This document shows, piece by piece, positions 1 through 64,000 of a stretch of 64,000 nt of DNA. The DNA comes from Aotearoamyces nothofagi (Eukaryota; Ascomycota; Leotiomycetes; Leotiales; Tympanidaceae). A model generated the notes under the pieces. That model was not told the DNA's origin. It worked only from the letters and a program-made list of their open reading frames with translations, and made no database searches. The stretch covers positions 1 to 64,000 of the forward strand of contig JADDTR010000015.1 in assembly GCA_015345905.1 (NCBI GenBank), written 5' to 3'. The first letter of the stretch is position 1. Every line of letters begins with the position of its first letter. Both the position numbers and the translations under genes were made by a program.

Positions 1-53
1 TTACATTATATAAATATTAAGTATATTAATTCTCAACACTCTTAGAGACAAAG

Positions 54-260
54 GTGAATTCAGCAATAATTGTATTCTAATATATTGCTAATATATTACC
101 AGCTCTTAACCCAGCCTTTTACTACAACAATCTCTTAGAACTCCTGTAACAGTAGAATCTGAGGAGGATATTAAGATGAGAAGAAGTATAGCTAAAGAGC
201 AACTGTAAGCTCTCCAGTTATAGAATGATAAACAGGAGCTTAAAATCCAGCAACTATAAG
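54..260 (+). pseudogene. Degraded coding fragment, possibly transposase tail
   Basis: An intron-like segment at 54-102 starts with GT and ends in CCAG, and its second half matches the AATATATT intron family seen on the other strand. After it, one frame reads a basic and acidic stretch with a Gln/Leu-rich, coiled-coil-like end, interrupted by several stops of the kind C-to-T mutation makes. The charged, Pro/Thr-containing tail is reminiscent of the C-terminus of fungal pogo-like DDE transposases. That is only a resemblance, because no catalytic region is inside the window. The fragment starts off the left edge and is broken several times over. Confidence 0.3.
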
Positions 261-487
261 ATAGTATATAAGTATAATATTAATATATTTATTTTTATAT
301 ATTATATAATACAGAAATTCTATTATTTGTTACCGAGGTAATTTATTCCCAATATATTATTTATACATTAATAATATATTACTACATTGGTTAAGTTTAC
401 ATCGATACTAAATATTATTAAGAAAATTTATTTCTCAAAGTGAACTTAACTAATTTAAGTAAACTAAAGCAAATCTATCTAGTAAAC

Positions 488-1584
488 CTGTTGTATAATA
501 CATTTCTAATATATTAAGAATCTATTGTACTAGCAATCATCTCATCTAGTTCAGTATCCAACTTAGCCTCTTTATCTATCTTATTACTACTCTTCTGTCT
601 ATTCTACTACTCAACCTCATCATCTGTAAACAAGTTGTAAAGTTCACAAATACCCTGATCACTAGGGCAGCCTATAATATATTAGCAATGCATTAAGAAT
701 ATATTATATAACTTACAGCTTTTGGCAGAAATATAAGAAGTACAGGAATTGAACTTCTTAGACTTGCCAGGAATACCAAAGGCATTAATGACAACAGCCT
801 TGTATTTGAGAGCAGCTTTGTTGGACTGTAATATATTAGCAATATATTAGGAATATATTACCCGACTTACTATATTATCTTTCTTACAAGGTAAGAAAGG
901 GCAGCAAATCTTAGGAGGAGGCTTGGTACAAGGCTTAGTAGAAGTGGCAAGTTTGACTGTAATATATTAGTAATATATTTGTAATGTATTTAGAATATAT
1001 TACCAGGAGTGATAATATCACCTTCAGATTCGATATATCCAGTATCAAAGGCATCATGATTGTATATAATCTTTTTATAAAACTCTGTAATATATTAGTA
1101 ATAGATTAGTAATGTATTAGAATACTTACTACAAGCCAAGTATAGTTCTTCTATACTGACTATACCCTTCTGAAGCTCTACAAGCTCAATATTACTACTA
1201 TTGTACTTATAACCCTTTATATACATTTGTAGATTGCCGATGTAGAAGTAGCATTTCTGGTAATATATTAGTAATACATTAGCAATATATTATATATTTA
1301 AACTTACCGTTGTAGAATATATTTCCCTATCTTCATCAACAAAGTGGTAGAAAAGCTCTCCAGTATAGATTACAATAGTGCTATTGTCCTAATGTATTAG
1401 TAATACATTAGCTTGTTTTATAAGGTGAAGGTAAAGGTGAGGATAAAGGTGAAAGTAAAAGTGAACTTACATTTTGCTGAAATCTATAGATTCTATATAG
1501 CCGGGTCTCAAGTACAGTATAGTACTAGTAGTCCTTCTATCAATGTATTAGCAATATATTAGCAATAGACAAGTAATACATTAC
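488..1584 (-). repeat. Family of near-identical short introns (introner-like)
   Basis: Minus-strand introns at 672-716, 826-870, 957-1003, 1085-1129, 1257-1307, 1389-1470 and 1537-1584, with a weaker one at 488-530, resemble each other along most of their length. The plan is a GTAAGT-type donor, a variable spacer, then two or three copies of a unit close to AATATATTGCTA, ending in TATTACAG, TTAG or TATAG. Four are 45 or 47 nt long. Each repeated unit contains CTAAT or CTAAC, so the repeats multiply candidate branch sites. Unrelated introns of one gene do not normally share sequence. Copying of a mobile intron (introner-like elements are known in several Dothideomycetes) is the simplest explanation. 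The first and last copies are the least certain as real introns. Confidence 0.6.
607..1524 (-). CDS. Unrecognised multi-exon protein, 5' end unresolved
   Basis: Seven exons on the minus strand (1471-1524, 1308-1388, 1130-1256, 1004-1084, 871-956, 717-825, 607-671) join in phase into a 200-residue open frame ending in TAG. Each junction has GT/AG borders, mostly GTAAGT at the donor. No family is recognised. The N-terminal half is rich in Tyr, Ile and Phe (for example TGELFYHFVDED and CYFYIGNLQMY). The C-terminal half has two Cys clusters (KPCTKPPPKICCPFLPCKK and SCCPSDQGIC) that could bind metal. The 5' end is unresolved: no convincing ATG is in frame, and the next segment upstream (1525-1536, and 1585-1682 with a Gln/His-rich repeat) either contains a stop or needs a different acceptor. 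Beyond the final TAG the frame is soon open again, and a further intron candidate lies at 488-530, so the ancestral protein was probably longer. It may be an expressed gene, a relic, or transposon cargo. Confidence 0.5.
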
Positions 1585-1686
1585 ATTCTAGACAAGAGCA
1601 GATATAGTAGTAATGCTGGTGGTGGTGATACTGGTGATGGTGTTGTTGTTGTTGTTGTATCTTCGGTTTGTACACGAGAGGGTTAT

Positions 1687-1780
1687 GGTCAGCCGACGTT
1701 TAGCCGGGCATGGTCAGCCGACGTTTAACCGGGCTAGCGGTGGTCAGCCGAGCTCTTAGCGTAGGTCAGCCGACCTACAT
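1687..1780. repeat. Four spaced copies of GGTCAGCCGA
   Basis: GGTCAGCCGA starts at 1687, 1712, 1742 and 1764. The first two copies extend to about 24 bp of near-identity (GGTCAGCCGACGTTTA, then A or G, CCGGGC). The last is palindromic (AGGTC-AGCC-GACCT). The array lies exactly where the AT-rich block gives way to normal DNA, so it may be the scar of an element end or a small satellite. Confidence 0.5.
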
Positions 1781-4090
1781 CCTGGCATCACCGTGCCCAG
1801 TTCACGACCCAAAAAGCATCAAAAAAAAGGGCGCGGTACTTCCCATCCTCCTTCCACCATCCATCCAGCTTCCCGTTCAAGTATTGATCTAGCAAATCCA
1901 CCCAGACCATCGACTCAACTGCGCGAAATCACATCTGATGGTACTGTACAGTGTGGCTGAGTGAGGAAGTGGGCCGAGATATCGCCGGGATGCCATGGAG
2001 ATGGGTATGGCGAACTCGAGTTACTCTTTCTTCGTACGGCTGTATCGAATGGCTGGAGCTGCAATAGATAGATAAACAGCAGCGCTGGCGGGGGTGGCTC
2101 TGGACTTGGGTATGTTTCAAGCCTATTGCCCGCTGACGACGACGATGACATGCCGAATCAGATCCTTCCCCACTACAGTATCACATCGCGAGATGATTTA
2201 TATCGGGCTCTCCTGTACCTGAATCATCGCACTCCAAGAGACTTTTTGAGACCCTATCTGTACAGTATACAGTCGTACCGTCCAGCGTCGTCCCCATCCC
2301 ACGGCGATCAGATCCGCACCTCCCCTTCCCTATATCTCCGCTGGCAACGTCCTCTGCATCTGTGCTGTAGTGTATGCACATGGCACTGCCAGATTACGAG
2401 TACACGTCGATGTATCTTGCGGGCCCTGGGATCGCGCATGGGATGCTGGTTCGTGTGCCATGTCGCGGTCTGGCTGGGATTCTGGTACTGTGCCGGCGCA
2501 GTACGACATGGTATACGGTATACAGTTCCATCATGCCATGCTATCCATCTATCATGCTGCTCTGCACCGTTGCATATCACTATCCTATCCCACCACGCAC
2601 CGCCTCCTTCCCAAGCTCTACTCTGCTCTTGCGCCGCAAGACGACAACGAGATTTGCCTGACTGCTGTATATACTTCGAGTCCTTCCCTGACTTACTCAT
2701 TTATACTATACTCTATTTATTTAAAATATATATGAAATAAGCATCATCACCAGCGCGAAACTGCCACTATCCCATCTCCCAGCTCTCGACACAAGCACGC
2801 ACGCATCGATTGATACTGTAGTACGTAGTGCCATATCCCGTAACCCGGCCCAGCCCCAAATCAACCCGCATGGGATTATCTCCCACAGCTCGGCGGGGAC
2901 GCATCTTCCATCCCACCCTACCACCCTCCACCCCCCCCTCTCTCCGACCCCAAATCCTCGCCAGGAGCCGGATCCGAGATCCCCCCAACGCCGTTCTCCT
3001 CTGGATCAGTGTGATTTGCCAACCACACGGCGCAGAAGAAAAAAAAAAAAAAGAGGCACCCAGTCAGAGAAGGGAGGGATGCGAGATGCGAAATATCGTC
3101 ACTTCTCATCTCGGGCGAGGGGTCCGTGTGCTGTGATGTGATGGATCATGGCGGCTCGAGGCGAGCTGGTCCGTCGCGTTGCATTGCTGCTGTATTTTGT
3201 CCTGTCTTGCTACCGTGTATTCAATCCGTCACGTCGCTTCATATCATATCATATCACAACCCCACCCACCCAGCCATCCCCTCAGCACGTGATTCCTGCA
3301 TCCCGTTTCTCGTACGTCTGCACCCTGCGTCGGCACGTGCAAAAGGATGCAGGATGCAGGATGCAGGATGCAGGATGCAGGATGGCACGTGAAAGAGGAT
3401 GCAGGACGTACTGTACTGCAGGTGCAGGTAGATAGATGCACAGCTCCAGTGATACGATATATAATATGATACATCTCGCAGCCTCAGCCCACACGACGAA
3501 GCAAAGCGAAGCGAAGCCGCGACAGAGCGACAGCGACGAGAACTCACACTTGGAGACCCGTATGGGCTCTTCTGGGCTGTTTTGCCGTCTAATGATCCCC
3601 CCGCCGCTTCCAGCCTCTCCTGCTTCCACTGATAGTCATCGTCGTCGTCGTCGTCGCCGCCGAGGCTCGATCGGCTCCAGCACCCACCATGGGCGGAACA
3701 GAAATCCCAACCACCCACCCACGGGACGGGACGAAACCCTCCCACACACGGCTCGAGCGGAACGGCTGGCTTTTTCACCCTTACCGACTCCCCGGCTACG
3801 GCAATGGAGCGGGATAGGGGAAGCGTGGGCATTGGTTAGTTGGTTAGTGTGCTTGACCGTCACCCTCATCAAATTCACTGCCGTATATGTTTCGCTCCCT
3901 TGTTCCAAGTGCAAAGAATGACATGACTCCTCTGAGCGGTATCTACGAATATAGCAAGTTAAATATCACCAACGACATGATAAAATAATACAAATCCCTT
4001 AAAGAGAAAAATGCCGGGTATAGCGCTACTACATTATTGCATGATTTTGAATATATAAACAACCACATCCATGACAGTACAGTCCTGTAT
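1690..4090. other. Gene-poor low-complexity stretch
   Basis: I see no gene I can support here. Several open frames of 60-200 codons overlap on both strands with no family resemblance and no splice logic. The stretch holds pyrimidine-rich tracts, a run of A at about 3039-3051, a heptamer repeat (3344-3384) and a CGT/CGC triplet run at about 3637-3663. The last part (about 3950-4090) is the expected 3' flank of the P450 gene. Confidence 0.5.
3344..3384. repeat. Heptamer tandem repeat AGGATGC
   Basis: Six consecutive copies of AGGATGC with no visible mismatch, the last lacking one base. A partial copy follows at about 3398 after a spacer containing GGCACGTG. It is intergenic. Confidence 0.8.
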
Positions 4091-5937
4091 TTAGACCAGG
4101 ATCGCGCGCGGCGACATCTGCATCCACATGTCTTTCCAGTACCCTACGCCGCCCTTGATGACGAAAACTTCATGTTTCTCGCTCGGGAGTAGCTCTGGGC
4201 GGAAAGTGCGGAAGAACTAGAGGGGTGAGAGACAGGGTTAGTAAAGGCGTGGCTGGGGAGGTTTGTGGGCGGGGATTATGAGAGACGTACCTGGAGAGGT
4301 GCTTTGTATAGCTCCATAAGGGCAATATCCTTGCCCAAGCATGACCGAGCGCCGTATCCGAATACCATACTGTACTTATCGAACAGCTTCGCCTTCTCAA
4401 CATCGAGCCATCGCTCAGGTCGGAACTCCATGGCGTCAGGGCCGTAGATCGACTCGTCGCGGTGGACTAGCCATGGGTTACACGTGACCTCAATATCTTC
4501 GGGGATGAACTGGCCGTTGATGGCATAGCCGCCTTTTGGGGACATGCGTGGGAAGATGTTCGGTGCAGACGGGCAGAGGCGCATGCTTTCTTTGACGCAC
4601 GCGATGTAATACGGGCAGTGCTCGAGGACTTCGGCGTATTGTGGCATTGAGGAGAGACGGCCGGCGCGAGTGGCGTCGTCGAGCTCGGTCATGAGTTTAG
4701 CGTAGACCGACTCGTCGGACATGATGTAGTGAATCATGGCTTGGAAAGCGGTGCCGGTGGTGTCAGCGCCGGCGAGGAGGACGAGGAGGATTTCAGCTTT
4801 GAGGTACTCGATGTCAAGTGGTTTGCCATCATCATCACGGGCATCAAGCATACTAATATCACATAAGCAAGCGTTCTTGTCGATATGAGTAGAAAGGATA
4901 TGATTTCTCACGTTTGCAAAAGATCGATTCTTCCGCCTGTCGTTCCTGCTTCGATGTCCCTGATGCGCTGGTCGAGAAGCTTGTCACGGAAACGCATCAA
5001 CGTCCCGATGCCAGATTCTTGCTCTGGACTGGCCACGAGATATTTGTTCAGGAAGGTGGACTTGATGTATGAGGTGAAGGGATGAAGTCGGCACATCAAA
5101 CCGAACGCTGGGAGACCGTCATGGAACCCTTGGATTAGACCTTCGACATCTGTTCCGCTTTCGATGAAACCAAATGGTGCTCCAAAGCCAACTTCTGAGA
5201 TGATATCATATGCCATAAAACTGGTGCCGATTAGAAATCTGGGTGTTCTTCAATGTTGATTTACTTACACGGCCCAAGGTGAGAAGTCGAATTTCTCTCC
5301 CGTTTTTGCGAAATCAGTTAGCTTTCGGATCCATTCTTCGATTCTTGCATCTACCAAAGGCTCCATCTTTTTAATGTTGCTGAAACTATACTATAAATTT
5401 ATCACTTCAATTAGAAGCGGATTTCTGTAGCTTGCCCAACACTTACCGGGCCAGCAATTAATTTCCTGAAGTGGGCATGTATCTTCCAGTTCTGCATATT
5501 GAACACAGACTCGGATTCTCCAAAACTACCAGTGATGTAGTGTTTCGTTTTGTCTGCTTGTCTGTGATATATTGTTGGTAGTGCGGTTGCCGAGCTGACC
5601 AGCAGCAAGGTGGGAGTGATTCGAATGATGGGTCCTGCATTCCATGTGGTAAGCTCGTAACCTCTTGACGCCAAGGTAATTGAACGAAAAGCTATATCAT
5701 ACCATATTTCTTATGAAGCTCATATTCCACATACGGCTCGTCCCCGTTGATGTTGTGATATGCAACCCATAGCCTAGTCACGCTGGCCCAAAACGGGCCT
5801 GGAAATTTGGAAAGAGGATGGAAGAAACGGTAGTACACGATTTGATAGACGATGCAATATCCAATATACGCGATAAATGCAAGAACAGCATTGCCAATGG
5901 TAACTTTGGAGATGAGAGTAGGTAAAAGAGCCGTCAT
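4091..5937 (-). CDS. Cytochrome P450 monooxygenase, pisatin demethylase-like
   Basis: Haem-thiolate monooxygenase anchored in the ER membrane, predicted to oxidise a small hydrophobic substrate with electrons from P450 reductase. Exons on the minus strand are 5703-5937, 5447-5634, 5269-5390, 4912-5220, 4291-4852 and 4091-4216, giving 513 aa, normal for the family. An N-terminal membrane helix (about residues 12-37) is followed by the Pro-rich hinge FPGPFW. The I-helix motif AGADTT, the KESMR form of ExxR, FRPERW and the haem loop [10 protein letters not shown] with its Cys ligand are all intact. The overall sequence reads like the fungal pisatin demethylase/CYP57 neighbourhood; the family label is from memory and the substrate unknown. 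It is transcribed away from a sugar-type transporter 1.7 kb upstream. The start is the ATG just before the membrane helix. Confidence 0.9.
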
Positions 5938-7608
5938 CTTGGCGACGTTCGTCAGACCTCTGACGCTGTAGACAAGTTCAGATAAAGGACCTGGGAGACT
6001 GAGAGAAGATCCAAAAACTCCAAGCTAGCTGAGTAATGCCCCAATGGCATGTGGGTAGGAGGTCTCCGAAGGTCGAGGTCTTGGAGATGGTCGGAACCGC
6101 ACGCAAGGACAGGGCAGGCCCAGGCAAAGGAGGGTTTCCGAGTGCTGCTTGCATTGACATTCATTGACAATCCCATTTTGAGATGAGAGAGTCCTCCTTC
6201 CTTACACCTGCATCAGGTCAGGATGCCTGCCGGACATGCCACATTATCGCTGCGTAGAAGGATTCGATCCGCAATGGCACCCCTCCGACTGAGCAGCGAC
6301 GCTGTTGCCATCGCAGGACGAAGTGTACTCTGCCAGCGATAGTACAGTATAGATGTAGGGTACGTACTTCCCTGCAATTGACAGGCGACAGCAGCGTATG
6401 TGCCCTCTATCATTGCAAGAATAGTGAATGTTGTCGGAGGGTTGTCCATCGGAGGGTTGTCCAGCGCAGGGTTGGCGGTAGTTGTCTCCGCCCACGCTGC
6501 CAGTGATCCGTTCTGTGCTGTAGCGTGCTGTAGCGCCGTGGACGGGGCGGATAGTGGCCGCAGGCTGTCAAGTCTGCATGTTTAGGGTGTGGTGGCTGTT
6601 GGTACAGGGGCCGGTCCACTGCAACTCCACTGTAACTCCACTGTCGGTCCACTGTAACTCCACTGCAACTCCACTGCAACTCCGCTGCAACTCCACTGCA
6701 GCTCCGCTATCCCTCAGGGGCCGGGCGCTGCCTGTCTTTCCTCTCCGGGGAAGCGGAAACACTGCAGCCAAGGGCTGTCCTGGTTCGAAATAGAGAGTCG
6801 CGTCGCTACGGAAATCCACCGGCGGGGCTGGAGCCCACTGCATACCATGCCCACCACGCCCAGGAGCCCTTGTCCTTCACAGGTACAGTACCTGGACAGT
6901 TCCTGTCACGGCGTATCTGCCCGCATTGATACAAGCAGCCGTGCAGTGGTTAAACCCTCCTTGCTCTTCAGTTGACGAGAACTCCAAGCCGTGCCGACTC
7001 CAGGGTCCAGGGTCCAGGGCCCGTCGTGTCTGTCTCCCCTGTTCCCGTGAGGTACCGTTCGATACGGATACTGCATTGTCCTATAAAATGCTCCCGTCCA
7101 TTGTGGTATATCTGATCTTCACTATTGCTTCTCCTTATGTGATATCTGATTCTCTTGGGATTTCCATGCTCGGCGCAATCCCCAGAAACAGCATGGCTTA
7201 CGTGCATTGCCTGCCGGCTAGTCTCTGATGCTGCACAGAAGTCTCACATTTTCCATATTCTCATCTGCACGAATATTGCAGGATGCTCAGCACGTGCATG
7301 AGCAGCAGAGAACCCGGACAACATGTGCGAGCTCGAGGAACGTGTTCACGGAGCCATGTCGCTGGATCCCGGTACCTCTGCCTCTTATGGCCGTTCCTGG
7401 CTTGATATTCGTTGACATTCAGCATCCAGTCGGTCCTTAGGCCTTCCTACTATTGCACTCCTCCCTTTTAGCATCCTCCTTGACACGTTCTTTTTCTTTT
7501 CACCTGCTTCTTCCAAACGTCTTGTCTTTCCAGAATCTTTTCTTTTGGAGAACAGACACCTCCTTTGTAACGCAAACCCCTGTGATTCTCCCTGTCACGA
7601 ACGTCAAG
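5938..7608. other. Intergenic between divergent P450 and transporter
   Basis: About 1.7 kb separates the two start codons and so must hold both promoters. It contains an 11-bp minisatellite (6612-6710) and no open frame with recognisable protein features. The pyrimidine-rich stretch at about 7440-7600 just before the transporter ATG is typical of a fungal core promoter or 5' leader. Confidence 0.5.
6612..6710. repeat. 11-bp minisatellite, unit near ACTCCACTGCA
   Basis: Roughly nine copies of an 11-bp unit close to ACTCCACTGCA or ACTCCACTGTA, with scattered substitutions and one slightly irregular unit. It lies between the divergent promoters of the P450 and the sugar-type transporter. Confidence 0.8.
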
Positions 7609-9482
7609 ATGGTGCTGCAAGGAAAGAAGCTGTACTGGAATGCCCTCCTAGGAGGCAGTATGGGTTTTGTGACATTCGGATGGGATGCTGGTGTTTTGGG
7701 TGGTGTTCTCTTGACGGATGAGTTCCAATCTGCTATGGGAGTAAGTCTGATATAAACTATTGGAACGGCAGTGGCTAATGCCTACATCATAGTACCCAGA
7801 CACGACAACTACTTCTATGATAACATCAGTCTTCTTGTTGGCATCATGGCTTGGTTGTATGATTATGTCCATCTTTGGCCTAATGTTGGGAAGAAAGACC
7901 TGGATTATCATCGGTTGTCTTGTTCAGGTCGTCGGCACCATCATCTCAGCCACAGCTTACAGCTCTGGCCAATTGATAGCTGGTAGAGTTTTCATTGTTG
8001 GTCAACTCGTGCAATAGTTATGCTATCACCGTACTGATTCATCTTTAGGGCGTTGGAAATGGATTCCTCACATCAATGGTTCCTATTTATGTTGCCGAGA
8101 TGGCCGTCGTGGTCAAGAAGCGTGGACAAGGAGTCAACATGATGATTGCAGCGGCTAGTTTGGGTACGGCGTTAGCATACTGGGTGTAAGTAAATGAAGG
8201 CTGCTCTTGGAACTGCTCTTGAAAACATGTTAACAATTTTAGTGATTTCGGCATGGTATTCGCAAAGAGCCAAGCTGTGTGGAGATTCCCTGTGGCATTC
8301 CAGGTCTTTTGGGCCTTTGCCACCATCGCAATTCTCTACCCAAACCCTGGTGAGGCAGACCATAGCAGAGTATGGCGTCAAAATGCTAACCAAGCCAGAC
8401 ACTCCGCGCTGGTTCTACGCAAAGGACCGCCCCATCGAAGGCGATGCCGTCCTAGAGCGTCTCTACGCCAAGTCCATCAACGACAAAGAGGTCCAGCAAG
8501 CTAAGCTCGACATCCTCGCCTCCCTAGAGCTCGAAAGAACCGAAGCATCCAGTCTACGCCTCAGAGACTTCTTCTGGGATACTTCCGCCATGCAAACTGC
8601 GCGACGTATCCGCACCGGCATGATCTTGGTCGGCGTGGCCTACCTGATGGGAGTCGACATGATCTTCTACTACATGTCGACCATCTTCGAGGTCTACATC
8701 GGACTGGGTGCATTGACTGCTTCTGGTCTCGCAGCTGCCGCTACAACTGTTCTGGCCATCACGAACTACATCGGCGTTTACTACATGGAGAAGTTAGGAC
8801 GCAGGACCTGGCTCATCAGCGGTGCTATCGGCCAGACCATTTTCATGGCCGCGTTTACAGGGCTGCTCTCCACACCTGGGAGCAAGACAGGAGCTGCTGC
8901 CGCCGCCATGCTGTTCTGCTGGATTGCTGTTTTCGGCCCAACTTGGGCTCCGGTGACCGTAAGTCGACAGGTTCGCTCGAACCAAATGATCAATTGCTAA
9001 TTGACTCCCAGTACGTCTATTCCAGCGAAATCATGCCTCTCCGTTACCGCCACATCGGCTTCTCCCTCAGCGTCTCCTGCCAATGGATTGCAGCTTTCCT
9101 TACCGTCTTCGCCGGGCCAATCGCTATAGCCGACACGAGCGTCGGATGGAAGACTTGGATCTGGTTCCTGGTCTTCAACATCATTGCCATTCCTTACGGT
9201 GATTATCCCCCTTTCTCAACCTATTTAGTTCTATCTAAAGTCTCGGACCATAACTAACTCGCCGCAGTCTATTTCTGCTGTCCCGAAACCCGCGGCCGCT
9301 CCCTCGAGGAGATCGACCTCATCTTCATCTCCGACAGCCTGCGCGGCACGGAGTCAGCCAAGACCCTCGAGCACCTCAACAACCATGCCGCCGTCGACAG
9401 CCTGACTCCCACTCCCGATGGCAAGGAGTCGTCGAGCTTTGATGCTGTTCCCAGCTCCGAAGAGAAGATATCTGCTGTCTAA
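7609..9482 (+). CDS. MFS sugar transporter (SP family)
   Basis: Plasma-membrane sugar or polyol carrier of the major facilitator superfamily, probably a proton symporter. Exons are 7609-7740, 7793-7996, 8049-8185, 8243-8349, 8399-8958, 9012-9198 and 9268-9482, giving 513 aa and about 12 membrane helices, normal for the family. Signature pieces are FGWDAGVLGGVL in helix 1, LGRKTW and LGRRTW between helices 2/3 and 8/9, GRVFIGVGNGFLTS, PDTPRWFYAK after helix 6, and PETRGRSLEEID after helix 12. The third exon begins after an intron with the unusual donor GTTGGT; this choice restores the conserved FIGVGNG. An in-frame upstream ATG at 7453 would add 52 residues with no family match, so I chose 7609. 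The specific substrate cannot be read from the sequence. Confidence 0.9.
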
Positions 9483-10082
9483 AGAAGTTTCTCTTTTGGT
9501 CATTTACTGGACTAGAAAACTGTGCAGGGACAATAGGGGTGCTGAGTCTTGGTAAAAGCTTGTTAATTGTTTGGGATGGTTCATGAGATAGCCAATGAGT
9601 GAGATCTAGTCACGTTCGCTACATCGCTCCTTCAATAAAATAGAGATATTTAATACTCGACCTAAACTTCTGTGAGCGTTAGTAGTCGGGTTGAGAATTT
9701 ATATTCGTCTGACTAAAAGACGGTTGTCTTTTGTGCCATTGCTAGATAGTACAAAGCTGTGCCCCCTATTCATTGTATCAGAACCCGAGACTATTGCTGT
9801 CGGTTGTCGGTTGTCAGCACGAGGATTCTATCCGATTATAACCTATGCCTGCAAGTGTCCTGTGACTTCCGTTTCTTTGGTACGACGACCACTAGCAAAT
9901 ACGATAAATCGGTTCGTCACATTTGCAAGCTCAACAACAACAGTTCGCATCAGCCATCTCTGATATGATTTAGACTAAGATCAGTTTCAACACTGTACAA
10001 TATCACAAGAGAGCGGCAGATGGATGGCGCTGGAATATTTACAAATTTACATTAAACCGACTATGCATACATACATGGCAGC
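9483..10082. other. Convergent 3' flanks, no gene seen
   Basis: This 600-bp gap lies between the ends of the convergently transcribed MFS transporter and formyl-THF deformylase genes. A possible poly(A) signal, AATAAA, occurs at about 9635. I see nothing else supportable. Confidence 0.5.
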
Positions 10083-11153
10083 TTAGTTGAAGACAACCGT
10101 CTTGTGGCCATTAAGCAGGACCCTCCTCTCCGACACCCACTTCACAGCAGCAGCCAGCACATTCTTTTCCACGTTGCTACCTTCTTGGGTCAACTCCTTG
10201 GGGCTCAGTGAGTGATCAACACGCACCACGTTTTGCTCGATGATGGGGCCCTCGTCAAGATCGCTCGTCACGAAGTGCGCCGTCGCTCCCACGATCTTGA
10301 CGCCGCGGTCGTAGGCCTGGTGGTAGGGCTTGGCGCCCTTGAAAGACGGCAGGAAGCTGTGGTGGATGTTGATGATCTTGCCGGACATGGCGGAGCAGAG
10401 GGTGGGCGACAGGACCTGCATGTAGCGCGCCAGCACGATCAGGTCGATGCGGTGCTCGCGGACCAGCTGCAGGACGCGGGCCTCCTGCTCGGCCTTGGTG
10501 GCCGCCGTGACGGGGAGGTGGACGAAGGGGATGGCGTACGACGCGGCCAGCGGCGCGAAGTCGGCGTGGTTGGAGACGATCAGCGGCACCTCGATGCCCA
10601 GCTGCGCCGTCGACTGCCGGAACAGCAGGTCGTTCAGGCAGTGCCCGATCTTCGACACCATGATCAGCACCCGCGGCTTGTCCGCCGCGCCGTGCAGCTC
10701 GAAGTCCATGGCCAGCGCCGACGCGATGCCCTGGAAGGACTCCCGCAGCGCGCCGACCTCGACCTGGGCCGCGGGCCCCGCGGGCCCGAAGTACACGCGC
10801 ATGAAGAACCTTTGCGACGTCGCGTCGCCGAACTGCTGCGAGTCGACGATGTTGAGGTCGTGCTGGGCCAGGAAGCCCGTCACGGCGTGCACGATGCCCG
10901 GCCGGTCCGGACACGACAGCGTCAGGATGAACTCGTTGCCGGTGACCATCTCGGCGGCTTTCTTTCTCTGGGGAGCAGAGGCGGACGCAGAGGCGGACGC
11001 AGAGGAGTGCCTTGCGCGGCTTTGCTGGTGCTGGGGGATTTCCTGCGCTACCAACGCTGTCTGGCAGTGGGAGTAGGATTGGCTTTGCTTTATGATGCCA
11101 GTTAATCTGGATGCTCTTGTATATAATCCTGCAATTCGCACTCTACTCGCCAT
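10083..11153 (-). CDS. Formyltetrahydrofolate deformylase (PurU type)
   Basis: Hydrolyses 10-formyltetrahydrofolate to formate and tetrahydrofolate, balancing one-carbon units. It is a single exon of 356 aa. An N-terminal ACT domain (about residues 75-150, starting FILTLSCPDRPGIVHAVTGF) precedes a formyltransferase-fold domain (about 160-350). The catalytic region is complete: Asn and His in INIHHSFLPSFKG, and Asp in the later SDLDEGPI segment. The first 70 residues are Arg/Ser/Ala-rich with few acids, like a mitochondrial presequence. They include a short Ser-Ala repeat encoded by a 12-bp duplication. A second ATG at residue 69 (MVTGNEF) would give the compact form usual in bacteria, so two start sites with two destinations are possible. 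The gene is markedly more GC-rich than its neighbours. Confidence 0.92.
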   Translation of the reverse strand: MASRVRIAGLYTRASRLTGIIKQSQSYSHCQTALVAQEIPQHQQSRARHSSASASASASAPQRKKAAEMVTGNEFILTLSCPDRPGIVHAVTGFLAQHDLNIVDSQQFGDATSQRFFMRVYFGPAGPAAQVEVGALRESFQGIASALAMDFELHGAADKPRVLIMVSKIGHCLNDLLFRQSTAQLGIEVPLIVSNHADFAPLAASYAIPFVHLPVTAATKAEQEARVLQLVREHRIDLIVLARYMQVLSPTLCSAMSGKIINIHHSFLPSFKGAKPYHQAYDRGVKIVGATAHFVTSDLDEGPIIEQNVVRVDHSLSPKELTQEGSNVEKNVLAAAVKWVSERRVLLNGHKTVVFN

Positions 11154-11877
11154 GGTATTGCTGCCTCTGCGAGCTGTCTAATTCGTTTGTGTGCCGTCCC
11201 GTGACCTCGCTTGTCGCCGAACGCAGTCTCGTGCCTGAGGAATGATCGTATCGTGCACCGTGCGCTGACATATCTAGACATCTCGACGGGAACACTTGAC
11301 GACCGCGAGACTTGTAATTATTGCGTCGGCGACCTGGGGGGAATGTAAATAGATAATTCGATATAGCTCATGGTAAGATTCTGATCTGTGTTCTTAGCAA
11401 ATGCTTACCAACCAAGTATTCTCATAGTTATAATTATTGTCACGTGACCACTCGAGACCCGATTTAGGGGGTACGTTGTTGGATGAGCTTTTGGCTATAT
11501 TTGATGTCATAATGTTGAAGATGGGGTTGACAATAGCTAGGACTACTACTGGAAGATTAGCTTCCTCCCACGCAGTTCAGGGGTAGACGACAGAACTGTG
11601 GGAATGTTGGAGATGAAAGCAGAGATGAATAACATTATAAGCAGAGCGAAACGGTCGTAAACTTTGAGATTTAAATATTAATATATATATTAATATATTA
11701 TCACAGCAATTTGAAAAGTAAAACACTATGAAATACTCTTGCTGCTGATGTATGAAAGGTTCTACCGGATTGCCCCATCACATCCTATAAATGCTTATTA
11801 GAGCAAAACCCCTTCGTAAATCGCGATGACAAATTCGTCACATACCGAAGACATATCCGATATCCGACATCCAAGTC
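11154..11877. other. Intergenic, AT patch with orphan intron-like sequence
   Basis: This holds the promoter of the formyl-THF deformylase and the 3' flank of the Dal5-type transporter. A very AT-rich patch at about 11670-11702 lies inside a segment (11657-11706) that begins GTAAAC and ends ATTATCACAG. It looks like a short intron but has no flanking coding frame. No gene is supported. Confidence 0.45.
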
Positions 11878-13684
11878 TCAATATCTGTACAGCCTCTTCG
11901 CCGCAACGCCCTCTCCTCCTCGCCTTATGATCTGTGAATTCAAGCGTCGATAATATACCGCAAGCATTAAGCAGCCCGCAGCAACAAAAAACAGCATTCC
12001 AGCATTCGTCCAGTGGCCCGTTGGGTACCCTTTCTTCGCTTCATCAGCCTTGTAGATCCAGACGCCTGTGATTTGTCCCGGCGCGCCGAAAGATATGTTC
12101 AGAGCAATGGCAAGCCCGGCTGCGGCCGTGGAGTGCGTGTTTGCGGACAGCCAGCCGAGGAGAGGCGGGATGCACGAGAATGCTCCGCAGCAGGCGACGA
12201 TGAGGCAGCCGTAGCGTTCCTAATGTTTGGTTAGCGGTTGGAAGCTACGGAGGTGACGTAGTAAGTGTACAGAGTAGGAAGATGCAGGAAGGAGAGCAGA
12301 GGCCATGAAACCAATGGCTCCGATCGTGGCGAAGATGGCGGAATGGAGAGCGCGAGCATTGAAATGGTCAGCCGACCATGATACCAGTATCGTAACAACG
12401 TCTTTATTGGTGTTAGTGATGGGAAATAGGGGTTTGGCTTGAGATCTTCTTACATGCGGCAGCGTATGGCGGAACGGTCATTAGTTGAGCTTCCAGGTTC
12501 TTGAATCCGAGACCAGCAGTAATGCTGGGTGCAAAAAGTGACAGTGAAGAGAATGGGACAGAGATACCGAAGTAGATCTATCTCCAGTGTTAGCCTCGTA
12601 TCTTCACAGTCGGGTTTTGCTAATGGCATACGGCATAGTGGGCATAGAGTCGCCAATCGGTCAGAGTCTCCTTGGCCTCAGCCCATGTGAGACTCCTCCC
12701 GTGGCTATGAGATCCTTCCAAGCGCAACCGCTCAGTAGCGAGAGCTTTCTCTTCCACAGACAGCCATTCTACAGTCTCTGGATAATCAGGTAGGAAAAAG
12801 AACACCAAAATCGAGGATGCACAGCTCGGGATACCTTCCAGGATAAACAGCCATCTCCACGCAGCTAGACCGTGTGTGCCATCCATGTGGCCAATGGCAT
12901 ATGCGAGCGCTCCACCAAACGCTCCTGCTAGAGTTGCCGAAGCAAGAATCAATGCCACGCGTATCGACCTCTCGTCCGTTCGGTACCAGAACGTCAGGTA
13001 GTACACCAGCCCGGGGAAGAGGCCGGCTTCAAAGACACCGAGCAGAAACCGAACTGCAGTGACGGCGCCGTAAGAATGAACGCCTCCAAGCCCCATGGTC
13101 AGCGCACCCCAGGAGAACATCAGAAACGCGATCCATTTGCTCGGGCTAACTTTCTTCAGGAAATAGTTGGACGGGACTTCGAATATGGCGTATGCAATCA
13201 GGAAGACCATCAATGCGATGCTGCTGAGCTTAGACATAGTTTAAATCACACAGATGGAGAGGCTTACGTGTACTGAAAGGACGTCATTCCAGTCTGTGTC
13301 AGAAGATCATGCCCTGCATCTGCATTGAGAGTTTTTGCATTGCCTAACATCGAGTCAGCTCCCTTATAGAAACATTGAGCTCCCAGTCTCTCTCACCAAT
13401 ATTTGATCTATCGAGGTAACACAGCAAGTAAATCCCAGCACTGATTGGAACGATACGAAGGTCTTGCTTCCAGACAAGCGCTCTCGCAGCGACGGTACCT
13501 TTCTGTGAATCAAGCTCTCCACTCTTGTTTCCAGCCTATATTGCACTAGTCAATATCGTCCTATAAGGGTTTATAAGATGCTTTCACGAACCTCATTTTC
13601 ACCGCTATCTTTCTCCGAGTAGATTGGTTTTGCAGCCTTGGAGAGTGACTCCACGTCGGAGGAGCTGGAAACGGTGTCTGCCAT
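11878..13684 (-). CDS. MFS transporter, anion:cation symporter (Dal5-like)
   Basis: Plasma-membrane uptake carrier of the family that includes yeast Dal5 (allantoate) and Tna1 (nicotinate); these take up organic anions and vitamins with protons. Exons on the minus strand are 13592-13684, 13397-13535, 13268-13343, 12632-13223, 12454-12577, 12271-12401 and 11878-12219, giving 498 aa. Family marks are YLLCYLDRSNIGNAKT in helix 1, FEVPSNYFLKK after helix 2, RFLLGVFEAGLFPGLVYYLT, and a C-terminal half opening with the conserved DWRLYAHYAIYFG. About 12 helices are present. The cytosolic N-terminus (about 45 residues) is Ser/acid-rich. The substrate is not determinable. The next gene on the same strand is the AtuA protein, 735 bp upstream. 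Confidence 0.88.
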
Positions 13685-14418
13685 GGCGGTGAGCAAGGGA
13701 AAATAGATAAGAGAAGGCGGTGCGGTGTGCCCGTCTCGCGGTGCGGAAATATGGCTCTGGATGGAATTTAGGCCGTCGATATTTATCCCTCTTCCTTCTA
13801 TATACTATGATGCTAAAGCGCCTTTTCCAAGTTAGAGAAGGGGGGAAGGATGCGGTATTGCGCAAGATTGATGTATAAAATGAGTGCGCGTGGCTCTGCT
13901 GGGGGGACGCGGAGATACAGAGCTAACGGTGGAGTTGTGCGGAGTTGTGTGGGGTCGCTGGCTGCTATACCGTTGCTGGTGATCGGCCCTCGGCACCGAC
14001 CACCGGCAGGGAGTATGTCTGGCCTCATTTATATCTGTCCCCGCGGCTCTTTGTTTTCCCCCAGAAAAAGTTTGAGATAAACTCGAATCATCTATGGAGT
14101 CAAGCGGAGACTCCGCAATCCAGATGCCCCGCTCTCTCTGCTTGCTCTTCCTATATACCCATCTAGTTCTCCATCGGGCACCATCCCCTGATTCGACAAA
14201 CCTTTTACTTATTTCAGGGCTGGCTGGATTCAACTAATACCATAAAATGAATATTTAATAGTTTTAATCATAGATCGTTAATTAATATATTATTTTCTAA
14301 CATTTCTATATTTACAGATCTATATGGCAAAGTAGAGCCCCAAACAAAGCATCCTTTAAGCAAGCTGCAAGCAAAGAGGCCGAGTCGGCGGGTTTGAAAT
14401 AGCCAGCTGAAAAGGCCA
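13685..14418. other. Intergenic between two minus-strand genes
   Basis: Promoter of the Dal5-type transporter and 3' flank of the AtuA-family gene. An AT-rich patch at about 14250-14300 is probably the poly(A) region of the latter. I see no further gene. Confidence 0.45.
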
Positions 14419-16582
14419 TCAGATTCGTCCCCGTTCCAAAAACCTCGTCGGGACATCTACAAATCTGCTCCTCAAGAACTCTCCTATACCTTTTCCCAGG
14501 CCATCTACACGGGCGCTACTTGCAATGCCACCATCTAGGAAGTCAAGAACCCGGCTATGGAGCGTCAGCATAGAAGGACGCTTTCAGAGCTCCAAAGGGC
14601 TCGGAAATAAATATACTTACAAATGCACGGCGGAGATATTCGGGAACTCGACGCGCTCGACTCGTCTGTTAGGATTGCCCTTTGTCCAATCGTCACCAAA
14701 GAGTTGTTTGAGGAAGTCGACGGTCAACAGGCTTTGGAGCCATGGATACTCGTCCGCGTGTCGCACGAAGAAGCCGACGTTAGAATTGTTGGCTTTATCA
14801 CCCGAGCGAGCATGCACGATGGAGCCCAGAGGAGTTCTCTGCGTCGGCCCAAATGTGCTCAATGCAACCGGCTTTCCAGTCTCATATGATGGGCGAACGA
14901 CTGGATAGGTCGCGGTCGTAGCAGGCGTAGCAATATCGATGATTTTGCTGCCAATCAACATCTGGTGATTGATAGCAGATATGGGAATGAGGGCTGGAAA
15001 GATCTCCATAAATGGCTTGGGGTCCATGGTTCGGAAATCGAGGTTCATATGGTAGCCTAATTTGTCAGTCTTTGACAGGTATGATATCCAATCATCACAC
15101 TACCAACCTGGATAGCTCTGCATTCTCAGGGCGTATACAATATTCCTGAACTTTGACGCACTAATATCCTCTAATTTCCTCGCCTGTGCAAATACTCTAA
15201 GGAATACCGTGCCAGCTTGCTGGGACTTTGGATCCGGCGGCTGGGTACCATAAAGCTCCACCGAAAGCTTGCTGAAATTGCTATCTTTGAACATGTATTC
15301 CAGCTGCTGTTTCATCATCTGAGCTTTCTCTCCCACATCTAGGCCGTTGATATAGAAGGTGGTTTCTGCCTGGTATCCTCCTCTGGCTGCAACCATGACC
15401 TTGGTCGTTGCAGGTGGAGGATGGCCGGTCGCCCCGGACACAAATACCCTGTTAGCCTCTGATGTCTCCTCGATCGAAATGCCGGACATGTCGGCCACAA
15501 CATCCGGATTGAGATATAATTCACCCTGTAGCTCGTAGAGCAGCTGAGCTGTTATGTTGTACTTGTTTACGGTTCCAGAAGTACCTTCAGGCTTTGTGAT
15601 GAAACAATTCCCGCTCCGCATGATCTCTGCGATTCCAAACGGCAGATCCACCAGTTGCGGGAGGAACTCCTTAAAGCCAGAGAAATTCGCTCCTGTTGCA
15701 TAAGGGCCGCATTCAATGAGGTCTGCCAGAATCATCAGCAGGGCATCCAACCAAGAACAAATGCCACCAATAAGAGTCAGAAAACGAACTCACGTCCAGC
15801 AATTAAGGCTCCAGCAAGTTCGTCAAACGAATCCTCTTTCCATCCATACCACCACGCTGCGGCCCCAATCACCGGACTCGCATCTGTAACTCGTCCGCAG
15901 ATCACAATATCCGCACCGGCATCCAGAGCCTTCACAATCCCCCAGGCCCCAATATATGCTACAGCACACGTGATCTCAGCTTCGCGGTCCCAGTCGCCCA
16001 GACTCATCCCTTCGTGGTCCAAATGCTTCAACCCAGGCGCCACACGGGTCTTCTCCTTGATCAACAACTCGCTCACATCATCGCCCACCACGCTCGCCAC
16101 CACCACGTCACCGAGGCCTTTCCGCTTGCACAGCTCGTCGACCTTGCGCGTCAGCGCCGCCGTGTTCAGAGCCCCGGCGTTGGTCACCACTTTCAGCTTC
16201 TTGGACACGATCTCCTCGATGCAGCTCTCGAGCTGGGTCAGGAACCCGGCTTCGTAGCCGAGCGATGCGTCGCTGGCTTTGGTGATGGCGTTCCACGCGA
16301 TGTTCATCTCCGACAGCCAGTCTCCGGTGATGACGTCGACATTGCCGGTGGACACCATCCGCGACATCGCGGACCAGTGGTCGCCAGTGCTGCAAGTCTG
16401 TTAGTTATGCTCCGAGCAGCACGTGACCATTGGACCAGAGCCATGGTTGGTCGTTCGAGATGTTGGCAAGGAGAATGAAGCATGAGAGTAAAAAATAGAA
16501 TAGGTACGTCGGCGGTCTGAAGAGACATGGCAACTCACGCTCCAGAGACATTCCCAATCCTAATATTCCGTTTCGACACCAT
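14419..16582 (-). CDS. AtuA-family protein (acyclic terpene utilisation/DUF1446)
   Basis: Exons on the minus strand are 16539-16582, 15794-16389, 15108-15722, 14621-15056 and 14419-14554, giving 608 aa, the full length of the fungal family. The N-terminus RIGNVSGATGDHWSAM, the segments NAGALNT, VICGRVTDASPV and GHLIECGPYATGANFSGF, and a C-terminal small domain ending LDGGIASSARVDGLGKG are all present. The bacterial relative AtuA is required for citronellol/geraniol catabolism; its exact reaction is not established, and the fungal role is unknown. A catabolic role fits the neighbouring anion-type transporter but is only inferred. The five-exon model rests on continuity across every conserved motif. 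Two GC-rich palindromes lie 0.2 and 0.5 kb upstream. Confidence 0.9.
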
Positions 16583-16783
16583 CCTCACTCTCCTATCTCT
16601 GCACCTTCAGACAGCTAAATTACTTCTCTTCGACTCCAGCCCAACGTCCAGAAGCAATCGCGAACAAAGATTTTATAGCCAAGTATATCCACCCCAGACT
16701 GTCCGAGCACGAAAGCACTTTCCCGACAGAGGGTCGCAGGAAAACTTTCTAGGTAGAGCAGGCTGCGGTACGGAACTGTCCTT

Positions 16784-16800
16784 TTCCCGCAGCGCGGGAA
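16784..16800. promoter_or_regulatory. Palindrome TTCCCGC-AGC-GCGGGAA
   Basis: Perfect 7-bp arms around a 3-bp centre, about 200 bp upstream of the AtuA-family start codon. Inverted GC-rich arms with a short fixed spacer suit a dimeric transcription factor. A hairpin in RNA is the alternative. Confidence 0.4.
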
Positions 16801-17080
16801 TCTGCGTGGTTTTATCGGCCAGGCTCTCGCTCGTGGGGACTCCGTCTTGTCTCTCCACTTTCTAAACACGCGGTCGTTTGCTTCGGCCTCGGTTGCCCGA
16901 GCGCCGAGGGGCGAGGGCTAGCAATTCTGCGTATAGAATAGTAGGCAAAAGTCACGAGAGGTGTTTCTATTCGACTGCAGCGAGTGTCACGTTATTTTTG
17001 CTCAACTCTCGCCATACGTACACCGCACCGCACTGCCACAAGGATTCCAACAGATCAGACATTGCTACGTTTCCAGGTTC

Positions 17081-17095
17081 CCCCGCAACGCGGGG
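17081..17095. promoter_or_regulatory. Palindrome CCCCGC-AAC-GCGGGG
   Basis: Perfect 6-bp arms around a 3-bp centre, about 500 bp upstream of the AtuA-family start. It shares the core CCCGC-N3-GCGGG with the palindrome at 16784, which argues for a repeated binding site rather than chance. Confidence 0.4.
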
Positions 17096-17387
17096 ATTAT
17101 TATCTCCTTCGCTAGTATCCGGGAGATAGTGGAGTCACTCGGGGATCACTATCAATATTTGTGGGGTACTTTCATACGGGGTTAAACGCCATTGCTTAGA
17201 AGCGTCAAATAGTCATTGCATTCATCCCAAGTTCCTCCCATGTTCCTCCGCCGACATACGCCTACTACAGTGCAACCCTGGCATTATGGACATAGTACAG
17301 TGCCGGACCCCCTTCCCAAAAGCCATACCCGTCCTCCCATACAAGTATGTACAACCAGTCGAGAAAACAAAAGCCTGCCAAATCATA

Positions 17388-20300
17388 TCAATGCAACGCC
17401 GTCTCCTCTCTAAGTTTATTCCGCTCCAACTCCGCCTGTAACTCCCGGTTTTTCTTCTCTCCTTCCTCCAAGCGTTTCCTTGCGCCGCTACGATCAAGCA
17501 GCCTTGCCTCTCGTTCTGCCTTGAGCCTTTTTTCAAGTTCACGTAATCGGAAGATCCACCGCTGCTCACCCGCTTCGTCGTTTGTACCCCCGTGTACGCT
17601 CCCTGGTTTGAAGGAAGAGGATGATGATGACGTATGTTCGAGTGTCTCGATCGCAGAGGAATGGTGTTGCGTGAATGTAGATGCTCGCTCGGTTGATTTA
17701 TTCCGCGGTCCGGTGGGAACAGAAGGTGACGGGCTTGGAGCTTCCGCTGGACTTGTAGCACGACCAGATGGGAATTTAACGCTTCGTAGTGTAGCTACTT
17801 CAGCCTTGAGTTGTCTATTTGTTTCTCTCAGCTTTGAAATCTCAGCTTTACTATCAAAGCTGCCACCTGCAACACCACTTTTTACCACAGTCTCTAGACG
17901 GTCGAGCTTTCTCGTGCGCAAATCGAGGGTATTCTCTAAAGTCTGATACTCCTTCCACAAGCTGGTCTCAACCTTCGAGATTTGTGATTTGAAACTGCCA
18001 ACAAGTGTTTCGATTGTCTTAACAGCAAAGAGAAGATTTTTGCTAAAGCCAGGAAGCATTGTCGAGACTGCTTCGAGAGATGGAAGTGCACGACCGTTGA
18101 TGAGACTATTATCGTGGGCCCAGTCAGTGCCGCAAAGAGCTGACAAGCGATTCCATAATGCTAATAGAAGGTTGTTCCGCTCAGTCATTTGGTCCTTGAA
18201 GCTGTTTTCTAGTGCACTGATCTTCTTGCGATCTTGTTGGCGTGCTAATTCAAGCTCTACAACGCGTGATTCTTGTTGACTAACTGTACGAGTCGTATGC
18301 TGATGGGTCTTCAAGAAGGTATCGTGTTGGTGTTTAGTATTTCGATGGAGTTGACGTTCTTTATCCAGCATTTCACCGAGTCGCCGGGTTTCCATCCCGT
18401 GAGACTCTAGAAGGGAGTCGCGTTGCTGAATAAGACGATCTTTCTCGGCGACAGATGCCCTAGTGATATCAAGTTCACGCATAGTATTCTCAAGCTCTCT
18501 TTGGAGTTTCTGAATAGACTGTGAAAGAATTAGAATATACAATAGACAGGAAAGATATAGATGGCATACCTTGAGTAAGCTTGACCTCGTCCCGTTAAGG
18601 TCGCCAAGTGCCTCGCGTAGATTATTCTCCAGCTCCATCAATCTCTCTTTCCACTCTGTCGCCTCAACCTCTCGTGATGTCAGACTCTTACGAAGGCGTC
18701 TAGCCTCGTCCTTTGCTCCGGAAGCCTCTCTGTTCAGGTCATTGATGAATTTCTGAACTTCCTGCTTCTCTTTACCAGCCACAAATTCTCTCTGCTGTCT
18801 TTCATTGACCAATCTCTGTTCGAGCTCCTTGACCCGCTCCCTCTCATCACGAATACTTGACTCGGCATTCTTGAGGGCAGACTCAAGATCTCCAATCTTG
18901 ATCTTATCGCCATCTTGCTCTTCTCTTAAGAAGGCAATTTCTCCTTGACTTGACTCTTGCTGAACAGTCAACCGGTTCATCTTGCCATTTGCCTCCATCA
19001 ACCCTTTCTCCATCTCTTCAAGTTCTCTATTGGCATCCTCGGTTTCCTGCTCCAGCTCCTGAATTCGCCTTGACTTGACGTCATGGTCATCTTCTAACCT
19101 AACGAGCGCTTCACTCAAGGCTCGCATCTCGACCTGAAGTGCGTTGAAATTTTCTGTCCCATCAGCCAACTCAGCTTGAAATCGTTGGATGTCTTCATCT
19201 TTTTGCTCAGCTTCACTTTCGAGAGCATCAATCTCTTCTTGTGCTTCTTTGCGTAAGCTCTCGAACTCAATCTCGGCCTCTTGTTGCCCTCTGAGGGCTT
19301 CATCGCGATCAGCTTGCATCGTTTGTATTTCGCTTTCCACAGTTTCAAGCTCTGCTTGCAGCTCTGCCGCGTTTATTTCTGCCTCTTGTTTATCAACAAC
19401 AGCTTGCTCAAAGTCTTGCATGCATAGATCGAGCTCTCGCTGTAAGTCCTGGTTCTGTAACTTGAGAGAATTGATATTATCTCGAAGTTCTGCATTTTTG
19501 TTCTCGTAGTCGTCTCGCTCGGCCTCAGCAAGGCCTGCCTGCTTCGTCGTGGCACTATTCCGTGATTGGGATCGCTCATGGGCGCGAGAAGCTGACCTCT
19601 CAAAGATACTGTCGCTGGTTGCAGAACCACCGCCTCTACGATGCCCAAGCTTTAGGTCTTCAATCTCTTGGTACAACCTTTCCTTTTCTCGGTTACGAGA
19701 CGTCAGCATCGAAGTCTGAGCGCCTACTTCTCGCCGCAATTCGGCGTTTTCGTGTCGCAACTGCTCACTCTCCTTCCGAAGCTCATCCGCGAGCGTACTG
19801 GCAGCGCTAAATGTCCCAGTACGATCATCGACTCGATCCGAATGACCTGATCTCGGTCGTGACGGAGAAGCTTGTGGTTTCTTCGTGATATTGTAGATGT
19901 TGGTAGTATGATTGAGACCAGGAATTCCACCAGGAATAGTGGTCTCTGTCTTCAAACGGAATATCTCGTCTCTCAGCTTTCGATTTTCCTCGTCCGATTC
20001 CTCTCTTCTAGCAGTTTCCTGCTCAAGCAAATCCTTCCAGACGTCCATTTCTTCGCGTGCTTCGAAGTTTTCGCCTCTCTTCTCGCCCATTGTGCGCACA
20101 AGTTCAGCAAGTTTTCTTTTCTCTGCTTCGCGCACAAGGCTTTCATTTCTCATCTTTTCGATCTCCGTTACATATTCCTCAACACGTTCGCGTAAATAGA
20201 AAAGCTCTTCCTCCATTTCTTGAACACCTTCTTCGTCGAATTTTGGATTAGTGAACTCAGAAGATGCTCCAGACTTCGCTGTGGTTGGCCGACCTTCTTC

Positions 20301-21983
20301 TTCTTTCAGTTTCTGCTCTAGTTCCTTGATCTTCCGTCTCAGCGATTTATTGTCTCTTTGCATATTGGCAAGACCAGTCTTCATCTCAACATTTTCTGAT
20401 ATCATCTCTTTGACGCCTTCCTCTGAGAGCTTATCCAGCCTATCACTAAGAAACATAACTTTCAGTTTTAAGTCAAAATTCTCTTTAGACAAACGTTCAA
20501 TAGTGCTACTTTGTTCTTTCAAAGTCATATTCTTCCCATGCCTTCCCAAAGAAGGTGCAGAAATCCCCGATAATCTTCCAGGCGACGATATGTCGCCTTT
20601 ATTTCGATATTCTTTAGCTACTGATTCTGGAACGTGGACGTTTCGTACATGCCGGGCAATTACAGTGTCAGTCGGAGCTGTTAGCGGGTGGCTCGCAGCT
20701 CGAGGGGTACTTGGCTGCGAAGATTCTGCATCATTCCCATTGGTAGAATTTCGACCTCGATTACGCTCCTCCTCATCTAGAGTAGCCAAGGCCCTATCAA
20801 CAGGTCTGTCCTCTACAGAGTCCTCAAACCCAGATGCCATGCTACCCAAGCTGATGCTTCGTGCTAAGTTGTAGCTACTTGAATGAGACATGTTACTTGC
20901 TGGCACCGCACCGCCTGATTGTAAAGCATAATCTGCACCGAATGCCATCTCGTTTGGATCATCATGACCGTCAGGATTTGTTGCAAATGAAGATACAGAC
21001 GACCTTTGGCTGGCATTGCGGCTACGCAAATATTGAGGCCTCCTGCTTGAGGTGCGTCGCTGTAATAGGGCAGCACCTGGTGTACTGCCAGCATCTGCGG
21101 AAAGACGATTCAGGCTTCTATTCGAGCTTTGGCGTATGATCGTTGATCGTTCATCTGAAGAGTCGTCAGGAGGCGACAGTAAACGTTGGCCTTTCTTCAT
21201 TATTGTTTCCGGATCTTTCTCAGCAGCTGTGCCTTGATCTATGCTTGTGCTGTTCGCAGCTTCATTCCCTCCTCTGCTCGTCATCGATATTGCTCGAGAG
21301 ATTGTTCTGGCTGCAGCTGCGGCGGTCGGGGAAGACGACATAGTCTCCAATGATGAGGTGGTATTACCAACAGGGTCGGTAGTTGTCGAATCGTCTCCTG
21401 TAGGAGAGTGGTGTGAAGGGCCAGGCGTGAGGTATGCTGCTGGTGGAGTTGGAGGTGAAAAGGCGGAATCATCCCCGGCTTCAATCTGCTTTGTTGGTGT
21501 GCTAGACCCTTGATTACGAGCCGCAGCCAGCTCTGCTGCCTTGGCTGCGCCATCGAAGAGGTAGGTGTCGTCCACCCCAGGATTTGCAGCAATGCCGATA
21601 GGCGAAGGTGCAGGCAGAAAACTAGATTCCACATCCATCAAATGCCTTGTCATCGCCCTCTCATCTAGGGAGTCCAAATGCCCTTCGCTATGATCCCCAC
21701 CATCTTCGGTTCGTGCGTAGAGTAAGCTGCTGTCGCCGGGTAACGGTGGAAGGTTTGCTGCATCTAATGAAGCGATTCGCTTTGTTTCCGGCAGTTGTGC
21801 GTGTGCATTGTTCCAATTCGAATCGTCCATAAAGCTGGGTTTTGTAGGGGAGAGGTCATCCACATCGTCAATCCCAAAGCCACCAGGAACCTTTCTCGAG
21901 TCCTTGCGCGCGGTTTGAGGCCGTACAGGAGAGAGCGACTGCATCGCGGGGCGGTCGTCTGACTCCGGATCCATCGTCGTCAA
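17388..21983 (-). CDS. apsB: ApsB/Mto1-like microtubule-organising coiled-coil protein
   Basis: Recruits gamma-tubulin complexes to spindle pole bodies and septal microtubule-organising centres in filamentous fungi, affecting nuclear distribution. Two exons on the minus strand (18570-21983 and 17388-18518) give 1514 aa. The first 480 residues are Ser/Pro-rich and probably disordered. A centrosomin motif 1 (CM1) region follows at about 485-560, with TIERLSKENFDLKLKVMFL and SEENVEMK-like repeats. A long coiled coil runs to about 1300, then a Ser-rich linker and a short terminal coiled coil rich in Arg/Glu. The intron at 18519-18569 is exactly 51 nt and stop-free, so an unspliced message would encode a 17-residue hydrophobic insertion. 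I call it an intron because of its GTATGC/CACAG borders and because the insert breaks the heptads. The gene name is by family resemblance to Aspergillus ApsB. Confidence 0.88.
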   Translation of the reverse strand: MTTMDPESDDRPAMQSLSPVRPQTARKDSRKVPGGFGIDDVDDLSPTKPSFMDDSNWNNAHAQLPETKRIASLDAANLPPLPGDSSLLYARTEDGGDHSEGHLDSLDERAMTRHLMDVESSFLPAPSPIGIAANPGVDDTYLFDGAAKAAELAAARNQGSSTPTKQIEAGDDSAFSPPTPPAAYLTPGPSHHSPTGDDSTTTDPVGNTTSSLETMSSSPTAAAAARTISRAISMTSRGGNEAANSTSIDQGTAAEKDPETIMKKGQRLLSPPDDSSDERSTIIRQSSNRSLNRLSADAGSTPGAALLQRRTSSRRPQYLRSRNASQRSSVSSFATNPDGHDDPNEMAFGADYALQSGGAVPASNMSHSSSYNLARSISLGSMASGFEDSVEDRPVDRALATLDEEERNRGRNSTNGNDAESSQPSTPRAASHPLTAPTDTVIARHVRNVHVPESVAKEYRNKGDISSPGRLSGISAPSLGRHGKNMTLKEQSSTIERLSKENFDLKLKVMFLSDRLDKLSEEGVKEMISENVEMKTGLANMQRDNKSLRRKIKELEQKLKEEEGRPTTAKSGASSEFTNPKFDEEGVQEMEEELFYLRERVEEYVTEIEKMRNESLVREAEKRKLAELVRTMGEKRGENFEAREEMDVWKDLLEQETARREESDEENRKLRDEIFRLKTETTIPGGIPGLNHTTNIYNITKKPQASPSRPRSGHSDRVDDRTGTFSAASTLADELRKESEQLRHENAELRREVGAQTSMLTSRNREKERLYQEIEDLKLGHRRGGGSATSDSIFERSASRAHERSQSRNSATTKQAGLAEAERDDYENKNAELRDNINSLKLQNQDLQRELDLCMQDFEQAVVDKQEAEINAAELQAELETVESEIQTMQADRDEALRGQQEAEIEFESLRKEAQEEIDALESEAEQKDEDIQRFQAELADGTENFNALQVEMRALSEALVRLEDDHDVKSRRIQELEQETEDANRELEEMEKGLMEANGKMNRLTVQQESSQGEIAFLREEQDGDKIKIGDLESALKNAESSIRDERERVKELEQRLVNERQQREFVAGKEKQEVQKFINDLNREASGAKDEARRLRKSLTSREVEATEWKERLMELENNLREALGDLNGTRSSLLKVCHLYLSCLLYILILSQSIQKLQRELENTMRELDITRASVAEKDRLIQQRDSLLESHGMETRRLGEMLDKERQLHRNTKHQHDTFLKTHQHTTRTVSQQESRVVELELARQQDRKKISALENSFKDQMTERNNLLLALWNRLSALCGTDWAHDNSLINGRALPSLEAVSTMLPGFSKNLLFAVKTIETLVGSFKSQISKVETSLWKEYQTLENTLDLRTRKLDRLETVVKSGVAGGSFDSKAEISKLRETNRQLKAEVATLRSVKFPSGRATSPAEAPSPSPSVPTGPRNKSTERASTFTQHHSSAIETLEHTSSSSSSFKPGSVHGGTNDEAGEQRWIFRLRELEKRLKAEREARLLDRSGARKRLEEGEKKNRELQAELERNKLREETALH

Positions 21984-23438
21984 CTCGTCGCATACGGATT
22001 TGTGACGTTCCCGTGTACCATCCGGGTGGCCTTCAAGGAGACCTGTTTCTATGCAGGGGAGGAAACGCGCTCGGTCCTCAAGAGACGAAGCTGTTGTTTC
22101 CTTGGGAACGAGTGATGGTACACGGCGAGAAAAAACCCTAAATGACTCCAGGATGGTCTAAAGACAACGGCAGCATATTTTTAAGTGTGGAAGACGTTAG
22201 AGGGCAGCCGTAAGGCGCTTGGCATGCAATTTCAACGTTAAGTCTTCGATACCTGCTCACTGTTTTGGTGAATCGCGCGACAAGGATATTATCGTTAGCG
22301 GCCAGTTGTGGACAGGACAACCGTCGCAAGGCAGAAGCAGGCACCAAGGCATCAACATATCGGGGCACAAGGCTGAGAGCGATACAGCTCCTGGCGACAG
22401 CTTCCAGTTCCATCGCAACCTTTGATCTTACAAAATTGTAAATATTAGGTAGAAACCCCTTTTAACTACTAAGCACAGCTTGAAACTTGATTGCAACCTC
22501 TGACTATGTAAAGCAGAGAAATAATAGAATCTAAGCTAGAACCATCTGTCAGTGCCTGACGACAGCCACTGTCGAAAGCCTGCTATCAGTTTACAGAGCG
22601 AGATTTTCTTCAAGTTGATTATTTTCAATAGAAGCATATACTCACAGAAAAGTCTGCAAGGACGGGATTGAAGTTGTTGAGCTGAAAGCTCCTTTAACTT
22701 TGAAAACAATTTCTCTTTTAATGCCAACCTCCGGTAGGGATGATTGACATTTTTGATAGAAGCCTGAATTAGAAATTTGAAGTTTGAACTGCTTGCTACG
22801 TTTGAGTTGGAGATGCCTGTCTGTATTACTAGCAAGAGCTCTACCTCTCGAGAGCTTGCCATGCTATCGGAAGCCATTCCAAAGCTATTATCAGGTGACG
22901 AAGTGTCTCGGGGTGGTTCTTTTACCGGGGAAGCACTGTATGTGGGTGGGTAGGTTGCATAAATAAGCACGTGCCATCGACGCTCCAGATCACGACAACG
23001 CAACTCGCGATGGGCACAGCCAGAAAGAACAGCTGTTCGTCGCGCGCGCCCAATCACCGTCATTCCTGCACCGAACCGACCTGCTAGAACGAGATCTCAC
23101 CGTTGCAGCCCCTGCCTATTCGAGGGTTGAGTCCCGCTCATCCTTGCCTGTCCCCCCCAGCCAAGCTTGGTCGTCGGTGGCAGATGACGTAGCCGCCTCG
23201 CCGTGGTGGATGCGTACCCGAGGGCCTCGCAACCGACCAAGCTGGGGTGAGGGAAGGCCAGGTAGAGGGAACTTGCGTGCTGTGGGCTTGGCTCGCGTAT
23301 GGAGGGGTTGCGAAAGGGATATATATATTCCTGCAGATGGCCTCGTAGACTCTTCTTCTTCTTCTTCTTCTTCAAACATCAGAACCTCAACATCACCTTA
23401 AAATAGTCAACTCGAAATCGCCTGAATCAACCACCAGA
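21984..23438. other. Upstream region, no supported gene
   Basis: Contains the ApsB-like promoter and, further right, that of the small plus-strand gene. A 175-codon minus-strand frame (22536-23063) has no recognisable feature and I do not call it. A TTC/CTT run at 23351-23372, followed by a TATA-like stretch and short CA-rich leader, is consistent with the core promoter of the gene at 23439. Confidence 0.4.
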
Positions 23439-23829
23439 ATGTCAGACAACAACCAGAACCAAGGCATCGGCAACCAGGGCAACCAGGACCAAGGCCAGAC
23501 CCAGAACACGGGCGCCACTGGCAGCACTGGCAATGCCAACACCGGCAGCGAGGACTACGGTGACAAGGGTAAGTCTGCATCTTTTCGTGGCCATGATGGG
23601 CTGGGACAGCTTCACTAACCACCGTCCCTCGTCCAGCCTTTGACTTTGTCTCGAAGAAGTCCGGCCACACCGTCGATCGTAACACTAGTGAGAAAATCAC
23701 TGATGGTGCTCGTGGTCTCTTCGAGAAGGTGACTGGGTGAGTGCATCCCCAACATTTTCTCTTCCTTGATGGCTGTGCTAACAGATGGCGTGGTATAGAA
23801 AGCAGGTTGACTCTAAGTACTCCAACTAA
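23439..23829 (+). CDS. Small hydrophilic Gly/Asn/Gln-rich protein
   Basis: Exons 23439-23568, 23637-23736 and 23799-23829 give 86 aa. The first 40 residues are almost entirely Asn, Gln, Gly, Thr and Asp (GNQGNQDQGQTQNTGATG). The second half is amphipathic and charged (DFVSKKSGHTVDRNTSEKI, then TDGARGLFEKVTG) and ends in KYSN. No transmembrane or signal segment is present. The layout recalls small fungal stress- or starvation-induced proteins of the Hsp12/LEA-like type, but I do not recognise a named family. All three junctions have clean GTAAGT/GTGAGT donors, and the upstream CT-rich leader looks like that of a strongly expressed gene. Confidence 0.8.
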
Positions 23830-24157
23830 ATCTGGTCTGAACGGGGGAAAGTGATGCAACGAGACATAATACCTGGAAGGGGCAGTTGGGACAGCTAGTT
23901 GCAAGGCGAAAGTTTCATGAATGAAACGATAAACTTTGCTTTGCTCAATGATATGGTGATCGAGGTGTCTGGGTTCATATGAATTAATTGCATACTGTCT
24001 TGGCCAATAAACCCCCCCAAATGCCTGCAATTAAAATACCTCCCAGCCTTACACATATACGGCTATGATATCTAACGCCTAAATTCTACCCTAGCCAACC
24101 ATGGCCGCTATGCATATGTCCTAAATACAATGAAACCATCGTTATATCGTCTCACAA
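23830..24157. other. Short convergent 3' flank
   Basis: The 3' ends of the small hydrophilic protein gene (+) and the four-TM gene (-) meet here. No other structure seen. Confidence 0.5.
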
Positions 24158-24868
24158 TCAATCATCCCTATAAACCTGATATGACATGACCATCATCCAT
24201 AGCAGGAACACTGTCCCTATCAATTCGAACGCAAATGCTGCTTTCCAGCTTTGGCCTATCCATCCAGTTAGTAGTCGCTCATTTGACGGTCGTCTGGGGT
24301 CAAACTCACATATGCTATTCTGTTCCAACCACGCCAATGTTTCAATGCTTTCTCCCTTGTACACCTGCCCAGAGACGTAGACCTGGCAGTTGCCGTTCAC
24401 ATCTCCTGTAGGGCCCCACAGCTCAATACTCGTGACAATCAAGCCAACGAGGAAGAGCACAAAGAGGATAAAGGATCCAAGGATGACGACGCCCGGGAGG
24501 AGAGATCGATTCGAGATCAGGTAGAGCATCACCAAGATGAATATAACCCCCAGAGCCCCGACGGTTATCCAGTACGGGAATTGCCTATCCAGGAGACGTT
24601 GCCGTTAGTGGTGGGTTCGGCTTTTCGCGATCGTGATAGTGCTGCGGGGAAAGGAATGGAGGGGCAGATAGGAGATAGAAGGTACGAACCATGGGATCCC
24701 AAGTTCAAGCTGCTGCTGAACAGTGACAAAGTATGCAAATATGCCGAGAATTGTAGATGATGCCACGAGCATTATCAGCAGCCAGAAGTTCAATTGTACG
24801 GCTGGCCAGCGGTATTTCCTCGTGTGCACCACTCGGATCTCCGTCATTGTGCTCTCTGTCGACGCCAT
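24158..24868 (-). CDS. Four-TM membrane protein, function unknown
   Basis: Two exons on the minus strand (24690-24868 and 24158-24584) give 201 aa. Hydrophobic helices lie at about residues 26-48, 64-83, 90-115 and 175-196. A short cytosolic-type N-terminus is rich in Thr/Arg. Between helices 3 and 4 is a loop of about 55 residues with two Cys (NGNCQVYVSG and NSICEFDPRR), which could form a disulphide on the outer face. The intron uses the unusual donor GTTCGT; it restores Trp and keeps the frame. I do not recognise the family. The topology (four helices, Cys-bearing second loop) is tetraspan-like in outline only. Arginase lies upstream on the same strand. Confidence 0.75.
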
Positions 24869-25727
24869 GCCGGCTATTCAATTCGGGTTTGCAATATCCG
24901 AGTCGCTGAGCAGTGGTATTGCGTGCGATATGACGTGGTTTCGTTTGCACGGGTCCTTTCGATCTCGAATGGAGAGCTGGAGTTCGCGGGGAGGCTTGTA
25001 TTTCGACTGCGATGCAATAGCCGGCAGCGAGCTCGAGCGGCCTGCTTTTATCGACGCAAACCTTGGGAAGCTCGTCTTTTCTATCGGACCAGGCGGGCGA
25101 GCCGATGCGCGCGTCTGCCGAGCTGTCTATTGCTTCGTGGCCTCGAAGGCTTCTTATTGACTTGTGCACAATGATTCCTCGAATCCGATCCGTCCACGTT
25201 CTCGAGTCGTTGCAGGCGGTTACGGCAGTCGCGGCGGTCTATCGCAGTGCTTTAGCGAGGCTGTCAATCACTCCTGTGCGGTGGGGAAGCGCAGCACAAT
25301 AATGCGGATATGCGATTGTTGAAGCAGATGTCGATATCTAGAAACTCTTCAAAGCGTGAACGGCAGGAATGCCAGAGACAGTGCACCTGGGGGTGTGATC
25401 ATGATTCGGCGCAGCAAGTGAGTCCGGCGCAGCTTTTTCTTGGTGGCTGGGTCTGAACACCCCTGTAATTGAATGGCAGGACGCGAGAAATAAGGTACTC
25501 TGACGCAAACTCGCAGCAAGAACATGCGGGTTGTCAGGATACCTCGGAGTTCTATATTAGAGATTTATTTTCGGTTTCGGTTCTTATTTAAAGCTCTATC
25601 GTGAATCTCGATGATACATTTCATGAATTGTGCAAAGTTCCCGCCCTTTCCCGATATCCATGCTCCCGACCTGGTTTCTAAATGTATTGCCAGCATCACG
25701 CCAATACTATAGCCACCCCATCCACCA
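24869..25727. other. Intergenic, no gene seen
   Basis: This holds the promoter of the four-TM gene and the 3' flank of arginase. Overlapping open frames on both strands have no family features. Confidence 0.45.
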
Positions 25728-26826
25728 TTACAGTAAAGACTCACCCAGAGCGCATCGAACCAGCGAGCATCCGGCTCTGATGGTCTCATGCGCCCCAATA
25801 TCGTTGATTCCGGGTTCCAGTGTGGGGTTAACCTCAACAAGATCCATTGCGATCAATGACCCAGTCTCATGCACACATTCTGCGATATAATCGCCTTCTC
25901 TCAATGTTAGTCCACCTCGGACTGGCGTACCTGTGCTAGGCGCCCACAACGGATCTAGTGCATCAACATCAAAGGACAAATGGATAGGCGTGTCGTTGCC
26001 AATGTGTCCTAATGCCATCTCCATAACCTTTCCGATACCGTGTCTGTGGTACATATTAGTCTCCGGTGTGGTTCCACTGCATGAGGATCACCTTACTTGT
26101 CAATGTCATGCATGCTGAATGCTTTAATCCCGTTCTCCCTCAAGATTTGCTTCTCTCCACGGTCCACATCCCTGAGCCCGATATACACCAACTTCTTGAC
26201 ACTGACCGTCATGTCATCTTCGATCCAGCCAAAGACATCCTCTCTCTTCTCCGTCGCAAGACGAGTAAGGAAGGCAACTGGCATGCCATGGATATTTCCA
26301 GATCCTGACGTCTCTGGTGTGTTTATGTCCGCATGGGCATCTACCCAGATGAGTGCCATCTCTCTGCCAAGGCGCTCTCGGATTGCTTTCGCAGTGCCGG
26401 CAACGGTACCAATAGCAATAGAGTGATCGCCTCCAAGGGTGAGGACACATCGGCCTTCCTTTGCGTGGTCGTAGACCTGCTCAGCGATCTTCTTTGTGAC
26501 TGCGCTGACCGCCAGAGGCTTCTTCATGTTGCGGTAGTCAGGGTCGTGCGCAGGCATCAGCTCCTTGTAGGAGTGAACAGTGTCGTCGTGGTGGAGGGAA
26601 TATCCCAGCTCCTCGTGGAGTTGGGTGAGAAGGCCATTTGCGATCAGAGCAGACGGTGCGGCGTCAACTCCTGGCTTGCACTGCGGGAATATTAGAATGA
26701 TGAGGGGAATATTTCGAGAATCGGGACACATGTGCGCACCTGACCGCCCGAAAAGCCAACAGCAACTACGCCGAGCTCGGCGCCCTTTGTGAGGAACTTT
26801 GGTTGGATCATTGAAGTGGTTGTCAT
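25728..26826 (-). CDS. car1: Arginase
   Basis: Hydrolyses L-arginine to ornithine and urea with a binuclear manganese centre, the first step of arginine use as a nitrogen source. Exons on the minus strand are 26740-26826, 26097-26680 and 25728-26043, giving 328 aa, the usual length. The manganese-ligand motifs are intact: [18 protein letters not shown] and SFDVDALDP. The substrate-side EVNPTLE segment and the conserved ending [12 protein letters not shown] are also present. The start is the ATG giving a 29-codon first exon; an in-frame ATG 16 codons upstream would add residues with no counterpart in the family. In fungi arginase is typically arginine-induced and under nitrogen control, but I did not identify a specific operator here. 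Confidence 0.95.
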
Positions 26827-27597
26827 CTTGAATAGGTGCTCGAGGGAGTATTTATGTAGAATATGGGTATCCACTGTTTGGGTGCGATTACGTTTTGAAG
26901 AACAAGAGGTTGTGCGGGAATTACGTCTTTAATATTAAATAAAATGGCGGAGGAACCCAAAAACACGTACTAGTCCTCTAAGTGCAGGTGGCTCCTTTTA
27001 TCAGGGTTTTTACGTAGCCATAGTCGAAATCCGTTTGATACTGCCATTAGAGGTTGAATTATTATTCTCATCCGCGAGCCTCGTCTCCAACTGCGCTTAG
27101 GGGACATATCGTAGCGGGGCATCAGATAGATAGTGGATCACGTTGCTGATTGGGCATCAAGACCCCCGGGCTATCGGTTAAAAGACGGTGACTGGTTGGG
27201 AATAATGCCGATGCATCACGTGCAGTTCCTGTGGAAACCAACACGGATAACTCTTTGACAAGAGGCCAACGACGGCTGATGGAGGCTCTAATTAGGTATC
27301 TACTTATTCTAGGATTATCTACAAGATAAAGGAGCTTTATAAAGCGGCAGTGGAACATCAGAATATCATCGTGATGTTACTTCGAGCCAGCCCTAAGCCT
27401 CGACCAGCAGCTACCAAAAAAAAGCAAAGAAACCTCCAAAAGCCTTGTATATTGCAATATCAAGCAAGGAATGGAGAAATAATAATAGCACAAAGCAGCA
27501 AAAAATCGAAACTGCTTGCTGGCGCAAGAATCAACCGAAACCAGACGAACTGAGTTTCCAAGCCTACTAACCTCCTGTACCACTTAGGCAGGTTAAT

Positions 27598-27654
27598 TAA
27601 TCACACAGTTGTCGGATGCGAACCGAGGGACTCATCCAACTGAGCCAGCACCCC
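27598..27654 (-). pseudogene. tRNA-like relic (shortened tRNA or SINE head)
   Basis: Read on the minus strand it begins GGGGTGCTGGCTCAGTTGG, which holds an A-box (27636-27647), then a B-box GGTTCGCATCC (27614-27624). Only 11 bases separate the boxes, too few for an anticodon arm. It is therefore either a tRNA that lost its middle or the head of a tRNA-derived SINE. Confidence 0.4.
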
Positions 27655-28078
27655 TGATAGGGCTTTGTTGAATGTGAAATCACTTATTATGGGCTATGTA
27701 CCTTGGTTGTTGTTGTATTCACTCAAAGTTAGGTGGACGCGTCTATCTCGCTTGTAGGCGCGAGTCATCCACCCTCCTCTTCCGTGTCTCCCTAGTCGAC
27801 CTTTACAGAGGAGCCATCGCCTGCAGCTTAAGGTTTCGGTATTGCATCTAGTATATATATGTATAAGTTTAATTGGGTGTTCATCGAGCAGTCAAGCACA
27901 TCAAATTGCTAAAATCTAGATCCCAAAGTAACTTTACGTATAATGCCGACTAGTTATGAATATTAAACTGCAGCACAGCACTTATCTTGTGATAGTAAAT
28001 TATAAGATACTGTAGTTAATGTATGTAATATTTTCCCATCACTGTAAACCCACATTCTATACGAGTGACCCGTCTAGA

Positions 28079-28164
28079 CTCAGTGGTATAGTGGCTAGAA
28101 CGCCAGTGAATGAAAACTACTGACCATTAACCAAACCATTCAATAGATCTGACCTCAAATCGCC
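28079..28164 (+). pseudogene. tRNA-like relic with A-box
   Basis: CAGTGGTATAGTGGCTAGAA carries a good A-box (TGGTATAGTGG at 28084-28094). A poor B-box (GACCTCAAATCGCC) starts at 28151. I cannot pair an acceptor stem, so it is not called as a functional tRNA. Confidence 0.3.
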
Positions 28165-29608
28165 ACTGCAATGACTGGATTTCACGAAGCTCCTATACTA
28201 TAAAACCCTCCCGAATGGGCTCTTCCTCCTCCTTTCTTTTCCAACTACAATACCATCTTTCATAATTCTCAGCACTACAGTACTCTTCAAGCACCTCGAA
28301 ATCAAACTCCAAGGAAGCAGACATAAACGTTATCAGAATGGTAGGAAGTTCAAGCAGCCACCCTCCCATCGACTTGCTTAAGCCTTGGCCATATGGAGAA
28401 GGCGGCCCACCTCCAGATCGACCACCCACCAGACCGCGGCCATCTGGACCAACTCCAGTCTAGAGCCGAAGTTCACTAGTACAGTACAAGTGAAGTTCAG
28501 ACGCGGAACTCGAACAGGTATGGGAAGTCTCTGTGATATGGTGTGGTAGGGCATAGATTTAGCCATGGGGGCTGAGATACCATAGCTAGAAGCCTGACTT
28601 TATAGTAATTCGATGCTTTAAACCTCAGTCATCTTCCCTTAATGATTGATATATGAGAAAAACTGGCCGTTTGGCACTGGGAATGTTGGCAATGGGATGA
28701 TTGCTTGACTTTTTCAAGACCAGCTCAGGGAAGTGATTATTAAAAGGAGTCGGACTTGCCATAAGCTTTGCCACAAGCTTTCCAATCCATGAAACTTCAC
28801 GATTCGAATCCTATGGCGGAGTTCGACTTGCTGGTATGGCGACAGAGAAAACCGGCGTTCCGATATCGACGCACAGAGCCCCACCGCGCGCATGGTTCCC
28901 GGTGATTAATTGCCCGAGACCGCAGGTCTGGAATTTGTTATCTTATCTGCATCCTGCCGACCGACGTACCACCAGGGTCAGCCGAGCCCGACATTGCGAG
29001 ATTATTTATTGCTTTGTAGGGCCTCGTCGTGCCGACTTCTCCGCGCGAGGTTAGCTGCACCTTTCGCGGCACTTCGGTCGCAGTGTTAGTTATGATATTA
29101 TGCTTACTTAAGCAACGGGCCGTAAATAGCCGTTGTGCCCAAGATGTTACTAACAACTAGTTGTCAGGAGGGTATATTGAGTCGGCATCATGTTTTCTTG
29201 AGGTAGCGACGTGTCTTTGGTGCTTTGTTGGCTGTTATTGATGTTGCACTTCTGTTCTACGGATCGGAGGTTGGAGGGCGATCAAGCCTATATCCAGCAA
29301 CTGCGTTGAGCTGTATTGTGGCAGCTGTTTCTGAGTCTTGGCAAAATAGGCTGTCGGCTGTGCATGATTGCAGGAGCCTTTCAGCAGATATTGTATGTAT
29401 TGCTGGCCTAAACTCTATATTTCCATCATTTGTGACGCTGAAGAATACATCACCGGACAGGTATATATCAACAACTATATTAATCTGTTCAGGAATGCAG
29501 ATTTCTAGGACATATGCAATCGGGAGGCCGGTTGCAGTTTGAGGTCTGTGCTTAAGCTTAGCTGCTGTGGTGTCATTGATAGTGCGGACCTGCCTATGAT
29601 GAGACCAG

Positions 29609-29647
29609 CTACCTACCTACCTACCTACCTACCTACCTACCTACCTA
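29609..29647. repeat. (CTAC)n microsatellite
   Basis: About ten uninterrupted CTAC/ACCT units, some 170 bp upstream of the amidohydrolase start codon. It probably lies in the promoter or 5' leader. Confidence 0.85.
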
Positions 29648-29813
29648 GGTATAGGTATATCAGATCTAGCCTGACGGGTAGTACCTTGTGCTCACGCGGC
29701 TATCAGCCTTTGATCTTCTGTATATTATCGCCCTTCATTGCTGCTTCCCTTCTGAAAATACACAGCTGCAGAACAGTCGGTTTAGCGAGCGCTGTCGAGC
29801 CAAAGCTATCACG

Positions 29814-32800
29814 ATGGGTGCTGTTGACGAGTCGGGCTTTGGGCTCCAGTCACGGCGACGACAGTATCGAGTGAAACTTCCCATCACTCTTGTCTCCGTA
29901 ATAATAGCTGTGCTCTATGTTCAGTTCGCTATTCTGCCTCGCTATATATCTCTCTCTGCAAGCTCTTTGAGGCTCTCCAAGTACCGTATCGACCAGCTCA
30001 ACGCTGGCTTGCAAAGATGCGCGCAGATCAACACACCGCCAGCTCAGTACTCGGTGCCTGCTCAATCTACACGGGAAAACCCTCGCTGGACCCATGCCAG
30101 CGGCCAAGAGGGCACAGTTCTGCTGCGGAATGCCGCGTTGTTCAACGGCGACAGTTTCTCCGATGGACTTGTAGATATAGTCTTCAGTAAGGGTGTCGTT
30201 AAGTCTGTTTCATCAGCCAGCGACCATACGCCGGATATCGAAGGCTTGAGGGTGGTTGAGCTGAATGGTACATATGTTACTCCAGGGCTGATCGACATGC
30301 ATTCACATCACATGGTTATGAGCTGGCCCGGATTGACTGCCAATGACGATACTAACGAGATTAACCCTGCGACGGGTACATTGACACCGTTTGTTCGTTC
30401 ACTAGATTCCATAAACCCACATGACCCGGCCACAACAATTATTGCGTCGGGTGGAATCACCACTTCTCTGATCCTGCCCGGTTCTGCCAACATCATGGGT
30501 GGCGAAGGGTTTTTGGTCAAGAATGTCAACAAAGCAGGAAAAGATAAAGAGGAGGTTGTAGAAGAGTTGCTACTTGAACACGGCATACCACATTCTGACA
30601 GGCGAAGATATATGAAGATGGCATGTGGTGAAAATCCTAGACGCGTATACGACCATACTCGGAGTAAGACCTACCTAATTCTTGCTAAAACTCTGCTGAC
30701 TCGATATCAGTGGGTGATGCGTGGATTTTGAGGCAGCATCTAGCTCGAGCTCAAGGTCTACTTGAGAAGCAAGACTCTTGGTGTCTTCAGGCCGCTGCGG
30801 CACTGGATAGCAATGACGTGGGCGCAATTGCAGCTCTCACAGATTCTAGGTCCGACAAGAATAGTCAAGCAGATGAACTTGAATTTGATTCCACGATTGC
30901 AATGCTAAGAGGAAAGATTGGAGTAAACATTCATTGTTATGAGCCAGAGGACATGGAAGATATGCTTTTACATAGTAAAGAATTTGGTTTCCGTATCCAG
31001 GCATTCCATCATGCACTTAGTGCTTGGAAGATACCGGAGTTAATCAAGGATAGCGGAGAGTAAGTTCTACCTCATATTTTGGACTACCTGCTATAAAGAT
31101 AGCTGCTAATCCTTAATTTTTATAGAAATATCACAGTTGCGACCTTCTCCGAGTTTGGCTTATATAAAATGGAGGCTTACCAAGCCAATTTGTGGGCCGG
31201 CAAGATATTGTCTGATCATGATGTCCCAGTAGCTTATAAATCAGTAAGTAGCCATTATAACGAAGGACTCAGCAACGGCCAATACTGATAAAAGGACAGG
31301 ATCATACTAGCGAAGAACTGAACGCTAAATATTTGCTGTATTAAGATCTTCTATGAATCTTCCAGGGCTTCTGTTGCTAACTCTTTGATATAGTTTTCAA
31401 GCTGCTACTGCTCATTCTTTTCATCTTCCCGAAACCCGCGCCCTTCAATCTGTCACTAGTGTCCCTGCAAAGTCATTGGAAATAGATCATCGTATTGGTT
31501 ACGTCAAGCCTGGGTATGATGCTGACATTGTTATCTGGAACTCGCACCCGCTTTCAGTTGGAGCAACACCACAACAAGTTTACATCGACGGTAGAGAAAC
31601 ATTGGACCCAAAGAAGGTTGCCGACTCGTTGGGGAATACCAAAGTCCAGAGCAATCAGCGGGAAATTCAGTCAAATATGCGAGCAATTTTATCACCGGAA
31701 ATTAAAGATGATGTCTGCCAAAGCTTAGAGGACCAGAGTAAAGATGTCCTAATTACAGGCATCAGAAAGTCATTCTTGGATACTTCAACAACCGCAAAGA
31801 CTGGAGATCTGTCTATGCTCTTCAGAGGCGGAAAAGTTGTATGCTTTGGAGATCATCAACAATGCTTGTCGTCTAGCACTAGCCCGAGAGTCATCGAACT
31901 CACCAATGGCCATGTTCTCCCAGGTCTCACGGCTTTCTCTACATGCCTTGGTCTATCTGAAATTGCTGGGCAAGATGAAACCGGCGATGGACTAGTTAGT
32001 ACAAAGTCGGACCCGACGGACCCGGAGAATGTGCCTTATGCAAAATATGGCGTCCACCTAGAAGGGAGAGCTTTCAAGAGAGCTCGAATTGGAGGTGTGA
32101 CGAGAGCTATTACACCACCGTTGATAGAAGGCGGGTTCTTGGGCGGCGTGAGTGTCGGAATTAAGACGAACGAGAAGCAAACGATCCTTGATGGAGGCAT
32201 ATTCCAAGATGATATTGCCTTGCACTTCTTCATTGAACAGAGTGCTAAAGGTGGGGGGCTTTCTATGGAATTTGCTAGCTTTGACTAACATTTCACAGCT
32301 TCTGATTCTACACCAACTATATCCTCAGCTGTAGCAAAGCTCCGAAAGATTCTGTCTGATAACAAGGGCAAGGACTCTGTATATGGAAAGGCTGCAAATG
32401 GTACTCTTCCAGTCGTTATACACGCTAGTGAAAAGGTATATTCATCACGCCCCATTTGCATTTACCTCTTTCTAACTAGCTGAAAGCACGATATCACGCA
32501 GATTATAAAGATGAAGGAAGATTTTGATGCGGTAAAATTTGTCATCCTTGGTGGAGGTGAAGCATACGCTGTAAGTGCTCCTCTATAAATTCGCACTCTT
32601 TACGTACTCTAATTTTCAACTCATTTAGGTTGCAACCGAACTCGCTGCTGCCAAGATACCTGTCATTCTAGCCCCCGTCCGAACTGCTCCAGAGGTATGG
32701 GAGAAAGCAGAAGCTTTATCCGGTCCTCCACTTACAAAGTCAATTGCCCAAATTCTGAGTGATGCTGGAGTGACTTTTGGAATCGGCATCCGCGGAATGA

Positions 32801-33117
32801 GTGAGTAGTGCTTTTTGTTCAATATGCATCACACTCCTGGTGAAATAAATATGCTCACAATATCTCTAGATGACGCCCATATCCACAATCTTATTATTGA
32901 AGCTAGCTGGGCCGCAAAGTATGCCGGGCTGGAAGACCATGCTGCTATCAATTTGGTGTCTAGGAATATCGAGGATATTTTGGATATCAAGGTGGATGAA
33001 GCTAAGAGGGACTTCGTTGTATATGAGGGAAACCCTCTGGAATTCGGTGCTAGTGTTGTTATTGCTGTGGATGGAGATAGGGGAGCGATTGTGGACTGCT
33101 GGCCAACGGCAGAGTAA
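29814..33117 (+). CDS. Membrane-anchored double amidohydrolase-type protein
   Basis: Nine exons (29814-30663, 30711-31059, 31126-31243, 31300-31337, 31394-32250, 32299-32435, 32487-32570, 32629-32800, 32870-33117) give 950 aa. One membrane helix near residues 22-40 follows a basic N-terminus, suggesting a type II membrane protein. Domain 1 (about 95-510) is an amidohydrolase: VTPGLIDMHSHH with the metal-binding HxH at about 162-165, VNIHCYE, and the closing PGYDADIVIWNSHPL. Domain 2 (about 590-950) repeats the plan (VLPGL near 626, closing with FVVYEGNPLEFGASVV), but has FSTC where the HxH should be. Similar fungal proteins are often labelled carbohydrate esterase family 9, from memory; the substrate is unknown. 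Exon 4 is only 38 nt. An in-frame ATG at 29688 is possible, but 29814 gives the better N-terminus. Confidence 0.85.
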
Positions 33118-34121
33118 TTTTTGGAGCTGGCTACCAGCAAGTGGCCTGTGAAGCTCGTGTCACAAAAGACTCCCATTCATTTTCCCATATAACCTTCCTG
33201 CTGAGCATTTCGGAAGTCGGAAGTTGAATCCCCCTATCTGGAAGATCGCCAGTTTCATCGGCATTTAGCCAGCTACGGGGTATTCTACTGTACATAAATC
33301 ATATTATCTATACTTCATCTACATTTTTTATTTTAGCTTCGGTTTCCTGTTGATTGGACTTTGAAGATGTGGAGATAGAAGACTGTGCGATTGAATGCAT
33401 GATGTAAAAATAAATAACTAAAGATTGGAGAAAGCGCGTACGGGTAATCATGATTGGGCGACGATACGATTCTAGCGATTAAGGGCGTTTACAGCGCTCT
33501 GGGAGGATAGGAACTTTCCAAAACTAACTACCACGACATAAATCATTTATAGGCTTAGTTGGACCGCATTATTAGATAGTACTGGACTTTATATCACTTC
33601 TTGTGCGAGCTTCAATTATATTATAACCTTGCGCCTCGTTGAAGTAGAACAGTGCCGATCATATACAGACCTAGACAGAGTACACGCCTCAGAGCCGACC
33701 CTCAGATATCAACCAGAGCTCCCACCGATTTCAAATCAACAGACCGGTCATGGAGGAGAGAGCTCTTGTCGGAGTCCGGTTTGAGGGGCTCGGAGGTAGA
33801 TCCAGCCTTGCACTGTAACTGATCGCTTTCCGGAGGAAATAGCGCGTAAAAGGGACCTGCGAGCTGTAACAGGTGTGTCGGAGCGTCGCTACGCCACAGA
33901 CGAGCAGCAAGCAAAGATAAGGTAGGCGCTGTGTCAAAGGATCAGAGCCTTGGCAAGCAGTTGACCATGGGATGCATGTTTCAGCATCAATATGTGCATC
34001 TGGGATGCAGGTCGGGGATATAATACATCGCCGAGTCTCGTGCGACGGTGGAAATGGTCAAGAATCCGACTGCAACTTCTCTCTGTATCTGTTGGAAAAG
34101 TGCTGGTTGAGCCGCGACGTC
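33118..34121. other. Intergenic, no gene seen
   Basis: About 1 kb between two plus-strand genes, holding the 3' flank of the amidohydrolase and the promoter of the surface protein. No coding frame has support. Confidence 0.45.
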
Positions 34122-35201
34122 ATGATCGATACGAAGAAATGGGTTATCATATCTGGGCTGCTTTCACATACGGCGCTTGCTGCGTTGGCGACGGACTGCT
34201 TTAGGATGGTCGACAGTGCTCTTACGCAGGACACTGGTGGGTTTCCTTGCGGTGTTGTCACATCGGACTCGGTAGCTATTCTAAAATCGACTTTGGCAAT
34301 CTGGCAAGCTGCTGATTGAATTTCAGAGCCCCGAAACATGTTGCAATGCTGGGTCCCAGTGTGTGGGGAGTGGGATTTGCTATGATCCTACTTTTATTTC
34401 TGGGTTCACGGGATGTATGCTCTCTCTTCTACATATAGAATATTTCAACGGCATACTCACACGTGGATACTAGTCTATACAGGAGGGTGTACGGATCCAT
34501 CGTACAATGATACAGCGTGTATATCTGCCTGTGGTAAGACTCGAGAATAAGAGTAGCTGGAATTACCAATGCTGATGAGATATCTAGGAGATCTTCCACG
34601 GGCTGATATTATCTTCAATTCCACCGGTGCCGTGAATCAATGGTCTTGCTGTGGAACTGAGGCCGATGGTGTTACCGTAGACTGTTCAAACCCGACCAAT
34701 GAGACCTTTGCTGCTCCTTCTCCAGCTCAGTTGGTCGCAACGTTCACCGTGGGCACAAGTGCCGCAACCGCGTCAAGTGTCTCCTCTTCAACGCTGTCTT
34801 CGGCCTCAACAACAACAACCTCCATGGCATCTGTGACCACCAAAGTCCTAAGCCCCACCAGTAGCAGCAGTGCCCATACCTCTTCTTCCACACCACAGAC
34901 ACTAAGTACAGGTGCGAAGGCGGGGATTGGGATTGGTGCCGGAGTTGGTGCTAGTGTCCTATTTACTGCTGGAATATTCCTATATTTACGGCGCAGGAAG
35001 CCGAACAGCTTTGAATTAGAAAACCTATCCGACAACGGTGGCCTGCTCCCTAAAGGCTTGGCTATATATGGCTCGAAAGAGCTGCCGGAAGAACCAGCTA
35101 AAGCCTTGGAGTCGGGAACTCATCGGCGGCCTGATATGTCGCCATCCGAGAGGATATATGAGATTCAAACACAACATAGACCATATGAGATGCAGGGATG
35201 A
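34122..35201 (+). CDS. Cys-rich single-pass surface protein
   Basis: Exons 34122-34271, 34327-34414, 34474-34533 and 34588-35201 give 303 aa. A signal peptide (about residues 1-22, ending ALAALA) precedes a Cys-rich ectodomain of about 110 residues (PETCCNAGSQCVGSGICYD, TGGCTDPSYNDTACISACG, WSCCG). A Ser/Thr-rich, probably O-glycosylated stalk follows at about 135-205, then one Gly-rich membrane helix (about 208-232), the stop-transfer RRRKP, and a cytosolic tail of about 70 residues. The ectodomain Cys pattern matches a widespread Pezizomycotina family of unknown role. The architecture resembles wall-stress sensors such as Mid2/Wsc, though it has no WSC domain. The donor GTAGCT of intron 1 was chosen because it alone keeps the frame and the Cys pattern. 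Confidence 0.75.
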
Positions 35202-35829
35202 GTGCTTATCTCAGTGTTTGTGGCCTGTTGTATTTGAAAGGATAGGGGAGTGAGGCCTTTACCGCCAACCTATGAGTTGTACCCTTCCGTAGCTGCCTTT
35301 GGAGCGGTTAGCAGAATAGTCATCTCAGCGGGCGTTAATCTAGGTTACTGCAAGTAGTTATAGATTTGAGAACTATCAGGGAAGGCTTGAGGGTACTGTT
35401 ATTGAGTATGGGTGATTGTGGGACACAGCAGTCAACGCCATTGAAGCGGCTCTAAAGATACCTGTTATTTTGTAGCCGAGTGCCAGAGAACAATACTTAT
35501 TAAAAAGAAGAGCGTACGAAATTCATTCAATTTCATGTGATGCTTAGTGCAAATATTGTAATCATATTTGTACATGAGCTGAAGTGTAAATTTATTTGGA
35601 AGACAGGAGCGGCCGCTACAGCTCAATACCCCTGTTAAATGGCTTCGCGAGGCTGTGATTTCGCCTTCCGAACGGCGCGCGACTGCAACTTTACGCGTCG
35701 AGGAAGTAACGAGACTACGACAACGCAACATGAAGTCGATATGATTGCAGATGCAAGAATTGAGGTCTCTCATGTGAATATACTCCTAGTAGCTAATGGA
35801 AATCTCCCCAGATTTAGTCGATCTCAACA
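35202..35829. other. Intergenic, no gene seen
   Basis: 3' flank of the surface protein gene and promoter of the Apc1 gene. Nothing else is supported. Confidence 0.45.
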
Positions 35830-38800
35830 ATGGCCTCGGTGACGTCTCTGGGCCTTCATCAGCCTACTGCCTTGCCCTACCTCGTGCAAGAGGGCCTCTT
35901 ACCACCAGACCCACCCGCCGATGCGTACACATGGCAAACCGTCATAAACGAGAATTATGATACTATTAATGACGACGAGCTGGTCAGCACAAAGACCTGC
36001 GTGGTTTGGAGTCGAGGCGGGGTTGTTCGCAAAAGTTTTCGATTCGAAGTCGAAAATGAGCCTGTTACGCAGGCTATTATAACGAATTTTACCACTCAGG
36101 GTTATGGAAAGAGAGCCTCATCTGAGAAGGGAGGCACAAAGAGTAAAGATAAATCCGATATACCGGCCGGCGAGAAATCAACCAAGAGGCGGCATAAAGA
36201 AGATCAACAGTCGAGGGCTCTTGTGGTCTTCCTCAGAACACAAGCACATGTCTACTTTCTCTATGGAACGAGTCATGTCATTCATTTGCCATTCGAAGTT
36301 GAACACGCAATAGCAGCACCTGGTGGCCTGATCATACAACGGAAAGTGCAAGCTGAGAACCTAACCCCGGCATCAATAAAAATCCCTCGGGCGCCTCCAA
36401 GCACATTCATTGCCTCGCAGGCTCAGCCATGGTCACCGAATAGCTCTCTACATTCAACATTCTCTATTGCAAGCTTAGGGAGCCCCAAGCAGCTTCCATT
36501 GCCCCAGGCTGGTCTGCTGGGCGAGCTGTGGAAAGCACCAGCCCCCAAGGATGATTCGAAATGGCCGAGGTTATTCTCGCTGACGGATCCTCTGACGGAG
36601 ATGGGCCTCATTGTTACTGCCTCTAAAGCCGCTGGCCACAAAAGATCTTCAAACAAGGCTTTTGCTATGGATCCAGCTGAAGAGATCGTCCACGTCACAG
36701 ACTCTCGTGAATTTGCTTCTATCAACACAAGCACGGAAGACCCTCTCATACTCGCTGTGACATTCAATCGGGAGACGAGCATGTATACAGTTTGGAAGCT
36801 GGTGTATATCGAGCAAGGCAGTCTTACAAATGAACGGCGGAATACTGCTAGTGGGGCCGTTTCCCGCCGTCGGAGTTCTTTTGCACGGACTGGAGCCACC
36901 ACACCAAATGCATTCCGGGAAAGTTTAGGGGGTGCTAGCAACAATTTAACAAAGCATCCCAATCTCGATACTGTCGGAGAGAAACTAGACTTTGCTGCTA
37001 CACTTGACCCAGATTTTGAGTCTGATGCCTTGCCAAGAAGAAAATCTCGCCGGGTGAGCTCCATGCTTGCCCGGGCAGACCTTTCTGCGTCCCATGAACG
37101 CTCCATTTTCTCAGAGCTCGCAATTGGACAGCAGCCTACTCGCCGCGGGGAGTCTCTTGGAAGTCAGCCCAACCGAAACAGCTTCGGATATCCCATGGGT
37201 GCCAATGGCCATGGGCTATCTCAGTCACAATTCAACACTAGCATTAATGGCTTGCTTGAGGCTCCTGTCGATGATTTGCTCGAAGAACTTCGGGCAGGGG
37301 GTGATTTTGAAGGCTTTCATGATATGGGCCTTGATGACGAGGATTTTGAAGGTTTACGGAAGGAAGTCGTATTTACTAAGATCGATAGTGTACAGGCAGA
37401 GCATAGTAATGTCCGATATTCAAGCCAGCATAAGCCTATCCAAAGCCAGTGTAAAGTATTTACGATGGTTGCGCCATCCACCGCAGCAGAGGATGTGGCG
37501 AAGAACCAAATCGTAATATGCATCTTAGATCCACAGGAAAAGACGCTTCTCGTGTTGCCTCTCCAAACTAAGAAACACCATAAGGCTGAACAGCCCTCGT
37601 TTGTCAGAAGGAGGAAAGCGGCGCCGGCAAAAGACATAATGACGGTCACTTTGGGTTCAATCACGAGAGCCAAACATGTCATGGACGCATGTAAGATCTC
37701 TGATGGTGGAGTTTCCAGAATATTGATCTTGTCTGAGAGTTCAAACGGACACGGCGAATTGACTTTACAGGTTCCTTGGAGCGTGCTAATGAATGTTACA
37801 TTACCAAGTGAGCTTTCTATGAACAATCGCCGCAGTCTGGGCCACGATTCTACTCCCCACAGAAAACGGGAAGGTGGCTTCAAGAGAGTCATAAGTCAAG
37901 GTCCTCGGGCAATGCGAGGCCTACGAAACCCACTTCCGGGTGGTATTGTTGATATGATCGATGATGAGGGGAGATTACACCAACTTCGTGTGCAAATGGA
38001 ACCTCGAAATCGAGTTGTCAAACAAGTAATTGATGTCTGTAGATCTATTCTACCAGGCTCAAAGGACGGTGAAGCTATTCTAATAGGATGGTGGAATGCT
38101 CGGAAATGGTTAACTGAAAGGAAAACCGACGAGCTCGAAGTGGAATGGACAGCCCTTGTTGTGATACTGTTTGCGCTAGTTATTGGATTGGGAGATGTTA
38201 ATTCATCACAGTCACCCGAGAGACACCGTCGATCGCGTAGCAGTCTCTTGCGGTCTAGCAGCGGCGCCCAATCGAATGTTGGCAGTCTGCAAGAAATGCT
38301 GTCCCATGAAGCCTCACTTGGCATTCCACGGCCTCATTGGATGACGAATTCTGGTTGGGAGTGGCTGAGTGATGAAGTCGATGTAACTCCAGCTGTCCTC
38401 GAACGAAATTTCAAGGCCTCGTTGCAAGGCTTAGGTGATAGGCCCGGGTTTCTACCTCGGCATATCGCGCTCACGCACAACTTTATTAAGTCATCATTAG
38501 GCCGGGCTGCTGTTGGGCCATCCGGCTATCTCCCTACATCTGAAAATAAAAGTCCGGAGGCCCGTCACAGTGCTCTTGCTAATATTATCATTGGTTTACA
38601 TTTATTGCACGAAGAACACAAGCTTGATATTACTATGGTAGACTCACTGGATAACGGAACGCCCAGTCTCACCCCTATTCTAGCACAAATGTGCAAATGG
38701 CTTGGCTGGGTTGACTGGATAGATGCGTACAATGTTGAAGATGCTGGAATGAATGGTGTCAACCTTGATTTAGGTAAGTTCAATAGATTATTGATGGCAT

Positions 38801-41776
38801 GCCATTACTAACTGAGCATCAGCAAAAGTATTGCGTACTCCTCAACCTTTCAGTCCTCCCTCAATCTATGGATGGATTGAAGACCGTCTGAAAACTCGAA
38901 TATTTACACCATTCCCGACATTAGCAGACATACTCAAAGGCAACCTCTATAATGAAAGCCGGAGTGCGTTGACCGAAAAGGAGTGGTTTAGTCTAACGCC
39001 GAGAACATCGTTATTTAATCATTTCTTTGCGGCAATACAGTCAAGCTCTCCGCCAGTTGAAATTGTGGAAGCACTCTATGCCGCCGGAGTGACTCCCACA
39101 ATTTTGGAAACTCTTCCCGAGGCGATCCTCGTACCGATTCGAGAATCAATTGTTGAATGCCAGTCTCAACCGCCAGTATCATGGAATGAGCATCTTCTAA
39201 GTGTTGTTGGACGTGAAGACGTGAATATGCTCCTCATCCCTCAACGCAAGGCTAATCTGGCTTATACGCCCCTTCTGGTATGGGTACCCCCTCTGCACAA
39301 ATTAAATATCTGTACTCATCATATGTAGGCGCCGACACATGCCGCGATTACAGATGTCCATTCAATCTGCTCCACAAACTCAGAACCCGAGACAGTTGGC
39401 TCGTTCGATGGCTCGGCCGAGGTAGACCGACAAGCCATTACCCGTCTGATTTTCAAGGACGACAGAAGATTCAACGAAGCTGCCAAAATCCTTAATACGA
39501 CAAAGCCAACTATTGCTCGTTGTGAACCAGAACCAGACTGGTCAGAGTCAGACTTGCTAGACGCGCAAAAGGAACATGTACAAATGCTAGCCATTCGAAC
39601 ACTTGCGATTCCTAGTGGTCGCGGTCTGTTATATTTTAGCGCACGAATTCCGCTGCTAACAGAAAAGTTCCCCATTGGAGGGTTTAATCTACACTGCGTG
39701 ATGAAGCCAACAAATAATACAGTGGGCGTTGATAAAAACGCTTTCACTGAAGAGAAGGTATGCTGGGCATTCTTTCACGCTGGTGTTTCGGCAGGTTTGA
39801 GCATTTCTCGAGACGCAAAAGGCATTGACACGTCCTGGATATTATACAACAAGCCTCAGGAGTTGAGTAACCGACATGCCGGTTTCCTACTAGCTCTAGG
39901 ACTCAACGGACATCTTAAGTCTGTGGCGAAATGGGTTGCCTTCAAATACCTTACTCCAAAGCATACTATGACATCTATCGGCCTGCTACTAGGATTAGCA
40001 GCCTCTTACTTAGGGACTATGGATTCTCTAATCACCCGCCTTCTATCAGTCCACGTCACCCGGATGCTTCCTCCGGGTGCTGCCGAACTCAACCTGTCTC
40101 CATTGACCCAGACTACTGGGATAATGGGTATTGGGTTATTGTACTGCAATACTCAGCATCGTCGGATGAGCGAGATTATGGTTTCAGAGATCGAACACAC
40201 AGACGCTGAAATTGAAGATGAACCTTTGAGGAATGAAGGATATCGACTAGCTGCTGGCTTCGCTCTAGGGTTCATCAATCTTGGTAAAGGCTCGGACCTG
40301 AAGGGCCTGCATGATATGCGAATAACCGAGAGGCTCCTACGGCTGGCTGCTGGTAATAAGAAGGTGAGCCTCGTTCATGTTCTAGATAAAGCAACTGCCG
40401 CAGCTGTGGTAGCGATCGCTCTCATCTTCATGAAGTCCGAAAACCAGGCCCTGGCTCGGAAGATTGATGTGCCGAGCTCAATTCTTCAATATGACTATGT
40501 AAGGCCTGACTTGTTCCTACTTCGCACACTCACTAGGCATTTGATCATGTGGAGTAAGATTGAGGCCTCTCCGTTTTGGATCGAACAAAATTTGCCTGCT
40601 GTATATCGATCTAAGAGTACGCTGAGTAATGTTGAACGCCTTTCGAGCGAGGATCTTCCGTTCTACGATATAATTACAGGGCTATGTTTTAGCATTGCTT
40701 TGCGGTATGCTGGCTCAGGGTCATTGCATGTCAGGGATCTTCTAGTCCATTATCTAGATGAGATGATGCGGATCTGCAAGCTTCCAGCCCTGAATTATGA
40801 TGAAAGGCTCACAAGGAATACCATTCGGAACTGTCAAGATCTCCTCGCGCTTTGCGCTGCTACGGTCATGGCAGGGTCGGGAGATCTTGTCGTGTTCCGT
40901 CGTTTGCGAGCTATGCATGGCCGAGATGATAGCGAGACACCATACGGGAGTCACCTTGTAGCTCATCTGGCCATAGGTGCCTTGTTTCTTGGTGGAGGTA
41001 CACATACTTTCGGTACCTCAAACCTTGCTATCGCTTCTTTGATTGTCGCGTTTTATCCGATATTTCCAACCTCGATACTTGACAACAAGTCACATTTGCA
41101 GGCTTTCCGGCATTTCTGGGTCCTAGCAACAGAATCTAGATGTATTGTTGCTCGAGATATAGACACCAACCGACCGGTCTCAGTACCTTTATCCATCTCT
41201 CTCCGTACAGGAAATCGATCCTCCGGACATGCACCATGCCTTTTGTCCGAGATCCAGCAAATTGCCTCAGTCAGCACAAATACTCAAGAGTATTGGAATG
41301 TTGTGCTTGACTTTGAGAGGAATCCGAAGCATCTCGAAGCGTTCTCATCGACTCAAACCATCTTCGTTCGTCGTCGTCCAGCTTATGATGCTAGCACAGC
41401 AGTTTTCCATGCAACACTTCAGGCTTTAGATGACACTGATGGTGCCTCCAGGCAGCCATTGGAGTGGCTCTTTGACCTTCCAGCGTTCTCAATGCTAACT
41501 ACCGCCGAAAGGGCGTTGGTTCTCCCCCCAAACAACGTCAGCTCGAGCGCTAGCCCAAGGACTGAAGGGACTCTGGTAGACACAAGGCTAGTCTTGGAGA
41601 AGGCCACACTGACGAGTGGAAAGAGGGATAGACTACAAGGTCTTAAATTGCTCTTCGAGTGGGCGAATAAGCTACAGAACGAAGGACATGAGATGCAATG
41701 GATCAGAAAGGAAGTTCTAGACAGGCTAAAAGCAGCGGCCTGGATGGTGGGTAAGGATGGAGGGGAAGGCGTCTAA
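35830..41776 (+). CDS. apc1: Anaphase-promoting complex subunit 1 (BimE)
   Basis: Largest scaffold subunit of the APC/C ubiquitin ligase, which destroys cyclins and securin to allow anaphase. Three exons (35830-38773, 38823-39277, 39329-41776) give 1948 aa, close to the known size of fungal BimE. The N-terminal half is a beta-propeller-like region interrupted by Ser/Arg-rich, probably phosphorylated loops (about residues 330-480). The C-terminal half contains the proteasome/cyclosome repeats (for example GLLLGLAASYLGTMD and MGIGLLYCNTQHRRMSEIM). Other recognisable pieces are HYDERL-like (LNYDERLTRN) and AHLAIGALFLGGGTHTFG. Both introns are about 50 nt. Nothing appears truncated. Confidence 0.95.
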
Positions 41777-41865
41777 AAGACCATGAATAGCCATGAGCAG
41801 ATGAGCCACGACGCTCGCAATGGGAATATATATACCGCTGAATTTTGACCGGATTGATGATCAAG

Positions 41866-42674
41866 CTATGACGATGCTGCTTTTCCCTTTCCAGGTGCTG
41901 CTTCGAACTTCCCACGCCACTTCTCCTCCTGCTTGAAAAGTACAATGGCCTCTGTAGCGCTCGGTGAGCCATAGTCTGGATCTGCTCCACCCTCTAGTAA
42001 TGCCTAAATCTTGTCAGACCTGATTTATGCAAGGATCACGCGAATTGAATGATATATATCTTGAAACGTGTATCAGGGTGCGCGAGTTGGCCAGAGAGAA
42101 GAATTGATAATTGATCTTGCTTGGGTTGGTTGAGTGATCCATGGAAAGATGACCAACCTCGACTACATCCGGCTCGCCCTTGAAGACCGCGCCCGCCAGA
42201 GGAGACTGTCCGCGATCATTGAGGCTGTTCGGGTTTGCGCCGTACTGGATCAGCAGTCTGACGAGCGGTGCGTGGCCGTGATATGCCGCGAGCATGACCT
42301 GGCAACAGTCAGCCGGGACGGTCTCTGCCACCGCCGCCGCCTATTCGTCCACGGCGCATCCCCAGGCTCTGCCAGCAGGTACAGGGGGGAAAAGCACGCA
42401 GACCTCGCAGGCCCGAATGCCCATCCCGAGAATTAAAAACAAGCGGATATCAAGAATAAAAACAGCGGATGTGAAGCCGCGGAGACTGCGGATCGGAGGG
42501 CGCAAGACGTACCAGACTGTCGCCCCGGTCGTTGGTCATGTTCGCGGGCAGGCCCGCCGGCAGCGCTTGCTGGAAGATGTCCGTCTGGCCCGCGCGCGCG
42601 GCGTCGTACATGCGCGTGGCGAAAGCGACGGCTTCGGGGGGGAGAGAGGCGGCTCCGCCTCCGTTTCGTGCCAT
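41866..42674 (-). CDS. Small ankyrin-repeat protein
   Basis: Exons on the minus strand (42513-42674, 42158-42298, 41866-42003) give 146 aa. Three ankyrin repeats can be followed: AFATRMYDAARAGQTDIF, the central LVMLAAYHGHAPLVRLLIQ with GANPNSLNDRGQSPL, and the third continuing ALLEGGADPDYGSPS. The C-terminus is a Lys/Gly-rich tail. It belongs to a conserved group of short fungal ankyrin proteins (related in layout to S. pombe SPAC105.02c and yeast Yar1). A chaperone-like or adaptor role is possible but not shown by sequence. Its start lies 246 bp from that of the enoyl-CoA hydratase on the opposite strand. Confidence 0.88.
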
Positions 42675-42920
42675 TTCAGGGCGGAGATGTATCTCTTGCG
42701 GAGGGTTTTCAGGTGGGGAGGTGGATTGGAGGAGTTAGAGTGTAAAAATGGTTGATGGCGGGTTTGGAAGCTCTGATGGTGGATGGATAGATGGATGGAT
42801 GGGCAGCCTCGACGATTGAGGCTGGCTTGGCTTATCTCAGCCGAGGCTGAAGCCCGCAAGGTCTCGCCAGCGAGCGAGCTTGCCTCGCAGAGCTCAGAGC
42901 TTAGAGCCTCAACCACCACC
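42675..42920. promoter_or_regulatory. Short divergent promoter
   Basis: Only 246 bp separate the ATGs of the ankyrin gene (-) and the enoyl-CoA hydratase gene (+), so the two probably share promoter DNA. It contains a GGAT/TGGA repeat near 42778-42802 and a repeated GAGGCT motif near 42820-42850. Confidence 0.6.
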
Positions 42921-43951
42921 ATGCGCGTCCCACTCAGCATCTCCTGCGCGCCCGCCCGCACCCTCTCCAGGCCCCTCTCGCGGCTCTACTCGTCGCAGCC
43001 GGCGCCGCTGGTACGCATCGGCGACCTCGCCGCGCCCAGCACGGGGCGGATCCGCATCCTCTCGCTGAACCGGCCCGCAGCACGCAACGCCATCTCGCGC
43101 GGCCTCCTGCGGGAGCTGCGCGCCGCGGTCGACTCCGTGGCCGCAGAGTACGACGCCGGCGGCAGCGAGGTGCCGCCGCCGCAGCGCTATGGCGGCGCGG
43201 CGGGCGCGGACCGCACGGGGCCCACCAGGGCCTTGGTCCTGGCGAGCGACGTCGAGAGCAGCTTCTGTGCCGGCGCGGACCTGAAGGAGCGCGCGGCCTT
43301 CACGCGGGATGAGTATGGCGCCCGCGCCTGGGCGGCTCGTTGAGACGCGGTCGGCTAACTGTCTGGATGTCTAGGACGGACGCCTTCCTGGCGGACCTGC
43401 GCAGCACCTTCACGGCCATCTCGCGGCTCCCCATCCCGACCATCAGCGCCGTCTCCTCCACCGCCCTCGGCGGCGGTCTCGAGCTGGCCCTCTGCACGCA
43501 CCTCCGCGTCTTTGCCTCCACCGCCACCGTCGGGCTCCCGGAGACGCGGCTTGGCATCATCCCCGGCGCCGGAGGCACGTACCGCCTGCCTGCGCTCATC
43601 GGCCTGGGCCGGGCCAGGGACCTGATCCTCACGGGCCGCAGGGTCACGGCTGCCGAGGCGTACTTCTTGGGCCTTGCGGATAGGCTGGTCGAGGTTGTGG
43701 AGGAGGAGGGGGAGGAGAAGGAGGCGTTTCTGAAGAGGGCGGCGGAGGATACGCTGAGAGAGGCGGTTAGGGTTGCGTTTGAGATTTCTCAGGGTGGGCC
43801 CGTGGCTGTGAGAGCGGCGTTGGAGGCGGTGAGCTGGGCAAGAGAGGAGGTTGAGAATAAGTGCTACGAGAGGGTTGTCGGGACTCAGGATCGAGACGAG
43901 GCCTTGAGCGCTTTCAGGGAGAAGAGGAGACCTGTATTCAGGGGTGTATGA
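42921..43951 (+). CDS. Mitochondrial enoyl-CoA hydratase/isomerase family protein
   Basis: Two exons (42921-43312, 43375-43951) give 322 aa. An Arg/Ser-rich presequence (about residues 1-28, ending RLYSSQP) precedes a crotonase fold. Key parts are LNRPAARNAIS, SSFCAGADLKERA (first oxyanion segment), TALGGGLELALCTHLR (second oxyanion segment) and VGLPETRLGIIPGAGGTYRLP with the catalytic-type Glu. The GGGLELAL/PE pattern and an N-terminal SSFCAGADLKER fit methylglutaconyl-CoA hydratase-like proteins of leucine breakdown. I infer that role but cannot exclude another enoyl-CoA hydratase. A Gly/Pro-rich insertion (about residues 75-98) lies before the first oxyanion strand. The gene is strongly GC-rich. 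Confidence 0.9.
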
Positions 43952-44128
43952 TATGTAAGATATCCAGTCACTACGAAGGAGGTTTTAACCCTCTCAATGA
44001 AGGCATACAAGTATAGTAATCTCGGGAGTTGAATTTTCTCTGATGCTACATTCGCAAGCCCAATGCCAGCAATGCCAAGTCAATTTACATCATGAAGCTC
44101 AACCGTTCCATCTTCAAGCACCGCAGGA

Positions 44129-44620
44129 TTATATCTTGCTCTTCAGCTCCTCGGCTTTTCCTTTCGCCTCTCCGCTGACCTCGTGCGCCTTTCCCTTCAC
44201 CTGTCCACTGACCTCGTGTGCCTTGCCCTTGGCCTCGCCCTTCAACTCCTCGGCCTTCTCCTTGACCTCCTTGGCGCCAATGCCAGTCGCTTTCTTTGCT
44301 TTCTCAGCTGCAGTCTCTATAACGAAAAGTCAGCAACCGCATGCCAGCTGTGCCCAAATACATCACGTCGCTCAGCATCCCAACACACAGAGCCAGTCCC
44401 GCTCATCGACAAGCCCACCCCAAGAGACGAAACATCACAACCTACCTCCAACCTCGATCGTCTCGACAAGCTTCTCCGAGACCTTCCTATCCACCGTCTT
44501 CAGCCCATCCTTGACCGCATCCACCGGCCCCTTGAGCAGCACAACCGACGAGGAGAAAGACCTCGGCGCGACGGCAGCGCGCGAGGCGGTGCGGAGAGAG
44601 CTGCGTACGAGGAAAGACAT
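44129..44620 (-). CDS. LEA-like mitochondrial protein
   Basis: Two exons on the minus strand (44446-44620, 44129-44316) give 120 aa. The N-terminus MSFLVRSSLRTASRAAVAPR is a classic amphipathic mitochondrial presequence, followed by SFSSSVVLLKGPVDAVKDG. The second half consists of Lys/Glu/Ala/Gly repeats of about 11 residues (EELKGEAKGKAHEVSGQV, KGKAHEVSGEA), as in late-embryogenesis-abundant proteins. Such proteins are unstructured when hydrated and protect membranes or proteins during drying, freezing or spore dormancy. Matrix or inner-membrane protection is inferred. The repeat is also visible at DNA level as two near-identical stretches around 44160-44220. Confidence 0.85.
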
Positions 44621-45799
44621 CTTGCAGCTGTCGTAGTAGTGACTAGTCAGGATTTCCAACAACAACAACAACAACAAAGTAGGTCTCTACTTCAAGAATT
44701 ATCTCTCGATTGGATTTTAAGATTTCTTTCGATGCAATGTCGATGCAATGTCGATGCAGTGTCGAGATGGAGTTCTGAGGTTGAGCTTGAGGTTGAGCTT
44801 GAGACTTTTCAAGGCAGAGGTCTAGCGTGGGAAGGAAGGGGGATGCACAATTTATACTCCCCTCCCTGGCGCCGCCGACTGGTCGACGTCTCGTTCTGGA
44901 GGTGACATCATTTCTCGAGCGTGGCCCCTGCGGGGTTCAGAAGCCGCCCATGTCACGACGCCGCGGTGCAGACGCCACCAGACGGTCTCTATGGTATCAC
45001 CGCCTTTGTCTATGCGTTGATTCAACCGATTGTAGTATTACGAATTCCTTGTGCTGTAGTCCCTTCCGACCGTGGTTTTCTTCCGTTGTTATATGAGGGC
45101 GTTGGTATCGACATCTGACTACTGATTAGAACAGCTCGGGATTTCCAAAACCCCATCTTGCTCTCGCATGGGATTCGTGTGTTTCTCGGTAATGCGCACG
45201 ATGACGCTCGTGGCGGAGACGGGCTCCGCGGGGATCCGATCTATGCTTTATACTAAACGCATCATATCTCCGTCTCTACGCCTTCTCAAGTATTCTTCTT
45301 CAGTCTCCAATAATTATTTCTATTTGGTTTTTACGTGACTACACTTCTACGAATACCAAAGCACACACAAACCCTCATCAGACAAGCACAACCCAATCTT
45401 AACCATCCAGATTCATAATCTCATATTCTCAATGCCTAGCATACATGAGCCTCCCAGCTTCCCCACACCACACTCCAGGCAGCGAACAGATAGTAATAGG
45501 TGATACTCGTACAAACCTCACCTTGCCTGCAAGGTAAAAATACCAACTACAAGGACGACACCAAACTTGAATTCTAAAACTCCTAGTGAAGAGAAATGAT
45601 AACACCGCCTTCTATCTTGAAAGGGGTATCCTATCGAAAAAAAAATAAACTCCCATCAACGCCGATCCAATCCTCAAACCAACTATGCAAGCCCTAGAAG
45701 CGAAGTAGAAGCGTAAGAGCATAATGCGTAATGCACGTGCGTATCGTCATGTCCAAAAATTTCCGTTCTCCAAGAAATATCATAATTAAAACCTTTTCG
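44621..45799. other. Intergenic with short tandem repeats
   Basis: Promoter of the LEA-like gene and 3' flank of the Sec7 gene. A short run of about 11-bp units (TCGATGCAATG, three copies from 44729) and two copies of a 12-bp unit near GAGGTTGAGCTT (about 44777-44801) lie in the LEA-like upstream region. No gene seen. Confidence 0.5.
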
Positions 45800-48700
45800 T
45801 TATGAAGGTCTTAAAGTACTATCTCCCTCGCCATCGTCCTCGCTTTGCTCTCTCAATTCTCTTTCAGCTTCTCTCTCGGTGTAAATGCGTTGCTTTTGTG
45901 TTTCCGCTGCTTGTAAGCAGTCAATGTATGTTCTGAATTTTACTATCTCACGTAGGAGATACGCCGATTTCTTCTCCCAGTTTGCCATCGCTTTGTGTGC
46001 GTTTAGCTGACGAGGTGTGAACTGTGAATGGTTAGTGTTGCTATATTAGATATGACGGGTGCAGAATACTTACAGCAAGTAGCATACAACTCCTCAACTG
46101 GTTGTGCTTCTGCAGCTCTTCCTCTATGCCTTGAACATAAGCAACAAGTGTCTGAAGCTGGTCCTGCTCCATCAAATTACTAGCACGCATACTTTGTGTT
46201 GGTGGCGTCCAATCACTGATTATAACCTTGTCACCAGGTAACTTCGATCTTGTGCCCTGGTCCAGACTCGATCTCAACGAGCTTTGAATGCTGGTTCGCC
46301 GTCCGCTTATACTTGGTCTTGTGCCCTCGTTGATAGCTGTGGCCAAAGGATTATTCACAATCGTATCAGACCAACCATATTCAATATTGCTGATGCCTCC
46401 AACCAGTGGATGATTCGATAGTCTTGCGCTCCAGTAATTTGCTGTCGAGACAAACTCGCGCACGATTTCTGGAGTACCGACTTGGAAGAGATGCACAGCA
46501 CCTGTAGGCAAAGACAGGGCAAAGACATGAGGTCTGGCTTTCGAATACCCCGGTGATGGCAGTGCAGAGGCAATAGTCTGTCTCAACAAGAACGATCCAA
46601 GATTCTCAGCATTGTCTTGCCAGTTGCCTCCCCCAACAACACCACCAGTAGCCTTTCCCTTCGACTTATTGCGTAAACTCTTCGTAGAAAAAGAGAAAAG
46701 GCTCATATAACCTTTCTCGATCACAGCAAATGTTTCAATCCAGTTGCGGTCTTTGGCTTTCTTATCGACGGCCTCGAGATGATGCTTATGCTTGACAATA
46801 CCTTCCTTCGCCCATGGAGCACCGGCAAGTTCAAGTGATTCATCTTCAAGTAGTGGCGCGACACGTAGTTCCTCACTACCATTACTACCTGCACTTCCAA
46901 TGTGCTCTTCTCGAATGATTGCTTGACTTAGCGCATTTGCGAAGCCGATGGATTGCTGGTAATCGCCTTGTGGCCAGTTGGATCCGAGCGAGTCGACTGA
47001 CATGGACGTCTGCGTCTTTCCGATAGAGTATTTACTCCAGGTGCTAGAAGACACCGACGGACTCCACATAGATGATTGATCATCCAAGCTTGTCCGACTA
47101 GATGCAAAAGTAGAATTAGGATAGACTCTACCCCTCGAGCGATTCTTCGTAGTCCATTTGCCGGTCCCGAGTCGAACGGTTTCAGCTGTGCGACCACGAC
47201 TATAGCTCTGTGCTTCGGAAGGGGTTTTACTTAGAACACTAGGCGTTCTTCTAAGTACCCCGCTCGCAAACACAGACAGGCTACTCTGCGAGTGCGGAGT
47301 TGAATGCGGTTTCTCTACAGGTGCACCAAACAGGGGTAAGCGGTCAGAACGAATGGAATTATAGAAATCCTTTAGCACAATCTCGACCTGAACCTCCCAG
47401 GTACGAAGTGTGCCATGGAACGGCGCCTTGACTAGTGGACCGCAATCATCCAAAGGCGTGCTGTAGTTGAGCGGTGTTGGAACAGGACTAGGATGTCCAT
47501 CAGAATCCGTCCGACCCGGAGATTTTAGCGACGATCTCCATGAAGGTCGGTCACCATCTGTAGATGCCCGGCTCTTTCCTGTCAGCTCATCGCCAAGCAT
47601 TGACTTCGAGGTTGGAATTTCTCCTTCTGATGTCTGAGATCTTGTGGGAAGGATAGAAGGTCTTGTTGGCTCAAAGGCATTCGGTGCCGAGTCAACCACA
47701 ACTCGCACAATTGTGGGTACAGCGTTCTTGACAAATTGACTCCTCGTCATCTTGGATTCGATATCGGCAAGATGAAGGTCAGTGTTCAAGAGAAGAATTG
47801 AGTAGCAAATAGTGTGAACCACATCTACACAGATTAGTATGAGTTGAGCATATAAATCGATAGTTTTGCTTACCTGCAGTCTTGAAACCATGGTTCGGAT
47901 TGCACTGACACCACCTTTTCGCAAAAGCATCTAGAATACGGTCAACCTGCTGCGATTCTGCCTTGAGCACCAAGCGACCACATAGAATCCGCAGCGCCGC
48001 TAGAATATTCAGGTTTGCAAAGTCATAGAGTTCCATATACACCAAGAGCGTTCTCTGCCTAACTAAACCCTCTTCGCCTAGCCACGCTGCTGCTTTGGCT
48101 TTTTGTATAAAATCCTCATTGCCATCGTAGATCTTTTGCGCCCTCTCGCGATCTCCAACAGTTGGTTCAGCCACGTCCAAATCGGCCTCCGGCTCGATCT
48201 GCTTCGGTGACTCACAGATTTCTTTTGGAGACGTCAATAGATCGGGCTTCACTTCATCTCCATCTTCATCCTCAACTTGCACTATCGGTAAGATAGTAAC
48301 GGACTTGTCGACTGTTGATGCCGAAGTTTGAGCAGAAATCTTTGCATCCTCAGCTGGCGGTGATAGGCTGTGAGGGGTTACTAGATCTTCATCAGAAGAC
48401 GAAGGCTCCAGCCATACACGATTTTCTTTATCAAAGCCATCATTTGTGGGCGTGACCATGACCCACTCATCACTCTTCGACGGCGGCAACGTAAGTTCCG
48501 CTTTGCTTGTTTTAGAGCCACCGGTAAGTGTAGGCTTATCGGAAAGCGCCGGTGACTTATCAGCCTCAGTCTGTGTCGGCGTTGGAGATTGCTTCGAGTG
48601 AACTCGTTCATTCTCAGCAATGAGAGCTCTGTCTCGTGCAATAGATTGTGATGATACTGCAGAGCTTGCAAGGGCCTGGATTGAGGTATCCCTACTGGCT

Positions 48701-50637
48701 TGTGATAAAAAAGTGTCTTTCTGCACCTCTCGATCGTTATCACTGCTATCTTGCAAGAACGTTCGCTTCTCGTCGCTTTGACTGCTAGCACCACTAGGAA
48801 CTTGTGACGTCACGGTATCTATATCTAGATGACCCCCAGAAAGCCTGTTGCGTGGGAGATGGCCATTTCCAGCGCCGCCATCGGCTTGACCTCTGGATTT
48901 GACAGCTTTAATAGTAGCATTCCTATCCGGGGTGTATCCTGGTGAAAAACCTTTGAGGCTACGATCTAGATCAGACGGATTATCAAGGCCACTAAGAAAG
49001 CTCTCTGTGTTGGAGTTCCCCTCCCGCGGATACTTGATAGGGCTATTTAGATATGGATCCATAACCTTGCGCAATGAATTGGTTGGACTTGGCACCAACC
49101 TCAGCACCAAATCTTCTCTCTCAGATTGCTTGTAACCTCGCGTAGCAGCTCGGGGTGGTGGCGGCTCAGGCTCTGAAACGGACTTTTTCCGTCGCCGGAA
49201 AAAAGAAGATGGCTTTTTCGTAAGCACATGCGGATGCTCCTTCGGTATGGGTGGTGGTTCCCTAGAAGAAGTTGTATACTGTGGCTTCAGTTGGCTTGCA
49301 ACGTGCTGCGGCTTGTTGCCTAGTCGATCGGCTATGTCAACAGATGATGTGGAGCCATGCGAAGAATTTTGCTCCGGTACTGCTAAAGCATGGATATTCC
49401 TTGATGAGCCAAAAACCCTTCGGAAGAAACCATGTCGTTCTTTAACAGGAGGTGCAGGTGCCTGAACAGGTTCCTTCGATTTACCATATCCAACTAGTGG
49501 TGCAGGCGCAGGCTCCTTCATGAACGCCGGCAAAGGTGGAAGCTCCTGCGCCTTATCGTTCAATCTGTGATTGTAGCTTATCCCCAATCCATTAGCGGCA
49601 TCTGGTTGGCCCTTGTATGCACTCCTCGACGATTTGTTGCTTCGCTTTCGCTCAAGTGTATGTAGCAGCGAAGGAGGTTGCACCGGTTCAGGAAGGCAGA
49701 CAGGAGTTGGCGAAGAAGGTCTATGTCTCCGTGGCCCAACGGGAATCGTAGGCGTCGGTGCAGCATCGTAGTCGTAGGACGGGAATTGCTGAATAGAAGT
49801 ATTGGCTTGTCGGCCGGTCTGCGAGGTCATAATTTGCCTATCTTGGCCATAATCAAAACTGGAAGATCTGCCGCCATTTCCATGGCCCCATCGCTGATTA
49901 CTTGTGGTCTGGGCATAGCCAAGATCAAAACTGTTCATACTGCTCCCTTTGCTTCCCTTCCCACTCCGAGAATGCAGAGCCCGCGGAGGTCCCTGAGCAG
50001 GTCTCTGAGCCGTTGCACTCGGCCCATTTATCCTCCCCTGACTTGTCTGGAAATTAGAGCTACTGTTACTCCTCCGCCCAGATGTAAACTGGCTAGAGGT
50101 GCGATTCGCGCTATCGATGGTTTCGAAGTCGGAGCTGTAGGAATGTCCATGGTTTGGCGCCCGTCCGTTTCTCGATGGGTACGACACGTATGGATCTTCC
50201 TCATCAAACGGTCCGTATAATTGAGGTTCATCAGCATTCGGCCCAGGTGGTCCAAACGATCCTCCTTCTTGTACATAAGAGAATTGGTCAAGGGAGAGCA
50301 GCATATTGTCTACCAAGGAGTCTCTGACCTGCTGAGGAGAAAGCGACAAGTCGTGAGAGTGGCGATTCTCGTCCTGCATGTCGTATGTGCCATTGCTCCT
50401 CGCGCCAGCCACTGGCGTGATATCGTCCAAAAATGTCTCCCTGGGCGTTGTCCGTATCCTAAGCGCCCGCCCTGCCGCAACGGTATTCCCCTTTGCCAGT
50501 CTCGGATTATTGGTCTTGGGTGTCCGCGGCGGAGATACGTCCTTCTCTTTTCCCTTGCCCTTGTATCCAGCGTCGAGATTTAGAGAAGGGCCGCCCCGTG
50601 TGCTGGGTGATTTGGTCTTGTTCTCGTAGGACTGCAT
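45800..50637 (-). CDS. Sec7-PH Arf guanine-nucleotide exchange factor
   Basis: Activates Arf GTPases in vesicle traffic. Exons on the minus strand (47874-50637, 46074-47824, 45800-46021) give 1578 aa. The first 800 residues are low-complexity, Ser/Pro-rich and basic. A Sec7 domain follows at about 825-980: AESQQVDRILDAFA keeps the glutamic-finger Glu and the conserved DR, and ICYSILLLNTDLHLADIESK with TRSQFVKN gives the second half. The first intron falls inside this domain. A split PH domain lies at about 1265-1420 (KDRNWIETFAVIEKGYMSLF onward), and a helical tail ends the protein. The layout fits the fungal Syt1/Yel1-type exchange factors rather than the large Golgi Sec7/Gea proteins. Membrane targeting by the PH domain is inferred. 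Confidence 0.92.
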
Positions 50638-53528
50638 CTTTAGATGCTCGCCCAGCAGCGCCAGGAACAGCTCGACTCAGAACGCAATGGATATTTTGCC
50701 AGGGCCTCCATGCAAGCTGTGCAGATACAGCTCGCAGTTATATACTCGTAAGGGCGCAGAAGGAATTAGAGTGTCGTATCGTCGATGTTGTGCAGATGGG
50801 ATCGTGGACAAGGGTATCAATTGCGACACTCGAAACGTCAGAACTGCGTGCCGGGGCTAGAATTGTTATTGAAACGCGTGAGACGGATATGGAATTCGCA
50901 GCGAGCGTAATGAACAGCAGTAAGGACTGTGTAGGGACTGTGGCGATAGAGTAACTGAGAACCAAGAACCAAGAGGTCCTCGAAAGGTCAGGTTGTTAGG
51001 GGCTGTCGCGGTCGGTTGTTCAGGTTGGTGATAATTCTTGGCTTCAAACCGGCGTGCAGCAAAGGCTAGGCACTAAACGGCGCTCCACGGACCACAACCG
51101 CACTGGTTCCTGAGCGAAGGACGGAATGATACTTGGACCGTACAAGCAGCAGGCTTAGTGCAGGGCAGCGTACAAGAATAATCTACGGAGGTATAGACGA
51201 CCTAGGGTTGCTTCTGCTACAGCACTACGAGCAATAGGGAAAGACAGAGCGCTCTGGTCTGGTCTACCTTGGCTAGGGATTGCAATTTATTTATCATCTA
51301 TCGCCAACACCTTCTGCTTGCTCCCCTATGGCCATCTCGAGAGCAGAGCAGAGCCCCTTCGGCTGCTTTTGACGATGCGTCAGGGTCTGCAGACAATGGA
51401 CATGAGTCTGTGTTCGCACACTATTGGCCGTCGTCACGAACCATGATACACTATGCATCCATCCCCTACGGGTCGCAGTGCACAGTATATGCATACTTGA
51501 GATATCAAGCCAGGGAGAATACTGACAGTCTGGTATGGCATGCTGTACTCGTACGGACATATGTTACTCCATGCTGGAGACACAGGTACGACCGAGTCAG
51601 CAGCACAACTCCGCAGTCTCCTGCGCGTCCACGCTTTCCCGCATAGCGCCTCGAAATGCAGCGCACACGGCTCCGAGCTTGTTTCAGGAAGAGGGGACTC
51701 GCTCTGGTGTAGCCTGGCTTTCAGAATGCGACAGACCGACTGACATGTCAAGCGCCAGACGGCATGATGTGCAGTCCAGCTATCGAGCTGTACTATAGAA
51801 CGGCGGTGAGGCAAAGCCTATTCTCCCGAAAGCTATCCGGCTTTATTTTTGAGCGTGCTATGGCTTGTCCTATACTGTATAGCCTGTCCTATAACTTGCC
51901 CTCTTATTGTCATACCGGGCAGGGAAGCGGCAGAGAAGAAAGGGGCGATGATTCGGATCTCCAAGGCGCATCTCTCATGTCTCAAAACTCCATATCATTA
52001 TCCAGTCTGCATCTGTCAGCATAAACAAGTTCTGTATATATACATACCGGTGTCCCAAGCGTACAGTAATTTTATCGGTAATTTTATCCAACGTTCCATT
52101 CTCTGAACTGTGCCTCGACTTCCGGTGCATTAGTATTATTTCGACTCCCCCAGTTGATACTCGCACTCATCCCTTCCATATCCTTCACGGCTCACACACA
52201 TCCCCCATATCCCTCCCCATCTCCATCTCCATCTCCATCTCCAGCTCCAGCTCCAGAAGAAAAAGAAAAAAATCCATCCGGTCCCTGGCATGCCTCACCC
52301 CCCTCCCTCGCCCGCCGCCAATCTCCAACCAGACCCACAGGCCCGCCCTGCACCGTCGGCGGGCCCCATCGGCCAAAGCCACGCGACCTGGCCCGATTCA
52401 GAGGCCATCGCCGTTGCATCCCGTGCTGCCGATTCCCAATCTAGCAACCGGCCGCCATGGGGCTTTGCTCTTCTTGTCCAGCGGGACAAAGTTACAGGCA
52501 AGTCCATCCAGACGAACGAAGGATGTTGGATGGATGGGGAAGGGGAAAGGGAAGGCGTGGGCTGTACTGTATCTATCCGGCTCCGCTGTAAAACAAGACA
52601 ATCACTGCTTCGATGCAAGGGGCTTTTATTGTATCTGTCTATATGGATCCATCTCCCTCAGCTATCCGCCGCGTTCTTCCTCTTTAGCTGGCGCCCAATC
52701 AATCCTTCATGCCGGATTGACAGCGTTCATCAAGGTACTGTATGATTCCTGTATTCGGTGCCTCATTTATTGTCGATTCTTAATTAGGTCTGTCCCCCTG
52801 AGCCAGGCTGTGAGCTGAGATGCAGGGTTCGAATTGAGCTATCCGTCCATCCGTCACTGTCTTCTTGTACCGCGGCATACTGAAGGAGCTTGCACACAAA
52901 AGCGTTATCAGTCAGTGCAAGGCTTATCGCGATGCCGTCTTGCCTTTTTTCCACTCGACGCGCCACCTTTGCTGCTAACTGAGCTTGTACCTCCTTAACC
53001 CAGTATCGTACTGCTATCCGTGGTACAGTATAATAACGGACTCTTTTGTCATTAAGGCGCACTAATGGCATCGCGCTATAGACTCGAAGTCGCAGTCGCA
53101 GAGTGAAGTTGACAGTGAAGTTGCTACACCGCGTCGAAACATGTTCTAGAGTTCTACCTCCTTGCAACGATGACAAGGGCCAAGCGTGGTGGTTTCAGCA
53201 CTTTCTGTTCGGGACAGGATAGGCAGGCTGGCGAGGCGGTCAGCCTGATCTGTGCCGCTGCGAACTTCCGTGGCGGATTTCTAGCCTATCGACAATTCGA
53301 TACCAGACCCCAATCCAAATCCTATCAACGCTACAACTCCGTGACGGCGGGCTGGCCCAGACGGCTGGATTGTGCTTGCTCAAGAACAATAATATACATC
53401 ATTATAGCTATTGGCATCTTGTTAATATTCAGTTTTACAGTAGATGTTAAGGACCAATAGCTGAGGTATCTCTTCCGCATGTGCCCATCTCAAGCTTCCT
53501 AGGTCCCTCCTATCCGAAACCCCCACCA
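50638..53528. other. 2.9-kb gene-poor stretch
   Basis: Many overlapping open frames up to 150 codons, none with family features or plausible splicing. It contains the Sec7 gene promoter (about 50640-51250) and a hexamer repeat, (CCATCT)4 then (CCAGCT)2, at about 52217-52254 with an A-rich run beside it. No protein, tRNA or rRNA gene is supported. Confidence 0.4.
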
Positions 53529-54617
53529 TCATCTATCGCGCTCCCACGCACTCTCTCGATCAATCGTCGAATATGTCGGTGGCGGCGAAAACGGTAATGC
53601 GAAATGTGACAGCGGTGACACTGAATGTGAAAATGGCGATCCCAAATGCTCTCCCGCACTCTCCCTATTCCCATCCAGGCGTTCCGCGTCTTCGTCGTCA
53701 ACCCTAATAGCCCATCCCAAACCCCTTGGCCCTCTCGGCATCGCAGCCAGCTCTCCCGTTGAATCCCAGCTGTCGCCCGGATCCCAGAACTCGTTTGTCA
53801 CACTATCCACCGACATCAGAGCCTGCTGCAGAGCCTCCAGGTCTCGCGTCCTCTTCGGGTCTTCAGAGTGCGTACTTGTAGGCCGTGCTCGACTATTGAC
53901 GGGCTCTGAGAATAGAAGATCGTATGGTTCCAAACAGCAGGGTGAGGACCATGGTAGCTCGTCTTCTCCAAGGCGAAAACGCGATGGGGGTGGTGGGAGA
54001 GGCTTCAGGGAGGCGCTAGAGGGCCGGTACGGAAGAGGGGTTGATGAAATGCGTTGTGGAGGCATGCCTATTGGGAGCCGTCGCGGGACCGGAATGCTAT
54101 AGAATTGATGTGATGCTTGTGAAGGGGGTGGTATATCAAAATCTTGTAGTGATTGTCGGAAAGATCGTGCCGTATGCTGTTGAGGTGCATAATATTCTCG
54201 AATGGCATACCTTTGCGCCGGCTCATCTTCCGGGGTGGATTCCCGGGGGGCCTCATAAGGTCTTGGTGCATAGTATTCTCTTGGTAGGTATTCTCCCCGA
54301 GGAGCTCCAGCAGGGCTGCGTCCCAACTGTAGCGCGCTCCGACTGCGTATCTTCCTCTTCCGCGAGTCTTGCTGCTGCGTTCCTCGACGCCCTCGGTTTC
54401 CCGGCACCAAACAATTCGGCATGCGTCCATGGAGCACAGTATCATGTTTTGACGCATATTCAAAAGACATGTGATGATTATTCGTTGGGGAGAATGAAAC
54501 GCCGAATTCCATCTTGACATAGATACCGGGTGGCGGCCATTGTGAGCTTCTCGGATCCGCATCTGCACCGGACGAAGACGACATATTCGCAAGAGAAGAC
54601 TCGACTCGGTTGCCCAC
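53529..54617 (-). CDS. Disordered Pro/Ser/Arg-rich hypothetical protein
   Basis: A single 362-codon frame on the minus strand. I recognise no domain. It is rich in Pro, Ser, Arg and Tyr, with an internal imperfect repeat (PREYYAPRPYEAPRE and AIREYYAPQQH, about residues 112-150), proline runs (KPLPPPPSR) and an acidic patch near the end. The length and consistent composition make it more likely real than the neighbouring frames. There is no signal peptide or membrane helix. The start is uncertain: the second ATG (residue 12) or an upstream exon is possible. It is probably a lineage-specific regulatory or scaffold protein, but no function is shown. Confidence 0.5.
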   Translation of the reverse strand: MGNRVESSLANMSSSSGADADPRSSQWPPPGIYVKMEFGVSFSPTNNHHMSFEYASKHDTVLHGRMPNCLVPGNRGRRGTQQQDSRKRKIRSRSALQLGRSPAGAPRGEYLPREYYAPRPYEAPRESTPEDEPAQRYAIREYYAPQQHTARSFRQSLQDFDIPPPSQASHQFYSIPVPRRLPIGMPPQRISSTPLPYRPSSASLKPLPPPPSRFRLGEDELPWSSPCCLEPYDLLFSEPVNSRARPTSTHSEDPKRTRDLEALQQALMSVDSVTNEFWDPGDSWDSTGELAAMPRGPRGLGWAIRVDDEDAERLDGNRESAGEHLGSPFSHSVSPLSHFALPFSPPPTYSTIDRESAWERDR

Positions 54618-55851
54618 CTACAAAACAATGCATAAAGACTCTTATTTTAAAAACAAATGCAAGAAATAACAACCGACTCGATGCTGAAAAGACGCAGGGA
54701 GAAATAGATGCGACTTAAGGCCTATCTGAGCCGACAGCCGAAGGAATACGCAGATGGGACGAGGAGAGGAGGCGATGAAACACCAAGTTCCTACCAGTCA
54801 ATATAGATGAATCCAAGGACTGCTAAGCCCAGAGATCCGATCTAATTAGGCCGCATCAGAGGGGGCATGTGTATTTTGCCGTGTGCCGTTGTGGGAGACT
54901 GCCAGACTGCGTGCCACCGTGCATCGACTGAAGGATTCAGACCCTGCGTGGCTGTGCAGTGCAACATGACAGGGCGGGCACATCCCTCATCGGTTACGTG
55001 AGACGACGTGTTGGTTCGCTCGAATCCCTCCAGTGCGTTCGTATCATGAAATGGCTGGTTATCCTTACTCTGCAGATGGCCAGGAGCTCCCAGCAGCGAC
55101 GTTACATTTTCATATTAGGCTTCTGCCCCGACATAAGACAGGTTCGAGATATGTGGTTTGTCGTGTATCGTATGTGGTAGTAATGGCGGTGTTCTCGCCA
55201 TTACTATGCAGGTCGCAATCACCTCTGCCAGAGAAGTTCCTAGGTAAGAATGTAAGATTATACAGTAGATACGGAGATCAACGAGACCTTACAGATAGGT
55301 GGTTGTTGTTCTAGAATTGGGAGTCTGGGTTACTGTAGTCCCGGTGCGAAGTAGACCAGAAAATGGCAAGTGAGAGCAAACACATAGACACCTGAGGTAC
55401 CCGGTACGTACCTGCCTGTCTGCCTTGTTGTCGTCCTTTGGAGACCGTGCCGTTCGCCTTCGCCACCTCACCTCACCGCAGGATTTAGTTTAGTACCAAG
55501 TTGCTATATATGCAGTTGGGTGTTAATACTGAAGCCTCGCGCCCTGGTCCCCTCGCGCCTCGCACGCCAATGCCAACATCAGCTAATATCATCCTAATGA
55601 TGCATGGGAATAACGATCCGCAGCAGCCCGAGAAGTTGTCTTGGATTGAAATAAACAGCCATGATCAGCGACAGTGCCTCATCTCATCGCTGGGCCGTAC
55701 ACGGTAAGACCTGCAGCGGCCATCGACCTCGCCCGCTATCCAATGTATGCTGTCGCAACTTCGCTACTATAAGAACTCACGCTTAAATATATCGTGTTGT
55801 CAAGGCTGTGAAATTGAGAAAGCTATATGAGTAGACTACACTAGTTACGGC
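54618..55851. other. Intergenic, no gene seen
   Basis: About 1.2 kb holding the promoter of the disordered-protein gene and the 3' flank of the next one. Short open frames only. Confidence 0.4.
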
Positions 55852-56580
55852 CTAGGCTTCAGCTCCTCCGCTCTGTTGCAAGTGATACAGAGAGTCGCCT
55901 TTACGATTCTTCACAACGGGCTTGCCATGTTCATCCTTCCCAAGACTAACAACTTTCCCAAGCTTCTGGTCAGTGAGAGCTTTGATCACCTCCTTCTCCT
56001 TGTCGATCTTATCGGCAATACTAAAGAACAAGGTAACAGTGAAGTCCTGGCAATTATTGTTTGTGATTGCATATTCACCAAACCCATCCAAGATGTGCTG
56101 TGCTATACCACATATACCGTTAGCGTCTAGATCAATCAGGGGCCTCAGATGGGCTGCTCACCTTTCACAAGGATTTCATCCAGTGTTTCGAAGCTGCGTC
56201 CCGAGAGCCTATTCTCAGGCAAGTCTAAAGAATTGACCTCCCTGGTATCAAGCGAACAGAATTTCAACCCCTCCACCATAAGGCCGTAGTACTGCCAGCC
56301 GCCTGGTACGTCTTCATCCCATGTCTATTGGAAGAGATAAGTATAAATCTCGAGACTCCACATGGTCTCTACGACTTACCTGAACTCTAAGAGCCCAGTG
56401 AGCGAGCAGCTTCGGGTGTCTGATCTCTTGTGATGTACCGGATTGGCTAGGCTTGCTACGACGATGTAAGGAGAAGAAGCAACAGCCGCGGTTCCGCACG
56501 GGCGATGATACCATACGGCTGGGTCCAGACGCGGAGCTTGCGAGATCTCGAAATATGACCTCGAATGTTCGACTTGCCAT
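55852..56580 (-). CDS. Small protein with papain-type His/Cys motifs
   Basis: Three exons on the minus strand (56380-56580, 56162-56324, 55852-56102) give 204 aa. Conserved-looking pieces appear in permuted papain-fold order: His in LLAHWALRV (about residue 62), then YGLMVEGLKF, then a hydrophobic segment with Cys in AITNNNCQDFTVTLF. A His followed by NCxxF is the hallmark of LRAT/NlpC-P60-like and PPPDE-type proteins, which are acyltransferases or cysteine peptidases. I infer that fold but cannot choose between them. The C-terminal 60 residues are charged. An ATG 11 codons upstream, in frame, is an alternative start. A MITE lies in its upstream region. Confidence 0.7.
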
Positions 56581-56666
56581 CTTGATGTCAGGCTGCTGTA
56601 TACTGGAGATCAAGTTTCCTTGCTAAAGCAGCAGGTTTCATATAGCATTTCGAGGCGGAGAGGAGC

Positions 56667-56698
<32 letters not shown>

Positions 56699-56784
56699 AT
56701 GTGCTGTCCAGGAACGGAGACCCAATCCAGCCATCTTCCTTCTCGAACCCCTAAACTTCGAGAGACAGTGTGGCAATCCTTCAT

Positions 56785-57012
56785 TAACCCGTCAGTATCT
56801 GACCACCTTCAGGTGGTCAGCGTAAGCGTAGTAGTACAGTCATTATAGAGTAAATAAACACGCCAAAATTGCCATCGCTGTTCGAGAACCAAAATTACGG
56901 CTTTTTTGGTATTTACAGTAGGCAAAGTAGACATGTGGCTATGCTTCTACGCTTACGTGCACGTTTACGCTTACGCTGGCCACTGAAGGTGGTCAGATAC
57001 TGGCGGTTGATA
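56785..57012. mobile_element. MITE with about 40-bp terminal inverted repeats
   Basis: The left end reads CAGTATCTGACCACCTTCAG from 56793. The same 20 bases, inverted, end at 57002. Inside each, similarity continues (GGTCAGCGTAAGCGTAG on the left; GGCCAGCGTAAGCGTAA, then a short insertion, on the right). The core is AT-rich and non-coding. Weaker similarity extends outward to TA dinucleotides at 56785 and 57011, which may be the target duplication of a Tc1/mariner-type insertion. It is a non-autonomous DNA element of about 0.2 kb that would be moved by a transposase elsewhere. The well-matched ends suggest a fairly recent insertion. Confidence 0.75.
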
Positions 57013-57508
57013 GCTGATTTTGCCTTTTCTTTTTGCATTTACGAGGTAGGTTTATATTCGGCTGCAGAGCGTCGTGACAATAACCAAGTAATTTGAATAA
57101 CTACTAAAAAAGATAAAAATAAATTGTATCTAAATAGAGTAGAAAAACTATGCATCACTTTGTCTATAATTTCTTTTAATAAGTTAAAATCTAATTTATT
57201 TAAGAACATCAAATAAATACAACTTGAGGAATGACAGTATTCCTTAAACTCATTTTACAACCAACTCTAACCCAGCTCTAACGATGCCAAATCCAAATCC
57301 AACTCCTTACTTCTAACTTCTAACCTCTAATCGTAATTTATAAAGGCCAACGTCTAATACATTCATGCGATGCTTACCCATTAGCGGCATAGGTCAGTCG
57401 AGGTGAAGTGTATAGTCAGTTCACCTACGACCGGCCACCCAGAGCGGCGACGCCGATTAACCGCATGCGAAGCGAAGTCGGTCAGATTTCGTCGCAAATA
57501 ATGGGAGA

Positions 57509-59532
57509 TCACATGACGCCCGATTCTCCTGGGGTTGTTGGAGTTTCTGCTCTTGGTCCAGCCCCTAAAGACTCATCAGATGTATCCTCGTAGCCGTTAT
57601 GCAGGATTGGTCGCTCTTCTGAACGAGCACAATAGATATTGTCCAGGAACGTCCAGACCTAGGATACAGCATATCAGTATACTATGTGACCTAGTATCTC
57701 GTCGTCTACTCTCGGTTATCAGACAATTGAGAAGCACATACCTCTATCCTGATCCGGTTGTTTCGCATCAACAGTACAGCCAGCTTCCGCCCCGTCTGAG
57801 GGTGCAGCTTGACCTCACAGTTCCCAATCACAACAGAGACAATCCCCCTTTCTATATGTCTGGTCATCCAGTGCCCTACTACCCCAGCACTTCGTTTCTC
57901 GAATAGCGTTTTGCCTGATGCCACGTCCCATGCCTTTACGGTACCTTGGAAGTTCGCTGCAACTGCAACTGCGAGTTGTCTATTACAAGAGAAGCTGCAA
58001 AGATTAGTATTCATTCGTACATCTACCTTACTCCTGTTCCTAAAGCTTTCTGATTCGGGAGTGGCAATCTCGTTATGCCACATCATTCTTGGAACGCTTG
58101 CAGCCCAAGAGAACATCGCAACGGCTCCGGACCGAGTTGCCACAACCACTGCATCTTCTAGCAACCGGACATGTACTATCTGAGAGTTCATCGTGATGGA
58201 TGGCTTGAATATAATGCTATAGGGTATTAGCGTATCGATTAACCGGCCCGTGTGCTTATACACAGATATGTGTGTGCGTACGTGTGCGTGGGCCAGATAG
58301 GAGTAAAATATACATACCGTCTCTGTAGGTTCAATAGCGTAATCTTTGAATAACACCAGCAAGCTGCTACAATCGGTCCATTGGAGTCGACCGCCGTGAG
58401 TGATCCGTTATCGTCCTTGATGATCCAGTCCGGAGGCTGATTCTTCATTAGAATATTAAATTTGTACTCCATGCTACCATCTTCTCCGCTATGTATGATT
58501 GACCGGTCATCGATGTGGCCTACATCCGGGATGGAGACGCAACACAATCCCATTTTTGATGCAAATTGAAGAGGATGTATGTCAACGGTTTGGAGCGTTT
58601 GACCAGTCCTAATATCCCAGATCCGGAAACATGGCCCTACTGTTCCGGCTATCACTCTCATTCGTCCCTGAAGCTTTAAGGTCTGCACTCTTCTGGAGGG
58701 GAGACCCTTTAGGCGGAATTTAACCGTCCTAAGACTGTTAGCATCTGAGCTTTAAAGTGAGTACATTCAAAATGCGTTTGAGGGTATTTCGGTGAATCTA
58801 TGGACGATGAACAGTTTATAACATATCATCGGGAGTGTGCTGCAACTTTAGATTCTCATCTCATCTGACATACCCATCTTCTAAGGACCACGCGTATAGT
58901 TCACCACAGTCGCCTCCGGTTATGAGAATTTCGGAATCATTCCCGATTTGGGCTCCCCATGAGACCATGGTATATATGAGATGGCTGTTTCCCTTGCAGC
59001 CCCGGATGTTTGGCGTTTCCTTATTCAGTCTTCCGATGTACTTCAGGCCCCAGTCGTACAGGTGTACTGATGTGTCGCTTTGTGCAACGATGATATGTTT
59101 TGATGTCACATGCAAGGCTGTTGGTACGACGGCACCTCCTCCGCATACGATCTCGTCCAATTCTAATTCCTCGATACACCTTGCCCTAGGCCAGGTCGCA
59201 TCATCCGGGAATCTCATGCTCAGGTCGAGCTCGCCGTCGACCAGCCTGAATTTGCCTTGGCCGGTGAGTATATGCTTGTAAGTATGGCCATCCTCGTCTT
59301 GATACGGATCGCTTCTTCTTATCCTTGACATTTCTGTAGTAGAATCCTCGTCGTTACTCAGTATATGGTCTGTATGCTCAATAGCAGAACTACATTCATT
59401 AGATTCGCATAACGGATCTTCGTGAGAGAGGCCGTGATCCCCAGTTATTGTAGGATTCGTATAATGCGTAGTATTGCAGGGACTTGCTCCTAGACATGCT
59501 TTATCCAGCTTTCCATCGGGAGGGTCCTCCAT
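57509..59532 (-). CDS. WD40/beta-propeller protein, N-terminus unresolved
   Basis: Exons on the minus strand (58874-59532, 58318-58728, 57742-58216, 57509-57658) give 564 aa from the ATG at 59532. Blades can be followed by their closing motifs: HIIVAQSDTSVHLYDW, LITGGDCGELYAWSLEDG, GPCFRIWDIRTGQTLQ, VVATRSGAVAMFSW and FQGTVKAWDVASGKTLF. The frame stays open for about 110 bases upstream of the ATG, to an acceptor-like CAG near 59644, so one or more 5' exons, possibly an F-box, are likely missing from this model. Fungal F-box/WD40 proteins of this layout act as ubiquitin-ligase substrate receptors; that is an inference. The C-terminus is short and acidic. Confidence 0.7.
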
Positions 59533-60455
59533 CAGATGCAATACTAGTCGATGTTCTGCAATATATCCAAAAGTTGTAGCTATACACGAGATTTGCTGCC
59601 AAACCTCTTCAATGCCGATTTGCAGATATATTAAGAAGACGAGGGTCCGGGTAGGATCTGATTATAAGCCTTGATTTACCTACGTAAAGTCCTATTCAGG
59701 ATCTTGGCGGAGCAGGTAGCATTCTCGTTTCTCAAGCATGACTATGGCTGTTACTGGTCGCTCCTTCCCGCTAAATGGTTCGCTTCGCAGGAGAGGGCGC
59801 ACGCACTGGACATGTGGAAGACCTCATTGGTCACCAACGGAGAATCGTTGAGCCATGACTGGTAGAAGGCAGTAAGAAGCATGCCCGTTCTGTTCTAGTT
59901 CATTAACGGCGACATGATGCTATCCGTTCTGTAATACTTTTGCCGATTACAAGCGTGGACTCTCCGCCATTTAGAGAAAGTTGGGGAGAGGTATAGCCGG
60001 GTATGTCTCAGGGGACAAGAATATCAATTATCCGCTTCTGGCTTTTTACGTACCGACATTTCATCATACCTTATTAGGGGCAGAAAGGTCTGTTTTAAGT
60101 ATCATAGCAGTGTCCATCTCTAGCTTCACATAGCGCGATGATCAATCGTGACACTGCACGTGTACTGCGCTTCATTTGTCTACTTGTACACTATAGCAGT
60201 TGATCAAGGACAACTTTTTTAGTCATGGCTTTAACTAGGCTAATCGCTCTCATAGAGAGACTTATTGGTCGAGTTTTGCGATATTGACTGTATGCGAGAG
60301 CAAATTGAACTTATGGAATAATCTCATCACAGACTCACTACTTCCCAGCGCAATCTCAGCACAGCAACTTCTCGAAATAGTCTTACATGCCTTTCATAAC
60401 CCCTTGCTATCTGAAAATCTGACAATTTCTGTCAACAATATCAGATGACATCCCC
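59533..60455. other. Intergenic or missing 5' exons of the WD40 gene
   Basis: The right half (from about 59930) shows no coding signal. The left half, up to about 59870, may hold 5' exons of the WD40 gene, but I could not find a junction series that reaches a convincing start. Confidence 0.35.
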
Positions 60456-62603
60456 TTAGATGCTTTGCTGACGGCACAGCCCAGCAGAGCAACTGCTGTT
60501 GGACCATCCAAGCTGAAAGTCATCCATCCACCAGATTTTCTCCTGACCTGCAACTGTGACGTTGATGCGAAGGCTAGTGAGATCTGCAAAAGTATTGTCG
60601 AGAAGGACTGGGAGCAGAGGGCAATTAGACAGCGATGGACATGCTGGAGTTGACAATCTCTGTGTGGTGATCTCGTCTGAAGCTGTGGTTGCAGGATTGT
60701 ATCTGACGCCAGTAAACTGCCAGTCACAATCTGGGCCCTTTGAGTCACAACCCAGCGATATTCCATATGCATTAAAGTTAAAGCAACCAAAGACCTGGTT
60801 AGGGCCATTTCCTATGTCCCCAGTGTTTTGTGACTTAGCCGCCGCCGTGCTGTTAATGTCGAAGTCCTGAAGGAATTCGAGGAGGAGGTTGCCCGATGAT
60901 GGAAGATATGGGTCAGTAGGTGGCGGCACAACAACGAATCCATTAGAGAAATAGAATTGATGGTAAGGGCTAAAGATTGGCGCAGGCGCAACTGTATTGT
61001 TGTTGGAGGCAGCCAGAGGTGGAAGGTCGTCAAACTAAAAGTCTGTTAGTAAATTGTGATTCATCAAAGTCTCTATCAGATTCCCTAACGGGATACGGAG
61101 TTAGGACAGAAATATACTTACATTCAAGGTAAAGTCACCTTGCTCACCACAACTTGTTGGTGTGGCAGATGCAAATGCAGTAGATGCTGCGGACACATTC
61201 AGAACAGAGTTCGCCGTTGTGGTAGTGGGAGATATAGTTGACGCAAGAATTGTAACCGATGTTGAATCGGATACAGAAGATCGCGTCGACGAACTGCTAT
61301 AGTTGGTCGCTGCAGTCGAAGATCCCCGGACGACCATGGTGGTGAAGCTCGAGCTCAACGAGAGTGACGTATTTGAAATACTGCTTGATGAGACAGTTGC
61401 TAGAGGCGTATATTGCATCTGCGAGCTTGAAGTAGTTGTATCATGGGTCCCCGACGCCTCAATAGTAGATGACAAGCCAGATGATAATCCAGAGATTGAT
61501 CCTGTTGATGCAAGATAGGCAGAAGTCGATGTTGCATTCACAGAGTGGATAGGAGAGTCGGTGACTGTAATAGAAAGCAGACTGGAGATTAAAGTTGAGG
61601 AAGGATAGGCAGTGGCCAGTGTTTCGTTCCAAGTATTATAACGGGAAGGGAAACGGGTGAGTGTAGAATCACTGAAGGTCGAGGTCGAAGGCGGGGTAAT
61701 ACTGGCCGACGTAGGAGTGGCAGATACAACTTCGCTACTGTCCAAGGACATAGCTTGAGATGTGGTAAGATCGGCCGAGCTGAAAGCAGAAGATACAGAG
61801 CCAGCAGACGTGCTTGTGACATTGATCACAAGTGGTGATGTACTCCTATCAGCCGAATTCAAGGCAGTCAAATTCCACCCCGAATAACCAAAGTTGATGC
61901 GTTCAGCAGCAGCACTAGAGCTCACGCTATCATCTGTTGATGTTGGGACTGGTAACTTTGTAGTCAATGATGACTCGACAGTTGGTAGTGGAGTATACCA
62001 AATAGTAGTCGTCACTACCGCAGTGCTTTCGGGTAGAACAGATGTAGAAGCAGGAGTCACAAAGACTGTCTCAAATACATAGACTGTGCTCAGGTCTGAG
62101 GTCGTGCTACTAGAAGTAGACACCTTGGAGAAGCTTGGCCCAGCTAGAGCAGCTGTAGAGCCCGTATTTCCAGTCTCGACGGACCCAGTATGAGTGTAAG
62201 TGTAAACCGTGCCATCACTAGCTAACAGAGATGAATGGCTGACACCAGAGGACTTCAAAGCGCTAATATGTACAGTTGCGGATGGGCTTCCAGAGGAGAC
62301 GAAGATAGTTGCGTATTCAGTGAAAGTTGGGCCAGGGGCCGTGCTAGTCAAGACAATTGTGCTGAACTCGGTATTGTTAACAGCTGGCTGCTTGTGTTCG
62401 ACGCTGGTTGCTGCTGGAACAGTCACATAGACAGTAGTGATACCGCAGCTTCCACCTGAGTAGTCAACGCTATTGCTATGTAGCATTAGTATGAATAGAG
62501 TGAGGACCAAGCAATTGACTTACTATTGAGGTGCCGGAGCTCCAACTACCACAGTGGTGAGCCCAAATGCCGTGGCTGCTATGGCAAAAACCTTCGAACG
62601 CAT
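60456..62603 (-). CDS. Secreted Ser/Thr-rich wall protein with C-terminal domain
   Basis: Exons on the minus strand (62524-62603, 61122-62475, 60456-61034) give 670 aa. A signal peptide (about residues 1-22, ending VVVGAPAP) is followed by a Ser/Thr/Val-rich region to about residue 470. This has recurring blocks such as TTVYVTVPA, STVYVFETVFVTPA and VTTTIWYTP, typical of O-mannosylated wall proteins. A C-terminal globular domain (about 479-670) begins FDDLPPLAA and contains SNGFVVVPPP, GCFNFNAYGISLGCD and KIWWMDDFQLGW. It looks like a lectin- or carbohydrate-binding-type beta sandwich shared by many fungal secreted proteins (I believe annotated as DUF7371). No GPI signal is visible. A role in wall structure or adhesion is inferred. 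Confidence 0.82.
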
Positions 62604-63663
62604 CTTGATGCTTGAAAGGCACACAGACGGTGGATCTGGGAAGTGTGGGAATCGAAGAGAAAGTCAAATGAATGGCATCCGATGGTTGTAAAGCCACGAA
62701 TATAATGTTCCAAACGAGTGTGGGTGAACAGAGGTGGTGGAAGACGGATGGTGAAGAGGGAGGAAGAAGAAATTCTAGGGTTGTGGGAAGGAAAGTGAAT
62801 TTATGTAGGTAGACGCTTGTTGACGTGTAGTTGCAGGCACTGTGAAAGAACGTCTACAGCAACAACACAACTCAGATTTGTCGACGCGTCTACACTACCT
62901 AACCAGCGTCTTGGTCCTGTCATGTGCACTGTTTCAGGTTGGAAAAACTTCAATACTACCTTCAGCCTTCCTGCACGTTATGTATATACGATACGATATC
63001 CACCGAATGCTGTCATACTTCGGAAATTATGAATGGACTCGTCTTGAATAGAGTACCTAATTCAGGAGTTGAAGATCTTGACTGAAAGAGACTTTGTGTA
63101 ACCACCCATCCCGACAGGTCGGGCGGAGGATCTCGAGATCCTCGTCATCTACACATGCTCCGTACGGCATCTGGGATCAACCGGATCCTCGCAGCACCCA
63201 GCCATGCAGCAGCAGCTTTGCTAGCAGGTTCGGATGGGGACACCCGTATGATTGGCACCAGTTTGGGTATGCTAGGGAGGTCTTTACGCTCATTCTTGAT
63301 GAAAATATTTAGGAGATCTATGGCGTTATAAAAGGAGTATACTGCTAAGGACCGTAGAGATGCTTAAGGGCTTACATCCCTCCATTAGGCGGGTTTTACT
63401 TGTGGTACCCGCGCCTAGGACCATCATATATGAAATTCAAGCGAATTTAAGACGGCATACTTGGCTGGTAACTAGCATATCACCAGTCGTTTGCGAATGG
63501 AATTGCTTACTCCCTGTCTCGACGGCAAACGAGGTCTTCGAGCGTGATGCCTAAGGCATGAGATGGCCGGAGAAACATTAACGCGCGAACGTCATTGAAA
63601 AGGTTGACGATAGTGGATAAGTCTGCTACAGCATATTATTAACTGCCATCCGAGACGCACATC
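62604..63663. other. Divergent promoter region, no gene seen
   Basis: About 1.06 kb between the divergent starts of the Ser/Thr-rich protein (-) and the Rrt8-like gene (+). I see only short open frames and a small palindrome (GGATCTCGAGATCC at about 63127). Confidence 0.5.
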
Positions 63664-64000
63664 ATGCCGGCCATTGACCGTACTATAGTTCTGAAGCCGC
63701 TCAGGCAGGTCGTCTCGGCAGCATGGCTGTACCCGTTCAAAGGCATCTACTTCTTTGCAACGCACCCGGCATGGTGGCCCCTCTTCGGTAGACGCCTGGT
63801 TCCGTTAATCGTTGTATCAGTTCTAGTTTACGGCTTTCTTTTCACCTTTGCCTTCCTCCCGCAGGCTGCTATCCTTGCTATCTTTCACGGCTCGGCCGCG
63901 TTTCTGAACGCAACGTTCTTGGTACTCGGCGAAGGTGCAGCCATAATTGCCCTGCTATTCGAGGCTCTGCTAGTTGATGAGGCTTTGGTAGACGTATTTG
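63664..64000 (+). CDS. Rrt8/EI24-like multi-TM protein, 5' part
   Basis: An open frame starting at ATG 63664 runs without a stop to the window edge, 112 codons so far. It contains the pattern AAWLYPFKGIYFFATHP near the start, WWPLFGRRLVP, and two long hydrophobic helices (about residues 45-70 and 75-105), followed by EALLVDEALVDVF. This matches the fungal Rrt8/Lds family (outer spore wall and lipid-droplet membrane proteins, EI24-like fold). Only the N-terminal part is visible, so length, further exons and integrity are unknown. Confidence 0.7.
   Translation, partial: MPAIDRTIVLKPLRQVVSAAWLYPFKGIYFFATHPAWWPLFGRRLVPLIVVSVLVYGFLFTFAFLPQAAILAIFHGSAAFLNATFLVLGEGAAIIALLFEALLVDEALVDVF

Follow-up and report, generated by a model that had tools for sequence, protein, structure and literature searches.

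Sequence-similar, introner-like candidate introns with a repeated branch-site unit in one putative gene of the fungus Aotearoamyces nothofagi

How new introns originate has long been an unanswered question, and few examples retain copies that can be recognised. Introner-like elements, the original paper on which is reportedly that of van der Burgt in 2012, are thought to spread as whole-intron copies into new gene sites. For fungi, an RNA-based route has been proposed, in which an excised intron enters another transcript and is reverse-transcribed and recombined in. A gene with visibly related introns built on a branch-site repeat would offer a direct test of whole-intron copying against the growth of spliceable repeats, and we describe here such a candidate from A. 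nothofagi (Leotiomycetes).

The closest systems described are also from fungi. In the Dothideomycetes Fulvia fulva and Dothistroma septosporum, introner-like elements are sequence-similar canonical introns, sometimes with more than one per gene (PMC4457414), as are the candidates here. The four genes of that report have two each whereas, at this locus, up to eight lie within ~1.1 kb of one gene. They also differ from the Dothideomycetes elements in being mostly 43-51 nt, the short end of the putative introns in the DNA analysed, and in carrying 11-nt branch-site units. Introner-like elements have been described with stable structure (PMC9024468), and unusual folding is seen here in only two of eight copies. 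Ascomycete introner families are reported (PMC9860276) to be without target-site duplications (TSDs) or TIRs, and the candidates match them in having no evident TSD. The sister stwintrons and derived canonical introns of Hypoxylaceae and Xylariaceae (PMC8469720, PMC12403724) are likewise multiplied, similar introns with internal symmetry and no flanking duplications reported. The published examples include a stwintron of 207 nt and a derived intron of 93 nt, and their ancestor had terminal inverted repeats of 45-55 nt, whereas each copy here is a much shorter, single unit. A stwintron structure was rejected for the single GT-AG units of 43-51 nt, which would not accommodate two nested introns. 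In Cryptococcus neoformans, the gene CNN00420 likewise contains several introns that look alike; the gained ones are exactly identical to three others in the gene (PMC2395259), whereas those here have diverged and the intervening exons are nearly unrelated. In the openly licensed literature searched, no recognisable description of introns with 11-nt branch units was found, and the letters of the unit gave one match, a paper on a fish gene. The introns described here probably form a new family within a kind already known, set apart by their small size, their repeated branch-site unit and their packing in one gene.

The DNA analysed (the window) is the first 64,000 nt of contig JADDTR010000015.1 (GCA_015345905.1). 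Its G+C content is 0.25-0.32 in the first 1.5 kb and 0.50 from 2 kb on. A preliminary description of the sequence had placed at 488-1584 at least six, perhaps eight, minus-strand introns of 45-51 nt with the same body. Eight minus-strand GT-AG segments do occur there, seven of them 43-51 nt long, but i1 has 82 nt and shares only its 3' end with the others. The plus-strand candidate at 54-102 and the array at ~337-393 were not part of that description. The features are as follows, with i0 to i7 and p1 designating the copies.

54-102, plus strand: candidate intron p1, 49 nt, GTGAAT...CTAATATATTGCTAATATATTACCAG, inside a broken plus-strand reading frame
~337-393, strand ambiguous (16.4 bits plus, 11.6 bits minus): another array built of the unit, with neither convincing splice sites nor a frame
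488-530, minus strand: candidate intron i7, 43 nt, the weakest copy, GTACAA donor, without a strict CTAAY
531-1388, minus strand: putative coding part, exons 1388-1308, 1256-1130, 1084-1004, 956-871, 825-717 and 671-531, separated by i2-i6
672-716, minus strand: predicted intron i6, 45 nt (divisible by three), phase 1, retention giving an in-frame stop
826-870, minus strand: predicted intron i5, 45 nt (divisible by three), phase 0, retention giving an in-frame stop
957-1003, minus strand: predicted intron i4, 47 nt, phase 1, frame kept only if removed
1085-1129, minus strand: predicted intron i3, 45 nt (divisible by three), phase 1, with three CTAAY units, retention giving an in-frame stop
1257-1307, minus strand: predicted intron i2, 51 nt (divisible by three), phase 0, retention giving an in-frame stop
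1389-1470, minus strand: candidate intron i1, 82 nt, motif only at the 3' end (CTAATGTATTACTAATACATTAG), borders without support from the frame
1471-1536, minus strand: exon between i0 and i1, with an in-frame TAG and no clear frame by codon-position composition
1537-1584, minus strand: candidate intron i0, 48 nt, GTAATG...CTAATATATTGCTAATACATTGATAG, preceding the secure coding part

The phases of i1-i7 are mixed (0,0,1,1,0,1,1). Three candidates, i0, i1 and i7, fall outside the secure part of the gene, and i7 may instead sit beyond the gene end. Within i1, the 5' part contains a 12-nt tandem repeat, AAGGTGAAGGTA in plus-strand letters, at 1422-1465.

Removal of i2-i6 leaves 182 open codons followed by TAG TAG and then by 24 further in-frame codons within the last exon. 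Judged by their sequence, the six exons look coding in one frame: the six-exon frame assignment ranks first of 243 by codon-position base composition, with stops unused, and in a leave-one-out comparison the model frame beats the two other same-strand frames in all six exons. Against the three reverse-strand frames, the model frame is best in four of the six, with a reverse frame scoring higher in exons 1256-1130 and 956-871, by 0.6 and 1.8, respectively. Because i2, i3, i5 and i6 are multiples of three, the frame agrees across them whether they are spliced or not, and the case for their removal is therefore made by in-frame stops, splice signals and the AT-rich repeat body; i4 is the sole member of i2-i6 whose removal the frame requires. 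If retained, each of i2-i7 would introduce an in-frame stop (6 of 6 examined). The exons also carry in-frame TAGs, two in the last and one apiece in the two that precede i1, and no in-frame ATG was seen upstream; the gene may be in decay or wrongly delimited. When the spliced protein and the plus-strand fragments were compared with Pfam, all matches were far below cut-off (PF13059, E 0.24-0.26; PF03847, E 0.066), and a search of solved structures gave no match up to E 10. A protein scan of viral contigs gave 13 stretches that fit a pattern, none of which was confirmed. The intron pattern was not found in viral and prokaryote contigs, an absence that says little since those collections are not aimed at fungi.

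The likeness of the introns was evaluated as the mean pairwise local score of i0, i2-i7 and p1, with i1 left out and the first 6 and last 3 bases of each trimmed. These eight interiors score 37.2, compared with 18.3 (s.d. 0.84, maximum 21.5) for 300 dinucleotide-shuffled sets (z 22.6), and i2-i6 alone score 45.2 compared with 20.5 (maximum 24.4) for dinucleotide shuffles. As controls, 14 non-overlapping putative introns elsewhere in the window were selected by a donor/branch/acceptor pattern and by joining frames with 60 or more open codons on either side, a rule that leaves out genes with short exons and under which some of the 14 are probably false. The controls score 12.0 compared with 11.8 (z 1.3), a score reached by 25 of 200 shuffled sets, and none of the 14 contains CTAATATATT; the earlier description likewise saw the motif in none of the other introns that it had placed in the window. 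That the exons between the copies share nothing holds in practice but not exactly, as the seven exons between i0 and i7 score 16.52 with a shuffle mean of 14.88 (100 sets, maximum 16.48), far under the intron likeness yet slightly above chance. Information also drops at the intron borders, from a mean of 0.93 bits in the last 22 intron bases to 0.30 in the next 20 exon bases and, on the 5' side, from 0.90 bits in the first 20 intron bases to 0.32 before them, although the splice signals themselves account for part of this drop.

The GT/YAG ends, the shared unit, the fall in likeness at the splice sites and the single frame across i2-i6 all argue that these are related introns. With the shared body, the border drop, the stops in i2-i7 and one frame over six exons, the earlier claim of related introns within one gene appears sound, as far as sequence can tell. 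Provided that the candidates are introns, they are sequence-similar introns at non-homologous positions, the pattern by which introners are recognised. Duplication of an intron-exon unit was rejected because the exons are nearly unrelated and the phases mixed.

The copies have in common a near-palindromic unit of 11 nt (CTAATATATTR, with small variations), mostly repeated before the 3' YAG. A repeat period of 12 nt had been given for it, but the period measured is 11 nt, and Tandem Repeats Finder places head-to-tail arrays of this period, a feature of tandem repeat-expansion introns, at 830-860 in i5, 959-1002 in i4, 1087-1124 in i3 and 1260-1292 in i2. Parsed by eye, the unit nearest the 3' YAG is CTAATATATTA in six of the nine copies (i2-i6 and p1), and the unit nearest the 3' splice site is CTAATACATTG in i0, CTAATACATTA in i1 and GAAATGTATTA in i7. 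Only the CTAAT part of the unit is a branch signal, yet all 11 nt agree in six of nine copies, and the 3' parts of the introns likely had a shared ancestor. When all units were included in a test of register, 26 of 5000 permutations reached the observed value, with the signal coming from the unit nearest the 3' splice site; units 2 and 3 alone, available from six introns, have no register (observed value reached by 32 of 64 permutations).

A CTAAY-type branch site begins 12-15 nt from the 3' end in eight of the nine copies. Several candidate branch points per intron had been claimed, and this is correct for the six copies with at least two strict CTAAY sequences but not for i4 and i6, with one each, or for i7, with none. 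Two such sequences are present in 2 of the 14 control introns. The extra sites could matter for splicing. Of the eight copies folded (i0, i2-i7 and p1), i4 (z -4.2) and i5 (z -3.0) fold better than shuffled sequences, with the remaining six at -1.4 to +0.1 and four control introns at -0.9 to +0.8.

Beyond the minus-strand gene, the window contains one candidate copy, p1, in the broken plus-strand frame. A profile built from i0 and i2-i7 and searched against both strands had no match at E 1 or better outside 1-1600 (best E 3.3; the seven source introns match by construction), and so detected no further copy in the window's other 62.4 kb. The 3' end of p1 resembles that of i2, with CTAATATATTACCAG in both, before the two diverge, and once its 49 nt are taken out, a plus-strand frame is joined that, TAA and TAG stops aside, reads well. 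The profile score of p1 is 18.5 bits on the plus and 9.0 bits on the minus strand; however, as the unit is near-palindromic, antisense matches of the minus-strand copies (best 9.5-19.0 bits) can score as high, and p1 is a candidate only. In the surrounding plus-strand region, 1-330, the reading frame is broken by several TAA/TAG stops and has a tail rich in Gln and Lys. The region resembles a decayed gene, which might have belonged to a mobile element, but it matched no Pfam family; the Gln-rich tail might suggest a pogo/Fot1-like origin, which no search supports.

The flanks of the nine copies give no clear sign of insertion by a DNA transposon. In-register repeats of 1-3 nt occur at all nine, as expected from 2000 pairs drawn at random within the block, and the exonic flank repeats are 0-1 nt in eight of the nine and 3 nt (GCT) at i6; of 5000 random pairs, 163 have a flank repeat of at least 3 nt. 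As no TSD stands out among the nine copies, DNA transposition that duplicates its target site was rejected.

Our preferred reading, to which we give close to an even chance, is that these are homologous, introner-like spliceosomal introns, descended from one ancestral intron copied whole, in an AT-rich and partly decayed block. The ancestral intron would have been copied to new gene sites within this block, in the minus-strand gene and perhaps also in a plus-strand gene, and probably already had the repeated branch unit, which would have provided each copy with spare branch sites. The minus-strand gene itself would probably be in decay, as its in-frame TAGs suggest. As there are no clear target-site duplications, the RNA-based route would fit better than cut-and-paste transposition. 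The orientation of p1 with its own reading frame gives copying some added support. Copying of a mobile intron, as first suggested for this locus, is plausible and is aided by this copy in another frame, but the internal units lack register and no insertion footprint stands out; whole-intron copying is favoured, not proven. In a variant that we consider unlikely, the copies would constitute a minimal introner of a new class, with a body that consists entirely of a near-palindromic branch-site unit in a few tandem copies, which would supply redundant branch points. Any nearby GT and AG would make such an element spliceable, and, being able to act on either strand, it could seed introns of both orientations in an AT-rich compartment.

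The lack of register among units beyond the 3'-most keeps repeat expansion at branch sites as a rival to copying, and tandem repeats were the alternative already named in the preliminary description. The introns would then be old and would not have relocated, their branch regions having been overwritten in place by an 11-nt CTAATATATTR repeat that expanded through slippage or spread through gene conversion among the introns of this block, which we regard as possible but distinctly less probable. The head-to-tail arrays inside four introns are consistent with overwriting, as are the array at 337-393, outside any intron model, and i1, an otherwise different 82-nt intron with its 3' end alone in common, and DNA repeat expansion has been published for the look-alike introns of the Cryptococcus gene (PMC2395259). 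Overwriting accounts less well for one unit common to the introns, instead of one unit each, for the three of nine copies that are exactly 45 nt and for the GTAAGT donors of five of the nine. It is very unlikely, in our estimate, that the segments are not introns but an AT-rich satellite, scattered through non-coding or pseudogene sequence, that happens to have GT and AG close to its ends. Near-palindromic AT-rich repeats, in-frame stops and the lack of any homologue found would suit a satellite, and four of i2-i6 are multiples of three, at which the frame test is blind to splicing; but the composition is coding-like, with the top-ranked frame running across six exons, i4 must be removed to maintain it, an in-frame stop lies in each of i2-i7 and the likeness drops at GT and AG.

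A transposon or repeated gene family might, alternatively, have carried the introns from copy to copy, in which case their likeness would be old and internal to the element and no mobile intron would be needed. This we find decidedly unlikely. The profile matches do end at the edge of the AT-rich block, TAA/TAG stops occur in frame in both reading frames and GC-rich GGTCAGCCGA repeats adjoin the block, but no transposase family was matched in Pfam, and a carrier by itself leaves the likeness among introns of one gene unexplained. RIP in the AT-rich block is only suggested, by dinucleotide indices of which 1-500 and 1001-1500 pass both thresholds. The signal is, however, weak, with the pooled exons (1.24; 1.08) and 501-1000 passing one threshold only and 9 of 246 windows elsewhere passing both.

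The GC-rich direct repeats with core GGTCAGCCGA are located at 1685-1786, in four copies of one orientation. Exact single copies are also present at 12366 and 28976, and the reverse orientation has no exact copy. Genes elsewhere in the window encode a Mto1/centrosomin-like protein, APC1, a Sec7-PH protein and a sugar transporter, and the putative introns there are mostly ~50 nt with GTAAGT and CTAAY-type signals, features that suggest a filamentous ascomycete. Rfam, at gathering scores, had no match in the whole window. Another tandem repeat of 11-nt period, TCCACTGCAAC, is present at 6615-6705 in 8.3 copies, with letters that differ from those of the intron unit.
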